Of a DNA stretch of 53,337 nt, positions 1-53,337 are shown piece by piece. The stretch covers positions 1 through 53,337 of the forward strand of contig JAFTIL010000014.1 in assembly GCA_017456905.1 (NCBI GenBank). Direction: 5' to 3'. The notes beneath the pieces are model-generated. The model was given only the letters and a program-made list of their open reading frames with translations. It made no database searches and was not told where the DNA came from. Position 1 is the first letter of the stretch. The number at the start of each line of letters is the position of its first letter. Position numbers and translations under genes: made by a program. The DNA comes from Clostridia bacterium. GTDB taxonomy: Bacteria > Bacillota > Clostridia > Oscillospirales > CAG-272.

Positions 1-233
1 ATTTTTCCGTCACATTTCACGCTTTCGCTTGCGAAAGCGATTTTCCCTTCGCGTAGCTCCACTACGCGTGCGAAAAATTGTATCATTTGACGAAAAACTC
101 CCTCGCGGCTTTCTCGCCAATAGAGTTTTTAGAGGTTCCCTTTGGGAAATTTAGCCGCAGAATGAAAATTGTCAGCGTGCGATATCTGTTTCTAAACCGG
201 ACGCTGCAAATTGGGCAGTTACTTTCTAAGCGT
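1..233. other. Gene-free left edge with hairpins
   Basis: No convincing coding region lies between the left edge and the first promoters. Two inverted repeats are visible: CGCTTTCGC/GCGAAAGCG at 20-39 and CGCGTAG/CTACGCG at 50-68. A short palindrome, TTCCCTTTGGGAA, lies near 136-149. The stretch lies downstream of the leftward promoter at 234-262, so it is probably the leader of a transcript that continues outside the window, or a non-coding RNA. I could not match it to a known leader (no T-box, purine or SAM riboswitch core). Confidence 0.5.
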
Positions 234-262
234 ATTATATCACAAAAACCAAGCGGTGTCAA
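234..262 (-). promoter_or_regulatory. Consensus sigma-A promoter reading left
   Basis: On the minus strand the sequence reads TTGACA (257-262), a 17-base spacer and TATAAT (234-239). This is a perfect match to the housekeeping promoter. Transcription would start near 227 and run out of the window. No minus-strand gene in the window is served by it. Confidence 0.85.
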
Positions 263-357
263 TCCGATGGGGGATGAAATAATATCGTGAAAAAACGCTG
301 TAAAGAACACAAGTGTTCAGTCTTGGGATTTTTGGTTTCACGTTTTGCGTATACGTA

Positions 358-386
358 TTGATTTTTGGGAAAAAGTATGGTATACT
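358..386 (+). promoter_or_regulatory. Sigma-A promoter of the CotH gene
   Basis: TTGATT at 358-363, a 17-base spacer and TATACT at 381-386 precede the CotH start codon at 417, leaving a leader of about 25 bases that contains the AAAGGAG ribosome binding site (401-407). Confidence 0.8.
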
Positions 387-416
387 GTCATAAATACAGA
401 AAAGGAGTCAGAACAT

Positions 417-2618
417 ATGGCATATAAACACAAACGCGCGAGGCGGTGTATCCTGCTTGCGGTAGGTCTTGCCACGCTCATGCTGCTGGCTTGTTGCTTT
501 ATAGCCTGCAATCAAGCAAACGACCCCTCGGATACAGATACGACTTTACAAACCTCTCCGACAGATCGTGAGAGTGATCCCATATCCGACGATACCCAAG
601 TACCTACCGAGCCTGCTGAAACGACGACTGACGACACACAGCCCGAGGTCACGACCGCAACCTCCGACGGTGAAGAAACTGTGACCCAAGCCGTGGAAAC
701 CGATGAGGAAAGTGAAAACGGCGGCGGGAACGTGGTGACTCTGGCTCCTCCCGAGCCTGTTACCGAGCCTGAACTTGAGATAGAAGGCTCGGATATCCCT
801 AAGGAGGAAATGCCCCGTATCGACATCAGGACCGAGGGCGGTCAGTCCATCCACTCCAAGGATTACTACGTGAATTCCACCATCAGCGTTTCACGCTGTG
901 ACGAGGCTTACGTGCTGACGGATTGCGCCGCGGGTGTCCGTGTTCGCGGCAACTCCACCGCCGGCGCGCCCAAAAAGCCTTACCGCATCAAGTTTGAGAC
1001 CAAGCAATCCATGTTAGGCCTCAACGACGGTAACGCTTACAAGAGCTGGTGCTTGATGGCAGATTATTTTGATAGCTCCATGCTTCGCACTTGGTCTACC
1101 TTTGCTTTTGCGGAGGTGCTTTTGGGTGGGAAATATTACAGCTCTGATTGTACGCCTGTGGAGGTCTACGTCAACGACGAATATATGGGGGTGTATCTCC
1201 TCTGTGAGCAGACCCAGATCAACAACGACCGTGTGGATATCTACGAGGCCAAAGAAGGCGATACTTCGCTGGAGATCGGTTACCTCATGATCGGTCAGGG
1301 CGGTCGAAACGACGAGCCCGAATCCATCGTGGTATGGCCCGAGATCACCGTTCGCGATCGCAACGGTGCTGAAATGTATTTCGGTGGTATGAACTTTGCT
1401 CTGTCGGGAAGCGGATATACCCAGGAGCAGAAGGATTACGTGGTCAAATACGTGTCCGCCGTTTTCAAGGTGGTGGCCTCGGCACTTTACGAGGAAAAAT
1501 ATTACAGCCTTGACAGGGAAGGGAATATGACCCTTCGACCAAAGAGTGAACTTCAGGGCAAAACCAGAACCGAGCTCCAGATCGAGACCATTGACGCGGT
1601 ATTCAACATTGAGTCAGCCGTCCGTATGTGTATTTTGGACGAGATCGCCAAAAATTTGGATGCCATGACCTTCAATATGTACGTTGACCTGTCTCCCAAC
1701 GGCGACGGACGCTTGACCCTGGCGGCCCCCTGGGACTTTGACTTTGCCATGGCTAATACCCACTATAGCTCTACTCATTCGTCCTCGGGCTTTTATGCCA
1801 CCAACCTGTCCTATAGCGAGGGCATGAGAACCAATCTGTGGTACGTCATGCTGGGCAGCATCGACTGGTTTGAGGATATGTGCAAGGTGGTCTGGCAGGA
1901 TTATTATCCTCAGCTTCAGACCGTTGCTATGGAAGTGCTGGAACGCACTTACCGTTACGCTGACGCCTACGACCGTGACTGGGCCAAATGGGGAGCGGGG
2001 GCTCATCGAGCACTCATCCATCACCATTGCCAGGCCGATCTACAGACCTTTGAAAAGCACGCTGACGCGGGAAAATTCCTGAACAGTTGGCTCATCGCCC
2101 GCCTCAAATGGCTCAATCGTCAATGGGGTGACGGTACTGTAGAGGTGGCTCCCGAAGCCCCTGCTTTGCAGGTGGACTTCACTAAGGAAGAAAGCCTTGC
2201 ATATGTCACAGGCATGAAGCGAGCAGAGTGCAGTATCACCGCCAAAGGCCTGCGCCTCTCCTTGCTTGAACCCTACGATCCCTACTTCTACGTGGATTTC
2301 ACGGGCCTTTCCGAGACCTATCTTGCCGAGGATTACTACATCCTGGAGATTGAGTACATGATCCCTAAAACCAACACCCTGGGCGGCTACTCTGCAGAGT
2401 TCTTCCTTTGCTCGGGCAATACCTGGGATGCCGTGAGCGGCATTTCCACGGGGGCTGACCTTGGAACGCCTGACAGCAAATATCACACCTTGCGGATAGA
2501 CCTCTCTGAGACAGGATTTTGGAGCGGCGATATCCACAGAGTTCGTATTGATTTCTTTAACGCCTGCGAGGCGGGAGATATCATGTTCATCAAGTCGGTA
2601 AAGATCTTGCCGCAGTAA
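417..2618 (+). CDS. CotH-kinase-family lipoprotein
   Basis: This 733-residue protein belongs to the CotH family, members of which are secreted or spore-coat protein kinases. I start it at ATG 417, 9 bases after GGAG, rather than at the in-frame ATG further upstream, because the promoter and ribosome binding site lie between them. The N-terminus is basic and hydrophobic with lipobox-like LLAC (Cys26) and FIAC (Cys31), so it is probably lipid-anchored outside the membrane. Residues about 35-130 form a Thr/Ser/Asp/Glu-rich linker. The CotH body follows, with the MGVYLLCEQ strand near 256-264 and the PWDFDFA motif near 438-444 that carries metal-binding acidic residues. The last 150 residues resemble a beta-sandwich add-on. 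It is monocistronic. CotH genes are often linked to VTC and DUF4956 genes, and both occur 9 kb downstream. The substrate is unknown. Confidence 0.85.
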   Translation: MAYKHKRARRCILLAVGLATLMLLACCFIACNQANDPSDTDTTLQTSPTDRESDPISDDTQVPTEPAETTTDDTQPEVTTATSDGEETVTQAVETDEESENGGGNVVTLAPPEPVTEPELEIEGSDIPKEEMPRIDIRTEGGQSIHSKDYYVNSTISVSRCDEAYVLTDCAAGVRVRGNSTAGAPKKPYRIKFETKQSMLGLNDGNAYKSWCLMADYFDSSMLRTWSTFAFAEVLLGGKYYSSDCTPVEVYVNDEYMGVYLLCEQTQINNDRVDIYEAKEGDTSLEIGYLMIGQGGRNDEPESIVVWPEITVRDRNGAEMYFGGMNFALSGSGYTQEQKDYVVKYVSAVFKVVASALYEEKYYSLDREGNMTLRPKSELQGKTRTELQIETIDAVFNIESAVRMCILDEIAKNLDAMTFNMYVDLSPNGDGRLTLAAPWDFDFAMANTHYSSTHSSSGFYATNLSYSEGMRTNLWYVMLGSIDWFEDMCKVVWQDYYPQLQTVAMEVLERTYRYADAYDRDWAKWGAGAHRALIHHHCQADLQTFEKHADAGKFLNSWLIARLKWLNRQWGDGTVEVAPEAPALQVDFTKEESLAYVTGMKRAECSITAKGLRLSLLEPYDPYFYVDFTGLSETYLAEDYYILEIEYMIPKTNTLGGYSAEFFLCSGNTWDAVSGISTGADLGTPDSKYHTLRIDLSETGFWSGDIHRVRIDFFNACEAGDIMFIKSVKILPQ

Positions 2619-2630
2619 TACCATCTTTTA

Positions 2631-2658
2631 CAGGTACCTTTCGGGGTGCCTGTTTTTT
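2631..2658 (+). terminator. Intrinsic terminator after CotH
   Basis: CAGGTACC pairs with GGTGCCTG (one G-T pair) around a short loop at 2631-2652 and is followed directly by six T residues. Confidence 0.85.
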
Positions 2659-2696
2659 GGGGGGAGCATAGAAATACTTGTTAGGCGACATTGGCC

Positions 2697-2723
2697 GCCG
2701 GCACTGCCGGCTAAACAACAATT
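2697..2723 (-). repeat. GCCGGC-ACT-GCCGGC dispersed repeat, copy 1
   Basis: GCCGGCACTGCCGGC followed by TAAACAACAATT. The reverse complement, AATTGTTGTTTA then GCCGGCAGTGCCGGC, recurs at 23383-23408 with one base missing. The two copies are in opposite orientation, 20.7 kb apart, and both are intergenic. Confidence 0.7.
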
Positions 2724-2755
2724 CAACCCCAAAACAAAAAAATATCCACACCCTC

Positions 2756-2784
2756 TTGACAAACAATCACATATGGTGTATTAT
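2756..2784 (+). promoter_or_regulatory. Sigma-A promoter of the GntR-ABC operon, possible operator
   Basis: TTGACA at 2756-2761, a 17-base spacer and TATTAT at 2779-2784. The half-site GGTGTA (2775-2780) overlaps the -10 box and an imperfect mate TAACACA follows at 2790-2796. YtrA-type regulators bind inverted AGTGTA/TACACT-like repeats, so this may be the autoregulatory operator. The promoter call is firm, the operator is an inference. Confidence 0.8.
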
Positions 2785-2817
2785 TGTATTAACACAGGCA
2801 GACAAGGAGGTGAACCT

Positions 2818-3183
2818 ATGGCCTGGCAGTTTCATAATAGGGCGCCCGTGTATCTCCAGCTCGTCAGCCGTATCCGCAAGGATATCCTGAGCGGAAAATA
2901 CAAGGCCGATGAGCAAGTGCCACCCGTGCGCCAGATGGCCTTTGAAGCCGCCGTCAACCCCAACACCATGCAAAAAGCCTTCGTAGAGCTGGAGAGGGAA
3001 GGGCTTCTCTATGCCCGCTCCACCGCAGGGAGATTCGTTACCTCCGATGAGGAGGTTCTCCGCCGTGCCAAGGAGACCATGCGAGAGGAAGCGCTGGCCC
3101 AACTGCTCCACGAAGCATTGTCCTTGGGCATTACCAAGGACGAGATCATCACGTTCATTCAACAGTCAAAGGAGGAAGATTGA
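2818..3183 (+). CDS. GntR family (YtrA-type) transcriptional regulator
   Basis: This 121-residue protein is a short GntR regulator of the YtrA subfamily: a winged helix-turn-helix at about residues 10-75 (PVYLQLVSRIRKDILSG, then PPVRQMA and NPNTMQKAF) followed by only about 45 residues for dimerisation, too short for a FadR- or HutC-type effector domain. ATG 2818 is chosen because GGAGGTG lies 6-10 bases before it. Its stop codon is one base from the ABC ATPase start, and YtrA-type repressors usually control exactly such a downstream ABC exporter. It probably represses its own operon from the promoter at 2756-2784. The inducer cannot be read from the sequence; for relatives it is often cell-wall-active compounds. 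Confidence 0.88.
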   Translation: MAWQFHNRAPVYLQLVSRIRKDILSGKYKADEQVPPVRQMAFEAAVNPNTMQKAFVELEREGLLYARSTAGRFVTSDEEVLRRAKETMREEALAQLLHEALSLGITKDEIITFIQQSKEED

Positions 3184-3184
3184 T

Positions 3185-3904
3185 ATGAGCACATCCGTAT
3201 TGACCTGTAACAACCTCTGTAAAAGTTATAAAACAGGGGTGCCCGTGCTATATAACCTCAACATGAACTTGTCGGGCGGCAAAATCGTGGGTCTTCTCGG
3301 CCCCAACGGCTGCGGCAAATCTACTTTGATCAAACTGATCTCGGGACTCCTGACTCCCGATAGCGGCGAGATCTACATTTGCGGTGAGCCGCAGAGCGAG
3401 GCAACCAATGCCTACGTGTCGTATCTGCCCGAGCGTACTTACCTGTCCCCCAAAATGAAGGTTAGCGAGCTTTTGGACTATTTCGAGGAATTTTATGAGG
3501 ACTTTGACAGAACCCGCGCCCTGCGGATGCTCTCGGATCTGGCCATTGATCCTACAGCCCGTATGTCCACCCTGTCCAAAGGTACCAAGGAAAAGGTCCA
3601 GCTTGTGGTGGTCATGTCCCGCCAAGCAAGACTGTATCTGCTTGACGAGCCCATCGCGGGCGTTGACCCCGCCGCCAGAGATTACATTCTGCAGACCATC
3701 ATCGGCAATTACAATCCTGAGGCTGCCGTCATCATCACCACCCACCTCATCCACGACGTAGAGCCCGTGCTGGACGAATTTGCCTTTTTGGGCTACGGCG
3801 GACAAGTGCTTCTGTCGGGTGTGGCTGACGAGGTCCGTGAGGCCCACGGCAAGTCTCTGGACGAACTCTTTAAGGAGGTGTTCAAATGCTCAAGAAGCTA
3901 CTGA
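3185..3904 (+). CDS. ABC transporter ATP-binding protein
   Basis: This 239-residue ATPase powers the ABC-2 type exporter encoded with the next gene. It has Walker A GPNGCGKST (about 39-47), an ABC signature in the form LSKGTKEK (about 130-137, with K in place of the second G of LSGG), Walker B LYLLDEP (about 150-156) and the H-loop TTH near 187. The start ATG 3185 follows AAAGGAGG by 8 bases; an in-frame ATG further upstream lies inside the GntR gene and would add an unrelated basic stretch. It overlaps the permease gene by 19 bases. A YtrB/BcrA-like exporter of unknown cargo is the best call. Confidence 0.9.
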   Translation: MSTSVLTCNNLCKSYKTGVPVLYNLNMNLSGGKIVGLLGPNGCGKSTLIKLISGLLTPDSGEIYICGEPQSEATNAYVSYLPERTYLSPKMKVSELLDYFEEFYEDFDRTRALRMLSDLAIDPTARMSTLSKGTKEKVQLVVVMSRQARLYLLDEPIAGVDPAARDYILQTIIGNYNPEAAVIITTHLIHDVEPVLDEFAFLGYGGQVLLSGVADEVREAHGKSLDELFKEVFKCSRSY

Positions 3905-4752
3905 AATATGACGTAAGAGCCATCTGGAAGCTGTGGGCGGCTCTGTCCGTGGCGCTGATCGGCATGGCGGTGATCCTTTCCTTTATCATCCGTTTGTCCA
4001 TTGCCTCCAACCTTATGGACGAAACCTCGATTCTTTCTATCTTTTTGGTCCTGGGCTCTGTTTTCATGGGCTTTGGTGTTGTCATGGCCTGGTCGGGTAT
4101 CCTCATCGTGACGCCCATCATGTGCTATATTCGCTATTTTAAAAACTTTTTCAGCGATGAAGGTTATCTTACCTTCACCCTGCCTGTCAAGCGCAGAGAC
4201 CTTTACCTCTCCAAGGTGGTCAATGTATTCCTCTTTAACGCGGGCAACGTGCTTGTCACGATTATCGCCGTGCTTCTGTTCCTTTTGATCATCCCCGGCA
4301 CGGGAAATAACGGCGCCATCATCAATTTTGAGATCTTTGTAGAATTTTGGAAGCTGATCGCCATGATCTGGGAGGCCATCGGCGGGTGGATGCTGGTCTA
4401 TCTTCTGGGCATCATTCTTTTGATGGCTGTTTGTTCCCTGTATCAGATCGGTATGATCCATCTTTGCATCACCGTAGGTGCCACCGTGGCCAAAAAGCAT
4501 AAGGTGTTGGCGGCATTGGGCATTTACATCGGTGTCGATTTTATTCTGTCTACGCTGTATCAGGTGTTCGGTATGTTCGGCATTCAATCCGTGGAAGGCT
4601 TGATCCTTCTTTTGGATAAGCCCTCGGAGCCAATGATCCACCTGACCCTGATCGCCATCATCCTGCTGGTGATCGTGGCCATAGCCACCGCGGCCTGGAT
4701 CCTGCATCTCGTCACTCTGAATACCATTGAGCGCAAGCTCAATCTGGCGTAA
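3886..4752 (+). CDS. ABC-2 type transporter permease
   Basis: This 288-residue integral membrane protein has about six hydrophobic segments (near 15-40, 52-78, 110-137, 155-185, 190-225 and 250-280) and a short cytoplasmic stretch, YFKNFFSDEGYLTFTLPVKRR cut here by the length limit, of the kind seen in ABC-2 permeases of clostridial exporters (EGYLTFTLPV). The start at 3886 lies inside the end of the ATPase gene, after AGGAGG, so translation is probably coupled. It forms the membrane half of the transporter. The substrate is unknown, and the three exported proteins that follow could be accessory parts or cargo-related. Confidence 0.85.
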   Translation: MLKKLLKYDVRAIWKLWAALSVALIGMAVILSFIIRLSIASNLMDETSILSIFLVLGSVFMGFGVVMAWSGILIVTPIMCYIRYFKNFFSDEGYLTFTLPVKRRDLYLSKVVNVFLFNAGNVLVTIIAVLLFLLIIPGTGNNGAIINFEIFVEFWKLIAMIWEAIGGWMLVYLLGIILLMAVCSLYQIGMIHLCITVGATVAKKHKVLAALGIYIGVDFILSTLYQVFGMFGIQSVEGLILLLDKPSEPMIHLTLIAIILLVIVAIATAAWILHLVTLNTIERKLNLA

Positions 4753-4766
4753 AGGAGGGAACTGCT

Positions 4767-5849
4767 ATGAAAATGCACAAGAATTTCCGCGCACTCAGCG
4801 CACTCTTCCTTTTGATGTCTCTCTTGATTTCCGCCTTCTGTGTGACCGTAAGCGCCACTCCTCCCATTGACGACGGTGAGAACGGCGTTCAATGGATCTA
4901 CGTCAACGCCGACCACACCAAGCTGAGCGGCGACGGCGTGACCTACGAGCAGGTCGATCTGCCTGCAGAATGGCAGCTTTTGAAATTGATTGGTAAGAAA
5001 TACATTTATATGAATTCTCCCCGCGGCTATGCAACCGGTTCTGAGCAGACGGGAGAAACCGTATATTCTTATGAAAAAGGCGGATACCTGGTGTACGTGA
5101 TGGATCATGCTAACGATGAAGTTGCCATTTACTGCGAATCCGGTAAAATGGCAACCTTACAAGCCTATTTCAACGGCACGGAGGGTAAATACGTCATACG
5201 TAACGTCTATGACAACCCCCAGGAGTTTACCCCGCGAGATGAGTATTACGACATCACCGACAGCTTTGCCGAGGAGATCCTTTCCCTTACCCAAAAAGGA
5301 AAAGGTGAAAAGGTGGACGTGACCGATCTCAAGGATTGCCCGCTTTTTGAGCTTCGCTTTCACGACGACAGCGGTCTTTTGTCCACCCTCCGAGGTGCCA
5401 TTTACGAAATGCACGACGGCTCCTTCGGTTACGTGGACTACGCCGCTTTGGACAACAGCCATTTCGATGCCGACGGTAATTTCTCTTACCGTCGAGGCGA
5501 AGTGACTGTATACACCATTGATGATTTCCCGTCGGAGCTGAAGCGAAACTCGGACGGTTCTTATAAAGTAAACAATAGTTATACTTACGAATACCACGAA
5601 TATGAAAATGACATGGGTATCATAGGTGGCATCGGCGGCTCTGATTATACCGACGAAATGGCTATTACCTCTTTTTGGATCATCTTCGTGTTGTTGGGCT
5701 ATCTTGTGCCTATCGCGCCCCTGGTGATCGGTCTTGTCTTTGCCCACTCCAAAAAGATGAGCCACCCGAGGCGCTGGTATATCGTGACAGGCTTGGCTGT
5801 GCTGTGGATCATACTGGCCGTGGCGCTGACCGTGTTGCTTTTGGTGTGA
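4767..5849 (+). CDS. Exported membrane-anchored protein, unknown function
   Basis: A 360-residue protein I cannot assign to a named family. It starts with a clear signal peptide (basic MKMHKNFR, then a hydrophobic core ending near SAT at about residue 30), has a soluble extracytoplasmic region of about 260 residues rich in Tyr, Asp and Gly, and ends with two membrane helices (about 297-322 and 336-358) separated by a basic loop HSKKMSHPRRW. The predicted topology is therefore outside domain with a C-terminal hairpin in the membrane. It begins 14 bases after the permease with GGAGGG as ribosome binding site, which places it in the GntR-ABC operon. Confidence 0.75.
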   Translation: MKMHKNFRALSALFLLMSLLISAFCVTVSATPPIDDGENGVQWIYVNADHTKLSGDGVTYEQVDLPAEWQLLKLIGKKYIYMNSPRGYATGSEQTGETVYSYEKGGYLVYVMDHANDEVAIYCESGKMATLQAYFNGTEGKYVIRNVYDNPQEFTPRDEYYDITDSFAEEILSLTQKGKGEKVDVTDLKDCPLFELRFHDDSGLLSTLRGAIYEMHDGSFGYVDYAALDNSHFDADGNFSYRRGEVTVYTIDDFPSELKRNSDGSYKVNNSYTYEYHEYENDMGIIGGIGGSDYTDEMAITSFWIIFVLLGYLVPIAPLVIGLVFAHSKKMSHPRRWYIVTGLAVLWIILAVALTVLLLV

Positions 5850-5859
5850 GGAGGACTTT

Positions 5860-6333
5860 ATGAAAAGATGTATAAGCCTTCTTTTAGTATGTATATTGAC
5901 CATAGGCGTGCTTTCCTCATGTGGAAAACTCCCCGCCTTTACCTCTATGCCCTTTAACGGAGACATCTCTTTTCATGCCATCACCCTGACCGTAGACGAA
6001 AAATTCATCCGTGACTCAACCCAAAGCACAGCGGATTTGTGGGTTTTTGAACACGGAAATTACAGCGAATACATCATTATTTCAAAAAAAGCAATCGACA
6101 GTGACACAACGACCACGCTTCAATCATACCTGGAGTATTTGACAGAGTCCGGTATAGAAGCAGAAATAAAACCCTTTCTTGACGGAGAAGCTGTCTTTTC
6201 TTCAGGGACGATAAATGATATGTATTGCCAAGAGGTTGTGTTTGTTCATGACGGCGCGAGTTATGCCGTTTCTTTGCGCGGCGGAACCGAGGACGCATTT
6301 AATGAACTGATCAGCACCATTCAGAAAAGTTAA
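5860..6333 (+). CDS. Small lipoprotein, unknown function
   Basis: A 157-residue protein with a type II signal peptide: MKRCISLLLV followed by the lipobox LSSC at residues 18-21. The mature part (about 137 residues) has no motif I recognise. GAGGAGG lies 6 bases before ATG 5860 and the gene starts 10 bases after the upstream one, so it is part of the same operon. The base composition is A+T-richer than the transporter genes. Its role may relate to the exporter, but this is only context. Confidence 0.75.
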   Translation: MKRCISLLLVCILTIGVLSSCGKLPAFTSMPFNGDISFHAITLTVDEKFIRDSTQSTADLWVFEHGNYSEYIIISKKAIDSDTTTTLQSYLEYLTESGIEAEIKPFLDGEAVFSSGTINDMYCQEVVFVHDGASYAVSLRGGTEDAFNELISTIQKS

Positions 6334-6357
6334 AACGGGTAGAGAAAGGAGACAGCT

Positions 6358-7134
6358 ATGAAAAAGATATTGACCCCTTGGCTGTGCGTTGCTATCTTTG
6401 TTGTACTTCTTATCAATCTTTCCTCTTGTTTCTTCGCCATAGATCCAGGCCCCTATTCGGGTAACCGAGATGATTTATATTCGTTGGTAACTTGCAATAT
6501 CCCAGGCGCTCCCGGTTCTGAAAATGCCACAATTGAAGTGGTAGAAACAGATGATTACGGACGCATCCTTTTCCGCTTTTCTTGTCGTAGTTCTTTTTAC
6601 TACGATGCTGTAAATAGTTTGGCAGGCGAAAGTCCGGTTAATCTCCGAGCATATATGATTTGCCAAAAAAGCTCTGCCGGTTCCGTTTATTATATGGAAA
6701 ACGTCTGCTATCTCACAGCAAAAAGCTGGGATGAATTTTCAGATGATGTTCTGACGGCTTTTAAACAAGCGAATATGTGGAACCGGGAGCCAAATGAAAA
6801 AAACTGGGCAGTATGCAATATAAAGCAAACTCCCGACTATGATTATCCTGGCGAGGATGAACTGGCAGATGTTTTTGGGACTCCCGGAGAAAATGTTTCC
6901 TTGGAATATGATGTTGTATCTGTCGATGCGCACGGTAAAACCTTGATATTTGTACGAGAATTATATTCGCCTGCTATGAATCAATTTGAATATTACAAAT
7001 CTTATATAGCGATCAGCGATGAAAACGGCAAGTTTAGCAAGGAATATTCTATTGAAATCGAGGATTTTTACAATCATACCCAGAAATTAATCACTCTTAA
7101 AGAGCTTGTAGGATGGGCACCGATCACAAAATAA
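6358..7134 (+). CDS. Lipoprotein, unknown function
   Basis: A 258-residue protein with a type II signal peptide (MKKILTPWLC through lipobox LSSC, residues 21-24) and a mature region of about 235 residues rich in Tyr, Asp and Asn. It resembles the preceding lipoprotein in signal peptide and composition but not clearly in sequence. AAAGGAG stands 7 bases before ATG 6358. It is the last sizeable gene of the GntR-ABC run. No catalytic motif seen. Confidence 0.75.
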   Translation: MKKILTPWLCVAIFVVLLINLSSCFFAIDPGPYSGNRDDLYSLVTCNIPGAPGSENATIEVVETDDYGRILFRFSCRSSFYYDAVNSLAGESPVNLRAYMICQKSSAGSVYYMENVCYLTAKSWDEFSDDVLTAFKQANMWNREPNEKNWAVCNIKQTPDYDYPGEDELADVFGTPGENVSLEYDVVSVDAHGKTLIFVRELYSPAMNQFEYYKSYIAISDENGKFSKEYSIEIEDFYNHTQKLITLKELVGWAPITK

Positions 7135-7238
7135 TGAAAGATGTCATTTTATTTACCCGAACCGCAAAATTGCAGGTTTATTTTGAGCGAGTCGATGGTG
7201 TGCTGACCCTTGATCCTCATGACGTCTGTGTGCAATAA
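7134..7238 (+). CDS. Possible 34-residue peptide, stop-start coupled
   Basis: The stop codon of the lipoprotein gene overlaps an ATG in TAATG. The frame encodes 34 residues (MKDVILFTRTAKLQVYFERV and on) before a stop just upstream of the terminator. There is no separate ribosome binding site. It could be a small coupled gene, the relic of a longer one, or chance. Confidence 0.25.
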   Translation: MKDVILFTRTAKLQVYFERVDGVLTLDPHDVCVQ

Positions 7239-7245
7239 AGTTTCA

Positions 7246-7283
7246 CCCCACCGCGTGCGTTACCGTGCGCGGTGGGGATTTTA
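7246..7283. terminator. Terminator between convergent genes
   Basis: CCCCACCGCG (7246-7255) pairs perfectly with CGCGGTGGGG (7268-7277). ATTTTA follows on the plus strand, and TGAAACTTTATT on the minus strand. It separates the ABC operon from the converging deacetylase genes. Confidence 0.75.
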
Positions 7284-7288
7284 TGCCC

Positions 7289-8071
7289 TCAGCCATCCAG
7301 AAGCTCGCCTACTGTCACGAATTTGTAGCCTCGTTCCAGGAGAGCGGGGATCATGATGCGGAGGGCCTCGGGGGTGGGGCTGTTGTGACCGATGAAATCA
7401 TGCATGAGGATGATATCACCCGCGTCGATCTCGCTGAGTACCTTTTGGGTGATCTCTGCGGGCGGAGTATGGGCCCAATCACGGGTGTCCACATCCCAGA
7501 GGATGATGCGGTAGTTCAGAGACCCCACTACCCGCCGTACCTGCTCATTCATGGCCCCCTCGGGCGGGCGGATGAGGCTGGGCTTGTATTCAGCCAGAGA
7601 ATACAGCGCATCCTCACAGCCTTCGATTTCCTTGAGGATCTCGTGGTCGGCCATGGATCTCATCCCTCTGTGATGATTGGTGTGGTTGCCGATCTCGTGT
7701 CCCGCCTTGAGGACGGCTTCTGCGGCGGCAGGGTAGTACGCCACGTTCTCACCGATCATGAAAAAGGTGGCCTTGATGCCGTATTCCTCCAAAATGTCCA
7801 AAATGATGGGGGTGTAATAGGGGTGCGGGCCATCGTCAAAGGTGAGGGCGATCTCCATGTTGTCGTTTGCCTTACGGTAAAAAACAATGTCACGATCCGT
7901 CTCGGCCTCTATGGGCTCGCGGACACTACTGCCCGCCACGGCCTGTGCTTCGGGAGCTTTGGCGGAGGGAGAAAGATCAATTCCGGCCTTGATACAAAAC
8001 AGAATCCCCCCCGCAAGACAGACCGACAAGCATAACCGCCCAAGCTCTCGTATGATGCGTTTTCTTTTCAT
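7289..8071 (-). CDS. Polysaccharide deacetylase (CE4, NodB domain)
   Basis: A 260-residue membrane-anchored or secreted de-N-acetylase. A hydrophobic segment at about 10-30 acts as anchor or signal, followed by a linker and the NodB domain from about 70. All CE4 motifs are present: TFDDGP (catalytic base Asp79, metal ligand Asp80), HEIGNHTNHH (metal ligands His130 and His134), RPPEGA, and LMHDF with the late His. The family removes acetyl groups from peptidoglycan or other amino-sugar polymers. It lies 7 bases downstream of the PdaA-like gene, with GAGGGG as ribosome binding site overlapping that gene's end, so the two are co-transcribed. Confidence 0.9.
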   Translation of the reverse strand: MKRKRIIRELGRLCLSVCLAGGILFCIKAGIDLSPSAKAPEAQAVAGSSVREPIEAETDRDIVFYRKANDNMEIALTFDDGPHPYYTPIILDILEEYGIKATFFMIGENVAYYPAAAEAVLKAGHEIGNHTNHHRGMRSMADHEILKEIEGCEDALYSLAEYKPSLIRPPEGAMNEQVRRVVGSLNYRIILWDVDTRDWAHTPPAEITQKVLSEIDAGDIILMHDFIGHNSPTPEALRIMIPALLERGYKFVTVGELLDG

Positions 8072-8078
8072 GGGCGCA

Positions 8079-8885
8079 TTACCCCTCGGTCAGCTCAAAC
8101 AGGGTGCCGAAGCGATATCCCTCAGCCTTGAGGGAGGCGATCACGTCGCCCAAGATAGCGGCGTTGGTGGCAGAGGTGGGATGGAGCAGAATGACGGCAC
8201 CGTTGTGGATGTTATCCAGGATCTTTTGCTTGGCTGCCGCGGGGTCGGGCTGTTTTTGATTGTCCCAATCGGCGTAGGCAAAGCTCCAGAACACGGTTTT
8301 ATAACCGAGACGCTGGGCTTCGGTTAGCATGGCGCGGTCAAATTTCCCCTCAGGCGGGCGGAAAAACTTGGATATCTCCACACCGCACAGGTCTCTGCAA
8401 GCGTCCTCCAAACGGCAGAGCTCGCCTTCCAACTCGCTTGCGTGGCTTCCCGTCATGTCCCTGTGGGTAAAGGTATGGTTGCAGACCAAATGTCCCTCGG
8501 CCGCCATGCGACGCACCAGATCGGGCTCTGCCTCGGGGAGATTGCCCAGAATAAAGAAAGCGCCCGGCACCTCGGCTGCCTTGAGGGCGTCCAGCACCTT
8601 GGCCACGTTGCCGTTCTCATAGCCGGCGTCAAAGGTCAGATAAACCACCTTGTCCTCGGCCTCCGCCTGGGTGTGGCGGTGGTCAATATAGTAGCCGTCG
8701 TATTGCTCTACGAAGGACAGCGCGGCATCGGCACGGGGCTGGCTGTGATTTTTTGCGCGAACGCAATACCAGTTTTGGGGGGCAGAGGCGGTCGCGCTTG
8801 CCGACAATACGCCTGCGAACATAAGGCAGGGGCAGAGCAGTGAAATGATGACACCTGTCAGGAGATTTTTGATGTTGCTTGTCAT
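8079..8885 (-). CDS. pdaA: PdaA-type delta-lactam-forming peptidoglycan deacetylase
   Basis: A 268-residue exported CE4 enzyme whose sequence follows Bacillus PdaA: signal peptide (1-33), NWYCVRAKNHSQP near 38-50, VYLTFDAGYENG (81-92), GHLVCNHTFTH (131-141, His137 and His141), FRPPEGKFD near 170 and LLHPTS. PdaA removes the acetyl group of muramic acid so that the spore cortex delta-lactam can form. As in PdaA (TFDNGYE), the second Asp of the usual TFDDG motif is absent, here Ala87, while Asp86 is kept. The start is the ATG at 8885 after AAAGGAA; longer in-frame extension upstream crosses the intergenic region and lacks protein-like sequence. It points to sporulation capacity. Confidence 0.85.
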   Translation of the reverse strand: MTSNIKNLLTGVIISLLCPCLMFAGVLSASATASAPQNWYCVRAKNHSQPRADAALSFVEQYDGYYIDHRHTQAEAEDKVVYLTFDAGYENGNVAKVLDALKAAEVPGAFFILGNLPEAEPDLVRRMAAEGHLVCNHTFTHRDMTGSHASELEGELCRLEDACRDLCGVEISKFFRPPEGKFDRAMLTEAQRLGYKTVFWSFAYADWDNQKQPDPAAAKQKILDNIHNGAVILLHPTSATNAAILGDVIASLKAEGYRFGTLFELTEG

Positions 8886-9155
8886 GATGCTTGTTCCTTT
8901 CGGACGAGTCATTTCTCGTGAAATGAGGTCTGCCGTTAGTTTCGGTAGTGCGCTGTTTTTTAACCGCTGTAATTTGTGGATGAAAAGGAAGTTGTCTTGA
9001 TCGCTTGAGTGAAATTTATCAAAAATATGGTATTTCATGTAAAAATTATGTCGAGTCGATGGAAAATTCATGCAAAGTTCATAGGAAGTACATATGTGCA
9101 AGGTATAATAAATTGTTAAAAGTACAGAAATTTGGGCGGGAGGTGACGAGTCTCT
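8886..9155. other. Divergent intergenic region
   Basis: A+T-rich region between the divergent deacetylase and VTC genes. A TATAAT box at 9104-9109 points right but has no good -35 box at 16-18 bases. No clear housekeeping promoter faces left, which would be in keeping with a sporulation sigma factor for pdaA, although I could not define one. Confidence 0.4.
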
Positions 9156-9911
9156 TTGAATACATTCAAACGCATGGAAAAAAAGACCACCATGCAGATA
9201 TCGGACGTTCCCGCGTTTCTGGAACGCATCCTGCCCCGCATGGATTATGACTCGCACAACGTGAACGGCGAGCCCTACATGATCAGTAATATCTACTTCG
9301 ATGATGTCAACGATAACGTCATCCGCACCTCGGTGACCCTCCCCAAGTATAAAGAAAAGCTCCGTCTCCGCAGCTACGGTGTGCCCACGTCGGATACGAA
9401 GGTCTTTTTGGAGCTTAAGAAAAAGCTTTACGGCGTGGGAACCAAACGCCGCGCCAAGCTCCTGCTTCGGGATGCTGAAGCTTATCTGGAGACAGGCACC
9501 CATCCCGAGGGACTCTCCTATATTGACGAACAGGTGCTCCGCGAGATCGACTACTATCGCTCTCACGAAACGGTGGTGCCTCGCATCTACGTCAGTTATC
9601 TCCGACGAGCTTTCTTCGCTAAGGACGATCCCTCCTTCCGCGTCACCCTTGACAGTGATATCTTGACAAGACGCTATGACCTGGATCTTTCTCTCGGCCG
9701 CTATGGCGAACCCGTGCTTTCACCCGGAAAGCTGGTGTTGGAGGTGAAATTCGCGGGGGCAGTTCCTTTGTGGTTTTGCCGTGTTATGAGCGATTTCGGC
9801 CTCTCCTTCCATACCTTCTCCAAGTGTGGCACGGATTTTAAGCTTTATACATACGAAAAGGCTTGTGCGGAACGCATGGACGAGGCCCATTATCTTCGCT
9901 TGATCCATTGA
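9156..9911 (+). CDS. VTC-domain protein (polyphosphate polymerase-like)
   Basis: A 251-residue VTC domain protein. Eukaryotic VTC4 polymerises polyphosphate from ATP inside a tunnel lined by basic residues; bacterial homologues stand alone. The start is TTG at 9156, 9 bases after GGGAGGTG: this keeps the FKRMEKK motif that begins the domain (the FKRYE.K motif of the family). Other conserved stretches are ISNIYFDD (about 47-54), KEKLRLRSYG (67-76), FLELKKKL (86-93), RRA, and LVLEVKF (about 192-198). It precedes a DUF4956 gene by 39 bases, a linkage well known for bacterial VTC proteins. A soluble triphosphate-tunnel enzyme acting at the membrane with its partner is the best inference. Confidence 0.82.
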   Translation: MNTFKRMEKKTTMQISDVPAFLERILPRMDYDSHNVNGEPYMISNIYFDDVNDNVIRTSVTLPKYKEKLRLRSYGVPTSDTKVFLELKKKLYGVGTKRRAKLLLRDAEAYLETGTHPEGLSYIDEQVLREIDYYRSHETVVPRIYVSYLRRAFFAKDDPSFRVTLDSDILTRRYDLDLSLGRYGEPVLSPGKLVLEVKFAGAVPLWFCRVMSDFGLSFHTFSKCGTDFKLYTYEKACAERMDEAHYLRLIH

Positions 9912-9950
9912 TTATTTTGAAAAAATGAAGTCCGAAAGGAAAGTTTACTT

Positions 9951-10640
9951 ATGAACAACCTGCTCAACAATATCCTTCAGACCATTGATATCACCACCAT
10001 CACCCTTGGCCGCGCTCTGACCCTCATGGGCTGTGCCGTGGGTCTTGCCTTTGCTATTATGCTGGTGTATATGTTTACTCACCGCCGCTCGGGCTGGCGC
10101 CCCTCGGTGATGTTCACCATGCTTCTTTTGGGGCCCATCGTTGCCATCATTGTGATTTGTATCGGCAGTAATATCGCCCGTGCGATCTCCATCGGCGGCG
10201 GCCTTGCCCTGATCCGTTTCAGAAACACCGTGGAGGACCCCCGCGATATCATTTACTTCTACCTTTCCATCGCTTCGGGTATGGCTTGCGGCGTAGGCTT
10301 CATTGGCTTTGGTGCCATAGCTGTTTTTTTGATCCTTGCTTTCATCGTTATCATGTCCCTGGTAGGACTTGATCGCAGCGGCGGCCGAGGCAAGAGACTG
10401 CGCATCCTCGTCCCCGAAAGCCTGGACTATACTGACGTGTTCGATCCTGTCCTCAACAAGTATTGCAAGTATCACCATCTCAACCGCATCAAGACCACCG
10501 ATTACGGCACCCTTATGGAGCTGGATTTCCGTGTGGTCATGAAGAACAAGGCCGAGGAAAAGAAGTTTATTGACGAGCTTCGTGAGCGCAACGGCAACCT
10601 CAATATCAGCCTTATCCAGAACATGGCCGAGGAGCTGTGA
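9951..10640 (+). CDS. DUF4956 membrane protein
   Basis: A 229-residue membrane protein with four hydrophobic segments (about 18-43, 50-70, 100-118, 120-140) and a cytoplasmic C-terminal domain of about 85 residues that looks ferredoxin-fold-like. The central GGGLALIRFRNTVEDPRDIIYF stretch, shortened here to GLALIRFRNTVEDPRD, is the DUF4956 hallmark. The family is repeatedly found beside VTC proteins and CotH kinases; its role is unknown but it may be the membrane platform for the VTC enzyme. AAAGGAAAG lies 7 bases before ATG 9951. A strong terminator follows, so the pair is a closed transcription unit. Confidence 0.85.
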   Translation: MNNLLNNILQTIDITTITLGRALTLMGCAVGLAFAIMLVYMFTHRRSGWRPSVMFTMLLLGPIVAIIVICIGSNIARAISIGGGLALIRFRNTVEDPRDIIYFYLSIASGMACGVGFIGFGAIAVFLILAFIVIMSLVGLDRSGGRGKRLRILVPESLDYTDVFDPVLNKYCKYHHLNRIKTTDYGTLMELDFRVVMKNKAEEKKFIDELRERNGNLNISLIQNMAEEL

Positions 10641-10648
10641 TCCGTCAT

Positions 10649-10690
10649 AAGAACGCCTGCACATTTTTGTGGCAGGCGTTCTTGTTTTTC
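10649..10690 (+). terminator. Intrinsic terminator after DUF4956 gene
   Basis: AAGAACGCCTGC (10649-10660) pairs perfectly with GCAGGCGTTCTT (10672-10683), followed by GTTTTT. Confidence 0.9.
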
Positions 10691-10747
10691 GGACCCGGCT
10701 TTTATATTTAAAGAAGTTAATTTTTTATAAATTCTTATGACAAGGGT

Positions 10748-10776
10748 TTGTAAAAAACACATATATATGATATAAT
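10748..10776 (+). promoter_or_regulatory. Sigma-A promoter of cdaA
   Basis: TTGTAA (10748-10753), 17 bases, TATAAT (10771-10776). The start site would be near 10783. Confidence 0.75.
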
Positions 10777-10861
10777 ATATATCAACTTATTTTATAGTGG
10801 TTATTTGTCGCCAATGAAGATATACGGCGTTCGCAAGATCAAGCGCAAGGAGGGAATCGGT

Positions 10862-11908
10862 TTGGATAATTTAGCCGTTTGGTTTGAAAATTTCTGGGAG
10901 CAATACATAGTGGGTCCGCTGGGTCGCTTCAGTTTGCCCGGAGACCTGTTGGACATCCTTTTGCTCACGGCTCTTTTTTACTGGGTCTATTCTTTCATCA
11001 AAAACCGCCGTGCGGGCAAGCTGGCCATTGGCGTGGCTCTGGTACTCCTGGCATACGGTGTCAGTGATATTTTCAACATGGAGGCCTTCCATAAGATCAT
11101 CGCAGCCATCGTTTCCGTTGGTATCGTGATCGTCGTTATCATCTTCCAGCCCGAGCTTCGTGACGTTTTGGAAAAGATCGGCTCTACCCCCTTCGGCTTC
11201 CGTGCCATCGGTGAAAAAGAACAGGCCGAGGTGACTAACACCATCAATGCTGTGGTAGATGCCGCCATCCTCATTGCCCAGACCGATACCGACGGCGCGC
11301 TGATCGTCATTGAGCGCACCACCAAGCTGGGTGATTACGTGGATAACGGCCAGCGGCTTGATGCCGAAGTTTCGGTGCCTCTGCTTCGAAATATTTTCGT
11401 TGATCGTTCTCCTTTACATGACGGTGCAGTCATCATCAGCGGTAACCGTATCGCCGCCGCGGGATGTAAGCTTCCTCTGACTCACAACGAGGAGGATCTG
11501 AAGCATCTGGGAACCCGTCACAGAGCCGCCGTGGGCATCACCGAGATCTGCAACGACTGCGTGGTGGTGGTGGTCTCGGAGGAGAGACACCGCATTTCCT
11601 TGGCCAACGGCGGTGTGATCAAACTGGATTATAACAAGAACGTGGCGGATCTGAAGGCGGAGGAAAGCGTGAAGCTCATCCGTAACACCTTGAGACAGGA
11701 TCTGTTCCATCTGCTGACCAACATCAGCGCCGAGGAGGCCAGCCGCATTTCGGATCGAAAGGCACAAAAGGAGCGCAAGCGTATGCTGAAAAAAGCAGGT
11801 CAGCTTCAAAAGAAGGCGGATATGACGCTGAAGCATCGTGCACGCAGAACGGTTTCCTCCCCAAAACAAGAGACGGAGGCTACCACCGACACACCCAAGC
11901 AGGACTGA
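10862..11908 (+). CDS. cdaA: Diadenylate cyclase CdaA
   Basis: Makes the second messenger c-di-AMP from two ATP. Three membrane helices at about 28-48, 52-70 and 77-95 lead into the DAC domain (about 105-260), which contains DGALIVIER, the catalytic DGA motif (SPLHDGAVI, 187-189) and RHR (219-221). I prefer the TTG start at 10862, 7 bases after AAGGAGGG, which gives 348 residues and the usual CdaA N-terminus; an ATG at 10814 would add a basic 16-residue leader. The C-terminal tail (about 270-348), rich in Lys, Arg and Glu, is longer than in Bacillus CdaA (about 273 residues). CdaA normally sits with cdaR and glmM; neither is intact here. Confidence 0.92.
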   Translation: MDNLAVWFENFWEQYIVGPLGRFSLPGDLLDILLLTALFYWVYSFIKNRRAGKLAIGVALVLLAYGVSDIFNMEAFHKIIAAIVSVGIVIVVIIFQPELRDVLEKIGSTPFGFRAIGEKEQAEVTNTINAVVDAAILIAQTDTDGALIVIERTTKLGDYVDNGQRLDAEVSVPLLRNIFVDRSPLHDGAVIISGNRIAAAGCKLPLTHNEEDLKHLGTRHRAAVGITEICNDCVVVVVSEERHRISLANGGVIKLDYNKNVADLKAEESVKLIRNTLRQDLFHLLTNISAEEASRISDRKAQKERKRMLKKAGQLQKKADMTLKHRARRTVSSPKQETEATTDTPKQD

Positions 11909-11985
11909 GCAGAGCTTTTCCTGCGAAGAACGATTTGATATACCATGTTCGCGCATGATCTGTGCGCGGCGGAAAGGGAAGTAAC

Positions 11986-12297
11986 ATGGCGCGTTTTAAG
12001 CTTGTAAGGATTGGCAAGAAGGGAAAAAAAAGGGTTGAAGTGCAGAAGGTGCACTTCAAGCTGCATTTCGGTGCCCTGGTTTTTGCCTTGATCTGCGCTT
12101 TTCTCGTTTGGTTTTACGTAAAGGGAAGCACCCCTCCTGCGCTTGAGCCGCCTCGGCCCGAGGAAACGACACCTCGCGAGACTGCCGAGGTATCCGATGT
12201 CACTACGGCCGATACCGTGTATGAGGCGGCCATGTCGCTGTGCGGGGAGATTTTCTGCTTTGTCGATATGGGTGAAGGAGTCCATCAAGATGCGTGA
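11986..12297 (+). CDS. Small membrane protein, possible CdaR/YbbR remnant
   Basis: A 103-residue protein with a strongly basic N-terminus (MARFKLVRIGKKGKKR), one membrane helix (about 30-47, ALVFALICAFLVWFYVKGS) and a short Thr/Glu/Pro-rich outer tail. The helix resembles the N-terminal anchor of CdaR/YbbR proteins (ALVLAxxLWLYV), and the gene sits where cdaR usually does, right after cdaA. The YbbR repeats are missing. It may therefore be a shortened CdaR or a new partner of CdaA. GGAAAGGGAA precedes ATG 11986; the end overlaps the next gene by 8 bases. Confidence 0.6.
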   Translation: MARFKLVRIGKKGKKRVEVQKVHFKLHFGALVFALICAFLVWFYVKGSTPPALEPPRPEETTPRETAEVSDVTTADTVYEAAMSLCGEIFCFVDMGEGVHQDA

Positions 12298-13951
12298 CGA
12301 CCGTAACAGAGATCACGAGGTGATCCAAGGTGTCATCATCGAGGGGATCTCGGTGCCCGTGGGGACGGCCGTCTCCGAAGTGCTATACAAAGCCGAACAG
12401 AAAATGAAGCGCTCCGGATTTCATACCGGCTCGCTTCATTTTCGACTTTATAAAAAATCTATCGACGCTCGCAAAAGAGAGGATATCCGCCTGGTATACT
12501 CGGTTTTGGGCGTGGTTAAAGAGGGTGGCCGTCCCCTGCCGGCGTCGATGATCTCTCGCGGCGGCTTTAAGCCGTATACCCATGAGCCGCTGACCACGGC
12601 ACATGGCTCGTCGCCGCTGACGGCCCGTCCCTTAGTGGTGGGCGCCGGTCCTGCGGGACTTTTCTGTGCCTATCTTTTGGCACGGGAGGGCTACCGCCCC
12701 CTGCTCATTGACCGAGGCGATAACGTAAATGACCGCGTGACCGCCGTGGATCGCTTTGTGAAGTTGGGTGTCCTGGATACAGAGTCTAATATCCAGTTCG
12801 GCGCGGGAGGCGCGGGTACATTTTCCGACGGGAAATTGCTCACCCGTATCAACGACCCCCGTTGCGCCTTTGTGCTGGAGACCTTGCGTGATATGGGCGC
12901 GCCCGAGGACATTACCTTGAGCGCCAAGCCCCACGTGGGAACCGACGTGCTTCGCCTGGTGGTATCCAATATGCTGGAGGCTATTACCGCTATGGGCGGT
13001 GAGGTCTTGTTCCGTTGCCGTCTCGACGGTATCAAGCGCCTAACGGACGGTAGCCTTTCGGCTGTGACTACACGTGGGGAGATCCCCTGCGGTGTCATGG
13101 TGCTGGCGCCGGGCCACAGCGCAAGAGATACCTATGCCATGCTTTTGCGTGACGGTTATACCGTAGTGCCCAAGCCCATGTCCGTGGGCGTCCGTATTGA
13201 GCACCTGCGAGAAGATATGGATCAGATGCTTTACGGAAATATGGCCGGTCATCCCGACCTGGGCGCGGGAGAGTACCATTTGTCCCACACCAAAGGGGCA
13301 CGGGGTGTATATACTTTCTGTATGTGTCCCGGCGGTGAGGTGGTGGCCGCGGCATCCGAGGCCGAGACCGTAGTGGTCAATGGCATGAGCCATCGCGCGA
13401 GAGATCTGACCAATTCCAATTCTGCGGTGGCAGTTTCGGTTTTCCCCGAGGATTACGAGCCCGTGGATGGCAGCCCCGTCCTGGGGGCCATTGAATATCA
13501 GCGCAGGATCGAGCGCGCCGCCTATGTGGCCGGCGGTAAGAATTACGACGTGCCTGTGATGAGCGTAGGAGATTTTCTCAGCGGTGTGTCAGGGGCCTCC
13601 TTAAAGCAACCCTCCCGTGTTCTCCCCTCATATCGGGGTGGCGAACACTTTAAAACGACTCCCCTATCCCTAGTCCTGCCCCCTTACGTACTGGCTTCTC
13701 TTGATGAAGGCCTTCGTGCTTTTGATAAAAAGCTCCCCGGCTTTGCTATGCCCGAGGCTGTATTGTCAGGTGCCGAAACTCGGACCTCTGCCCCTGTTCG
13801 TATTTTGCGCGGCGAGGATCTTTGCGCGGTGGGCCATCCTGCCATCTATCCTTGTGGAGAAGGTGCCGGATATGCGGGCGGCATCACCAGCGCCGCCGCG
13901 GACGGTCTCCGCGTAGCGGAGGCCATCATAGCCAAATATTGCGATAAATGA
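12290..13951 (+). CDS. FAD-dependent dehydrogenase (COG2509 type)
   Basis: A 553-residue flavoprotein of the uncharacterised FAD-dependent dehydrogenase family common in Clostridia. An N-terminal domain of about 85 residues (with FRLYKKSIDARKREDIRLVYS, here cited as FRLYKKSIDARKRED, typical of the family) precedes the dinucleotide fold VVGAGPAGLFCAYLLAREG (about 116-134). Later motifs include FGAGGAGTFSDGKL (near 183), APGHSARDTY and the C-terminal CGEGAGYAGGITSAAADG that closes the FAD site. ATG 12290 is 9 bases after GAAGGAG; the upstream in-frame extension lies in the preceding gene. Substrate unknown. It overlaps the small membrane protein gene, so it belongs to the cdaA transcription unit. 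Confidence 0.85.
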   Translation: MRDDRNRDHEVIQGVIIEGISVPVGTAVSEVLYKAEQKMKRSGFHTGSLHFRLYKKSIDARKREDIRLVYSVLGVVKEGGRPLPASMISRGGFKPYTHEPLTTAHGSSPLTARPLVVGAGPAGLFCAYLLAREGYRPLLIDRGDNVNDRVTAVDRFVKLGVLDTESNIQFGAGGAGTFSDGKLLTRINDPRCAFVLETLRDMGAPEDITLSAKPHVGTDVLRLVVSNMLEAITAMGGEVLFRCRLDGIKRLTDGSLSAVTTRGEIPCGVMVLAPGHSARDTYAMLLRDGYTVVPKPMSVGVRIEHLREDMDQMLYGNMAGHPDLGAGEYHLSHTKGARGVYTFCMCPGGEVVAAASEAETVVVNGMSHRARDLTNSNSAVAVSVFPEDYEPVDGSPVLGAIEYQRRIERAAYVAGGKNYDVPVMSVGDFLSGVSGASLKQPSRVLPSYRGGEHFKTTPLSLVLPPYVLASLDEGLRAFDKKLPGFAMPEAVLSGAETRTSAPVRILRGEDLCAVGHPAIYPCGEGAGYAGGITSAAADGLRVAEAIIAKYCDK

Positions 13952-14005
13952 CTTTTGACTGATTTTTGATTATGACGAAGAATTGAAAGGAAAGAAAACC
14001 CCTTT

Positions 14006-16219
14006 ATGAAAGATCATATACAAGGCCTGAGCCGTGAGCGCATATGGTCTCTGCTCTATACCCCGGGAGACGGGGACAGAGACCGACAGATATCCGAGCT
14101 CAGCGCCTCGTTACAGATATCTCCTGTTACCGCTCGGCTGCTTTATAACCGTGGGTATCTCACCCCTGCGGCGGCACGTCCCTTTTTGGCCGGCGGTGCC
14201 GATATATGGCGCGACCCTTTCCTCATGAAGGATATGTCAGCGGCTGTCAGCCGTGTGCTTCATGCCGTGGAGACAGGGCAAAAGATCGCCATTTATGGCG
14301 ACTATGACGTGGACGGTGTTACCTCTGTCACTTCTCTCCAGCTATATCTTGAAAGCTTGGGGGCCAACGTTATAAGCTACATTCCCAGCCGCTTTAAGGA
14401 AGGCTACGGTATGTCCCTTCCCGTGATGGATAAACTGGCTGAGGAGGGCGTGGAGTTGATCATCACCGTGGACACGGGTATCACGGCCAATCGAGAGATA
14501 TTATATGCCTCTGAGCTGGGAATGGACACCGTGGTGACCGACCACCACGAATGTCATGCCGAGATCCCCGCTTGTGCCGCCGTTGTCAATCCCCATCGCC
14601 CCGATTGCCCCTATCCTTTTAAGGAGCTGGCGGGTGTGGGTGTGGTGTTCAAGCTCATATGCGCTTGTGAGGCCATGAGATGCGGTGTGAGCAGTAGGGA
14701 GGCCTTTGAGGCTGTCAGCCCTCTCTATATTGATCTGGTAGCTATCGGTACCGTGGCAGATGTGATGCCTTTGTGTGACGAGAACCGTCTGATCGTTTCC
14801 CGAGGCCTGGCGATCTTGGAGCACACCGAGCGCCCGGGTCTTGCGGCACTGTTGGATGCCATTTCCGGCAACGGAACCGTTCGCCCGGCAGCAGGTAACG
14901 CCGTTGCCAAGCCTCGCCGGAAGGTCAATGCGGGTTTGGTGGGCTACGGTATCGCTCCTCGTATCAACGCCGCAGGTCGTATTTCCCACGCCATGAAGGC
15001 GGTAGAGCTGTTGCTCTCCGAGACTGAGCAGGAAGCGATTCCTCTGGCCGAGGAGCTTTGCAGTATCAATACCCGACGCCAGACCGAGGAAAACCGCATT
15101 GCAGAGCAAGCCTACCGCATGATCGAAGAGCAGCTTTCGAGCGCAGAAAAGCCCCCACGTATTCTGGTTTTGGAGGACGATGATTGGCTCCAGGGCATTG
15201 TGGGTATCGTTGCTTCCCGTGTGACCGAAAGATACGGCCTTCCTTCCATCCTCATCTCCTTTGACGGTTCGGTGACGGGTGATCCCTCGGATGACGACGT
15301 GGGCAAGGGCTCGGGTCGAAGTGTGAAGGGACTCAATTTAGTAGAGGCTCTTGCGGATTCAAGAGAGCTTTTGCTCCGTTTCGGTGGACACGAGCTGGCA
15401 GCAGGACTTACCGTGCGTCGTGGGAATATCCAAGCCTTCAGGGAAAAGATCAACGAATATGCTGACCGCTACCTCACCGACGAGATGACCGCCGTGCGTT
15501 ACGAGGCGGAGTGCGAGGTGACCATGGCAGAGATGACCATGACCCTGGCACAGGAGCTGGAAACATTAGAGCCCTTCGGCGTATCCAACCCGTTGCCCAT
15601 ATTCATGCTCAAGGACGCCGTGGTACAAAAAATCATTCCCATGGGCGGCGGCAAGCACACCAAGCTGGTGCTGTACGCTGACGGCTATATGATGCAGGCC
15701 GTGTGGTTCGGTATGTCCGTATCCCGTCTGCCCATAGCGGTGGGAGATTCCGCCGACGTGCTGTTCCAACTCAATATCAACGAATATCAGGGTGTCCGCA
15801 GCCTTCAGATGATCCTGCAGGATGTGCGGATGTCCGAATCTTACGTAAAAGCCTGCCGTTCCGAGGAGGAACGCTTCGAGGACGTATTGGCGGGTGCACC
15901 CATCTCCACAGAGGAGAATATTATCCCCGATCGGGACGATATTGCTTGCGTCTACACCCTGCTTCGCGGTGATGCACGTCTCGGTTATCGAACCTTTATG
16001 GACAGAGACCTCCTTGCCCGCATCAAGGCAGGCGGAGGCACTGTGGATTACATCAAGCTGCGGCTGTCCCTTCGCATTCTTGACCAACTGGGTGTCTGCC
16101 ATATTCAGGAGCCCGGCAACGGTATGTTTATCTTCGACGTTGACTTTTCGGCACCCAAGACCAGCGTGGAGGCATCCCCTCTGTATCGCCGTCTGAGGGG
16201 ACAAGTCGCCGAAAGCTAA
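14006..16219 (+). CDS. recJ: Single-stranded-DNA exonuclease RecJ
   Basis: A 737-residue 5'-3' single-strand DNA exonuclease of recombination and mismatch repair. DHH phosphoesterase motifs: YGDYDVDG (97-104, metal-binding Asp99, Asp101, Asp103), VDTG (155-158), TDHHE (178-182); the DHHA1 part has RFGGHELAAGLT near 467. A C-terminal domain of about 170 residues, longer than in E. coli RecJ (577 residues), matches the Firmicutes type. AAAGGAAAG is about 11 bases from ATG 14006, a rather long spacing. It is followed by relA/spoT, an arrangement seen in many Clostridia. Confidence 0.93.
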   Translation: MKDHIQGLSRERIWSLLYTPGDGDRDRQISELSASLQISPVTARLLYNRGYLTPAAARPFLAGGADIWRDPFLMKDMSAAVSRVLHAVETGQKIAIYGDYDVDGVTSVTSLQLYLESLGANVISYIPSRFKEGYGMSLPVMDKLAEEGVELIITVDTGITANREILYASELGMDTVVTDHHECHAEIPACAAVVNPHRPDCPYPFKELAGVGVVFKLICACEAMRCGVSSREAFEAVSPLYIDLVAIGTVADVMPLCDENRLIVSRGLAILEHTERPGLAALLDAISGNGTVRPAAGNAVAKPRRKVNAGLVGYGIAPRINAAGRISHAMKAVELLLSETEQEAIPLAEELCSINTRRQTEENRIAEQAYRMIEEQLSSAEKPPRILVLEDDDWLQGIVGIVASRVTERYGLPSILISFDGSVTGDPSDDDVGKGSGRSVKGLNLVEALADSRELLLRFGGHELAAGLTVRRGNIQAFREKINEYADRYLTDEMTAVRYEAECEVTMAEMTMTLAQELETLEPFGVSNPLPIFMLKDAVVQKIIPMGGGKHTKLVLYADGYMMQAVWFGMSVSRLPIAVGDSADVLFQLNINEYQGVRSLQMILQDVRMSESYVKACRSEEERFEDVLAGAPISTEENIIPDRDDIACVYTLLRGDARLGYRTFMDRDLLARIKAGGGTVDYIKLRLSLRILDQLGVCHIQEPGNGMFIFDVDFSAPKTSVEASPLYRRLRGQVAES

Positions 16220-16309
16220 CATATAACAGGCGTCTTACAAGCCTTTGCCTTGCAAGCTTGCAAAAAGGGAATGACGACGCTGACCTCAAATGCTAATCAG
16301 GAGGCATTT

Positions 16310-18547
16310 ATGGAACAAACCAATCAACCTCACGACAATATCCAACGCCTACTCGACATTCTCAAGGCTACGGGTAAAAAATACGATACGGATAAGATCC
16401 GTGACGCTTACGAATATGCCGCCAAGCTCCACGAGGGGCAGTACCGCGTCAGCGGCGAGGCATATATCACCCACCCCATTTCTGTGGCCGAGATCGTGGC
16501 AGGTCTGGAGCTTGATACCGACTCAATCTGCGCCGCTCTGTTGCACGATACGGTGGAGGACTGCGGAGAGCAGACCAGCGTCAAGGATCTGACCAAACGT
16601 TTTGGTCCCGACGTGGCCATGCTTGTGGAGGGTCTGACCAAGATCGTCACCCTTCACGTGGATGACAAAGAAGAGGCTCATATTGAAAATCTCCGCAAGA
16701 TGCTCCTGGCCATGTCCAAGGACGTGCGCGTGATCTTCATCAAGCTCTGTGACCGATTGCACAATATGCGCACCCTGGGGGTAAAGCCCGACCATAAGCG
16801 TCGTGTGACTGCTTTGGAGACCATGCAGGTTTATGCCCCTCTGGCGCACCGTCTTGGTATGCAGAAGATCAAGCAGGAGCTTGAAAATCTGGGTATGCAA
16901 TATCTCGATCCTATCGGTTACACCGAGGTGCGCGAGGGCATCGAGCGCAAGTACGGGCAGAGCCTCAACTTCATCGAGAACGTCAGAAGCACCGTTTCTG
17001 AAAAGTTGGAGTCCAACGATATCCGCTTTACCCTGGAGGGACGTATCAAAACGGTCTACAGTATGTACCGCAAGATGTTTAATCAGAACAAGAGCTTTGA
17101 CGAGATCTACGACTTCTATGCCCTGCGTATCATCGTAGATACCGAGCTTGAGTGCTATACCGTTCTGGGTATCATCCACGAGATGTTCAAATCCATCCCC
17201 GGCCGCTTCAAGGATTATATCTCTACCCCGAAGCCCAATATGTACCGCTCTCTGCATACAACGGTCATCGGCCGTGACGGTATACCCTTTGAAGTGCAGA
17301 TCCGTACCTGGGAGATGCACCATATCGCGGAATACGGTATCGCCGCCCATTGGAAGTACAAGTCGGGTGCCACCTCCAAGGAAGACATGGACAAGAAACT
17401 GGAGTGGATCTCTCGTCTGATCGAGACCGAAGACGGAACCCGCGATCCCGAGGAGTTTATGAGCGCCCTCAAGATCGATATCTTCCACGACGAGGTCTTC
17501 GTGTTCACCCCCAAGGGAGATGTCCGTGCCCTGCCTCAGGGAGCTACGGTCATTGACTTTGCTTATGCCATCCACTCCGAGGTGGGTAACAAGATGATCG
17601 GCGCCAAGATCAACGGTATGATCGTTCCCATCGACCGTGTACTGGGAAACGGTGAGATCGTGGAGATCCTTACCTCTTCTTCTGCCAAGGGTCCCAGCCG
17701 CGATTGGCTCAGTATCGTCCGTACGGGCGAAGCAAGAAACAAGATCCGCCAATGGTTCAAGCGAGAGAAGCGCGCTGACAATATCGTCATGGGTAAGGGC
17801 GCTTTGGATGCCGAGCTGAAGAAACTGGCCCCCCGTGCCTCCGAGTCCAGACGGTTGGAGATGGTGGCCAATGTGGCCAAAAAGAACGGCTTTAATACGG
17901 CCGATGATCTCTTCAATGCGATCGGTTACGGCGAGATCACGGTAGCCAAGATCCTGCCCAAATTCAAGGACGAGCTGGAAGCCTTCCGCCAGGAAGAGCA
18001 GCCTGAGACGATTGCACCCCAGATCACCACAGCAGCCGACGTGGTCACCGCACACCGTCCCCGTCACCTCCGTTCCAACAGCGGTATCATTGTGGACGGC
18101 GCGGATGGCTGTGCCGTTAAATTCGCCAAGTGCTGCAACCCCCTGCCCGGTGACGATGTGATCGGCTTTATTACCAAGGGCTACGGTATTTCGGTCCACC
18201 AGAAGGATTGCCCCAACGTGACCCAGGGCATGACCAACCCCGATCTCAGCGATCGTTGGGTGGAGGCCTGGTGGGATGAGTCTGCAAGCGGTACACCTGT
18301 CAAAAACGTGTATGAAGCCCTTTTGCAGGTGCATATCATGGACGAAGTGGGTGCCTTGGCCGATATTGCCAATGCGCTCGCGGATATGAAGGTGTCTATC
18401 CTGCAGATCAATTCCCAAAAGGCCAATGGCGGCCGTGCCATCGTCAACATGAAGATCGGGTGCAAGAACGTAGAGCATTATACCTCTATTGTTTCTCGCT
18501 TGCGTTCGTTGCCCAGCATCATTGATGTGGTGAGAGGATTTTCGTGA
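16310..18547 (+). CDS. relA: Bifunctional (p)ppGpp synthase/hydrolase RelA/SpoT
   Basis: A 745-residue Rel protein that makes and degrades the alarmone (p)ppGpp. Order of domains: HD hydrolase (about 30-190, with His55 and HDTVED at 79-84), synthetase (about 235-350, with GRIKTVYSMYRKM and STPKPNMYRSLHTT), TGS (about 392-452, VFTPKGDVRALPQGATVIDF), zinc-finger-like region with the KCCNPLPGD motif (about 604-612) and C-terminal ACT (about 672-745). Both catalytic halves look intact, so it is the bifunctional type. ATG 16310 follows AGGAGG by 5 bases; the ORF is open further upstream but without a better site. Confidence 0.94.
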   Translation: MEQTNQPHDNIQRLLDILKATGKKYDTDKIRDAYEYAAKLHEGQYRVSGEAYITHPISVAEIVAGLELDTDSICAALLHDTVEDCGEQTSVKDLTKRFGPDVAMLVEGLTKIVTLHVDDKEEAHIENLRKMLLAMSKDVRVIFIKLCDRLHNMRTLGVKPDHKRRVTALETMQVYAPLAHRLGMQKIKQELENLGMQYLDPIGYTEVREGIERKYGQSLNFIENVRSTVSEKLESNDIRFTLEGRIKTVYSMYRKMFNQNKSFDEIYDFYALRIIVDTELECYTVLGIIHEMFKSIPGRFKDYISTPKPNMYRSLHTTVIGRDGIPFEVQIRTWEMHHIAEYGIAAHWKYKSGATSKEDMDKKLEWISRLIETEDGTRDPEEFMSALKIDIFHDEVFVFTPKGDVRALPQGATVIDFAYAIHSEVGNKMIGAKINGMIVPIDRVLGNGEIVEILTSSSAKGPSRDWLSIVRTGEARNKIRQWFKREKRADNIVMGKGALDAELKKLAPRASESRRLEMVANVAKKNGFNTADDLFNAIGYGEITVAKILPKFKDELEAFRQEEQPETIAPQITTAADVVTAHRPRHLRSNSGIIVDGADGCAVKFAKCCNPLPGDDVIGFITKGYGISVHQKDCPNVTQGMTNPDLSDRWVEAWWDESASGTPVKNVYEALLQVHIMDEVGALADIANALADMKVSILQINSQKANGGRAIVNMKIGCKNVEHYTSIVSRLRSLPSIIDVVRGFS

Positions 18548-18551
18548 TTAC

Positions 18552-18571
18552 AGGGGACGCTTACGTCCCCT
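18552..18571. other. Hairpin between relA and dtd
   Basis: AGGGGACG pairs with CGTCCCCT around CTTA. Only TTAAAAG follows, so it is a poor terminator and more likely a processing or stability element between the two genes. Confidence 0.45.
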
Positions 18572-18601
18572 TAAAAGAAATAAAAATAAGGAAAAAGACA
18601 T

Positions 18602-19063
18602 ATGAAAGCAGTCATTCAGCGCGTCGGCCGAGCACAGGTCTCGGTGGGCGGAGAGGTGGTTGGCAAGATCGGCCACGGCTATATGATCCTTTTGGGCGTG
18701 GCCCAAGGGGACACCGAGGAAGATCTGGAAAAATTGCTGGCGAAAATATTGAAGCTCCGTATCTTTGAGGATGAAAACGGCAAGATGAACCGCTCGATCA
18801 TGGACGTGGGCGGTGGCCTTCTGGTGATTTCCCAGTTCACGCTCATGGCCAATTACCGCCAGGGTAATCGCCCCGACTTTTTGGGCGCCGCTGCCCCTGC
18901 CGAGGCTGAACGGCTATATGAGCTGTTTGTCAGCAAAGCATCCGAGCAGGTTGCCTTGGTGCAAAAGGGCGTATTTGGTGCGCACATGGCTGTGGAGCTG
19001 GTCAACGATGGCCCCGTGACCATCTGTATGGACAGCGAGGTTCTGAAGGCCCCGAAAAAATAG
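18602..19063 (+). CDS. dtd: D-aminoacyl-tRNA deacylase
   Basis: A 153-residue DTD homologue of normal length. It removes D-amino acids (and glycine) wrongly attached to tRNA. Diagnostic motifs are MKAVIQRVGRAQVSV at the start, SQFTLMAN (about 77-84) with the catalytic Ser-Gln-x-Thr, and the C-terminal NDGPVTI (about 138-144) with the cross-subunit Gly-Pro region. It directly follows relA, the classical order in Firmicutes. AAGGAAAAAG lies about 7 bases before ATG 18602. Confidence 0.95.
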   Translation: MKAVIQRVGRAQVSVGGEVVGKIGHGYMILLGVAQGDTEEDLEKLLAKILKLRIFEDENGKMNRSIMDVGGGLLVISQFTLMANYRQGNRPDFLGAAAPAEAERLYELFVSKASEQVALVQKGVFGAHMAVELVNDGPVTICMDSEVLKAPKK

Positions 19064-19090
19064 GCGTAAGACTTTTAAAATTTCGGTTTT

Positions 19091-19154
19091 GGAGAAATAG
19101 CGTGAAAGTTCAATAATCTAAAACCAAAGTTCACTGTTTCACGCACAATTCTCC
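19091..19154 (+). other. Long imperfect hairpin downstream of dtd
   Basis: GGAGAA (19091-19096) and GCGTGAAA (19100-19107) pair with TTTCACGC (19137-19144) and TTCTCC (19149-19154). The loop carries a direct repeat of AAAGTTCA. It is followed within 10 bases by a second hairpin. The function is unknown; it could be an RNA element or a repeat. Confidence 0.5.
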
Positions 19155-19156
19155 CT

Positions 19157-19180
19157 AAAAATGGGACCCAGCCCATTTTT
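19157..19180 (+). terminator. Probable terminator after dtd
   Basis: AAAAATGGG pairs with CCCATTTTT around ACCCAG; the T-run is part of the 3' arm. Confidence 0.6.
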
Positions 19181-19200
19181 GCCTAACAGCACGGTCGAAT

Positions 19201-19234
19201 TACAAAATTGATTTGTACCGCCGCATGGCGGCGG
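19201..19234 (+). other. Two small hairpins ahead of hemZ
   Basis: TACAAA/TTTGTA (19201-19217) and CCGCCG/CGGCGG (19218-19234) abut each other, and the second ends 4 bases before the GGAG that serves the hemZ start. They could modulate access to the ribosome binding site. No known riboswitch fold was recognised. Confidence 0.4.
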
Positions 19235-19247
19235 AATGGAGTTTTTT

Positions 19248-20756
19248 ATGAAATTATATATAGACGGCCCTGTGAATAAATATTATGTGCAGACGCTCTG
19301 CATGATCTTTTTCCCGGGCACAAAATTTTCCGATGACGAGCAGGTGACCGAGGACACCCCTCAGCTTTGGATCTCTATGACCAAGGGGACCGAGGGTGTG
19401 GATACCTCTGCGAAATTCTGCTATCGCGGCGAGACAGCCGAGGTGGAGCGCCACTATGACTACAGAGAGGGCTATACCAAGGAACGAATGGAAAAGATCG
19501 CTGTGGGCGACGCTGTGACGACAGTATGTGAGCAGGTCATGGGTTATCGCTCCTCCTGGGGTATGCTGACGGGCGTTCGCCCCTCCAAGGTGGCCACGGA
19601 GATGCTGCAGAAGGGCATGAGTAAAACTCGTGTCAAGAAGGAGCTTACCAAGGACTATTTCGTCATCCCAAAGAAGGCGGCACTGGCCACAGATGTGGCC
19701 CTCAACGAGGCAAGACTCATCGGTACGCCTGGGCGGAAGGATTGCTCTGTCTACGTGTCCATCCCCTTCTGTCCTACAAGATGTTCTTATTGTTCCTTCG
19801 TGTCTTACACTTCTAAACGATTGCTGTCTCTCATCCCCGATTATCTTGTGCGGTTGGAAGAAGACTTGCGCGAAATGTTCGCCTGCATCCAACGCTTGGG
19901 GTTGAATTTGCGCACCATCTACATCGGTGGCGGAACTCCGACCATTCTGGACGAGCAGCAACTCCGTAGACTGTTGTCTACCATTGCCTCTTTGACCGAC
20001 GTGACCCGTCTGGAGGAGTATACCCTGGAAGCAGGCCGTCCCGATACCATCACCGCCGAGAAGCTGGCGGTGGCAAGAGAATACGGTGTCGGACGTATCA
20101 GCGTCAATCCCCAAACGCTCTGCGATGACGTGCTGTGTAATATCGGCCGAGCCCACGATACCGAGATGTTTTATAAGGCTTACGAAATTGCCCGCGCCTC
20201 GGGTATCCCCGTCATCAATACTGACCTTATCGCAGGTCTGCCCGGAGATAATTTCAAGACTTTCTCGGCTTCCTTTGACGGAATTTTGAATCTCCGTCCG
20301 GAGAATATCACCGTACACACCTTCTGTGTGAAAAAGTCCTCGGAGCTCCGTCAATCCGGCTCGGATGTATATTCCATGCGGGGCGGCGACACAGGCAAGT
20401 GCGTGGACTATTCTCAGATCCAGTGCATACATAACGGTTATTTGCCGTACTATATGTACAGACAAAAGAACACCGTGGGCAATTTTGAAAACGTGGGCTT
20501 TGCTCTGCCCGGGTGCGAGGGCCTTTACAACATCTATATGATGGAAGAGGTCCATTCTATCTTCGCCGCAGGCGCAGGTGCCGTTACCAAGTTGGTGGAT
20601 TATACCCCTGTGGACGGCTCTCCCCGTCACATCGATCGTTTGTTCAATCCCAAGTACCCTTACGAGTATCTTGATACCGTGGGCTCTGAGGCCATGACTG
20701 CCAAGATCCAACGAATCGAGGAGTTCTACACAGACCGTCACTTGTTGGAGGAATAA
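19248..20756 (+). CDS. hemZ: Coproporphyrinogen III dehydrogenase-like radical SAM protein HemZ
   Basis: A 502-residue radical SAM protein of the HemZ family, linked in Bacillus to oxygen-independent haem synthesis and in Clostridia still of uncertain substrate. The N-terminal domain (about 1-165) is specific for HemZ and contains RSSWGMLTGVRPSKVA. The 4Fe-4S motif is CPTRCSYC (Cys175, Cys179, Cys182), followed by YIGGGTPT (about 222-229) and the HemN-like EAGRPDT and NPQT motifs. The start at 19248 has TGGAG 6 bases ahead; an ATG at 19236 overlaps that site. No other haem gene is nearby. Confidence 0.88.
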   Translation: MKLYIDGPVNKYYVQTLCMIFFPGTKFSDDEQVTEDTPQLWISMTKGTEGVDTSAKFCYRGETAEVERHYDYREGYTKERMEKIAVGDAVTTVCEQVMGYRSSWGMLTGVRPSKVATEMLQKGMSKTRVKKELTKDYFVIPKKAALATDVALNEARLIGTPGRKDCSVYVSIPFCPTRCSYCSFVSYTSKRLLSLIPDYLVRLEEDLREMFACIQRLGLNLRTIYIGGGTPTILDEQQLRRLLSTIASLTDVTRLEEYTLEAGRPDTITAEKLAVAREYGVGRISVNPQTLCDDVLCNIGRAHDTEMFYKAYEIARASGIPVINTDLIAGLPGDNFKTFSASFDGILNLRPENITVHTFCVKKSSELRQSGSDVYSMRGGDTGKCVDYSQIQCIHNGYLPYYMYRQKNTVGNFENVGFALPGCEGLYNIYMMEEVHSIFAAGAGAVTKLVDYTPVDGSPRHIDRLFNPKYPYEYLDTVGSEAMTAKIQRIEEFYTDRHLLEE

Positions 20757-20800
20757 GCCTCTTGAAGGCCCCGCGTCTACCCTTTGAAAAGGAGAATAGT

Positions 20801-21742
20801 ATGCTTCCTATCCGAAATATTACCATCCCCCCCGTTTTTCACAGTGAGGCAGAGGCCGCCGAGCTTGTTCGCATCAGCGAACGCGATTTTGACCGTCACC
20901 TCAGCGAAGCCGCTCAGACTGTCAGCGAGGCTTGTGTCCATGATGGGGTAAAGATCGTTCGCCTGTCAGGACCTACCTGCGCGGGCAAGACCACCTGCGC
21001 TGCCAAACTGACGAATGCTTTGGAGGCCGCAGGCAGGGAAGTCTACCCCGTGTCGCTGGATGATTTTTTTCACGACAGAAACACCCTCTTTGCCATGGCA
21101 CAGCAGAACGGCGGTAAGCTGGATTACGATTCTGTGGATGCCTTGGATCTGGACCTGCTCCATACCTGTGTTCACGACCTCATGACCACGGGCAAGGCGG
21201 GTATGCCGAGATTTAATTTCAAGTCGGGCCTTCGTGAAGGACCGATCCTCCTGGATACGACGGAGGGGCGAACCCCCGTGTTCCTCTTTGAGGGCATCCA
21301 AGCGGTATATCCCAAGGTCATTGATATGCTGGATGATGCGCCTGACCGCAGTATTTTTATGTGCGTGCGGTCAAGCATCACGGTGGGCGATGTGACTTTC
21401 GAGCCCAACGAGATCCGTCTCATGCGCCGCCTGGTGCGTGACGAGGCCAAGCGAGGTGCCAAGCCCGAATTTACCTTGCACCTCTGGCACAGCGTCCGTG
21501 AGAATGAGGAAAAGTCTATTTTTCCCGAGGCGGATAAGTGTGATTATAAACTGGATTCCACCATGCCCTTTGAGATCCATATGCTCAAACCCCATGTGGA
21601 GCGCATTTTTGCCGACCATCCCGTGACGGGTGAGGATGCCCCCATTACCGCCGAACTTCTCCGAAAGCTGTCGGGCGTGCAGAGCATTTCTCACAAATAT
21701 CTTTCCAAGGGCTCTCTTTATCACGAATTTATCCTTGTCTGA
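20801..21742 (+). CDS. Uridine kinase-family nucleoside kinase
   Basis: A 313-residue P-loop kinase. Walker A is GPTCAGKTT (57-65), followed by VSLDDFFHDR (about 79-88), the lid/base region typical of uridine kinases and phosphoribulokinases, and FEGIQAVYP with VCVRSS-like strands later. In many Clostridia the related enzyme carries a TGS/threonyl-tRNA-synthetase-like N-terminus and has about 550 residues; this one has only a short N-terminal extension. Probably phosphorylates uridine or cytidine for salvage, but the exact substrate is open. AAAGGAG stands 7 bases before ATG 20801. Confidence 0.78.
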   Translation: MLPIRNITIPPVFHSEAEAAELVRISERDFDRHLSEAAQTVSEACVHDGVKIVRLSGPTCAGKTTCAAKLTNALEAAGREVYPVSLDDFFHDRNTLFAMAQQNGGKLDYDSVDALDLDLLHTCVHDLMTTGKAGMPRFNFKSGLREGPILLDTTEGRTPVFLFEGIQAVYPKVIDMLDDAPDRSIFMCVRSSITVGDVTFEPNEIRLMRRLVRDEAKRGAKPEFTLHLWHSVRENEEKSIFPEADKCDYKLDSTMPFEIHMLKPHVERIFADHPVTGEDAPITAELLRKLSGVQSISHKYLSKGSLYHEFILV

Positions 21743-21790
21743 CATCATATAATGCCTTGTCCCCAAGGGGAGAAGGGAAGGTGTCGGATC

Positions 21791-23383
21791 ATGGATGGAC
21801 TCACGAAAAACAAGACAGCAAAGGGCTTTTTGAACGGTGTCAGCGTGCTGACGATCTCAGCCCTTGCCGTCAAGGTCATCGGGCTTTTGTACCGTATCCC
21901 CATGTTGGCCTATTTGGGCACCGAGGGCATGGGCTATTTCAATACGGCCTATGAGCTGTATGCCCTGTTTTGCGTGATTGCCACCGCCGGATTGCCCGTG
22001 GCCATGTCGGTGCTGATCTCATCTTCCGAAGCAGATCCCCAAAAGGGCAGGGAAGTAGGGCGCATTTTCCGTGTGTCACTTGCCGCCTTTATTGTTATCG
22101 GCACGGCGGGAATGCTTTTGCTCTATGGCTTTTCAGATGCTTTGGCTGCGCTGTTCAAAAACAGTGGCGCGGCTGCGGGAATGCGTATGATCGCACCTAC
22201 CGTTCTCTTAATCTGTCTGTCCAGCGCTTTTCGTGGGTATTTTCAGGGCAAACGCTCCATGACCCCCACCGCCGTATCGCAGGTCATTGAGGCGTTGGGC
22301 AAGCTCCTGTTAGGGCTGACCTTTGCTTCTATGGCTCAAAGACGGGGCTGTGATCTGCCCGCAACGGCGGCCTATGCCGTTTTGGGGTTGACGGTTGGCA
22401 CGGGGATCTCTGTGGTCTATCTATGGATCCACAAGATACTTTTTGATCGTCGCCAACCTTTGACCCCCAAGCTCCCCCGTGACAGAAACGCAGACGTGGA
22501 TACCTTGGGACGTCTCCTGATGACCGCCATTCCCGTTACCTTTGGTGCGGCTGTTATGAGCGTGACCAAGGTGGTGGATCTTGCCTTGATCCTTCGCCGC
22601 CTGCAGGCGGTGGGATTGGACGAAGCCTCCGCCAATACCCTCTACGGTTGTTATTCAACTTTAGTCTTACCCTTGTTTCATATGCTCCCTACGTTGACCA
22701 CTTCGGTCTCTCTGCCTACCGTTCCCGCTTTGTCGGCTGCTTTGGGTCAGAAAACGGACGAGGGGCTTGCCCATGCGAAAAAAATAACCTTGTCAGCTCT
22801 ACGGCTGACCCTCATGATCGCTATCCCCGCCGCTATAGGGCTTTCTGTGTTTTCGGAGGATGTGCTGACCCTGTTGTTCGGTACACAGCCCGAAGCTGTC
22901 AAAATGGCGACTCCGTGGCTGACTTGTATCGCCTTATCGGTGCCTATGTCCTGCCTCCTCACGGTCAGCGGCGCCATTCTGCAAGGGTCTGAACACGCCG
23001 CAAGACCTGTCATTTCCCTGGTTTGCGGCACGGCAGTAAAGACCGTTCTGGCTTATATTTTGCTGGGAATGCCTGAGGTTGGGATGATGGGTGCGCCCAT
23101 CAGCACCCTGGTTTGCGACTCGGTGATCGTTATTGTCAATTTCACCTTTATCGCCCGCCTGATCCCGGGACTTTTGCCTTTGGGAAAAGAGTTTGTCGGG
23201 CTCGTTATTTTTCCCCTTGTGACGGGCGGAGGTGCTGTTGCTCTTGTGTGGCTTCTGCGTCGGTGGCTGGGTTGGCAGGAGATTTCTTCTGTTCATACAC
23301 TCGGCACCGTGACTGTGGTCATGTGCCTGTACGGAGCGGTAGTGCTTGGGGAAATGATGCTGAAGGGGAGAAAAAGAACATAA
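21791..23383 (+). CDS. MOP-family flippase, SpoVB-like
   Basis: A 530-residue polytopic membrane protein (about 14 hydrophobic segments) of the polysaccharide/lipid flippase group that includes SpoVB and MurJ. The N-terminus KGFLNGVSVLTISALAVKVIG with YRIPMLAYLGTEGMGYFNTAYELY matches the SpoVB/YtgP subgroup (shortened motifs: GLLYRIPM, GTEGMGYFN). SpoVB proteins are needed for cortex peptidoglycan in spores, YtgP types for lipid II transport; the sequence alone does not separate them. ATG 21791 is preceded by a weak site (AAGGTG). No terminator separates it from the upstream kinase. Confidence 0.83.
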   Translation: MDGLTKNKTAKGFLNGVSVLTISALAVKVIGLLYRIPMLAYLGTEGMGYFNTAYELYALFCVIATAGLPVAMSVLISSSEADPQKGREVGRIFRVSLAAFIVIGTAGMLLLYGFSDALAALFKNSGAAAGMRMIAPTVLLICLSSAFRGYFQGKRSMTPTAVSQVIEALGKLLLGLTFASMAQRRGCDLPATAAYAVLGLTVGTGISVVYLWIHKILFDRRQPLTPKLPRDRNADVDTLGRLLMTAIPVTFGAAVMSVTKVVDLALILRRLQAVGLDEASANTLYGCYSTLVLPLFHMLPTLTTSVSLPTVPALSAALGQKTDEGLAHAKKITLSALRLTLMIAIPAAIGLSVFSEDVLTLLFGTQPEAVKMATPWLTCIALSVPMSCLLTVSGAILQGSEHAARPVISLVCGTAVKTVLAYILLGMPEVGMMGAPISTLVCDSVIVIVNFTFIARLIPGLLPLGKEFVGLVIFPLVTGGGAVALVWLLRRWLGWQEISSVHTLGTVTVVMCLYGAVVLGEMMLKGRKRT

Positions 23384-23408
23384 ATTGTTGTTTGCCGGCA
23401 GTGCCGGC
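23383..23408 (+). repeat. GCCGGC-AGT-GCCGGC dispersed repeat, copy 2
   Basis: AATTGTTGTTT followed by GCCGGCAGTGCCGGC; the reverse-complement copy lies at 2697-2723. It begins at the last base of the flippase stop codon region. Confidence 0.7.
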
Positions 23409-23727
23409 CACCTGCGGTGGGGCTCTGACTCGGAGCCGTGTATTTCAGGCCAACCACATAGCGCGAGGGGATGTTCAGGATATCGTTGTGGGGCAGGGGC
23501 TCCACATGGGCGATAAACGGGCTACCTACTGTGATATGAATTTCTCTCGACACGCAAAGGAAATTTAGATATCTATCGGGTATTTGATTTCTTGACATAA
23601 TCCCTTTTAAAAGGTTTTGAAGGGTCGAGGGGAACTTTTCCCAAAAGTTCCCCTCGCGTACTCCTCGTACCCTGACAAACAACATTTACCATATATCAAA
23701 AATTTTCTTAACATAAAGGACGTACCC
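23384..23727. other. Intergenic region composed of repeats
   Basis: Between the flippase gene and mazG there is no plausible gene. The left end holds the GCCGGC repeat, the right end (23611-23674) a copy of an interspersed hairpin repeat. The 200 bases between are open on the minus strand (part of a 130-residue frame) but that frame runs through both repeats and has no ribosome binding site, so I treat it as non-coding or as a decayed element. Confidence 0.5.
23611..23674 (+). repeat. Interspersed hairpin repeat, copy 1
   Basis: AAGGTTTTGAAGGGTCGAGG leads into a perfect 14-base stem, CGAGGGGAACTTTT (23626-23639) with AAAAGTTCCCCTCG (23643-23656), and the tail CGTACTCC. The same order of elements (AAGTTTTGA, GGGTC, G-rich hairpin, TTGCGTACTC) is found at 43086-43157 and 44520-44574. 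The hairpin sequence differs among copies but always stays paired. Confidence 0.75.
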
Positions 23728-24549
23728 ATGAAACTTCAAAACAGAGAAGAAAAAGTCAACTATCTTTTGACCAAAACCCCCGGCACCTACACCTATGAGG
23801 ATCTCCGCCTGGTGGTAGCGTTACTCCGCGCTGAGGGCGGTTGCCCCTGGGATATGGAGCAGACCCATAGCTCCATCCGTCGGGACTTCATTGAAGAGAC
23901 CTACGAGGTCATTGAGGCCATCGATACCCAAAATCCCACGCTGCTTCGCGAGGAGTTGGGGGACGTGCTTTTGCAGGTGGTCTTTCACGCCCGCATCGAG
24001 GAGGAGGAAGGCCGTTTTTCCATGGATGAGGTGGCTAACGATATCTGCCAGAAGCTCATCCACCGTCACCCCCACGTGTTCGGTACTTTGGAGGTGGCTG
24101 ACAGCGCCGAGGTGCTCGAAAACTGGGACAAGATCAAGGGCGAGGAAAAGCATCGCGTCACCATGACAGACAAGCTCCGTGCCATCCCGCCCATGGAGCC
24201 TGCTCTTATGCGCGCTCAAAAGGTGGGGAAGAAGGCCGCCTGCTTTGATTTTGCCAACGCCGATGAGGTGTGGAAGAAGCTGGACGAGGAGATCGCAGAG
24301 GTGAAAGTCGCTGCCGCATCGGGGGACAAGGCTGCCGTGGCCGAGGAAATGGGTGACCTGCTCCTGACGGTTACCAGCCTTGCCCGCAAGCTGGGTGTGG
24401 ATGCCGAGGAATCCCTGTTCCACGCCACGGACAAGTTCATCGGCCGTTTTGAAAAAGTGGAAAATGCGGTTCTTGACAAGGGCCTGACCATGGATGATCT
24501 GACCATGCCCCAGCTTGACGCCATCTGGGACGAGATCAAGCATACCTGA
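23728..24549 (+). CDS. mazG: Nucleoside triphosphate pyrophosphohydrolase MazG
   Basis: A 273-residue tandem MazG protein of standard length. It hydrolyses NTPs to NMP and pyrophosphate and lowers alarmone or damaged-nucleotide pools. The first MazG domain (about 28-130) has CPWDMEQTH and the metal-binding EExxE...ExxD set (EETYEVIEAI, REELGDVLLQ); the second (about 150-255) has KKLDEEIAEV and AEEMGDLLLT. ATG 23728 follows AAAGGA by 7 bases. It opens a long run of closely spaced plus-strand genes reaching 35888. Confidence 0.93.
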   Translation: MKLQNREEKVNYLLTKTPGTYTYEDLRLVVALLRAEGGCPWDMEQTHSSIRRDFIEETYEVIEAIDTQNPTLLREELGDVLLQVVFHARIEEEEGRFSMDEVANDICQKLIHRHPHVFGTLEVADSAEVLENWDKIKGEEKHRVTMTDKLRAIPPMEPALMRAQKVGKKAACFDFANADEVWKKLDEEIAEVKVAAASGDKAAVAEEMGDLLLTVTSLARKLGVDAEESLFHATDKFIGRFEKVENAVLDKGLTMDDLTMPQLDAIWDEIKHT

Positions 24550-24558
24550 GATGCGATC

Positions 24559-25890
24559 ATGAATATGCTGATCCCCGTCCGGATCCCTCTTTCGGATGCC
24601 GTGACGCTGTACGCCATACAAACGAATCGCTTCAAGACCGCGAGGCTCAGTATCTTTACCATGACCCCTGCGGATGAGCATGAATCCCCTCTGGGGACGC
24701 TTTTGTTTGGCATTTTGCGCCGAGGAAGCGAGAAATACCCTCGCCTGTCGCTGATCAACCGCCGTTTGGACGATCTCTACGGCACGACCCTCACACTCCG
24801 CAATTTCCTGCGTGGGAATGACCATGTTCTCAGCTTTACCGCTGAGATGCTCTCAGATGCCTACGCCCTCAAGGGCGACCATCCCAATATTTTAGATGGC
24901 ACCATGGAATTGATGGCGGAGATGCTGCTCTCTCCCGTCAAGGATCAAGAAGGTATGCTCCGCGCCGAGACCGTGACGGCCGAGAAAAGAGCCATGATCG
25001 ACGGTATCCGCGCTGAGATCAACGACACGAGGACATATGCTTCCACCCGTCTCCGTCAGATCATGTGCGAAGGTGAGCCCTTCGGGTTGTCTTTGTCCGG
25101 CAGTATTCCCGAGTTGGAGGCTGTCACCCCCGAGACTGTGACGGGGCTCTTTGAGCGGCGTCTGGCCACTGCTTGTTGGGAGGTCTACTATGTGGGGAAC
25201 GAGGATCCCGAGCGGGTAGCACAAACTTTTAAGAAGGCTTTTGGAAATTTCGATCCCATCTCCCTTGATTTAGCGGACAATTCCTCGCACCTGCCACCCG
25301 CCGCGCCGCGTCGTGTGGAAGAGTCCTTCCCGGTATGCCAGGGTAAGCTGTGCATGGCTTGGTCCTCGGGTTTGACGGACGAAACACCTGTGACCGACGG
25401 TTGCGATGATTACGCCGCCGCGGTGGTGCTCTGTGAGCTTTTGGGTATCATGCAGAGCTCTCTTTTATTCCGTCGTGTACGCGAAGAGCTTGGTCTCTGC
25501 TATTACTGTGACGCCGCTTTTGAAGGCAAAAAAGGCATTTTGTCCGTGGCTTCGGGGATCCATCCCAAAAACCGCGAGGCGGCAGAGCAAGCCATTCTTT
25601 CGGTGTTCTCTTCGGTGCAAAAAGGAGAATTGTCTCCCGAAGATCTGCGCCTTGCCAAAATATCCCTTGAAAACAGCTACCGTCAGCTTCCAGACAGCCC
25701 CGCCGCCATGGAGTCCTATTGGTTTTGGCATGACCGTCAGCGCATGACCCCGCCTGCGGATCATCTGGCGCGGTTCCTTACGGTTACGCTGGAGGACGTG
25801 GTGCGGGTGGCCAACAAATTTGTCCTTGACACGGTATATTTTTTGAATGCCACCAAGGCAGGCGAGGAGGTGGACGAGGATGACGTATGA
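24559..25890 (+). CDS. M16 peptidase-like protein without zinc motif (YmfF type)
   Basis: A 443-residue M16 (pitrilysin) family member. The HxxEH zinc motif expected near residue 50 is absent, as in the non-catalytic partner of such pairs (YmfF in Bacillus; also the inactive subunit of related peptidases). The body retains the M16 repeat folds, for example LDDLYGTTLTLR, AEKRAMIDGIRAEINDTR and LFRRVREELGLCYYCDA near residue 300. It starts 10 bases after mazG with a weak ribosome binding site and overlaps the active homologue by 11 bases, in agreement with a heterodimer. Confidence 0.85.
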   Translation: MNMLIPVRIPLSDAVTLYAIQTNRFKTARLSIFTMTPADEHESPLGTLLFGILRRGSEKYPRLSLINRRLDDLYGTTLTLRNFLRGNDHVLSFTAEMLSDAYALKGDHPNILDGTMELMAEMLLSPVKDQEGMLRAETVTAEKRAMIDGIRAEINDTRTYASTRLRQIMCEGEPFGLSLSGSIPELEAVTPETVTGLFERRLATACWEVYYVGNEDPERVAQTFKKAFGNFDPISLDLADNSSHLPPAAPRRVEESFPVCQGKLCMAWSSGLTDETPVTDGCDDYAAAVVLCELLGIMQSSLLFRRVREELGLCYYCDAAFEGKKGILSVASGIHPKNREAAEQAILSVFSSVQKGELSPEDLRLAKISLENSYRQLPDSPAAMESYWFWHDRQRMTPPADHLARFLTVTLEDVVRVANKFVLDTVYFLNATKAGEEVDEDDV

Positions 25891-27184
25891 TAAAAAATTT
25901 ACTTCCGAAGCATTGGGGGAGAGCTACGAGCTTGTGACCCACAAAAGCGGCTTGCGGGTGCTGGTCTGCTCCAAGGATATGGCCACCACCTATGCGATGC
26001 TGGGTATTGATTACGGCTCAGTCGATACGCCCGTTAAAATGCCCCGAGGTCTGCCTGCGGGTAATAAAACCCCTTTGGGTGTGGCCCATTTTCTGGAACA
26101 CAAAATTTTCGAGGAGGCGGACGGTACCGCCTGCGACCTCCGCTTTGCCGAGCTGGGGGCCGAGGTCAACGCCTATACCTCCTATGATCGAACGGTCTAC
26201 TATATTTCCTGTACCCAACGGTTTGATGAAGCCCTCGCCGAGCTTTTGAGGCTGGTGTCGGCATTGTACGTTACCCGTGGGTCGGTAGCCCGAGAGAGAG
26301 CTATCATCACTCAAGAGATCCGCATGAATGATGACAGCCCCTTTGAGAGGTGTTATGCTGAGTTGCTCCGCGCCATGTATGAGAATCACCGTGTCCGCGA
26401 AGAGATCTGCGGTACAGAGGCATCAATAAAAAAGATCACGCCCGCCTTGTTGAAAGCTCACTTTGAAGCTTTCTACCGTCCCGAAAATATGGTGCTTGCC
26501 GTGTCGGGCGAAGTGACAACAGAGAATGTTATGGCTGTGGTGGATGCCTGCCTGGGAGATGTGATGCCCACGGGGGAGGTGGCCGCTGTGGATGTGGACA
26601 AACCTCAAGAGTCGCTCTTGCCGTACAAAAAGTACACCGAGATCAGTATGCAGGTGTCTAAGCCTTTGTTCTGTATCGGTGTCAAGGACGCGGATATCCC
26701 TGCCGGGCCCCAAGGACTGTTCCGTCGGGATCTAGCTATGACTGTCCTTTCGGAAATACTCTTTTCCCGTTCGGGGGCGTTTTACAACGACCTCTTTGAA
26801 GCAGGGATCATCACCCCTACCTACTCCTACGGCTCCGCCATAGGTGAAGGCTACGGTTATTTTGCCATTTCAGGTGAGGCGGATGATCCCAAACTTGTCT
26901 ACGAAAAATTCTGTGCTTATGTAGAGACCGTTAAGGCCCGCGGGCTGTCCCGCGAGGATTTTGAGCGCAGTCGCCGTATCCTTTACGGGGACTACGTTAC
27001 GGGCTTTGATGCCACAGAGGATATCGCCCAATCCCTTCTGACTTACGCCATGGACGGTATTGACCTTTTTGATTTTATCCCCACCATCCAAGGTCTGACC
27101 CTTGAAGAGATGAGCACCTTGCTTCATGATTGCTTTATCCCTGAGCGGTACGTACTTTCGGTGGTGACCCCGCTTGAATCTTAA
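25880..27184 (+). CDS. M16 family zinc peptidase (YmfH type)
   Basis: A 434-residue M16 protease with the inverted zinc motif HFLEH (His70, Glu73, His74), the downstream glutamate in ERAIITQEI (Glu146) and EVNAYTSYDRTVYY. The active counterpart of the preceding inactive homologue; the YmfF/YmfH pair of Bacillus has this order. Its substrate is unknown; related pairs mature peptides. ATG 25880 lies within the end of the previous gene after GAGGAGGTGGACGAGG. Next is lgt, 15 bases later. Confidence 0.9.
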   Translation: MTYDKKFTSEALGESYELVTHKSGLRVLVCSKDMATTYAMLGIDYGSVDTPVKMPRGLPAGNKTPLGVAHFLEHKIFEEADGTACDLRFAELGAEVNAYTSYDRTVYYISCTQRFDEALAELLRLVSALYVTRGSVARERAIITQEIRMNDDSPFERCYAELLRAMYENHRVREEICGTEASIKKITPALLKAHFEAFYRPENMVLAVSGEVTTENVMAVVDACLGDVMPTGEVAAVDVDKPQESLLPYKKYTEISMQVSKPLFCIGVKDADIPAGPQGLFRRDLAMTVLSEILFSRSGAFYNDLFEAGIITPTYSYGSAIGEGYGYFAISGEADDPKLVYEKFCAYVETVKARGLSREDFERSRRILYGDYVTGFDATEDIAQSLLTYAMDGIDLFDFIPTIQGLTLEEMSTLLHDCFIPERYVLSVVTPLES

Positions 27185-27199
27185 AAAAGGAGTGATCCT

Positions 27200-28222
27200 A
27201 TGAATACTACAACCGTTGCCTTCCCCGGCCTGGGAATTGAAGAATTTTCCTTCTCCCGCGTGGCCTTTTCCCTTTTTGGCAAGGATATTTACTGGTACGG
27301 TGTCATCATCATGTTTGGTGTGATCGCCGCCGTTCTTCATGCCTATTTTCGCTCCAAGCGTGAGGGCATCAAGGTGGACGACCTGCTCGATCTGACCATC
27401 TTTATCGTGTTTTTCGGTGTTCTGGGTGCGCGACTCTATTACGTGGTCACCACGTTAGGCAATGGCCGATATCATAGCTTTATAGACGTCATTGCCATTT
27501 GGGACGGCGGTCTGGCCATCTATGGCGGCATCATCGCGGGCGGTCTGGCCCTTGTGGTGGTGAGCCTTGTGAAGAAGATCAACGTTTTCCGCGTGCTGGA
27601 CATGGTGGGCCCCGGAGTTATGCTGGCTCAGGCGATCGGCCGTTGGGGAAACTTTGCCAACGGTGAGGCCTTTGGCTACGAGGTGGCCGAATCCAGCCCC
27701 CTGTATTTTTTGCGTATGGGCATTGTCTCGGATTTCACGGGCAGTGAGATGAAGTATTACCATCCCACCTTCCTGTATGAGTCTCTTTGGAATATTTTGG
27801 GCTTTGTTATCATCACCCTTCTATACAAGAAAAAGAAGTTCAACAGCCAGAATGCCCTTATGTATCTCTGTTGGTACGGCTTTGGACGTATGTTCATTGA
27901 AGGACTGCGTACCGACAGCCTCTACGTGGGCCCCTTCCGTATCTCCCAGGTGGTGGGTGCCGTGTGTTTTGTGGTAGCCGGCGGCCTTCTTGTGGTGGGA
28001 CTGATCATGAGGAGCAAGGGCAAGCTGGACACCCTGTTCGGCGGTCTCCTTGTGGCACCTCCCGCGCCTCTGCTTGCGGAGGGTGAGATGGTGAGCACCG
28101 AGGAAGCGGATGACGAAACAGCAGAGAAGTTTGAAGAAAACGAGACCCACGAGGAAGATCCCGCTCCTGTGCGGGATGATAACCAAGAGGAAAAAGAAAC
28201 CCAAGAAAGCGAGGAAGTTTGA
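27200..28222 (+). CDS. lgt: Prolipoprotein diacylglyceryl transferase
   Basis: Lgt attaches diacylglycerol to the lipobox cysteine of prolipoproteins, such as the CotH protein and the lipoproteins at 5860 and 6358. The 340-residue protein has about seven membrane helices, WYGVIIMFG at the start, the signature [13 protein letters not shown] (147-159) and YEPLW-like FLYESLWN. It carries an unusual acidic C-terminal tail of about 45 residues (Glu/Asp-rich, from about residue 295), absent in the 270-residue typical enzyme. AAAAAAGGAG is 7 bases before ATG 27200. Confidence 0.95.
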
Positions 28223-28223
28223 T

Positions 28224-29075
28224 ATGGCAAACATCATTGACGGCAAAGCCATCTCGGCGGCTGTGAGAGCCGAGATCACCGCAGAAACGGCAGCTTTTAT
28301 CAAAGAAACGGGTGTGACACCCGGTTTGGCCGTTGTCATCGTTGGTAGTGACCCTGCTTCTCAGGTCTACGTTCGCAACAAACGCAAGGCTTGTACCGAG
28401 GTAGGCTTTTATTCCGAGGCCTACGAGTTGCCCGAGGAAACCAGCCAGGAAGAATTGGAAGCGCTGGTTGACAAATTGAATGCCGATCCCAAGATCCACG
28501 GCATCTTGGTCCAGCTTCCCCTGCCTCGCCATTTGGACGAGCAACGCATTTTGCTTCGCATCCGCCCCGAAAAGGACGTGGATGCCTTCCATCCCTACAA
28601 TGTGGGACGCATCATGATCGGTGACTATCACTACTTGCCCTGTACTCCCGCAGGCGTGATGGAGCTCTTGAAGCGCAGCGGCGTTGACGTGAGCGGCAAA
28701 GAGTGTGTCGTTGTGGGACGTTCCAATATTGTGGGTAAACCCATGGCCATGCTTTTGCTCCAGGCTAACGGAACCGTGACCATCTGCCACAGCCGCACTA
28801 AGAATCTGGCTGACACGACCCGTCGTGCGGATATTCTGGTAGCCGCTATTGGCAAGCCCGAATTTTTCACCGCCGATATGGTGAAGGAGGGGGCCGTGGT
28901 CATCGACGTGGGCATGAACCGCCGTCCTGCTGACGGCAAGCTTTGCGGCGATGTGGACTACGCTTCTGTAGAGCCCGTGGCTTCTTATATCACCCCCGTC
29001 CCCGGTGGTGTGGGCCCCATGACGATCACCATGCTCATGCAGAATACTCTGCGTGCGGCGAAATCATCCTTGTAA
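28224..29075 (+). CDS. folD: Bifunctional methylene-THF dehydrogenase/cyclohydrolase
   Basis: A 283-residue FolD of usual size. It interconverts methylene-, methenyl- and formyl-tetrahydrofolate with NADP. Catalytic Tyr49 and Lys53 are in YVRNKRKAC; further signatures are [12 protein letters not shown], the NADP site [11 protein letters not shown] and [10 protein letters not shown] near the C-terminus. The ATG at 28224 is one base after the lgt stop, with GAGGAAG as ribosome binding site within lgt, so the two are co-translated. Confidence 0.96.
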
Positions 29076-29091
29076 GAAAGGAAAATTTGAG

Positions 29092-29631
29092 ATGAAACAC
29101 ATTCTGATCGTGGTGGATATGCAGAACGATTTCGTGGACGGTGTCCTGGGCTCTCCTGAGGCGGTGGCGATCCTGCCCGCTGTGACGGACAAGATCGAAG
29201 GCCACGAAGGAAAAATCATTTTCACCCGTGATACCCACGGGGAGGACTATATGAACACCCGAGAAGGGAAGTATCTTCCCGTCCCCCATTGTATCGAAGG
29301 GACGAAGGGCTGGGAAATCAAGGATGAGGTGTGGAGTGCCGCCAAGGGCAAGCCCTCCGTGGAGATCATAGACAAGCCCACCTTCGGTTCCACCCGGCTT
29401 TCCGAGCTGCTAATACAGCTTCATGAGCAAGGTCTTGTGGAGACCGTGACCCTTATCGGTGTTTGTACCGATATTTGTGTCATTTCCAACGCCATGCTCA
29501 TCAAGGCGGCTCTGCCTGAGATCGATGTGGTGGTGGATGCCGCTTGTTGTGCGGGCGTGACGCCCCAAAGCCACGAGAACGCTTTGTCTGCCATGGCTGT
29601 ATGTCAGATCATTGTGGAAAACAAGCTCTGA
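29092..29631 (+). CDS. Isochorismatase-family cysteine hydrolase, nicotinamidase-like
   Basis: A 179-residue hydrolase. The catalytic triad of the family is present: Asp9 (DMQNDF), Lys95 (IDKPTFGS) and Cys129 (GVCTDICV). The segment PVPHCIEGTKGWEI (63-76) and His49 in TRDTHGEDY match the metal-binding region of nicotinamidases (PncA), which convert nicotinamide to nicotinate for NAD salvage. A role on another amide is possible. AGAAAGGAAA is about 10 bases from ATG 29092. Confidence 0.82.
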   Translation: MKHILIVVDMQNDFVDGVLGSPEAVAILPAVTDKIEGHEGKIIFTRDTHGEDYMNTREGKYLPVPHCIEGTKGWEIKDEVWSAAKGKPSVEIIDKPTFGSTRLSELLIQLHEQGLVETVTLIGVCTDICVISNAMLIKAALPEIDVVVDAACCAGVTPQSHENALSAMAVCQIIVENKL

Positions 29632-29635
29632 ATTT

Positions 29636-30775
29636 ATGGAACAAAGAAAATTGACTTTTGCCGAGTCCCTCGTGCTGGTGGCAGGAGCGGGTATCGGTAC
29701 GGGACTTCTTACCATCCCGTATGCTATCAGTAAAATAGGATTTTTCGGAACATTGACAGCACTGATCCTTGCCATAGCGGTCAGCGCTGTGCTGTATCTG
29801 ATGATCGCGGATCTTGCCCTACATTCCGAGGGCCCCTTGGATCTTATCAGCATTTTGGACCAACATTTGTTCCGCGGACGAAAGCCGCTGAAGCTGTTGT
29901 TTTTCGTCATGCTGGTGCTTTTGCTGCTGGAAAATCTGGTGGTATACATTTTGTGTGCCGCCAACGTGACAGGCGCACTGCTCGGCTGGGACACACGAGT
30001 ATCTATGGTGATCTTTTACGTGATCGCTTCGGCGGTAATGGCCTTCGGTATCAAAGGTATGGGTCTGGGAGAGAAATTCTCGGTGGCCCTCATCGGCGGT
30101 GCCGTCATTCTTTTGGGGGTGCTGGCCTGTTTTCATATCAAGGGTGAGGTAAGCTTCGGCTTTGGCCAACCCTCGGTGGTCTTCGCGGTGTACGGCCTCT
30201 TCATGTTTGCCTTTTCGGCTATTTTCTCGGTGGTGCAGGTGTGTCAGCACATCAAGCGTCCCGAACTCACCCGAAAGGCCGTGCTGGGCGGATTGGGTCT
30301 GAATGCTATCATCACGCTTTTATTTTCCTTTGCCGTGATCATAGGCTCGGACAATGTCACCGAGATCGCCATTGTCGGTTTGGCTGACGGTATCGGTATG
30401 CCTGTTGTCAAAGTGATCTGCTTAGTCATGGTGCTCATGGCCATGTTATCCTCCTTCTGGTCCGGCGGTTTGGCCTTTGCCGATGTGGTGGGTGAGCAGT
30501 TTTCGATGAAAAAAATTCCCGCCTGGCTCATTTCCACGGTACCCGCCCTGCTTCTGGCCATGTTTTTACCGCTGTCGGTGCTGGACTATATTCAAATCGG
30601 CGCAGGCGCGCTGTCTGTCATCCTTGTGATCGTGGTTCTGCCTGCTTATGTTCACGCAGTAAGCTCTGTTACCAACCCATTACTGGGCAAGGCGGCACGG
30701 AGCAAAGCTTTATTGATATTTATGGCCATCGCCATCCTTCTGATGGCTGTGTCCTCGTTGATCCCCATTGACTGA
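29636..30775 (+). CDS. APC-superfamily amino acid permease
   Basis: A 379-residue permease with about 11 membrane helices. The N-terminal GAGIGTGLLTIPYA (17-30) is the broken TM1 motif of the hydroxy/aromatic amino acid permease family (tyrosine and tryptophan carriers). It starts 4 bases after the nicotinamidase-like gene, without a clear ribosome binding site, so translation probably depends on the upstream gene. It ends 17 bases before the radical SAM cassette and could import a precursor for it, although that is context only. Confidence 0.8.
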   Translation: MEQRKLTFAESLVLVAGAGIGTGLLTIPYAISKIGFFGTLTALILAIAVSAVLYLMIADLALHSEGPLDLISILDQHLFRGRKPLKLLFFVMLVLLLLENLVVYILCAANVTGALLGWDTRVSMVIFYVIASAVMAFGIKGMGLGEKFSVALIGGAVILLGVLACFHIKGEVSFGFGQPSVVFAVYGLFMFAFSAIFSVVQVCQHIKRPELTRKAVLGGLGLNAIITLLFSFAVIIGSDNVTEIAIVGLADGIGMPVVKVICLVMVLMAMLSSFWSGGLAFADVVGEQFSMKKIPAWLISTVPALLLAMFLPLSVLDYIQIGAGALSVILVIVVLPAYVHAVSSVTNPLLGKAARSKALLIFMAIAILLMAVSSLIPID

Positions 30776-30792
30776 GAAGGGAGTTTGAAATT

Positions 30793-32166
30793 ATGAAAAT
30801 TGCCCTGATAGCTCCTGCAGGTGCTATGCATCGCTATAACGGTGCCTTCCATAAGGGACTGCACTACGCGCCCATTACCCTGGCCCTTCTGGCCGCTCTT
30901 GTTCCCTCGGAGTTGAAGGCCGAGGTGGTGATTTATGATGAAACTGCCGAGGCTATTCCGTTGGAAAACGATGCTGACATTATCGCCATTACCTGTATTA
31001 CGGGCACCTCTTCTCGTTGTTACAAGTACGCCGATTACTTTCGCGCCAAAGGCAAGACCGTTCTTTTGGGCGGCGTGCACCCCTCCTTGATGCCCGAAGA
31101 GGCGGCGGCACACGCAGACAGCATTTTGCTTGGCCTTGGCGAAAAGACTTTCCCCCAAGCCCTCCTGGATATCCGTGACGGATGCCTGAAGCCTGTTTAT
31201 CACGGCTCGGGATGTGTGGATATCGCGGGACGTCCCTTGCCCAGGAAGGATCTGCTGAATAAGAAAAAATACATCACCCTCAATACCGTGGAGGCCGTGC
31301 GGGGCTGTAACCATTCCTGTACCTTCTGTGCTTACCCTGCCGCTTTTGGAAAGCGGGTCATTACCCGCCCTGTGGCCGACGTGGTGGCTGAGATCAAGTC
31401 CTTCAAGGGTAAGGAGGTCATTTTCCCGGATGTCAACTTGATCGCAGACGTGAAGTACGCCAAGGAGCTGTTTACCGCTCTTATCCCTCTCCAAAAATGG
31501 TGGTTCGGTCTGACCACCACCGCCATCGGCCACAACGACGAGCTGTTGGATATCTTCAAAAAGAGTGGTTGTAAGGGTCTGCTTGTAGGCTTCGAGTCTG
31601 TCAACCAGGAGACGCAGCAGAGCATTCACAAGGGTGTCAATCGGGTGGGTGAGTATAAAGCGCTCATGGATAAGCTCCACCGCAAGGGTATCATGGTCAT
31701 GGGTTGCTTTGCCTTCGGCGGCGACGAGGACGGCCCCGATGTATTCAAACGCACCGTGGATCTGTGCGTGGAGGCGAAGATCGACCTGCCGCGCTTTTCC
31801 ATCATCACACCTTTCCCCGGCACTGAGTTCTATCGTGAGTTGGAGTCAGAGGGGCGTATTCTGGAACGGGACTGGTCTATGTATGACGTGGAGCATTGTG
31901 TATACCGCCCCAAGCAGATGACCAAGGAAGAGCTGGAGGCAGGGATCGCCTGGGCGTGGAAGGAGACCTATTCCTTGAAAAATATATGGAAACGCCTGGA
32001 TCTGACCAAGCCTCGCACCCTCAAAAGTGTCTATATGCTGGTGAATATCGGCTACCGCAAGTACGCCAAGCACTTTGAGATCTTCGGTGCTGAGGTGATG
32101 TCGGATAACAGCGATATTCCCGATGCTTCCACGGTGGCTCAAGGAGAGCTTGAAAAATGCAGGTGA
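30793..32166 (+). CDS. B12-binding-domain radical SAM protein, cassette member 1
   Basis: A 457-residue protein of the cobalamin-type (class B-like) radical SAM group. Residues 1-140 form the Rossmann-like B12-binding domain, with MKIALIAPAGAMHR, ADIIAITCITGTS and the family motif LLGGVHPSLMPEEA (91-104). The SAM domain has CNHSCTFC (Cys172, Cys176, Cys179), then TTTAIGH, GLLVGFESVNQET (about 256-268) and CFAFGGDEDG. A basic C-terminal region (about 385-457) resembles that of its neighbours. Members of this group methylate or rearrange unreactive carbon or phosphorus centres. AGAAGGGAG lies about 9 bases before ATG 30793. Confidence 0.88.
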   Translation: MKIALIAPAGAMHRYNGAFHKGLHYAPITLALLAALVPSELKAEVVIYDETAEAIPLENDADIIAITCITGTSSRCYKYADYFRAKGKTVLLGGVHPSLMPEEAAAHADSILLGLGEKTFPQALLDIRDGCLKPVYHGSGCVDIAGRPLPRKDLLNKKKYITLNTVEAVRGCNHSCTFCAYPAAFGKRVITRPVADVVAEIKSFKGKEVIFPDVNLIADVKYAKELFTALIPLQKWWFGLTTTAIGHNDELLDIFKKSGCKGLLVGFESVNQETQQSIHKGVNRVGEYKALMDKLHRKGIMVMGCFAFGGDEDGPDVFKRTVDLCVEAKIDLPRFSIITPFPGTEFYRELESEGRILERDWSMYDVEHCVYRPKQMTKEELEAGIAWAWKETYSLKNIWKRLDLTKPRTLKSVYMLVNIGYRKYAKHFEIFGAEVMSDNSDIPDASTVAQGELEKCR

Positions 32167-32170
32167 GCCT

Positions 32171-33490
32171 ATGAGGATTTTGTTTATTACCCCTTATGAT
32201 AACAACTACCGCTACAGATCCGCTTTCAAAAAGTCTCTCAGCTATATGCCCCTTACTATGCCCTACCTGGCCGCCTTGATCCCCGAAGCATACCATGCTG
32301 AATGTATGGCCGTGGACGAGGGCGTACAGAAGACAAACTATGAAAGCATGGGACATTTTGATATCGTGGCCATAACTGCCGTTACCTCCTCCGTGATGCG
32401 GGGCTACGAACTGGCGGCGTATTTCAAGGGGAAGGGAAGCTATACCGTCATGGGCGGGCACCACGTTACCCTTCTTCCCGAGGAGGCCATGGCCCACGCC
32501 GATACGGTTCTGACAGGCCCTGCCGACCGCGTGTTTCAAGAGTTTCTTGCCGACTGGATCAATGGAAGCCCCAAACCCCGCTACGACGGCACCCATGCAG
32601 ATATCAACTCTGCCCACGTCATCCCCTGCCGTGAGCTGATGGACAAGCGTAAATATATCGGTGTTCCTACGGTCATTGCCAATTTCGGATGCACGAACCG
32701 TTGTGAATTCTGTGTCATCAATTCCTTTTGGGGCGGAAAGCACACCACTCGATGCATTGACGAGGTGTTGGATGAGATTCGAGGGCTTAAAAGCAAATAT
32801 ATTTTGTTCCTTGATCCTTCTCCCACCTCCAACCCCGTGTATGCCAAGGAATTTTACCGTGCTCTCATCCCCTTGAAGATCAAATGGGCAGGACTTTGCA
32901 CCACAGACGTTTTGGACGACCCCGAGCTTTTTGAACTTATGATTCGGAGTGGGTGCATCGGCATCCTCATGGGATTTGAGACCTTTAATGAGGATAGCCT
33001 GCAGGAGGCGCATAAGAAAAACGAAGTGGAGAAATATAAGACGGTGGTGGAGGCCTTCCACAAGCAAGGCGTCACCATTTTAGGCACCTTCATGCTGGGC
33101 TTTGACGGAGATACCCGTGAGACCCTGGAGAAAATGCCCGACTACATAGAGGAGATCGGCGTGGATATCCCTCGCTTTGCCATCCTTACCCCGTATCCGA
33201 ATATGCCCATCTTTGAGCGCTTGGAGGCGGAAGGGCGTATTCTGTCCCGAAATTGGCGGGATTATGACAGCATCCATGCCGTCTATGCCCCGAAGCATAT
33301 GTCTGCGCAGGAGCTGGAGGCAATGCTGATCTCTGTGTCTAACGAATGTTATACCGCCAAGCGTATCTGGCGCAGAGCTTTGAAAAACCGATACGGCGGG
33401 CTCATCAAGTTTGCTGTTAATATTGGCTTCCGAAGCTATAACAAAAAGGTAGAAAAGACTTTGAAAAAGGATTGGAGCGTGAAATCATGA
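32171..33490 (+). CDS. B12-binding-domain radical SAM protein, cassette member 2
   Basis: A 439-residue paralogue of the preceding protein. The B12-binding-type domain has MRILFITPYDNNYRYRS, FDIVAITAVTSS and VMGGHHVTLLPEEA (93-106). The cluster motif is CTNRCEFC (Cys174, Cys178, Cys181), and LMGFETFNEDS with FMLGFDGD follow. The C-terminus again carries FAVNIGFRSYNKK, parallel to LVNIGYRKYAKH in member 1. The gene starts 4 bases after member 1 and overlaps member 3 by ATGA, so the three proteins are probably made together. It is more alike to member 1 than to member 3 by eye. Confidence 0.88.
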   Translation: MRILFITPYDNNYRYRSAFKKSLSYMPLTMPYLAALIPEAYHAECMAVDEGVQKTNYESMGHFDIVAITAVTSSVMRGYELAAYFKGKGSYTVMGGHHVTLLPEEAMAHADTVLTGPADRVFQEFLADWINGSPKPRYDGTHADINSAHVIPCRELMDKRKYIGVPTVIANFGCTNRCEFCVINSFWGGKHTTRCIDEVLDEIRGLKSKYILFLDPSPTSNPVYAKEFYRALIPLKIKWAGLCTTDVLDDPELFELMIRSGCIGILMGFETFNEDSLQEAHKKNEVEKYKTVVEAFHKQGVTILGTFMLGFDGDTRETLEKMPDYIEEIGVDIPRFAILTPYPNMPIFERLEAEGRILSRNWRDYDSIHAVYAPKHMSAQELEAMLISVSNECYTAKRIWRRALKNRYGGLIKFAVNIGFRSYNKKVEKTLKKDWSVKS

Positions 33491-34827
33491 AGATCACCAT
33501 GATCCTGCCCGGTATGGGCAAAAAGAAGGGTGAAAAGTATCTTAAAACCTGGCTTATGGAGCCCCTCACCATGGCCGTGCTCAACACCCTCATTCCCGAC
33601 ACTTACGAGCGTGAGTTTTTCGACGATCGTATTGAACGCATCAATTACGAAACAGAGACGGATCTTGTGTTTATCACGGTGGAGACCTACACCGCCAAGC
33701 GCGCCTATCAGGTAGCTGCCGAGTTCAGGAAAAGAGGAAAAACGGTGGTTATGGGAGGCTATCACGTGACCCTTTGCCCCGATGAGGCCGAGCTGTACGC
33801 AGATGCCGTGATGGTGGGCAACGCCGAGCAGATCATCGGCAGTCTTTTGCAGGATTTCGAGAACGGAACCCTGCAAAAGCGCTATACAGGTAAGCCTTGT
33901 ATCGGCTATAAGCTGCCCGACAGAAGCATTTATGCAGATAAAATGAAGAAATATCTGCCCGTGTCTCTGGTGGAGACAGGACGCGGCTGTTATCACAACT
34001 GCGAATTCTGTTCCATTGCGGGATATTATCACTCCCATTACATACACAGGGACGTGGCCGATATCATAGACGAGATCAAGACCTGTAAGCACAAGGTGTT
34101 CTTTTTTGTGGACGACAGTATTTTTTCGGATAAGGCCTTTGCCCGAGAGCTGTTCGAGGCGCTGAAGCCCTTGAAGATCGTTTGGACTACCCAGGTCACC
34201 TTGGATATTGCCCGTGATGACGATATGCTCCGACTCATGAAGGAAAGCGGATGCGGCATGGTGCTCATCGGCTTTGAGTCCATCAACGCCGATAATCTGC
34301 GGCAGATGAACAAGGGATGGACCCAACGCTTGGGCGAGCAGGACGAGTTGATCCAAAAGATCCACAAGGTGGGTATCAGCATTTACGCCAGCTTTGTGTT
34401 CGGCTTTGACTCGGATAATGAGGAGACCTTTAAACACACCCTGGATTTCTGCCAAAAGCATCAATTCTTTACGGCAGCTTTCAATCACCTGCTGATCTTC
34501 CCCAGTACCAAGACCTATGAGTCCTTCAAGGCTGACGGCCGTCTGATCTCCGAGCAATGGTGGCTGGAGGACGGTTATACATTCGGAAAGGTCACCTTTC
34601 AGCCTAAGCAGTTGACTCCCGACGAGCTTCGCGCTTATTGTAAGTCCTATAAGAATGATTTTTACCGTTTCGGTTCTATTTTGAAGCGCGGCGGAACGCT
34701 TTTGAAGCGTACCCGCAGCTTTTGGATCAATTTGGCCTTCTGGGCCATCAACGTCATGTTCCATTATGAGGTGGATCGACGGGTGGGTATTCCCATCGGC
34801 GACAACTTAGAGGACGAGAAAAAATGA
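33487..34827 (+). CDS. B12-binding-domain radical SAM protein, cassette member 3
   Basis: A 446-residue third paralogue. The N-terminal domain contains LEPLTMAVLNTL-like LMEPLTMAVLNTLIPD and VVMGGYHVTLCPDEA (87-101). The cluster motif is CYHNCEFC (Cys168, Cys172, Cys175), followed by FFFVDDSIFSD, VLIGFESINADN and ASFVFGFDSDNEET. The sequence diverges most in the C-terminal 60 residues (NLAFWAINVMFHYEVDRR). Start ATG 33487 overlaps the previous stop; the stop overlaps the GNAT gene start by ATGA. Reaction unknown. Confidence 0.88.
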   Translation: MKITMILPGMGKKKGEKYLKTWLMEPLTMAVLNTLIPDTYEREFFDDRIERINYETETDLVFITVETYTAKRAYQVAAEFRKRGKTVVMGGYHVTLCPDEAELYADAVMVGNAEQIIGSLLQDFENGTLQKRYTGKPCIGYKLPDRSIYADKMKKYLPVSLVETGRGCYHNCEFCSIAGYYHSHYIHRDVADIIDEIKTCKHKVFFFVDDSIFSDKAFARELFEALKPLKIVWTTQVTLDIARDDDMLRLMKESGCGMVLIGFESINADNLRQMNKGWTQRLGEQDELIQKIHKVGISIYASFVFGFDSDNEETFKHTLDFCQKHQFFTAAFNHLLIFPSTKTYESFKADGRLISEQWWLEDGYTFGKVTFQPKQLTPDELRAYCKSYKNDFYRFGSILKRGGTLLKRTRSFWINLAFWAINVMFHYEVDRRVGIPIGDNLEDEKK

Positions 34828-35888
34828 GAGGAGACAAGTATCTGGCACGTCCCGAGGACGGACAAGCCATTCTGGATATTTTGGAAAGCTCGGCGTCTAA
34901 AGGCGGCATTGAGCTGTTATACACCCGCCGTCCCGATGCCTATGCTTCGTATATGAAGGAGTTTGGAGAAGCGAGAGTCTTTGTATCAAGACGGGGCGAT
35001 CGGTTAGCGGGCACCTGTGCTGAGCTTGTCCGTGACGTATATATTAACGGACAGCCTGCCAAGGCCGCCTATCTGTGCGGGCTGAAAAAACAGGTTGCAC
35101 CCGGGGAGCACGCGGGCTTTGGCCCCGATCTCTTCTTCGCCTTGCAGCGAGACGATATAGACTTCTATTATTGTTCTGTCGTTAAGGAAAACGGCGCCGC
35201 GCGGCATATGCTGGAGGGTAACCACCGCCTTCTGAGGGTAAGTCCCCTAGCGGATTTTCGCACCTATATGCTGAGCCCCAAAGTCAGGATCAAGGCGCCC
35301 GTGTACGATTATATCTTTCGTCAGGCAACGCCGGATGATCACGAGGCACTGTTGGCCTTCTACCGCGCCCAAGGACAGAATAAGGATCTGTTTCCCGTGA
35401 TCAGCGCCTTTGAAGACTTTCAAGGCTTGAGTATCAGAAACTTTTATCTCCTTCTTAGGGGAAAGGAGATCTTGGCGGCGGGGGCTCTCTGGCGGCAGAG
35501 CGACTACAAGCAATACGTGGTCAAGGCTTATCGCGGAGTTATGAAGGGTGCGCGTGCACTGAACCCCTTGCTGTCTCTCCTGGGCTATATCAAGCTCCCG
35601 CCTCGGGATGTGCCGTTGGATTTTCCCATGCTGTCCTTTTTCCTCTGCCGTGATGACGACGAGGCTGCCCAACGTGTGTTTTTGAAGGAGATGGTACGAG
35701 AGGTAAGAAAAACCGATGAAATGTTTGTCATAGGCTTGCCGAGAGAGCACGCCGTATCGCTTGTTTTGGATAAGGTGCCCAATCTTCATTTTGATACCAC
35801 CTTGTATGAGATCTCCTTCCCGTGGAGTCAACGCCCGAACAACAAAGTACGTGCCCATCATATTTTTCCCGAATGTGGGTTATTGTAA
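34824..35888 (+). CDS. Two-domain GNAT-like acyltransferase
   Basis: A 354-residue protein that reads as two GNAT-like halves. The first (about 1-150) has RVFVSRRGDRLAGTCAELVRD and a diverged acetyl-CoA site near KKQVAPGEHAGFG; the second (about 165-350) has FRQATPDDHEALLAFYR and FYLLLRGKEILAAGALWRQ (motifs shortened). Such proteins transfer acyl groups from CoA or from an aminoacyl donor. Its start overlaps the stop of radical SAM member 3, and a strong terminator follows, which makes it the last gene of the cassette. A role in acylating the cassette's product is an inference from coupling. Confidence 0.65.
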   Translation: MRGDKYLARPEDGQAILDILESSASKGGIELLYTRRPDAYASYMKEFGEARVFVSRRGDRLAGTCAELVRDVYINGQPAKAAYLCGLKKQVAPGEHAGFGPDLFFALQRDDIDFYYCSVVKENGAARHMLEGNHRLLRVSPLADFRTYMLSPKVRIKAPVYDYIFRQATPDDHEALLAFYRAQGQNKDLFPVISAFEDFQGLSIRNFYLLLRGKEILAAGALWRQSDYKQYVVKAYRGVMKGARALNPLLSLLGYIKLPPRDVPLDFPMLSFFLCRDDDEAAQRVFLKEMVREVRKTDEMFVIGLPREHAVSLVLDKVPNLHFDTTLYEISFPWSQRPNNKVRAHHIFPECGLL

Positions 35889-35892
35889 ATAC

Positions 35893-35946
35893 AAAAGGCT
35901 GTTTTTGGTCTGCACTGATTGCGTGCGCCGTAAAAACAGCCTTTTT
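35893..35946. terminator. Bidirectional terminator
   Basis: AAAAGGCTGTTTTT (35893-35906) pairs with AAAAACAGCCTTTTT (35932-35946). T-runs lie on both strands. It ends the radical SAM cassette on the plus strand and the hprK operon on the minus strand. Confidence 0.88.
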
Positions 35947-35959
35947 CGTATGTGTTGAT

Positions 35960-36964
35960 TTAGCACTTTATCCAGCGATCTGTTCTTCGAAGGATTACCA
36001 CGCCGGATACCCAAAGGGGAATGGGTGTGTGATTGATAAATACCTGCGCTGTGGTTGATCCCAGTAATGCCTCCGCGGCACGGGTTTCGGGTTTCAATGC
36101 TTTGAGCGGTAAGCCTGCGGCCGGCAGGTAGGTGCAGCGGTCGTGTTCTTTTGAAAGAGAGGGACGGGGAAGGCGCGGAGGAATGTCCACCACGACAGCC
36201 TCGGGCGACAGATATGAGGCATAGTCTGATAAAACAGAAGCGATATAATCGTAGACCCTTTCGAGCTTTGCGGTGGTGTGAGGCGGTATCTCAAAAAATG
36301 TCTTGCCACCCGCAGGGGAAAACCACGGCGCATGGATATGCTCACGGACGTAAAGAGTGGCTGTGAGCTGATGATGCATCTCCAAATGTAAAAGGGAGAG
36401 CTTGTCACTCAGCGCGGTTTGGTGTCGGAGCGCATGGGAGATAGCTTCTTCTTCGCTGATATGCGGATGCTCCGTCGGTAGAAAGGCGGAACCGCTTTCA
36501 GCCTCACGGAGGAGACAGCAACGGGGCGCATCCTTGCTTTGCGGCCATTGGACTGCCGCCATTTCGCAGAGCTGTGCCATGTTGCTTTCGAGCTCACAGG
36601 TCTGATGATAAAGGGTCGTCAAAAAAGATACCCTGAGACCGTCATAAAAGTAAACGCTCATATCGGGCGCATCTCGATGCAGGTCGACCAACAGAAGGGG
36701 AGGATCGTGGGGCAGGAGCAGTAAATGGCTGACACGCCCGTTCAGAGGATCGGGGCCGTGTTTTTCGGTTAACAGACCCTCGGATATCAGGTGCTCTGAA
36801 ATTCGGTCAGCGGTCATGCGGCTGACGTTCAACGCCTGAGCCAGCCGTGTGCGGGTCACGCTGCCTTCCTGCATGAGAAGGGTGAGAACACGCCGCCTGA
36901 GACGAGGATCGCCGTATTTACCTACTGACTCATGGGAAAACGTGGATGAAACTTTTAGGGGCAT
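35960..36964 (-). CDS. Winged-helix regulator with divergent ROK-like body
   Basis: A 334-residue protein. Residues about 20-75 form a MarR/ROK-type winged helix (RLRRRVLTLLMQEGSVTRTRLAQALNVSRM, here cited as GSVTRTRLAQALNVSR, then LISEGLLTE). The rest has the length and secondary structure of a ROK (NagC/XylR) sugar-sensing body, but I see neither the DxGxT phosphate loop nor the zinc motif CxCGxxGC, so sugar kinase-like binding may be lost. ATG 36964 follows GTGAGG by 5 bases; an in-frame ATG further upstream would overlap the PPTase gene. It is the last gene of the hprK operon and may be the regulator of this or the adjacent convergent cassette. Confidence 0.6.
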   Translation of the reverse strand: MPLKVSSTFSHESVGKYGDPRLRRRVLTLLMQEGSVTRTRLAQALNVSRMTADRISEHLISEGLLTEKHGPDPLNGRVSHLLLLPHDPPLLLVDLHRDAPDMSVYFYDGLRVSFLTTLYHQTCELESNMAQLCEMAAVQWPQSKDAPRCCLLREAESGSAFLPTEHPHISEEEAISHALRHQTALSDKLSLLHLEMHHQLTATLYVREHIHAPWFSPAGGKTFFEIPPHTTAKLERVYDYIASVLSDYASYLSPEAVVVDIPPRLPRPSLSKEHDRCTYLPAAGLPLKALKPETRAAEALLGSTTAQVFINHTPIPLWVSGVVILRRTDRWIKC

Positions 36965-36971
36965 ATAAACC

Positions 36972-37706
36972 TCACAGGGATTTTTGAAGATCAAGAGGGA
37001 GAGATGCGTTCCCTACGCAGGGTACGGGGCTGTTTTCGGGGACACAAAGAGACAGGGCGAAGCAAATATCCGTTTTAGGGGAGACTTGGATCATTGCGTG
37101 GTATAGTGTAAGCTCGTCCGGAACGCAAAGGCTGTCAAAGCCCAAGGGATAGCCTCGTCCGTCTTGCTTGGACAAGGCCTCCTTGCCTGTCCATAGGCGA
37201 GTGGCCTCTGTGGCTGTTTTATCACAGGGAAGGGATGCTAAGTAAGCTTGTTCACGAGACGTAAAAAATCTGGCGGTTAGCTTTTGGGCGCGTTCGGGGG
37301 CCATGACGGCTTCCGCATCTACGCCTACTCGTCCTTTTCCCGTCAAAAGGGCGCAGGCCACCAGACCCTCGGTGTGGGTCAGGTTGAAATCCATGGTTTG
37401 AAGCTTATGATCGGCTGTTTGGGCGTATGGACGGCCGTTCTCATCTCGATGCAGACGAATAGATGAAAGTGCCGAAGGGCAGATCTCCTTCAAGAGAGAA
37501 AGAAAACACGACAAGGCTGCAAGCCTTTGGAGCTTCACTCTCGACGGTGCCGCAGAGGAAGTGATGGACGAGAGATATGTCTGATTTTCGGGGCAGGAGG
37601 GCAAGGCCGCCGTCAGCTTGTTCTCCAACGCCTCTATAGATACGTTATCAAAAATGGGCTGTACCGAAAGATACAGCCCATGGTTATGCTCGAAATGATG
37701 AGTCAT
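36972..37706 (-). CDS. 4'-phosphopantetheinyl transferase (Sfp type)
   Basis: A 244-residue Sfp-type PPTase, which loads the phosphopantetheine arm onto carrier proteins. Motifs: FNLTHTEGLVACAL (107-120), VGVDAE (127-132, magnesium ligands Asp130 and Glu132), and WTGKEALSK (172-180). The long form (over 220 residues) is usual for polyketide or non-ribosomal peptide carrier proteins, although in some bacteria it also serves fatty acid synthesis. No carrier protein gene is in the window. Its ATG overlaps the hprK stop as TGATG. Confidence 0.88.
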   Translation of the reverse strand: MTHHFEHNHGLYLSVQPIFDNVSIEALENKLTAALPSCPENQTYLSSITSSAAPSRVKLQRLAALSCFLSLLKEICPSALSSIRLHRDENGRPYAQTADHKLQTMDFNLTHTEGLVACALLTGKGRVGVDAEAVMAPERAQKLTARFFTSREQAYLASLPCDKTATEATRLWTGKEALSKQDGRGYPLGFDSLCVPDELTLYHAMIQVSPKTDICFALSLCVPENSPVPCVGNASLPLDLQKSL

Positions 37707-38641
37707 CAGAATTCCGCTCCGATCTGACTCATGAGCTTCTTGTTAAATTCCTCGGCGGTGTTATAGCCCATCTTCTTCTGACGGTTATTCATGGCGGCGA
37801 TCTCCAGAATGATGGACAGGTTACGACCGGGTTTGACGGGGATAGTGATGGAGGGGATCTTGAGACCCAGGATCTCGGTGGTCTCTTCGTCCAGACCCAA
37901 ACGATCGTACATTTTTCCCTGTACCCAGTTTTCCAGATGAATGATGAGGTCGATCTTTTCGGTCATTTTAACCGCACCCATACCGAAGAGACGGCGCACG
38001 TCCACAATACCGATACCGCGTAGCTCAATGTAGTGGCGGATCAACTCGGGGGCAGAGCCTACCAGAGTCTTGGCAGAGACACGCTTGATGTCCACGGCAT
38101 CGTCAGCGATGAGACGGTGGCCGCGCTTAACAAGTTCAATGGCGGTTTCAGATTTACCCACGCCGCTGTCGCCAAGGATGAGGATACCTTCACCGTATAC
38201 CTCCACCAGTACGCCGTGACGGGTAATGCGAGGTGCCAGGTGAGTGTTCAGGGAAGCGATGAGAGCAGCCATGAAGGGAGAGGTATGCTCGTTGGTGCGC
38301 AGAACGGGGACGCCTGCTTTTTCAGCGGCTATGATCAGCTCTTCAAACACGGTTTGCCCCGTGGTGATAATAACACCGACGGGCTTAGCTTCCACAAAAT
38401 CCGTGATGCGCTTCAAACGCTCTTCATCCGAGAGCTCCGACAGGTAGTAATGCTCGGCATACCCTACAAGCTGCAGTCTGTCCTTTTCAAAGACGTCAAA
38501 GAAGCCTGCAAGAGCCAGACCGGGACGGTTAACCTCGGGGGTGGTGATCAAAATGTTTTCGTAATTGCCAGGGACACAGATCTCTTCGAGAGAAAATTCC
38601 TCGACCAGCTTTTTCAGGGGAATGGAGTATTTTTCGCTCAT
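37706..38641 (-). CDS. hprK: HPr kinase/phosphorylase
   Basis: A 311-residue HprK of standard length. It phosphorylates Ser46 of HPr in response to glycolytic state and thereby drives carbon catabolite repression. The Walker A loop is GDSGVGKS (157-164), His142 precedes it, and the HprK signature RGIGIVDVRRLFG lies near 209-221. The start at 38641 follows AAAGGAG. It overlaps the upstream membrane protein gene by ATGA and the PPTase gene by TGATG. No ptsH gene is nearby. Confidence 0.96.
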   Translation of the reverse strand: MSEKYSIPLKKLVEEFSLEEICVPGNYENILITTPEVNRPGLALAGFFDVFEKDRLQLVGYAEHYYLSELSDEERLKRITDFVEAKPVGVIITTGQTVFEELIIAAEKAGVPVLRTNEHTSPFMAALIASLNTHLAPRITRHGVLVEVYGEGILILGDSGVGKSETAIELVKRGHRLIADDAVDIKRVSAKTLVGSAPELIRHYIELRGIGIVDVRRLFGMGAVKMTEKIDLIIHLENWVQGKMYDRLGLDEETTEILGLKIPSITIPVKPGRNLSIILEIAAMNNRQKKMGYNTAEEFNKKLMSQIGAEF

Positions 38642-39192
38642 GAAAAGCTCCTTTCATCGGTTTCGTTTTTGCGAAGCTCGGCGCGGTCTATGACTCGTTT
38701 CTTGGCACCGAAATACTTACAGAGAGTCAGTACGATACCGTAAAGCACGGCATAGGCCAAAAAGACCAGAAGGAACAGGGAATAGGGCGTTTTTTCCACC
38801 AGGGTCACTTGGGTGATGGCTTGCCCGTTGTGAATATAGCCCGCCGTAAAGCGTACTGCTCCCGAAATGAAGCCCTGGAATTTAAAGAGCATGGCAAGGA
38901 GCAGGTGAGGAATGACGGCCGGCACAAAGGCAATGATGGTCTCGCTCAAAGAAAAATCGACCTCTCGATAACCCTCATAATAGCCTAAAAAGCCAAGAAG
39001 GGCAGGAACACCCAGCGAATAGATCACGATACGGATGATCGTGAGTGCGGGGTAGGGGATGAGGACGATGTGATCGAGGAGAAAAATGAACATCGCCTCC
39101 ACCAGCATCGTGAGCACACAGGCCCCCACAAGATATAGCAGATAAAGACCTGTGGAGACGAGGGTGGTTTTCATGCGAGATAACAAACGCAT
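38638..39192 (-). CDS. Membrane protein, unknown function
   Basis: A 184-residue protein with about four membrane helices (near 12-40, 50-72, 85-103 and 135-160) and a basic/acidic C-terminal tail (KRVIDRAELRKNETDER). I do not recognise the family. It lies 8 bases after the DUF1836 gene without a clear ribosome binding site, and its stop overlaps the hprK start, so it is in the middle of the operon. A link to hprK is contextual only. Confidence 0.7.
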   Translation of the reverse strand: MRLLSRMKTTLVSTGLYLLYLVGACVLTMLVEAMFIFLLDHIVLIPYPALTIIRIVIYSLGVPALLGFLGYYEGYREVDFSLSETIIAFVPAVIPHLLLAMLFKFQGFISGAVRFTAGYIHNGQAITQVTLVEKTPYSLFLLVFLAYAVLYGIVLTLCKYFGAKKRVIDRAELRKNETDERSFS

Positions 39193-39200
39193 AACGTCTA

Positions 39201-39785
39201 TCAGCGGCGGTTCATGAGGGCGGTAAGCATCTCATCGGAACGGCGCTTGATGAGGGCGGCGTAGTATGCAACGATGATAATCTCCAGTGCGTTGGCTAAA
39301 CGGTCGGCAGCGCCGGAAATGTTCTCCTGATAGCCTGCGATCTCCTCGCGGATGGTTTCCTTAATGGAGACCATAGAGCAAACATCCTGCTGCATGAGCT
39401 TGTCCAGAATGCGGCAGATATAATCGTAAAGCTGAGAATCGCGGATGATATCGTCGCTCGTATCGTCGAGCTTACCGTTGATGTAGTGGAGGAGCAGGGC
39501 GATCTTGTCCAACTGGATGCAGGAGCGGAGCATATTGATGATGAGAATGTGGGCCACCTGATCGATGTTGTACTTCTTCAGGCGGGCGTTCTCTACCCAG
39601 CCGCGCTTGGTCCAGTTCTGGAGGGTGGAACCGTCAATGCCGGATACCTCGCGGATCTGGGAAAGCATAACGCCTTCGCTGATAAAAAACACTTTGGACA
39701 GGAACTCCAGACCTGTCACGTTGCCCATCTCGCTCTTTTTCAGTCGAGTACCGGGAATCAGGGAGTCATTGATTTCAAGATTCAT
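39201..39785 (-). CDS. DUF1836 domain protein, probable regulator
   Basis: A 194-residue DUF1836 protein. The N-terminal half is a MerR-like helix-turn-helix region (ISEGVMLSQIREVSGIDGSTLQNW, cut here to SQIREVSGIDGSTLQNW, then KKYNIDQVAHILIINML), followed by a helical domain. The family is restricted to Firmicutes and thought to bind DNA. Its own promoter at 39829-39857 is a perfect sigma-A match, and GAGGT stands 7 bases before ATG 39785. It heads the operon of the membrane protein, hprK, PPTase and ROK-like genes. Confidence 0.8.
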   Translation of the reverse strand: MNLEINDSLIPGTRLKKSEMGNVTGLEFLSKVFFISEGVMLSQIREVSGIDGSTLQNWTKRGWVENARLKKYNIDQVAHILIINMLRSCIQLDKIALLLHYINGKLDDTSDDIIRDSQLYDYICRILDKLMQQDVCSMVSIKETIREEIAGYQENISGAADRLANALEIIIVAYYAALIKRRSDEMLTALMNRR

Positions 39786-39828
39786 AAATTTACCTCTTTA
39801 TTCATATATTTGCTTGTGGTATGGATTT

Positions 39829-39857
39829 ATTATATCGTACAATCAAACGATTGTCAA
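39829..39857 (-). promoter_or_regulatory. Consensus promoter of the DUF1836-hprK operon
   Basis: Minus strand: TTGACA (39852-39857), 17 bases, TATAAT (39829-39834). Confidence 0.9.
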
Positions 39858-39934
39858 GCACCTGTGAAAAATTTTTGCGAAACATTCACAAATTGTTTCA
39901 CCTCATGTTATATGAAGAAGGGAGGTTCGGGGAT

Positions 39935-40540
39935 ATGAACAAAAGGGCGCGTGCCTTTTATGGGGCGGTTGTTTGGATCCTGCTGATCGTTGTGGGGATA
40001 TCCTTCGGTGACGAATGGGAATGGCTTGCTGTCGTTCCTGCCGCCCTTTTGCATGAATTGGGTCATTACGTGGCGGCCGCCGTGTGCGGTGTTAAGATAA
40101 CGGGGGTGCGTGTGGGAATTTTGGGCGCCCGTATGAGGATGGAGGGCGTGCTTTCCTATGGCAAGGAGTTTGGGATCGCTTTGAGTGGGCCTGCCGTCAA
40201 CGCTCTTTGTGCCTTGGCCGTGTGTGGGTTTAGTAACGGGAGGGTGGACCATTCGCCGTTTCAATACTTTTTTTACGCCTCTGTAGGGTTGGGCCTTTTG
40301 AATCTTTTGCCGGTGGGTACGCTGGACGGCGGACGAATGCTGAGTGCTCTCCTGTCTTATTTCTTTTCCCCAGCGGTGGCAGCAACAGCTCTGAGGATCA
40401 CCACCACCCTCTGCCTTCTGGCTTTATGGCTTTTGGCGGGATATGCACTGCTTTGGGGCTCGCCCATTTTATCATCGTTTATCTTTGTTCTTGCCTTGAT
40501 GCTGCAGTACATCTCTCCGCAAACGGCGAAAAGGGAATAA
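39935..40540 (+). CDS. M50 site-2 protease (SpoIVFB-like)
   Basis: A 201-residue membrane metalloprotease. The zinc motif HELGH (His40, Glu41, His44) lies in a hydrophobic helix, and the second ligand motif is LLPVGTLDGGRM (Asp131). About five or six membrane segments; no PDZ or CBS domain. SpoIVFB, of similar architecture, cleaves pro-sigma-K during sporulation; other family members have other tasks. ATG 39935 follows GGGAGG by about 9 bases. It is divergent from DUF1836 and convergent with rpsR. Confidence 0.85.
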   Translation: MNKRARAFYGAVVWILLIVVGISFGDEWEWLAVVPAALLHELGHYVAAAVCGVKITGVRVGILGARMRMEGVLSYGKEFGIALSGPAVNALCALAVCGFSNGRVDHSPFQYFFYASVGLGLLNLLPVGTLDGGRMLSALLSYFFSPAVAATALRITTTLCLLALWLLAGYALLWGSPILSSFIFVLALMLQYISPQTAKRE

Positions 40541-40572
40541 AAAATACCGCCTGCCCTTTGGCAAGCGGTATT
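40541..40572. terminator. Terminator shared by rpsR operon and M50 gene
   Basis: AATACCGC(C)TGCC and GGCAAGCGGTATT form the stem. On the minus strand it ends in GGTATTTTTTATT, a good terminator for rpsR; on the plus strand it is weaker (TCGAGTTTT). Confidence 0.8.
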
Positions 40573-40582
40573 CGAGTTTTGA

Positions 40583-40840
40583 TCAATCGCAGATGAAGGG
40601 CAGAAGAGCTGCCTGGCGAGCACGCTTGATAGCGATGTTGACCTCTCTCTGGTGCTTAGCGCAAGCGCCGGAGATGCGGCGGGGCAGGATCTTGCCTCTC
40701 TCGCTGATGAACTTGGACAGCTTCTTGGTGTCCTTGTAATCAATGTAAGCGACCTTGTCTGCGCAGAAAATGCAGACCTTCTTTCTCTTGTTGCGCACGA
40801 AGGGGCGTGCGGGACGAGCGGTGTTCTCGGTTCTATCCAT
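40583..40840 (-). CDS. rpsR: Ribosomal protein S18
   Basis: An 85-residue S18 with the typical [29 protein letters not shown] and [14 protein letters not shown] segments (cited shortened). S18 binds S6 on the 30S platform. GGAGG lies 6 bases before ATG 40840. Third gene of the rpsF-ssb-rpsR operon, whose leader hairpin is expected to respond to the S6:S18 complex. Confidence 0.98.
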
Positions 40841-40923
40841 CTTAATCCTCCTGTCGTATATTTACGACTATTTCATAAAATTTTGTGTGCCTTAGCACAT
40901 TGTTTTGCCGATCCGATCAAAGA

Positions 40924-41382
40924 TCAGAAGGGCAGGTCGTCATCGGTCTTGATCTCCTCAAACTTGGGCGCGGATGCGGCGGGAGATGCGTAGGCCGGTG
41001 CGGCATAAACGTCACCTGCAGGAGCGGACATGGTGTCCTGAGCATTACGGCTCTCCACAAAGTTTGCCTCGTCGGCAACAATGTCGGTAGAGTAGCGCTT
41101 CTGACCCTGCTGGTCGATCCACTGACGGTTCTGGATGCTGCCGGTAATGCAGATCGCGGAGCCTTTGTGGAAGTACTTTGCGATAAACTCAGCGGTGCTT
41201 CTCCATGCGGTAACGCGGAAGAAATCAGCCTCGGGCTGACCCTGCTGGCTGTCGCGGGAAACGAAACGGCGATTCACGGCGATGGTGAAGGAGACCACGG
41301 CGATGCCGGTCTGGGTCTGCTTCAGCTCGGGGTCGGCGGTCATGCGACCTGCCAGGATGACCTTGTTCAGGTTAAGAGACAT
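40924..41382 (-). CDS. ssb: Single-stranded DNA-binding protein
   Basis: A 152-residue SSB: OB-fold in residues about 1-105 (LNKVILAGRMTADPEL, FRVTAWR), a short Ala/Pro-rich linker and the acidic tip DDDLPF that recruits partner proteins. Two adjacent ATG codons exist; the second, at 41382, has better spacing (6 bases) from AGGAGG than the first at 41385. It lies between rpsF and rpsR, the standard order in Firmicutes. Confidence 0.97.
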   Translation of the reverse strand: MSLNLNKVILAGRMTADPELKQTQTGIAVVSFTIAVNRRFVSRDSQQGQPEADFFRVTAWRSTAEFIAKYFHKGSAICITGSIQNRQWIDQQGQKRYSTDIVADEANFVESRNAQDTMSAPAGDVYAAPAYASPAASAPKFEEIKTDDDLPF

Positions 41383-41419
41383 CATGAACCTCCTGAAAGT
41401 TTATTTGGGACGAGTCGAA

Positions 41420-41824
41420 TCACTCTGCGTCAGCAGGAGCTTCGACGGGAGCCTCGACAGCTTCCTCGACGACGGGAGCTTCCTCAACGGGAGCCTCCTC
41501 GACAACAGGCGCCTTAGCGGTGGGCTCGAAATCGAGACGGATGAGAACGGAACGGAGAATGTGCTCGTCAATGTTGAAGAGACGCTCCAGCTCTGCGGGG
41601 AACTCGGGGGCAGCCTTGAAGGTAGCTACGACATAGTAGCCCTCGGGTCTGTCGTTGATGGGGTATGCAAGACGGCGCTTGCCCCACTCTGCAACCTCGA
41701 CAACGGTCTCAGCGTTGGCATTGATGATGCCGACGAACTTCTCAACCGAAGCCTTGGCAGCCTCTTCACCGTCAGCACAATCGACGATAAACAGGCTCTC
41801 GTAATAATTGTTGATCTTTTCCAT
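41420..41824 (-). CDS. rpsF: Ribosomal protein S6
   Basis: A 134-residue S6 with NNYYESLFIVD, WGKRRLAYPI and GYYVVATFKA motifs in residues 1-98. The C-terminal tail of about 35 residues is almost all Ala, Pro, Val and Glu (repeats of APVVEEAPVEEA type), longer than in Bacillus S6 (95 residues). GGGAGG precedes ATG 41824. First gene of the operon and the reader of the leader hairpin together with S18. Confidence 0.97.
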   Translation of the reverse strand: MEKINNYYESLFIVDCADGEEAAKASVEKFVGIINANAETVVEVAEWGKRRLAYPINDRPEGYYVVATFKAAPEFPAELERLFNIDEHILRSVLIRLDFEPTAKAPVVEEAPVEEAPVVEEAVEAPVEAPADAE

Positions 41825-41871
41825 GTTTGTTTACCTCCCTATGGACTATAAAAGACCGTGCATCTTGAAAA

Positions 41872-41904
41872 TTTTATGCACAGTAAGGAGACGGGTGCAT
41901 AAAA
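41872..41904 (-). ncRNA. S6:S18 ribosomal protein leader hairpin
   Basis: In the rpsF 5' leader the minus strand forms a perfect 10-base stem, TTTTATGCAC with GTGCATAAAA, whose 13-base loop opens with CCG. A hairpin presenting CCG is the known binding site of the S6:S18 complex in rpsF leaders. It lies about 50 bases before the rpsF start and about 15 after the predicted transcription start. Confidence 0.7.
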
Positions 41905-41923
41905 CTACCCGTACCGAAACAAT

Positions 41924-41952
41924 ATTCTACCATACTTTTTCTTGCTTGTCAA
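41924..41952 (-). promoter_or_regulatory. Promoter of the rpsF-ssb-rpsR operon
   Basis: Minus strand: TTGACA (41947-41952), 17 bases, TAGAAT (41924-41929). Confidence 0.87.
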
Positions 41953-42022
41953 GAGTTTTTTTGATTTTTTCAAAGTTCGATTGCCATTTGGAGCAAAAAT
42001 CGTAAATTTCAACAAAAATATA

Positions 42023-42051
42023 TTGACTTTTGGCTTTGTATATGATAAAAT
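42023..42051 (+). promoter_or_regulatory. Promoter of the RpiR regulator
   Basis: TTGACT (42023-42028), 17 bases, TAAAAT (42046-42051), giving a leader of about 65 bases. Confidence 0.8.
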
Positions 42052-42121
42052 AATAAGACGCGAATGGCGTTTTTAGCTATCGTTCAACTAATTTCTACAA
42101 GGAAAAGGATGAGTTTGCACC

Positions 42122-42985
42122 ATGAAGAGAGACATTTTGCGTGTCATTGAAGAAAATATGGACGGCTTTTCCAAGGGTCAAAGACAAATTGCTCGCTTTT
42201 TGTTGGCACATTACGATAAAGCGGCGTATATGACTGCCGCCAAGCTGGGCTCTGAGGTCAGCGTGTCGGAATCTACCGTCGTTCGCTTCGTGATGGAGCT
42301 GGGCTACGTGGGCTATCCTGAGTTTCAAAAAGCGTTGCAGGATTTGATCCGCACCAAACTCACTTCCTTCCAGCGTATGGAGGTCACCAATCATCTGATC
42401 GGTGAAGGCGACGTTCTGGAGAAGGTGTTGATGTCCGACGTGGATAAGATCAAGCGCACCTTGGAGGGCGTCAACCGTGAGCATTTCGAAAACGCCGTAG
42501 ATGCCATTGTCAAAGCAAAGAATATCTACATCATCGGTGTCCGTTCTTCCTATACGCTGGCAAGCTTCCTCAACTATAACCTCAGAATGATTTTCGATAA
42601 CGTCCGCCTCATCGAAACCACCTCGGGCGGAGAGCTGTTCGAGCAGATTCTCAACGTCAGGGAGGGAGACGTGATGATCGCCATCAGCTTCCCTCGTTAC
42701 TCCAAGCGCGTGATCCGCGCCGTGTCCTATGCAAAGCAAGCGGGAGCACAGGTGGTGGCGTTGACAGATTCCTATGATTCCCCCATCGCCGCGGAGGATA
42801 ACCACGTACTGGTCGCCCAGAGCGATATGGCTTCCTTTATGGACTCTCTCGTGCCCCCCATGAGCATACTCAATGCCCTGGTGGTGGCTGTCTCCCGCGC
42901 CCGCGAGGAGGAGGTCAGCCGTAGACTCCGTCAGTTGGAGGTCATGTGGGACGAGTATGATGTGTATCTGAAAAATCCTCAGTAA
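42122..42985 (+). CDS. MurR/RpiR family transcriptional regulator
   Basis: A 287-residue regulator with an N-terminal HTH (about 1-77; FSKGQRQIARFLLAHY, SVSESTVVRFVMELGYVGYPEF shortened to VSESTVVRFVMELGY) and a C-terminal SIS domain (about 120-250) that senses phosphosugars (IYIIGVRSSYTLASFL, VMIAISFPRYSKR). The controlled genes are not obvious: the next gene is a flavoprotein behind a repeat. Single gene under its own promoter; GGAAAAGGAT precedes ATG 42122. Confidence 0.88.
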   Translation: MKRDILRVIEENMDGFSKGQRQIARFLLAHYDKAAYMTAAKLGSEVSVSESTVVRFVMELGYVGYPEFQKALQDLIRTKLTSFQRMEVTNHLIGEGDVLEKVLMSDVDKIKRTLEGVNREHFENAVDAIVKAKNIYIIGVRSSYTLASFLNYNLRMIFDNVRLIETTSGGELFEQILNVREGDVMIAISFPRYSKRVIRAVSYAKQAGAQVVALTDSYDSPIAAEDNHVLVAQSDMASFMDSLVPPMSILNALVVAVSRAREEEVSRRLRQLEVMWDEYDVYLKNPQ

Positions 42986-43012
42986 GGGCTCATAAAAGCG
43001 TTGCCTGAATAT

Positions 43013-43157
43013 ACGAATGGGGCAGGGACCCCATGGGGTATCGAACTACCTCCGCTATCTGATCTCTTGCCTAATTATAATTTTTGAAAGTTTTGAGGGG
43101 GTCAAGGGGGACCTTTTCAAGCACTGCTTGCAGTGCGGGTCCCCCTTGTGTACCCCT
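43013..43157 (+). repeat. Interspersed hairpin repeat, copy 2
   Basis: Two parts. Part A (43013-43038) is ACGAATGGGGCAGGGACCCC and ATGGGG, a hairpin of ATGGGG with CCCCAT. Part B (43086-43157) is AAGTTTTGAGGGGGTCAAGG followed by a stem of GGGGGACC with GGTCCCCC that encloses a second hairpin, GCACTGC/GCAGTGC, and ends TTGTGTACCCC. Matching parts flank the next gene at 44440-44574. Confidence 0.78.
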
Positions 43158-43168
43158 AAATAATCATC

Positions 43169-44437
43169 ATGAAAAAAAACATCGTCATCGTCGGGGGCGG
43201 TGCCGCGGGGCTGTTTGCCGCTATGAGCGCGGCAGAGATGTCCCGTGATATAACTGTCACCGTCATTGAACAGAATAACCGCATGGGCAAGAAGCTACGC
43301 ATCACGGGCAAGGGCCGCTGTAACGTGACCAATGATTGTGACCGAGATACCTTCCTTGCCAACGTGCCCACCAATCCCCGCTTTCTTTATGCCGCGATCA
43401 GTGCGCTCGCCACGCAGGATGTCATGGATTGCTTTGAAAACCTTGGTGTACCTCTGAAGGTGGAGCGTGGACACAGGGTTTTTCCCGTGTCGGATAATGC
43501 CCATGATATCGCGGATGCGCTCGTTAAGCGTTGCCGCGAGCTGGGAGTTCAGTTCGCCTCGGGACGAGTGAACCGTCTTTTGACCGAGACCGACGGAGAG
43601 GGAAAGACCCGTATCATCGGCGTGGCCTGTGGGCAAAGAGAATTTTTTGCCGATGCCGTCATCCTCTGCACAGGCGGCGCATCCTATCCTACCACGGGCT
43701 CGGACGGCAATGGCTACGACTTGGCCGAAGCCGTAGGACATGAGATCGAGTCTCCGATCCCGTCCCTGGTGCCGCTGGTGTGTGCAGATTCAGTTTGCGT
43801 GGATATGATGGGTTTGTCTCTTCGCAACGTGCGGCTGACCGTCTACAACAAAGAAAAGAAAAAGAACATCTACGAAGACTTCGGTGAGATGCTCTTCACC
43901 CACTACGGCGTAACAGGCCCTCTCATCCTCAGCGCCTCAGCTCATATGCCCGACCTGGTGCCGGGACGATACGAGTTATATATCAACTTGAAACCCGCGC
44001 TTTCCGAGGCCGAGCTGGATGCCCGCATCCTGTCCGACTTCAAAAAGTATGCCAATAAAGATTTCATCAACGCCCTCTCCGATCTGCTCCCCCTCAAGGC
44101 CATTGAGCCTGTGGTGAAGCTGTCGAGCATCGACCCCCGCAAAAAGGTCAATGCTATCACTAAAGAAGAGCGAAAAAAGTTGGGCGAGGTCATCCAAAAG
44201 CTGACCCTCCATCCCACCACCCACCGCCCCATTAAGGAAGCCATTGTGACCAAGGGCGGCGTGTCGGTGAAGCAGGTCAATCCCAAAACCATGCAGTCCA
44301 AGCTGTGCGAAGGCCTGTATTTCGCAGGTGAGCTTCTGGACGTGGATGCCTACACGGGTGGCTTCAACCTGCAGATTGCCTTTTCCACTGCCCGCCTGGC
44401 GGCACTGGGAGTCGTGGCGCAGGTGACAGAACAATAG
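43169..44437 (+). CDS. HI0933-family flavoprotein (BaiN-like)
   Basis: A 422-residue NAD(P)/FAD-dependent oxidoreductase. FAD fold GGGAAGLFAA (9-18), GRCNVTND (near 50), GGASYPTTGSDGNGYDLAEAVGH (cut: GGASYPTTGSDG), the family hallmark GVSVKQVNPKTMQSK and the closing FAGELLDVDAYTGGFN. One relative, BaiN, has been linked to bile acid dehydroxylation, but most have no known substrate. No ribosome binding site precedes ATG 43169, because the repeat ends 11 bases before the codon. Direct repeat copies flank the gene on both sides. Confidence 0.88.
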   Translation: MKKNIVIVGGGAAGLFAAMSAAEMSRDITVTVIEQNNRMGKKLRITGKGRCNVTNDCDRDTFLANVPTNPRFLYAAISALATQDVMDCFENLGVPLKVERGHRVFPVSDNAHDIADALVKRCRELGVQFASGRVNRLLTETDGEGKTRIIGVACGQREFFADAVILCTGGASYPTTGSDGNGYDLAEAVGHEIESPIPSLVPLVCADSVCVDMMGLSLRNVRLTVYNKEKKKNIYEDFGEMLFTHYGVTGPLILSASAHMPDLVPGRYELYINLKPALSEAELDARILSDFKKYANKDFINALSDLLPLKAIEPVVKLSSIDPRKKVNAITKEERKKLGEVIQKLTLHPTTHRPIKEAIVTKGGVSVKQVNPKTMQSKLCEGLYFAGELLDVDAYTGGFNLQIAFSTARLAALGVVAQVTEQ

Positions 44438-44439
44438 CA

Positions 44440-44574
44440 ACGAATGGGGTAGGGGCCCCATGAGGGTAAAGAAAAATCTCCCATTGTCCAATCATTTGGC
44501 CTATTCATTATTTTTTAAAAAGTTTTGAGGGGGTCAAGGGGGGACTTTTTCAAAAGTCCCCCCTTGCGTACTCT
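44440..44574 (+). repeat. Interspersed hairpin repeat, copy 3
   Basis: Part A (44440-44466): ACGAATGGGGTAGGGGCCCC then ATGAGGG. Part B (44520-44574): AAGTTTTGAGGGGGTCAAGG, then a 12-base stem GGGGGGACTTTT (44538-44549) with AAAAGTCCCCCC (44552-44563) and TTGCGTACTC. Same orientation as copy 2, 1.43 kb away; together they bracket the flavoprotein gene. Confidence 0.8.
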
Positions 44575-44588
44575 CCAAAGGAGTATAT

Positions 44589-45281
44589 ATGGATCACATT
44601 CAAGTTGCCATCGACGGCCCCAGCGGGGCAGGGAAATCCACAGTGTCCAAGGCGATCGCCAAGGCCTTGGGGATCATTTACGTGGACACGGGCGCGCTTT
44701 ATCGCACCGTAGGATACTATGCCCGAGAGCAGGGTATCGCCGTGGACAACGCTGCCGATGTCGTACCTTATCTGCCCGAGATCAGCATTGAGGTCCGTTA
44801 TGAAAACGGCGTCCAGTGCGTCTATCTTAACGGCGAAAATTTGGGTGACCGTATCAGACAGAACGAGATCTCTATGTACGCCTCTGCGGTGTCTGCCGTT
44901 CCAGAGGTGAGAGCTTTTCTGTTGGATACACAGAAGAAAATCGCCGCTGAGAACTCCGTCATCATGGACGGTCGTGATATTGGCACGGTCATTCTACCCG
45001 ATGCTCACGTCAAGGTCTTTTTGACCGCCTCCAACGAGGCACGCGCCCGCCGTCGCTACAAGGAGTTGATGGAGAAGGGAATGCCCGCCTCCTACGAGGA
45101 GATCCTGTCGGATATGAACCGCCGCGACGAGGCCGACCGTACCCGTGCCGTTGCACCTGCTGTCCCTGCCGCCGATGCCGTGATCTTTGATAATTCCGAC
45201 CTTGATTTTGACGCCTCTGTTGCCGAACTGCTTTGCCTGATCCAAAAGATAGCCACAGAGAAAGGAATCGCGCTTTCATGA
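44589..45281 (+). CDS. cmk: Cytidylate kinase
   Basis: A 230-residue CMP/dCMP kinase. Walker A GPSGAGKST (10-18), the VDTGALYR substrate motif (32-39), GRDIGTV (about 118-124) and the lid RRYKEL. AAAGGAG, just after the interspersed repeat, is 6 bases from ATG 44589. It begins the cmk-plsC-ispH/rpsA operon common in Clostridia; all three genes overlap by four bases. Confidence 0.96.
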   Translation: MDHIQVAIDGPSGAGKSTVSKAIAKALGIIYVDTGALYRTVGYYAREQGIAVDNAADVVPYLPEISIEVRYENGVQCVYLNGENLGDRIRQNEISMYASAVSAVPEVRAFLLDTQKKIAAENSVIMDGRDIGTVILPDAHVKVFLTASNEARARRRYKELMEKGMPASYEEILSDMNRRDEADRTRAVAPAVPAADAVIFDNSDLDFDASVAELLCLIQKIATEKGIALS

Positions 45282-45937
45282 GTGATAAGAAGCAAAAGAA
45301 AGTAAAAAAGATCCGTCCCCGCAGCCGCTTGTACGCCGTGGTGTACGCCCTGTTGGCGGCCCCCATCCGCTGGATCACCCGCATCCATGTCCACGGAGCT
45401 GAGAACGAGCCTCTGCCCGATCAGGGCGCGTGTCTTGTCATCTGCAACCATATGGTCTGGCGTGACCCCGTCATTCTTTGCTGCGCCTTGAAGTATAGAC
45501 AGCCTCATTTTATGGCCAAAAAGGAGCTTTTTAAGATCCCTCTTTTGGGCTGGCTGATCCGCGCCTTGGGTGCTTATCCCGTGAACCGTGGCGGCGCAGA
45601 CGTGAGCGCTATCAAGTATACGATTCAAATGCTACAGGATGGCGTGACTGTGGGTATGTTCCCGCAGGGTCATCGCTATAATGATACCGATCCTCGTACG
45701 ACCAAGCCCAAAATGGGCGCGGCTATGATCGCTCTCAAGGCCGGAGTTCCGGTTTTGCCCATGTTTATCAAGGTCAAAAAACACAAGGCAAAGCCCTTCT
45801 GCCGTAAGGACATTTATATCGGTAAGCCTATCACCCCCGCGGAGATGAACTATGATCCCGAGGCTCCCGGCGAGTACGAGCGCATCATTGGCGAGTTGTT
45901 TGAGAAGGTCTGTGCGTTGGGAGATGAGAATCCATGA
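45278..45937 (+). CDS. plsC: 1-acyl-glycerol-3-phosphate acyltransferase
   Basis: A 219-residue PlsC that makes phosphatidic acid. A basic start (MSDKKQKKVKKIRPRSR) and one hydrophobic segment (18-30) precede the catalytic NHxxxxD box, NHMVWRD (57-63). The second box reads FPQGHR (about 127-132) where most enzymes have FPEGTR, so the glycerol-3-phosphate-binding Glu is Gln here. ATG 45278 overlaps the cmk stop and the end overlaps the ispH start. Confidence 0.92.
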   Translation: MSDKKQKKVKKIRPRSRLYAVVYALLAAPIRWITRIHVHGAENEPLPDQGACLVICNHMVWRDPVILCCALKYRQPHFMAKKELFKIPLLGWLIRALGAYPVNRGGADVSAIKYTIQMLQDGVTVGMFPQGHRYNDTDPRTTKPKMGAAMIALKAGVPVLPMFIKVKKHKAKPFCRKDIYIGKPITPAEMNYDPEAPGEYERIIGELFEKVCALGDENP

Positions 45938-48024
45938 AAAAAGAAGTCGTCGTCGCCGAAAACGCAGGATTTTGCTTCGGCGTGGCCCGTGCCACCGCCG
46001 CCGTGGAAAAAGAAATGGCCGAACACATCCCGGGGGAGCGCATCTATACCTTGGGACGGCTGATCCATAACGAGACCTACAACCGCCGTCTGGAGGCTGG
46101 AGGCGTCAATGTTACCTCGGCAGAAGAGATCCCCGCGCTGGCTGAGTCGGCTACGGAGGCATCTCCCGTCAAGGTCTTCGTCCGTGCTCACGGTATGACC
46201 CGTGAGACCGAGGCCTTGCTCGTATCCTGCGCTGAACGCAATCCCTATTTTTCTTTCGTGGATTGTACCTGCTCCTACGTCAAGAAGATCCATCGCATTG
46301 CTGCTATGCAGTGGGAGGAAGCCTTGGCAGAGGCGGCGGAAGGAGAGAGCGGACGGTTTCTCATCGTCCTTGGCTCCGAGTCTCACCCCGAGGTCATTGG
46401 CTTTTTGAGCCGCTTTGGAGGTGAAAAATACGTTTTTTCTACTGCCGATGCCTTTGAAAAGGCAATTTCGGAAGGGGAATTAAACAAAGTTTGTGCAAAA
46501 CAACCAATACTTTTGGCACAAACGACGCAAAATTTAGCTGAATGGGAAAAAATTAAAAAACTTGTAAAAAGGGACTTTAAAAATCCGCTGATTTTTGATA
46601 CAATATGTAGTGTTACGGAATCACGGCAGAAGGAGGCCGCAGACCTTGCACACAAGTGCGATTTTATGGTGGTCATCGGCGGGCGGGACAGTTCAAATTC
46701 CGCTAAGCTGTATACCATTTGTAAGAGCATTTGCGCTGACACTGTGTGGGTCGAGCGAGCTGAAGAGCTGCAAAACAAAATTCCGTTTTCCTGCAATAAA
46801 GCAGGGGTCGTGGCAGGGGCATCAACCCCACACGATATTATAGAGGAGGTTTCAAACAAAATGAGCGAACAGATTCTTAACGAAAACTTCGCAGAGATGC
46901 TCGAAGAGTCTCTCAAGACATTAAATACAGGAGATACCGTGGTTGGCACAATTACTGCCATCAACGCAGGCGAGATCCAGCTTGATCTGGGTGCAAAAGT
47001 CACCGGCGTGATCAAGCAGGCACAAATCACAGATGATCCCTCTGCTAGTCTGGAAGAGATGTTCAAAATCGGAGATGAGGTGGAGGCATTCGTGATCCGT
47101 GTCAGCGACGTCGAAGGCTTCGCTGAGCTCTCCAAGAAGCGTGTCGATTCTGATAAGAATTGGCTGAAGGTGGTCGAGGCTTGCGAGACCAAGGAAAACG
47201 TTGAAGGCAAGGTCGTTGCCGCAAACAAGGGCGGCGTTGAGGTCGTTGTTTACAACAACAAGGTCTTCGTGCCCGCTCGCTTCACCGGCATCCCCCGCGG
47301 CGAGGACTTCGCTGTGCTGGTTGGCCAGAACGTGACCCTGCGTGTCATTGAGATCAAGGAAGGCAAGAAGGCTAAGGGCTCCATCAGTGCCGTTCAGGCA
47401 GAAGAGCGCCGTGCCCGCGAGAAGGCTTTCTGGGAGACCATCGAGGAGGGTATGGTATTTACCGGTAAGGTTAAGAGCCTGACCTCTTACGGTGCATTCG
47501 TCGACCTGGGTGGTGTAGACGGTATGGTCCATGCTTCCGAGCTGTCCTGGAAGCGCATCAGCGATCCTTCTAAGGTCGTTTCCGTTGGCGATGAACTGAC
47601 TGTTTACGTCAAGAAGCTCAACGTCGAGGATAAGCGCATCTCCCTGAGCTGCAAGACTGCTGAGACTAACCCCTGGTACATCTTCACCAATCAGTATGCT
47701 GTCGGTGATGTGGCTTCCGTTAAGATCGTGAGCCTCATGCCCTTCGGCGCATTCGCAGAGATCGTGGAGAACGTGGACGGTCTGATCCACATTTCCCAGA
47801 TCGCTGACCACAAGATCGGCAAGCCCGAGGACGTACTGCAGGTCGGTCAGGTCGTTGACGTCAAGATCATCGACATCGACAATGAGAAGCAGAAGGTCAG
47901 CCTTTCCATCCGTGCTCTCATCGAGGAGGCTAAGGCTCTCATCGAGACTACCGAGGCCGCTGAGGCTGTTGAGGAAGTTGCTGAGGCCGTCGAAGAGACC
48001 GCTGAGGCCGCTGACGCTGAGTAA
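45934..48024 (+). CDS. ispH: IspH-ribosomal protein S1 fusion
   Basis: A 696-residue fusion. Residues 1-305 are IspH (HMBPP reductase, last step of the MEP isoprenoid route): cluster ligands Cys14 (AGFCFGVARA), Cys113 (DCTCSYVKKIH) and Cys225 (TICSVTESRQ), with His45, His86 and His151 and the GASTPHD closing motif. Residues 310-660 hold four S1 RNA-binding repeats (about 332-401, 421-487, 505-573, 588-659), then a Glu/Ala tail. IspH-S1 fusions are known in Clostridia. Unusually, GAGGAGG at 46843-46849 precedes an in-frame ATG at 46861 (residue 310), so free S1 may also be made. Bases 46441-46620 are only about 35 percent G+C. Confidence 0.95.
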   Translation: MKKEVVVAENAGFCFGVARATAAVEKEMAEHIPGERIYTLGRLIHNETYNRRLEAGGVNVTSAEEIPALAESATEASPVKVFVRAHGMTRETEALLVSCAERNPYFSFVDCTCSYVKKIHRIAAMQWEEALAEAAEGESGRFLIVLGSESHPEVIGFLSRFGGEKYVFSTADAFEKAISEGELNKVCAKQPILLAQTTQNLAEWEKIKKLVKRDFKNPLIFDTICSVTESRQKEAADLAHKCDFMVVIGGRDSSNSAKLYTICKSICADTVWVERAEELQNKIPFSCNKAGVVAGASTPHDIIEEVSNKMSEQILNENFAEMLEESLKTLNTGDTVVGTITAINAGEIQLDLGAKVTGVIKQAQITDDPSASLEEMFKIGDEVEAFVIRVSDVEGFAELSKKRVDSDKNWLKVVEACETKENVEGKVVAANKGGVEVVVYNNKVFVPARFTGIPRGEDFAVLVGQNVTLRVIEIKEGKKAKGSISAVQAEERRAREKAFWETIEEGMVFTGKVKSLTSYGAFVDLGGVDGMVHASELSWKRISDPSKVVSVGDELTVYVKKLNVEDKRISLSCKTAETNPWYIFTNQYAVGDVASVKIVSLMPFGAFAEIVENVDGLIHISQIADHKIGKPEDVLQVGQVVDVKIIDIDNEKQKVSLSIRALIEEAKALIETTEAAEAVEEVAEAVEETAEAADAE
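46843..46863 (+). promoter_or_regulatory. Internal ribosome binding site for free S1
   Basis: GAGGAGG (46843-46849) lies 11 bases before ATG 46861, exactly at the junction between the IspH and S1 parts and in frame with both. MSEQILNENF would be the N-terminus of a 387-residue S1 protein. Use of the site is inferred. Confidence 0.6.
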
Positions 48025-48041
48025 TCTCAATCGAATATCCA

Positions 48042-48071
48042 AAAACCGCAAGGAGTCATCCTTGCGGTTTT
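48042..48071 (-). terminator. Terminator of the CPBP gene
   Basis: AAAACCGCAAGGA (48042-48054) pairs with TCCTTGCGGTTTT (48059-48071). On the minus strand it continues in TTTTTGG; on the plus strand it may assist the next hairpin. Confidence 0.75.
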
Positions 48072-48082
48072 GCTTATTGAGA

Positions 48083-48109
48083 GTTCACCGCCTTGGCGGT
48101 GGACTTTTT
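48083..48109 (+). terminator. Terminator of the cmk-plsC-ispH/rpsA operon
   Basis: GTTCACCGCC (48083-48092) pairs with GGCGGTGGAC (48095-48104), followed by TTTTT. Confidence 0.82.
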
Positions 48110-48114
48110 ATCTG

Positions 48115-49128
48115 CTATTGCTTCGGGGGCTCAAGGGATGAGATCTCGCTCTTTTTCGTTTTCATCACCAACATCACCGCGCAACCAATGACCAATACGA
48201 TGGTAACACCCAGACCGCCCTCCATGCCGAAGGAACCGCCATGGATCAACGCGCCGCCCTCGCTTGCGGTGGCAGTCAAAACCGAGGGACTGCCCGAGAG
48301 GCCGCTGACGGAGATGCCGAAAATATTTCCTTGGGCAAAATTCCAGATGGTATGGATGGCACCGATGCCCCAGAGACTGCCGCGACGTAGGGTATAGAGA
48401 GAGGCGAAGATACCGAACAGGGTCAGGTTGAGCAACGCCAAAGGGGTCACACCGGGATTGCCCAAATGCAGAACGGTGAAGATCAAGGCGTTGGTCAGTA
48501 CGGCTACCCACAGGGGACAGCCTCTTTGCATAGATACCATGAGGTATCCGCGACAGAGGATCTCCTCGCTCATGCCCTGGATCATATAGCCGAGAAAATA
48601 TAAGAAAATCATGCCTATAGCGGGCGCTGAGTTTATCGAGAGCGTCAGATGTCCCGTACCCACGCAAATGGCTACGGCACTTCCGAACAGGGCAAGACCA
48701 ATACCGAGACCTGCAGCATACTCAGCGACAGCACCCTTTTTGGTAAAGCCCAAAGAGACCCAACTCCGCTTTTCAAAGGCGCGGCAGTAAACAAAGCAAG
48801 CCGCAATGGTGCCCGAAGTCGCCAATAACTGGACTACCATGAACCAATCGGGAAAGGACGAAAGCAGGGCCGTGACCATTTCCATTGTTTCTTGATAGCT
48901 TGTAGGGGGATAGAGTAAAATATTTTTGAAAGTGTCTCCTGTCATCATAGCGACCAACTGGAAGGGAGTTATGATGATGCTTTGGATCATCGTAGCCGCC
49001 AGGAAGACCAGAAGAAAAAGCAGGACCTCTACGGCGGGATGAGGCGGTGTTTTACCTGTGCGGAGATATTTTTGCTCGGCGGCCGCGTCGGCTTCATGAA
49101 GCATATTTGTCTTAGGGAAGTGTAGCAT
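48115..49128 (-). CDS. CPBP-family intramembrane metalloprotease
   Basis: A 337-residue Abi/CAAX-protease homologue with about eight membrane helices. Motif 1 is SEEILCRG (Glu188, Glu189, Arg193), motif 2 FTVLHLGNPG (His221), motif 3 AIHTIWN (His259). Members process prenylated or peptide substrates or give bacteriocin immunity; no bacteriocin gene is adjacent. ATG 49128 is chosen because AAAGGAG lies 6 bases before it; an in-frame ATG further upstream has none. Single gene with its own strong promoter. Confidence 0.87.
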   Translation of the reverse strand: MLHFPKTNMLHEADAAAEQKYLRTGKTPPHPAVEVLLFLLVFLAATMIQSIIITPFQLVAMMTGDTFKNILLYPPTSYQETMEMVTALLSSFPDWFMVVQLLATSGTIAACFVYCRAFEKRSWVSLGFTKKGAVAEYAAGLGIGLALFGSAVAICVGTGHLTLSINSAPAIGMIFLYFLGYMIQGMSEEILCRGYLMVSMQRGCPLWVAVLTNALIFTVLHLGNPGVTPLALLNLTLFGIFASLYTLRRGSLWGIGAIHTIWNFAQGNIFGISVSGLSGSPSVLTATASEGGALIHGGSFGMEGGLGVTIVLVIGCAVMLVMKTKKSEISSLEPPKQ

Positions 49129-49163
49129 AGGCGACTCCTTTCGTGAGTTCAATATACAAGTAA

Positions 49164-49192
49164 AGTATAGCACGATGAAGAAAAAATGTCAA
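49164..49192 (-). promoter_or_regulatory. Promoter of the CPBP protease gene
   Basis: Minus strand: TTGACA (49187-49192), 17 bases, TATACT (49164-49169). Confidence 0.88.
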
Positions 49193-49239
49193 GGGAGAGG
49201 ATAACTTATAAAAATTTTCTGATTTTTTCAAAAAAAGTA

Positions 49240-49268
49240 TTGACATTTAAAAATCCGTGTGCTATAAT
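49240..49268 (+). promoter_or_regulatory. Consensus promoter of tRNA-Lys
   Basis: TTGACA (49240-49245), 17 bases, TATAAT (49263-49268), 45 bases before the tRNA. Confidence 0.92.
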
Positions 49269-49313
49269 GTTCGGGTAAATATGAGGTTTCCCTGTGGAAA
49301 ATCGCAAATGTAC

Positions 49314-49389
49314 GCACCTTTAGCTCAGTTGGTAGAGCAACTGACTCTTAATCAGTGGGTCCCGGGTTCGAATCCCTGAAGGTGCACCA
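49314..49389 (+). tRNA. tRNA-Lys (anticodon CUU)
   Basis: 76 bases with encoded CCA. Acceptor GCACCTT/AAGGTGC, D arm GCTC/GAGC, anticodon stem ACTGA/TCAGT with loop CTCTTAA (anticodon CTT at 49360-49362 is not the case; it is at 49347-49349), T loop TTCGAAT. The T stem CCGGG (49362-49366) against CCCTG (49374-49378) has one C-U mismatch at its second pair; an A in place of C63 would restore it. It reads AAG lysine codons. Its 3' end is duplicated downstream. Confidence 0.95.
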
Positions 49390-49464
49390 AATACAAAAAG
49401 AGCATCGCAACAGCGATGCTCTTTTTGTATTTCATGAACTCCACGATGATGAACCCCGCCAAGG
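49370..49464 (+). repeat. 95-base direct repeat, copy A (tRNA 3' end and terminator)
   Basis: Begins in the T loop of tRNA-Lys with GAATCCCTGAAGGTGCACCA, covers the terminator hairpin and continues to CCCCGCCAAGG. The identical 95 bases recur at 49536-49630. Confidence 0.92.
49389..49432. terminator. Terminator of tRNA-Lys
   Basis: A perfect 20-base stem: the arm starting AAATACAAAAAGAGC at 49389 pairs with the arm ending CTTTTTGTATTT at 49432 around AACA. It begins at the last A of the CCA end and works on both strands. Confidence 0.9.
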
Positions 49465-49535
49465 GCCTTGCCCTTGGCATATGCGCGCATAGGGAGACTA
49501 AGAATCAGAGAGACCTTGGCGCGCATGGGGGTTCA

Positions 49536-49630
49536 GAATCCCTGAAGGTGCACCAAATACAAAAAGAGCATCGCAACAGCGATGCTCTTTTTGTATTTCA
49601 TGAACTCCACGATGATGAACCCCGCCAAGG
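49536..49630 (+). repeat. 95-base direct repeat, copy B
   Basis: Identical to 49370-49464, shifted by 166 bases. It holds the last 20 bases of a tRNA-Lys and a second copy of the terminator (49555-49598), but no complete tRNA. The 71 bases between the copies (49465-49535) are unique and contain no gene. Confidence 0.92.
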
Positions 49631-49696
49631 CCTTGCATCCGCAAGCGCTTTGGTTGTCATACGCTCCATAGCTTCGAGGCGAACGTTTTCTGACAT
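49598..49696 (-). pseudogene. Truncated ORF after purF
   Basis: After GGAGAAAAAATAT an ATG at 49696 opens a frame starting MSENVRLEAMERMTTKALAD that has coding character for about 20 residues, then runs into repeat copy B and stops after 32 residues. Position, 16 bases after purF, and a good ribosome binding site suggest the 5' end of a third purine-operon gene whose remainder was lost when the repeat arose. I cannot name the gene from so short a piece. Confidence 0.5.
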
Positions 49697-49712
49697 ATAT
49701 TTTTTCTCCGTA

Positions 49713-51137
49713 TTATTCCTTTCCTGTCCAGCAATAGGTGCAGACCTTTTCTTTATCGATGCCGATGGATTCAAGCAGTCCATCAAGGGACTGATAGCCC
49801 AAGGAGTCAAAGCCAAATTCCTCGCAGATACGCTTAAGGAGGCATTTTCCTCTCTCGGTGCCGGCATCTGCGTATTCCTCAATATGCCTATCTCCCTCGT
49901 CACCCTCAAGCTGGTCGATCATTCTACGGGCGAGAAGCTCCTTATCCGAGTTGCTGCGGGAGAAGCTGAGATATTTACAGCCGTACATAATAGGCGGACA
50001 AGCCGAGCGCATATGTACCTCCTTAGCACCCGCGCTGTAAAGGAAATCTACGGTTTCATGAAGCTGTGTGCCTCGTACGATGGAATCGTCCACGAACAGA
50101 AGGCGCTTGTCCTCAATCAACTCGGGAACGGGAATCTGCTTCATTTTGGCTACTTGGTTTCTGACACTCTGATTGGCGGGCATGAAGGAGCGCGGCCAAG
50201 TTGGAGTGTATTTGACGAAGGGACGGGCGTATTCGTATCCGCTTTGTCTTGCATAGCCCATAGCATGAGGTACCCCCGAATCGGGAACGCCTGCCACGAA
50301 ATCAACCTCGGGAAGCTCACCTCTTGCCATTTCGTCGCGTGCCATGATCTTACCGTTGGTCACGCGCATGACCTCCACGTTTCTTCCCTCATAGCGAGAA
50401 TTGGGATAGCCGTAATACGACCAGAGAAAAGCACATATCTTCATCTTATCCCCCGCAGGAGAGAGCGTTTCTATCTTATCGGGCGTAAGCTTGACGATCT
50501 CACGGGGGCCAAGCTCATAATCATCCTCATATCCCAGCTTGGTATAAGCGAAGGACTCAAAGGACACGCAGTGTCCCTCCTCGTTCTTACCGATAAGAAC
50601 GGGCAGACGACCGTATTTATCTCTTGCCGCAATCACCTCGCCGTCCGAGGTCAAAATGAGCAAAGTCAGAGAGCCGTCGATCTCATCCTGTGCGTGAAGA
50701 ATACCTGATACGAGATCGTCCGCTTGATTGATCAGTCCTGCCACAAGCTCGGTGGTATTGACCTTGCCCGAGCTCATTGCCATAAACTGATGACCGTGAT
50801 CCGAATAATACTTTTCTACCAGTTCCTCTGCGTTATTGATACATCCTACCGTGGTGATGCCGTAAATACCGAGGTGGGAGCGAACGAGAAGCGGTTGTGG
50901 ATCGCTGTCGCTGATACAGCCGATACCGCTACAACCGTGGAAGTCAACGAGATCCTTCTCAAACTTGGTGCGGAACGGTGTGTTGCCGATAGAGTGGATC
51001 TGACGCTGAAATCCATCCTGCGCATCATAAACGATCATACCGCCGCTTTTTGTGCCGAGGTGAGAGTGATAGTCAACTCCAAAGAAAATATCCATAACGC
51101 AATCTCTTTTTGAGACTGCTCCAAAAAATCCTCCCAT
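49713..51137 (-). CDS. purF: Amidophosphoribosyltransferase homologue lacking the catalytic cysteine
   Basis: A 474-residue PurF homologue. The C-terminal phosphoribosyltransferase half is intact, with the PRPP loop LLFVDDSIVRGTQ (346-358) and PDSGVPHAMGYA. Four cysteines match the Fe-S ligands of Bacillus PurF: Cys235 (KICAFLWSYYGYP), Cys387 (YGCKY), Cys466 and Cys469 (CTYC). However, the N-terminus reads MGGFFGAVS where active enzymes expose Cys (CGVFGI), so the glutaminase nucleophile is missing. It may use free ammonia or another amidotransferase. The start overlaps the purC stop (TAATG) without its own ribosome binding site; a second in-frame ATG (Met15) is less likely. Confidence 0.8.
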   Translation of the reverse strand: MGGFFGAVSKRDCVMDIFFGVDYHSHLGTKSGGMIVYDAQDGFQRQIHSIGNTPFRTKFEKDLVDFHGCSGIGCISDSDPQPLLVRSHLGIYGITTVGCINNAEELVEKYYSDHGHQFMAMSSGKVNTTELVAGLINQADDLVSGILHAQDEIDGSLTLLILTSDGEVIAARDKYGRLPVLIGKNEEGHCVSFESFAYTKLGYEDDYELGPREIVKLTPDKIETLSPAGDKMKICAFLWSYYGYPNSRYEGRNVEVMRVTNGKIMARDEMARGELPEVDFVAGVPDSGVPHAMGYARQSGYEYARPFVKYTPTWPRSFMPANQSVRNQVAKMKQIPVPELIEDKRLLFVDDSIVRGTQLHETVDFLYSAGAKEVHMRSACPPIMYGCKYLSFSRSNSDKELLARRMIDQLEGDEGDRHIEEYADAGTERGKCLLKRICEEFGFDSLGYQSLDGLLESIGIDKEKVCTYCWTGKE

Positions 51138-51823
51138 TAAGCGAAGAAGAGCTTATTAAGCGTCATGGGATCGATATACTTGCCATCCTTGTAGACACGC
51201 ATATTGCCGGATGCGATCTCGTCAATCAGCATCACGTTGCCGTCTGCATCGTATCCGAACTCAAACTTAATATCGTAAAGGACAAGACCCTTTTCCTTGA
51301 GGTCATCGGCAACAATCTTGGTGATCGCCTGCGTCTGTGCCTTGAGAGAGTCGTACTGCTCTGCAGTCATCACGCCAAGGTCAACGAGTCCGTCCTTTGT
51401 TACAAGGGGATCGCCCTTTGCATCGTTCTTGAAGGTGGTCTCAACGTATGCGGGAAGATCCTGGCCCTCTGTGCAGTAATCGGAATAACGACGGTAGAAG
51501 GAGCCTACTGCTTTATAACGGCAGATAACCTCAAGTCCCTTACCGAACACCTTAGCAGAGAGAACCTCCATGGTGGTATCCTCAAGGTTTGCGCTGACGT
51601 AATGAGTTCTGATGCCTGCGGCATTGATCTTCTCAAAGAAATAAACGGACATACGGAGGTTGACATCACCAACGCCCTCGATGGTAAGGCCTACCGAGTT
51701 CTCGCCGGGATCGAACACACCGTCCTTTCCGGTGCAATCGTCCTTAAAGAGAAGCAGGCAGTTGCCGTTGGGCAGCTCGTATACGTTTTTGGTTTTCCCT
51801 GTGTAAAGCAGTTTCTTTTCCAT
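51137..51823 (-). CDS. purC: SAICAR synthase, variant type
   Basis: A 228-residue PurC (phosphoribosylaminoimidazole-succinocarboxamide synthase), joining aspartate to CAIR. It starts [13 protein letters not shown] with KDDCTGKDG, keeps AAGIRTHYV and [11 protein letters not shown], and has [11 protein letters not shown] where common PurC has DEISPDTxRLW. It therefore belongs to a divergent PurC branch. AAAAGGAG lies 8 bases before ATG 51823. First gene of the purC-purF unit, from the promoter at 51923-51951. Confidence 0.88.
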
Positions 51824-51922
51824 AGTGGAAATCTCCTTTTATATTCACAAAATTTTTGAACGAACATAAGTGTCTTTGGGTAACGTTTGTTTTGAAAAAC
51901 ACGCACCCATTATGACTTAATT

Positions 51923-51951
51923 ATTATACTACAAAATCACGCTTTTTTCAA
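51923..51951 (-). promoter_or_regulatory. Promoter of purC-purF
   Basis: Minus strand: TTGAAA (51946-51951), 17 bases, TATAAT (51923-51928). Upstream of it lie A+T-rich tandem repeats that could act as an UP element or regulator site. Confidence 0.85.
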
Positions 51952-51991
51952 TATATTTTCAATATATTTGATATTTTCAATATATTTGATA
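51945..51991. repeat. 18-base tandem repeat upstream of purC
   Basis: Two exact copies of TTTTCAATATATTTGATA (51956-51973 and 51974-51991) preceded by a truncated copy TTTTCAATATA (51945-51955). The truncated copy contains the purC -35 box. Confidence 0.85.
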
Positions 51992-52105
51992 AAAAAACAG
52001 GAGTTAAGCTAAGATGATTTTGGGGTTTTACGAAAAGAATTTCAATTATAACCTTTTTAGTTTACAAATAGGGAAAATAATTAGCAACAAAAGCGCAAAA
52101 CATTA

Positions 52106-52147
52106 TTGACATATGCCAAAAACCGTGATATAATTGGCATATACCAA
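52106..52147 (+). promoter_or_regulatory. DUF134 promoter with two near-palindromic operators
   Basis: TTGACA (52106-52111), 17 bases, TATAAT (52129-52134). Two 14-base sites of consensus TTGRCATATRCCAA are superimposed: TTGACATATGCCAA (52106-52119) over the -35 box and TTGGCATATACCAA (52134-52147) directly after the -10 box, centres 28 bases apart. They also give a perfect 9-base inverted repeat ATATGCCAA/TTGGCATAT around the -10 region. A repressor bound there would block transcription. Confidence 0.82.
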
Positions 52148-52166
52148 AAACAAGGAGCTGAGCGAG

Positions 52167-52520
52167 ATGCCGAGACCGAGAAAATGCCGTAAGGTTTGCA
52201 GAATGCCCGTTGCAGATACATTTGTTGCTAATTCACCTAAAGAGGAGACAGTCGTTTTAACTGTTGATGAATATGAATGCATTCGCTTGGTGGATTATCA
52301 AGGTTTTTCGCAGGAGCAATGCGCTGAATATATGCAGGTATCTCGTGCGACTGCACAGCTTATTTGTGATACTGCAAGAAAGAAGCTCGCTTCAGCTCTT
52401 GTGAACGGATATACGATTCGCATAGAGGGTGGTGATTACCATCTTTGTGACGGAAAAGAAACACACTGCGGATGCGGCGGCTGTCAAAAACACTGCCAAC
52501 GAAAAAGTGACGCGGTATAG
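52167..52520 (+). CDS. DUF134 (UPF0251) helix-turn-helix protein
   Basis: A 117-residue DUF134 protein, a predicted DNA-binding family. It starts MPRPRKCRKVCRMP, has a sigma-factor-like helix-turn-helix (about 38-80; DEYECIRLVDYQGFSQEQCA shortened to EYECIRLVDYQGFSQEQ, then VSRATAQLICDTARKKL) and a cysteine-rich tail HCGCGGCQKHC. The Cys clusters at both ends may bind a metal or Fe-S centre. AAGGAG is 9 bases before ATG 52167. The paired operators at its promoter suggest autoregulation. Confidence 0.88.
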   Translation: MPRPRKCRKVCRMPVADTFVANSPKEETVVLTVDEYECIRLVDYQGFSQEQCAEYMQVSRATAQLICDTARKKLASALVNGYTIRIEGGDYHLCDGKETHCGCGGCQKHCQRKSDAV

Positions 52521-52574
52521 ATAATGTTTTTTTATGCAAAATTAATATTTAAGAATTGGAGGTATAAGAAAATA

Positions 52575-52859
52575 ATGCAAAGTAGGAAGTGGAAAAGCCT
52601 TGTTGCCTTTTTGTGCATATTATTAATCATAGCCTATACCTCTATCATTTTCTTGCCTCACGCACACGACTGCGTCGGTTCAGAATGTACTGTTTGCGCT
52701 TTAATTGAAATTTCACGTAACACGATTATCGGTCTTGGGCTTGCTGCTACAGTGCATCAATTAGCAAATATCATATTTACAATTTCAAGCACGTACAAAT
52801 CTATACCATCGGGCAATGACGATACTCCCGTCGCTCTTAAGGTGAAGCTTTCGGATTAA
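52575..52859 (+). CDS. Small membrane protein with His/Cys motif
   Basis: A 94-residue protein with two hydrophobic segments (about 8-27 and 46-69) bracketing the motif LPHAHDCVGSECTVCALI (His30 and His32 and three Cys), which would lie outside the membrane. This spacing looks like a metal-binding site. I do not recognise a named family. GGAGG is 12 bases before ATG 52575, a long spacing; an earlier in-frame ATG at 52524 has none. It lies between a DUF134 regulator and an ABC transporter and may be a metal-binding accessory. Confidence 0.6.
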   Translation: MQSRKWKSLVAFLCILLIIAYTSIIFLPHAHDCVGSECTVCALIEISRNTIIGLGLAATVHQLANIIFTISSTYKSIPSGNDDTPVALKVKLSD

Positions 52860-52907
52860 GACTGGATCTATTATCAGATCAAATCTTAATACGAAAGGAA
52901 AATACTT

Positions 52908-53337
52908 ATGATTGAAATAAAAAAGCTCGGCAAACAGTTTCAAAACGAGACCGAGATCGAATATCGTGATATTACCTTTGAAACCGGTAAATCCTATATG
53001 CTGCTCGGCGCATCGGGCTGCGGAAAATCCACTCTGCTCAATATGATCGCGGGTATTCTCTCTCCCTCAAAAGGCTCCATCGTGATTGACGGTGTAGAAA
53101 TGAGTGCAGCCGCGCAAAAGGTCAAAGACAAATTCAGAATTGAGAAGATCGGCTATATCTTTCAGGATTTTAAGCTGATAAACGATATGACGGTTGCTGA
53201 TAATATCGGCATTCTCCGTCTTGAAGGTGTGGATATTTCGGGCATGGATGATATGCTCCGTTCCCTTGATATCTATGAAAAGAAAAACGCGAAGATCAAG
53301 CATCTTTCCGGAGGGCAGAAGCAGAGAGTCGCTATTG
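52908..53337 (+). CDS. ABC transporter ATP-binding protein (partial)
   Basis: The first 143 codons of an ATPase that runs off the right edge. Walker A is GASGCGKST (about 34-42), Q-loop IFQDF (about 84-88), and the signature LSGGQKQRVAI is at the very end. The form resembles the LolD/MacB/FtsE group, which works with MacB-like permeases. AAAGGAAAA is about 8 bases before ATG 52908. It follows the His/Cys membrane protein by 48 bases and is probably co-transcribed with DUF134. Confidence 0.88.
   Translation, partial: MIEIKKLGKQFQNETEIEYRDITFETGKSYMLLGASGCGKSTLLNMIAGILSPSKGSIVIDGVEMSAAAQKVKDKFRIEKIGYIFQDFKLINDMTVADNIGILRLEGVDISGMDDMLRSLDIYEKKNAKIKHLSGGQKQRVAI

Follow-up and report, generated by a model that had tools for sequence, protein, structure and literature searches.

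Layout of the cassette in the window

Three radical SAM paralogues with B12-binding-type domains are encoded in tandem with a GNAT-like protein in a 53,337-nucleotide stretch of contig JAFTIL010000014.1 from a Clostridia bacterium (the whole stretch is called the window here), which raises the question of what such a cassette makes. B12-type radical SAM enzymes carry out chemistry open to few other catalysts, and most of them are, to our knowledge, uncharacterised. A first-pass annotation of the window had described four open reading frames with a 4-base gap and two ATGA overlaps. All were present: 4 bases (32167 to 32170) separate the first two radical SAM genes, named A and B after their orthogroups, and ATGA overlaps join B to E (at 33487) and E to the GNAT gene (at 34824). 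That annotation had recognized the radical SAM paralogues and the GNAT-like gene as a cassette and had overlooked a permease gene. The cassette is thus permease-A-B-E-GNAT, one gene longer than described, with all genes in the same orientation (Table 1). The widest intergenic gap is 17 bases. For B, we used the ATG that matches the start site in relatives; the mechanical list of open reading frames gives 32123.

The closing hairpin was also found, with a folding energy of -26.5 kcal/mol and a z-score of -4.82, and none of 200 shuffled sequences folded equally well; it was absent from the list of a simple terminator scan, which showed no excess of such sites. The hairpin has T-runs on either strand and may thus act for the convergent gene as well. 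At 1.1 kb downstream of the cassette is a PPTase gene. This gene, a downstream HTH gene and an upstream isochorismatase gene were rejected as cassette members because they were matched at no other annotated locus. As first proposed, no PKS or NRPS gene was found in the cassette according to Pfam searches with the five cassette proteins and three flanking proteins.

Table 1. Position and basis of assignment of the cassette features in the window
Feature	Position	Strand	Basis and remarks
Amino-acid permease, Trp/Tyr (HAAAP) type	29636-30775	+	PF03222 match; cassette gene 1
Radical SAM protein with B12-binding-type N-terminal domain, orthogroup A (r1)	30793-32166	+	Pfam, trees; 457 aa
Radical SAM protein with B12-binding-type N-terminal domain, orthogroup B (r2)	32171-33490	+	Pfam, trees; 439 aa; optional
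Radical SAM protein with B12-binding-type N-terminal domain, orthogroup E (r3)	33487-34827	+	Pfam; 446 aa
GNAT-like acyltransferase family protein	34824-35888	+	354 aa; possibly two GNAT domains
Terminator-like strong hairpin 3' of the GNAT gene	35886-35955	.	Folding z-score

The unit recurs and is modular

The neighborhood was compared at 36 loci (L041 to L046 and L088 were left out), all of which hold the GNAT gene by construction because they were found with it. Radical SAM genes were present at 26 of them, each time with E directly upstream of the GNAT gene, and A and E occurred together with it at 24/36. Two quick trees resolved the radical SAM enzymes into five old orthogroups, A to E; the first tree omits L054, L057, L075 and open reading frames of up to 250 aa, and the radical SAM set (A3, 34 proteins) was chosen by hand. 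Four sets were seen, namely, A-E, A-B-E (the window), A-C-D-E and A-B-C-D-E, B being missing at the A-E-only and A-C-D-E loci. A permease gene was found at 23/36 loci, directly upstream of A (20 loci) or the GNAT gene (3 loci). The neighborhood is therefore conserved as a permease, A, optional B, C and D, E and the GNAT-like protein, in a mostly fixed order. The unit of three radical SAM genes plus one, as first delimited, did not hold, since the exact window set was found at just 8/36 loci, or 9 when one with a split B is counted. As a multigene unit that joins paralogous B12-type radical SAM enzymes with an acyltransferase-like protein, the cassette is thus a real operon, and a modular one. 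At 10/36 loci the GNAT gene stands without radical SAM genes (permease-GNAT at 3, GNAT alone at 7), and the protein may therefore have other uses.

No other gene of at least 90 aa recurred consistently, the largest neighbor groups covering 5, 4, 3 and 3 loci, with neither distance nor strand constant. The gap and neighbor comparisons drop L054, L057 and L075, which are the same records as L041, L043 and L042, and L083, whose E is identical to that of L078. The unit is patchy, occurring in 4/245 genomes of the order, and the cassette was found in gut Clostridia plus a few distant bacteria. A is 80 to 89% identical in the nearer relatives. In three genomes of other families its identity is 84 to 88%, against 53 to 55% for the GNAT-like protein, 56 to 69% for HPrK and 47 to 66% for FolD. 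As evidence for horizontal transfer these figures point both ways, the high identity of A not being shared by the GNAT-like protein. A phage origin was rejected, as E had no match in 50,697 phage records. Single radical SAM relatives at L044, L045 and L046 were set aside because their surroundings look unrelated by eye; one of four places in the Acetoanaerobium record was inspected, also by eye. Plasmid relatives in Treponema, Paraclostridium, Aureibacter and Synechocystis were likewise set aside, having no annotated GNAT, GH3 or amino-acid permease gene adjoining. In the literature, the cassette was not described among the matches listed (titles and abstract starts), a coverage outside which most subscription journals lie.

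The radical SAM enzymes stand apart from characterised subfamilies

The cysteine motifs reported initially, CNHSCTFC (A), CTNRCEFC (B) and CYHNCEFC (E), were found, as were GGVH, GGHH and GGYH, respectively, in the N-terminal domains. Pfam matched the Radical_SAM model with E values of 3e-18 (A), 2.9e-21 (B) and 6.8e-21 (E), and the B12-binding model (PF02310) with E values of 1.4e-9, 1.1e-5 and 6.4e-7; for PF02310, A is above the curated cut-off and B and E are below it, E just reaching it when the reading frame was searched. The cluster-binding cysteines are kept, GCxxxCxxC being present in 82/84 radical SAM open reading frames of the window and relatives, with both misses in fragments. A, B and E are thus B12-domain radical SAM proteins and may use cobalamin.

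The enzymes were compared with NCBIfam subfamilies, which include HpnJ, BchE, PhpK, AprD4, HpnR and KedN5. Among the matches listed (25 of 28, 29 and 31 families for the three proteins), all scores were far below the cut-offs, the best being 97.4 bits against 577.6 for A, 92.2 against 481.35 for B and 106.2 against 577.6 for E. Of the two outcomes that the first-pass annotation had named as contrary to its interpretation, a characterised subfamily and a nonconserved neighborhood, neither was seen. BchE, HpnJ, PhpK and AprD4, class B radical SAM enzymes, were among the best of these subthreshold matches. They share with the cassette enzymes a B12-binding-type domain followed by a CxxxCxxC radical SAM domain, but the cassette enzymes, besides falling far under the subfamily cut-offs, occur in tandem sets of up to five paralogues, together with a permease and a GNAT-like protein. 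The sole solved-structure match of B, and the best match of the A-E profile, was 6fd2, an apramycin-pathway oxidoreductase that we take to be AprD4 and treated as the nearest solved relative. AprD4 has a B12-binding-type domain yet is not known to use B12. The host encodes two further B12-domain proteins over the cut-off and one cobalamin riboswitch just over it; no CobS match was found in this genome. Cobalamin self-sufficiency was dropped as support because CobS was present in just 1/4 cassette genomes.

The GNAT-like protein and the permease

The GNAT-like protein of the window had no Pfam match at 1e-3, and its score against Acetyltransf_9 was 17.7 bits (cut-off, 25). This model was matched (E of 0.5 or less) by 26/33 family members, including the window's, with a best E value of 2.9e-7; the set compared (A2) comprised 33 of the 41 GNAT-like proteins. 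The Citrobacter copy scored 21.0 bits against Acetyltransf_1 (cut-off, 20.7). Gly_acyl_tr_C, an amino-acid N-acyltransferase model, was matched by 1/33 members (E of 5.1e-4), the other matches being mainly to generic acetyltransferase models. Family features include a YTRRPDAY motif and a conserved C-terminal E...L, in which E350 and L354 are nearly invariant. The first-pass annotation had proposed a two-domain acyltransferase-like protein. The acyltransferase-like part stood up, and two domains are weakly suggested by an HHalign probability of 52% between the N and C halves. GNAT-type N-acyl amino acid synthases such as OlsB and FeeM, which have the GNAT fold, couple acyl groups to amino acids. 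The protein may be likened to them, but no such family was among the Pfam matches obtained with it and its relatives.

The window permease matched PF03222 with an E value of 1.5e-8 (34.7 bits; cut-off, 22). Among the aligned permeases (set A4, 16 of 24), PF03222 was matched by 16/16 (E of 0.1 or less; best, 9.6e-16) and araaP by 15/16, as in araaP/HAAAP aromatic amino-acid transporters. The window protein is a distant branch of these, since it scores 35.9 bits against the curated araaP cut-off of 350, and an aromatic substrate is putative. Its substrate is a guess, given this distance and the matches of some members to serine/threonine or germination permeases. A search of the window and 22 loci for a T-box or riboswitch that could name the amino acid gave no match at gathering score.

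Distant versions carry a GH3-type ligase

Distant versions of the cassette have no permease gene; they encode a GH3 amido-synthetase-type ligase and a 240-residue partner, and both genes adjoin E-GNAT or A-E-GNAT at L081, L089, L091, L102 and L103. For one bacterial GH3 protein, all ten solved structures listed were GH3 amido synthetases of the auxin, jasmonate, benzoate or acyl-acid type. The ligase matches PF03321 and structures of the acyl-acid amido synthetases JAR1, GH3.12 and GH3.5, from which it differs in being bacterial and having radical SAM partners. It was not found in the window cassette, and a check of 28 Clostridia-type and GNAT-only loci found neither it nor the partner; the case for amide chemistry in the window therefore comes from the GNAT-like protein and the permease alone. 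The partner occurs in 4/398 genomes of the phylum, all among the 7 with the GNAT gene, and lies beside it in 2 of these 4 genomes and on another contig in 2. The idea that the partner is itself a GNAT protein was not supported.

A Citrobacter plasmid carries partner-GH3-A-E-GNAT-C-D-PAP2, with B and a desaturase gene on the opposite strand. On a Burkholderia arboris replicon, the partner, a distant GNAT and GH3 are accompanied by three desaturase-type genes and a Rieske oxygenase gene, and none of A to E was matched there. In Acinetobacter, an EmrAB-type pump, the partner, GH3, a TolC-type protein and a weak GNAT relative were found. The Burkholderia and Acinetobacter GNAT relatives are just 19 to 25% identical to family members, and the former had no Pfam match.

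What the cassette may make

We tentatively favor, at somewhat under even odds, a modular biosynthetic operon for an amide or acyl-amino-acid-like small molecule, with the radical SAM enzymes doing successive C-H chemistry. The permease would import an aromatic or similar amino acid. The radical SAM enzymes would methylate, cyclise or rearrange this amino acid, or an acyl chain later joined to it, in successive anaerobic C-H transformations, A and E providing the core steps and B, C and D optional tailoring, and the GNAT-like protein would form the amide or transfer the acyl group. Several steps would thus be taken on one product. In distant versions, the GH3-type ligase and the 240-residue partner may participate, and in an aerobe, desaturases and the Rieske oxygenase may occupy the radical SAM places. 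The pathway looks undescribed; we infer its product and chemistry. A lipid, cofactor or small-molecule substrate had been suggested at first. Amino-acid or amide chemistry is indicated by the permease, plus the GH3 ligase of the distant versions; a lipid chain is possible because two relatives carry PAP2 and desaturase genes; and a cofactor fared poorly, with just subthreshold BchE matches.

Membrane-lipid modification, in which lipid tails are the substrate of the radical SAM enzymes, the GNAT-like protein acylates the headgroup and the permease either has no part or brings in an amino acid for the headgroup, appears unlikely. Lipid tails are probably the substrate of HpnJ-, Tes- and ladderane-type enzymes. 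HpnJ and rSAM_ladder_B12 are among the best subthreshold profiles, and the PAP2-type and fatty-acid-desaturase genes of the Citrobacter and Burkholderia relatives would fit; however, HpnJ reaches just 89 to 106 bits against a cut-off of 577.6, the recurring unit has no acyl-carrier, glycerol-lipid or isoprenoid gene, and the 9 solved structures that the profile matched include none named as a tetraether synthase. BchE is one of the two best subthreshold profiles for A, B and E alike, yet modification of a cofactor or tetrapyrrole in the manner of BchE is highly improbable: its scores are 76 to 92 bits (cut-off, 481), no tetrapyrrole gene is visible in the recurring unit, and the GH3 and permease context fits poorly.

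The sole recurring transporter belongs to an importer family, and permease-GNAT pairs occur without radical SAM genes, as would suit a role in which an amino-acid-like compound is taken up and then anaerobically broken down or detoxified, the radical SAM enzymes cleaving or rearranging it and the GNAT-like protein acetylating it. We consider this quite unlikely, because the optional B, C and D and the association with GH3, desaturases and an efflux pump resemble product tailoring. Modification of a RiPP or protein, with an unseen precursor encoded elsewhere or the conserved C-terminal tail of the GNAT-like protein as the target, is very unlikely. The near invariance of the two residues in that tail would agree with it, as would subthreshold matches of E to ApyD (56.4 bits; cut-off, 750) and rSAM_ocin_1 (38.5; cut-off, 281.9), A and B matching ApyD more weakly; but the gaps of the window cassette leave no room for a precursor gene, the larger neighbors lack consistent recurrence, and among 20- to 90-aa open reading frames within 1.2 kb of the cassette at 27 loci (the flank being shorter at six), the largest similar group covered 2 loci. 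The absence of a precursor peptide gene noted at the outset thus extends to the relatives compared.

Beyond the amide or acyl-amino-acid operon favored above, a wider interpretation, which we regard as doubtful, is an undescribed modular family in which up to five orthogroups provide anaerobic tailoring around a constant GNAT-like protein, an oxygen-dependent counterpart has fatty-acid-desaturase-type and Rieske enzymes in the positions of the radical SAM enzymes, and parallel routes lead to related amides or acyl-amino acids. Outside the window's group, this doubtful family would also include the GH3 ligase and the new 240-residue partner. As many as five B12-type radical SAM enzymes, from defined orthogroups of which three are optional, are encoded in one small operon, so that a comparison of the natural versions A-E, A-B-E, A-C-D-E and A-B-C-D-E could reveal the order of chemical steps. 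Should the relatives with GH3, desaturase and Rieske genes belong to this kind of pathway, anaerobic and aerobic solutions would become comparable. For the Citrobacter plasmid copy, the strain is named and the record annotated.

A permease gene precedes three paralogous radical SAM genes

The first-pass annotation had described a cassette of four genes, consisting of three radical SAM paralogues and a GNAT-like gene with a strong terminator behind them. All four were indeed present on the plus strand, the coordinates bore out the 4-base gap and the ATGA overlaps, and the closing hairpin was much stabler than shuffled sequences. A permease gene at the head of the unit had been overlooked. With letters for the orthogroups of B12-domain radical SAM enzymes (A to E), the order is permease-A-B-E-GNAT.

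Features of the cassette and of the convergent genes behind it
Feature	Position	Strand	Evidence
Permease, Trp/Tyr permease family	29636-30775	+	Pfam match; 17 bases before A
Radical SAM gene A	30793-32166	+	Radical_SAM; B12-binding (E 1.4e-9)
Radical SAM gene B	32171-33490	+	Radical_SAM; B12-binding (E 1.1e-5, under Pfam cut-off)
Radical SAM gene E	33487-34827	+	Radical_SAM; B12-binding (E 6.4e-7, under Pfam cut-off)
GNAT-like gene	34824-35888	+	Related family members match GNAT models
Hairpin	35886-35955		z -4.82 vs shuffles
Winged-helix N-terminus gene	35960-36994	-	Convergent to cassette
4'-Phosphopantetheinyl transferase (PPTase)-type gene	36972-37706	-	Convergent to cassette

The Radical_SAM matches of A, B and E had E values of 3e-18 to 2.9e-21. 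The GNAT-like protein of the window itself gave no Pfam match at 1e-3. Among the 33 members of its family, the window member included, Acetyltransf_9 was matched in 26 and Acetyltransf_1 in 10 (E ≤ 0.5); the proposed two-domain organization is possible, with weak support. The protein ends in ECGLL (35871-35885), in which E350 and L354 are nearly invariant (at least 90%) among the 33 members. Such conservation is unusual for a C-terminal tail. Neither of the two convergent genes was matched at any of the other annotated loci.

The radical SAM enzymes fall outside the NCBIfam subfamilies compared

The best NCBIfam scores were far under the cut-offs: HpnJ for A (97.4 bits vs 577.6) and E (106.2 bits vs 577.6), and BchE for B (92.2 bits vs 481.35). 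The RiPP models ApyD and rSAM_ocin_1 also matched, still further under their cut-offs. A, B and E belong to none of the NCBIfam subfamilies compared (25 of the 28 to 31 matching families per protein). Among solved structures, 6fd2 of the apramycin pathway, which we take to be AprD4, was the sole match of B and the top match of the A-E profile, followed by 9ccb and 6wte (tryptophan C2-methyltransferase), with TokK and CysS lower.

In the window, A, B and E share 33-39% pairwise identity, whereas orthologues from different families are up to 75-88% identical, so that the three are ancient paralogues, not products of recent duplication. The cluster-binding motif was retained in 82 of 84 ORFs, both misses being fragments. 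The five orthogroups separated in two quick trees, with SH-aLRT values of 94 to 100 for all five in the first; in the second, where more distant members had been added, B, C and D reached 99 to 100, and A and E had 87 and 89.

The operon is conserved but patchily distributed

Within the order, 4 of 245 genomes, spread over four families, encode GNAT, as do 1 of 18 in the window's own family (the window genome and 17 others) and 7 of 398 in the phylum. A scan of species-representative contigs gave 36 named loci, mainly from Clostridia assembled from metagenomes, while outlying loci carry the labels Planctomycetota/Phycisphaerae, WOR-3 and UASB270; GNAT is present in all of these by construction. 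The neighbourhood was conserved in that E lay immediately upstream of GNAT at all 26 loci having radical SAM genes. The "3+1" order is not the conserved unit: permease-A-B-E-GNAT was found at 8 of 36 loci, plus L047 with B split into two ORFs, and other loci differed in their set. These were permease-A-E-GNAT (five, plus one with B behind GNAT), permease-A-C-D-E-GNAT (four), A-E-GNAT (three), and permease-A-B-C-D-E-GNAT, A-C-D-E-GNAT, D-B-E-GNAT and E-GNAT (one each); radical SAM genes were absent from three permease-GNAT and seven GNAT-only loci. Gene order was mostly fixed, with L049 and L066 as exceptions. The operon is thus conserved and patchy, with a frequent core of A, E and GNAT and optional enzymes. 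At L077 (UASB270), a 144-residue ORF (8085-8519) separates A and E and may be an inserted foreign gene.

The permease was the first gene at 23 of 36 loci, including 20 of the 26 with radical SAM genes. Among the other six, the contig starts within the cassette at L049, L052 and L074, and no permease was found at L072, L077 and L081. At L062, L063 and L065 it lies directly beside GNAT, perhaps as a reduced version. No other neighbour of at least 90 residues recurred consistently (largest similar groups 5, 4, 3 and 3 loci, distance and strand variable), and no small ORF (20-90 residues, within 1.2 kb) was shared by more than 2 of 27 loci. A tRNA gene, which could mark an integration site, lies within 200 bases past GNAT at 4 of 40 loci (L050, 11227-11313; L056, 11193-11267; L073, 9918-9990; L078, 11128-11203), and L073 has a second one upstream of the permease.

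A GH3 ligase and a 240-residue partner mark distant versions

Distant E-GNAT loci hold a GH3-family gene (PF03321; E 3e-47 for the WOR-3 copy) and a 240-residue partner with no Pfam match. The order was partner-GH3-A-E-GNAT in G478, G712 (sequence available in part) and G722, the last with a B-type gene upstream, A-E-GNAT-partner-GH3 in G354, and E-GNAT-partner-GH3 in WOR-3. A check of 28 Clostridia-type and GNAT-only loci detected neither gene. The partner was found in 4 of 398 phylum genomes, all among the seven with GNAT, together with it in G354 and G478 and on separate contigs in G399 and G554. The ten solved-structure matches of one GH3 protein were auxin-, jasmonate-, benzoate- or acyl-acid-type GH3 amido synthetases.

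A Citrobacter portucalensis plasmid from gull cloaca (NZ_CP134684.1) carries partner-GH3-A-E-GNAT-C-D, followed by genes for a PAP2 phosphatase and a hypothetical protein, with B and a fatty-acid desaturase on the opposite strand; orthogroups were assigned from the second quick tree, E being the least certain. A nucleotide search of an E. coli collection with its C gene gave no match. In Burkholderia arboris (NZ_CP101525.1), partner, a distant GNAT and GH3 are accompanied by three genes of desaturase type, one of which has a weak PAP2 part, and by genes for a Rieske oxygenase, a protein of metal-dependent-hydrolase type and an FAD monooxygenase; the A-E references were unmatched within the 19 kb read. 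In Acinetobacter baumannii (NZ_CP064203.1), EmrAB-type pump genes and a TolC-type gene (names from a second record with an identical partner gene) flank partner and GH3, and a weak GNAT relative adjoins them (L119, 7138-14817; L121). The identical partner gene also occurs in two records labelled 'Acinetobacter phage', a label that may be wrong because the one record read looks chromosomal. In Azospirillum (L120, 6374-8720), a partner relative adjoins a putative NAD-binding reductase gene, as judged by eye.

Predicted chemistry and cobalamin use

The links to a permease and GH3 point to an amino acid and to an amide bond, and those to PAP2 and desaturases point to a lipid or acyl chain. Where an aerobe employs desaturases and a Rieske oxygenase, C-H chemistry would be carried out anaerobically by the radical SAM enzymes. 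Since such enzymes catalyze methylation, ring contraction, thioether formation and ring formation, according to a review (PMC13331322), the reaction type is not readable from the family alone. No account of the cassette was found among the titles and abstract openings listed in literature searches, nor in passages of PMC9162365 and PMC9062424. The predicted B12-domain enzymes likely use cobalamin; of the four cassette genomes, one has CobS and three have a cobalamin riboswitch, which passes the cut-off in two.
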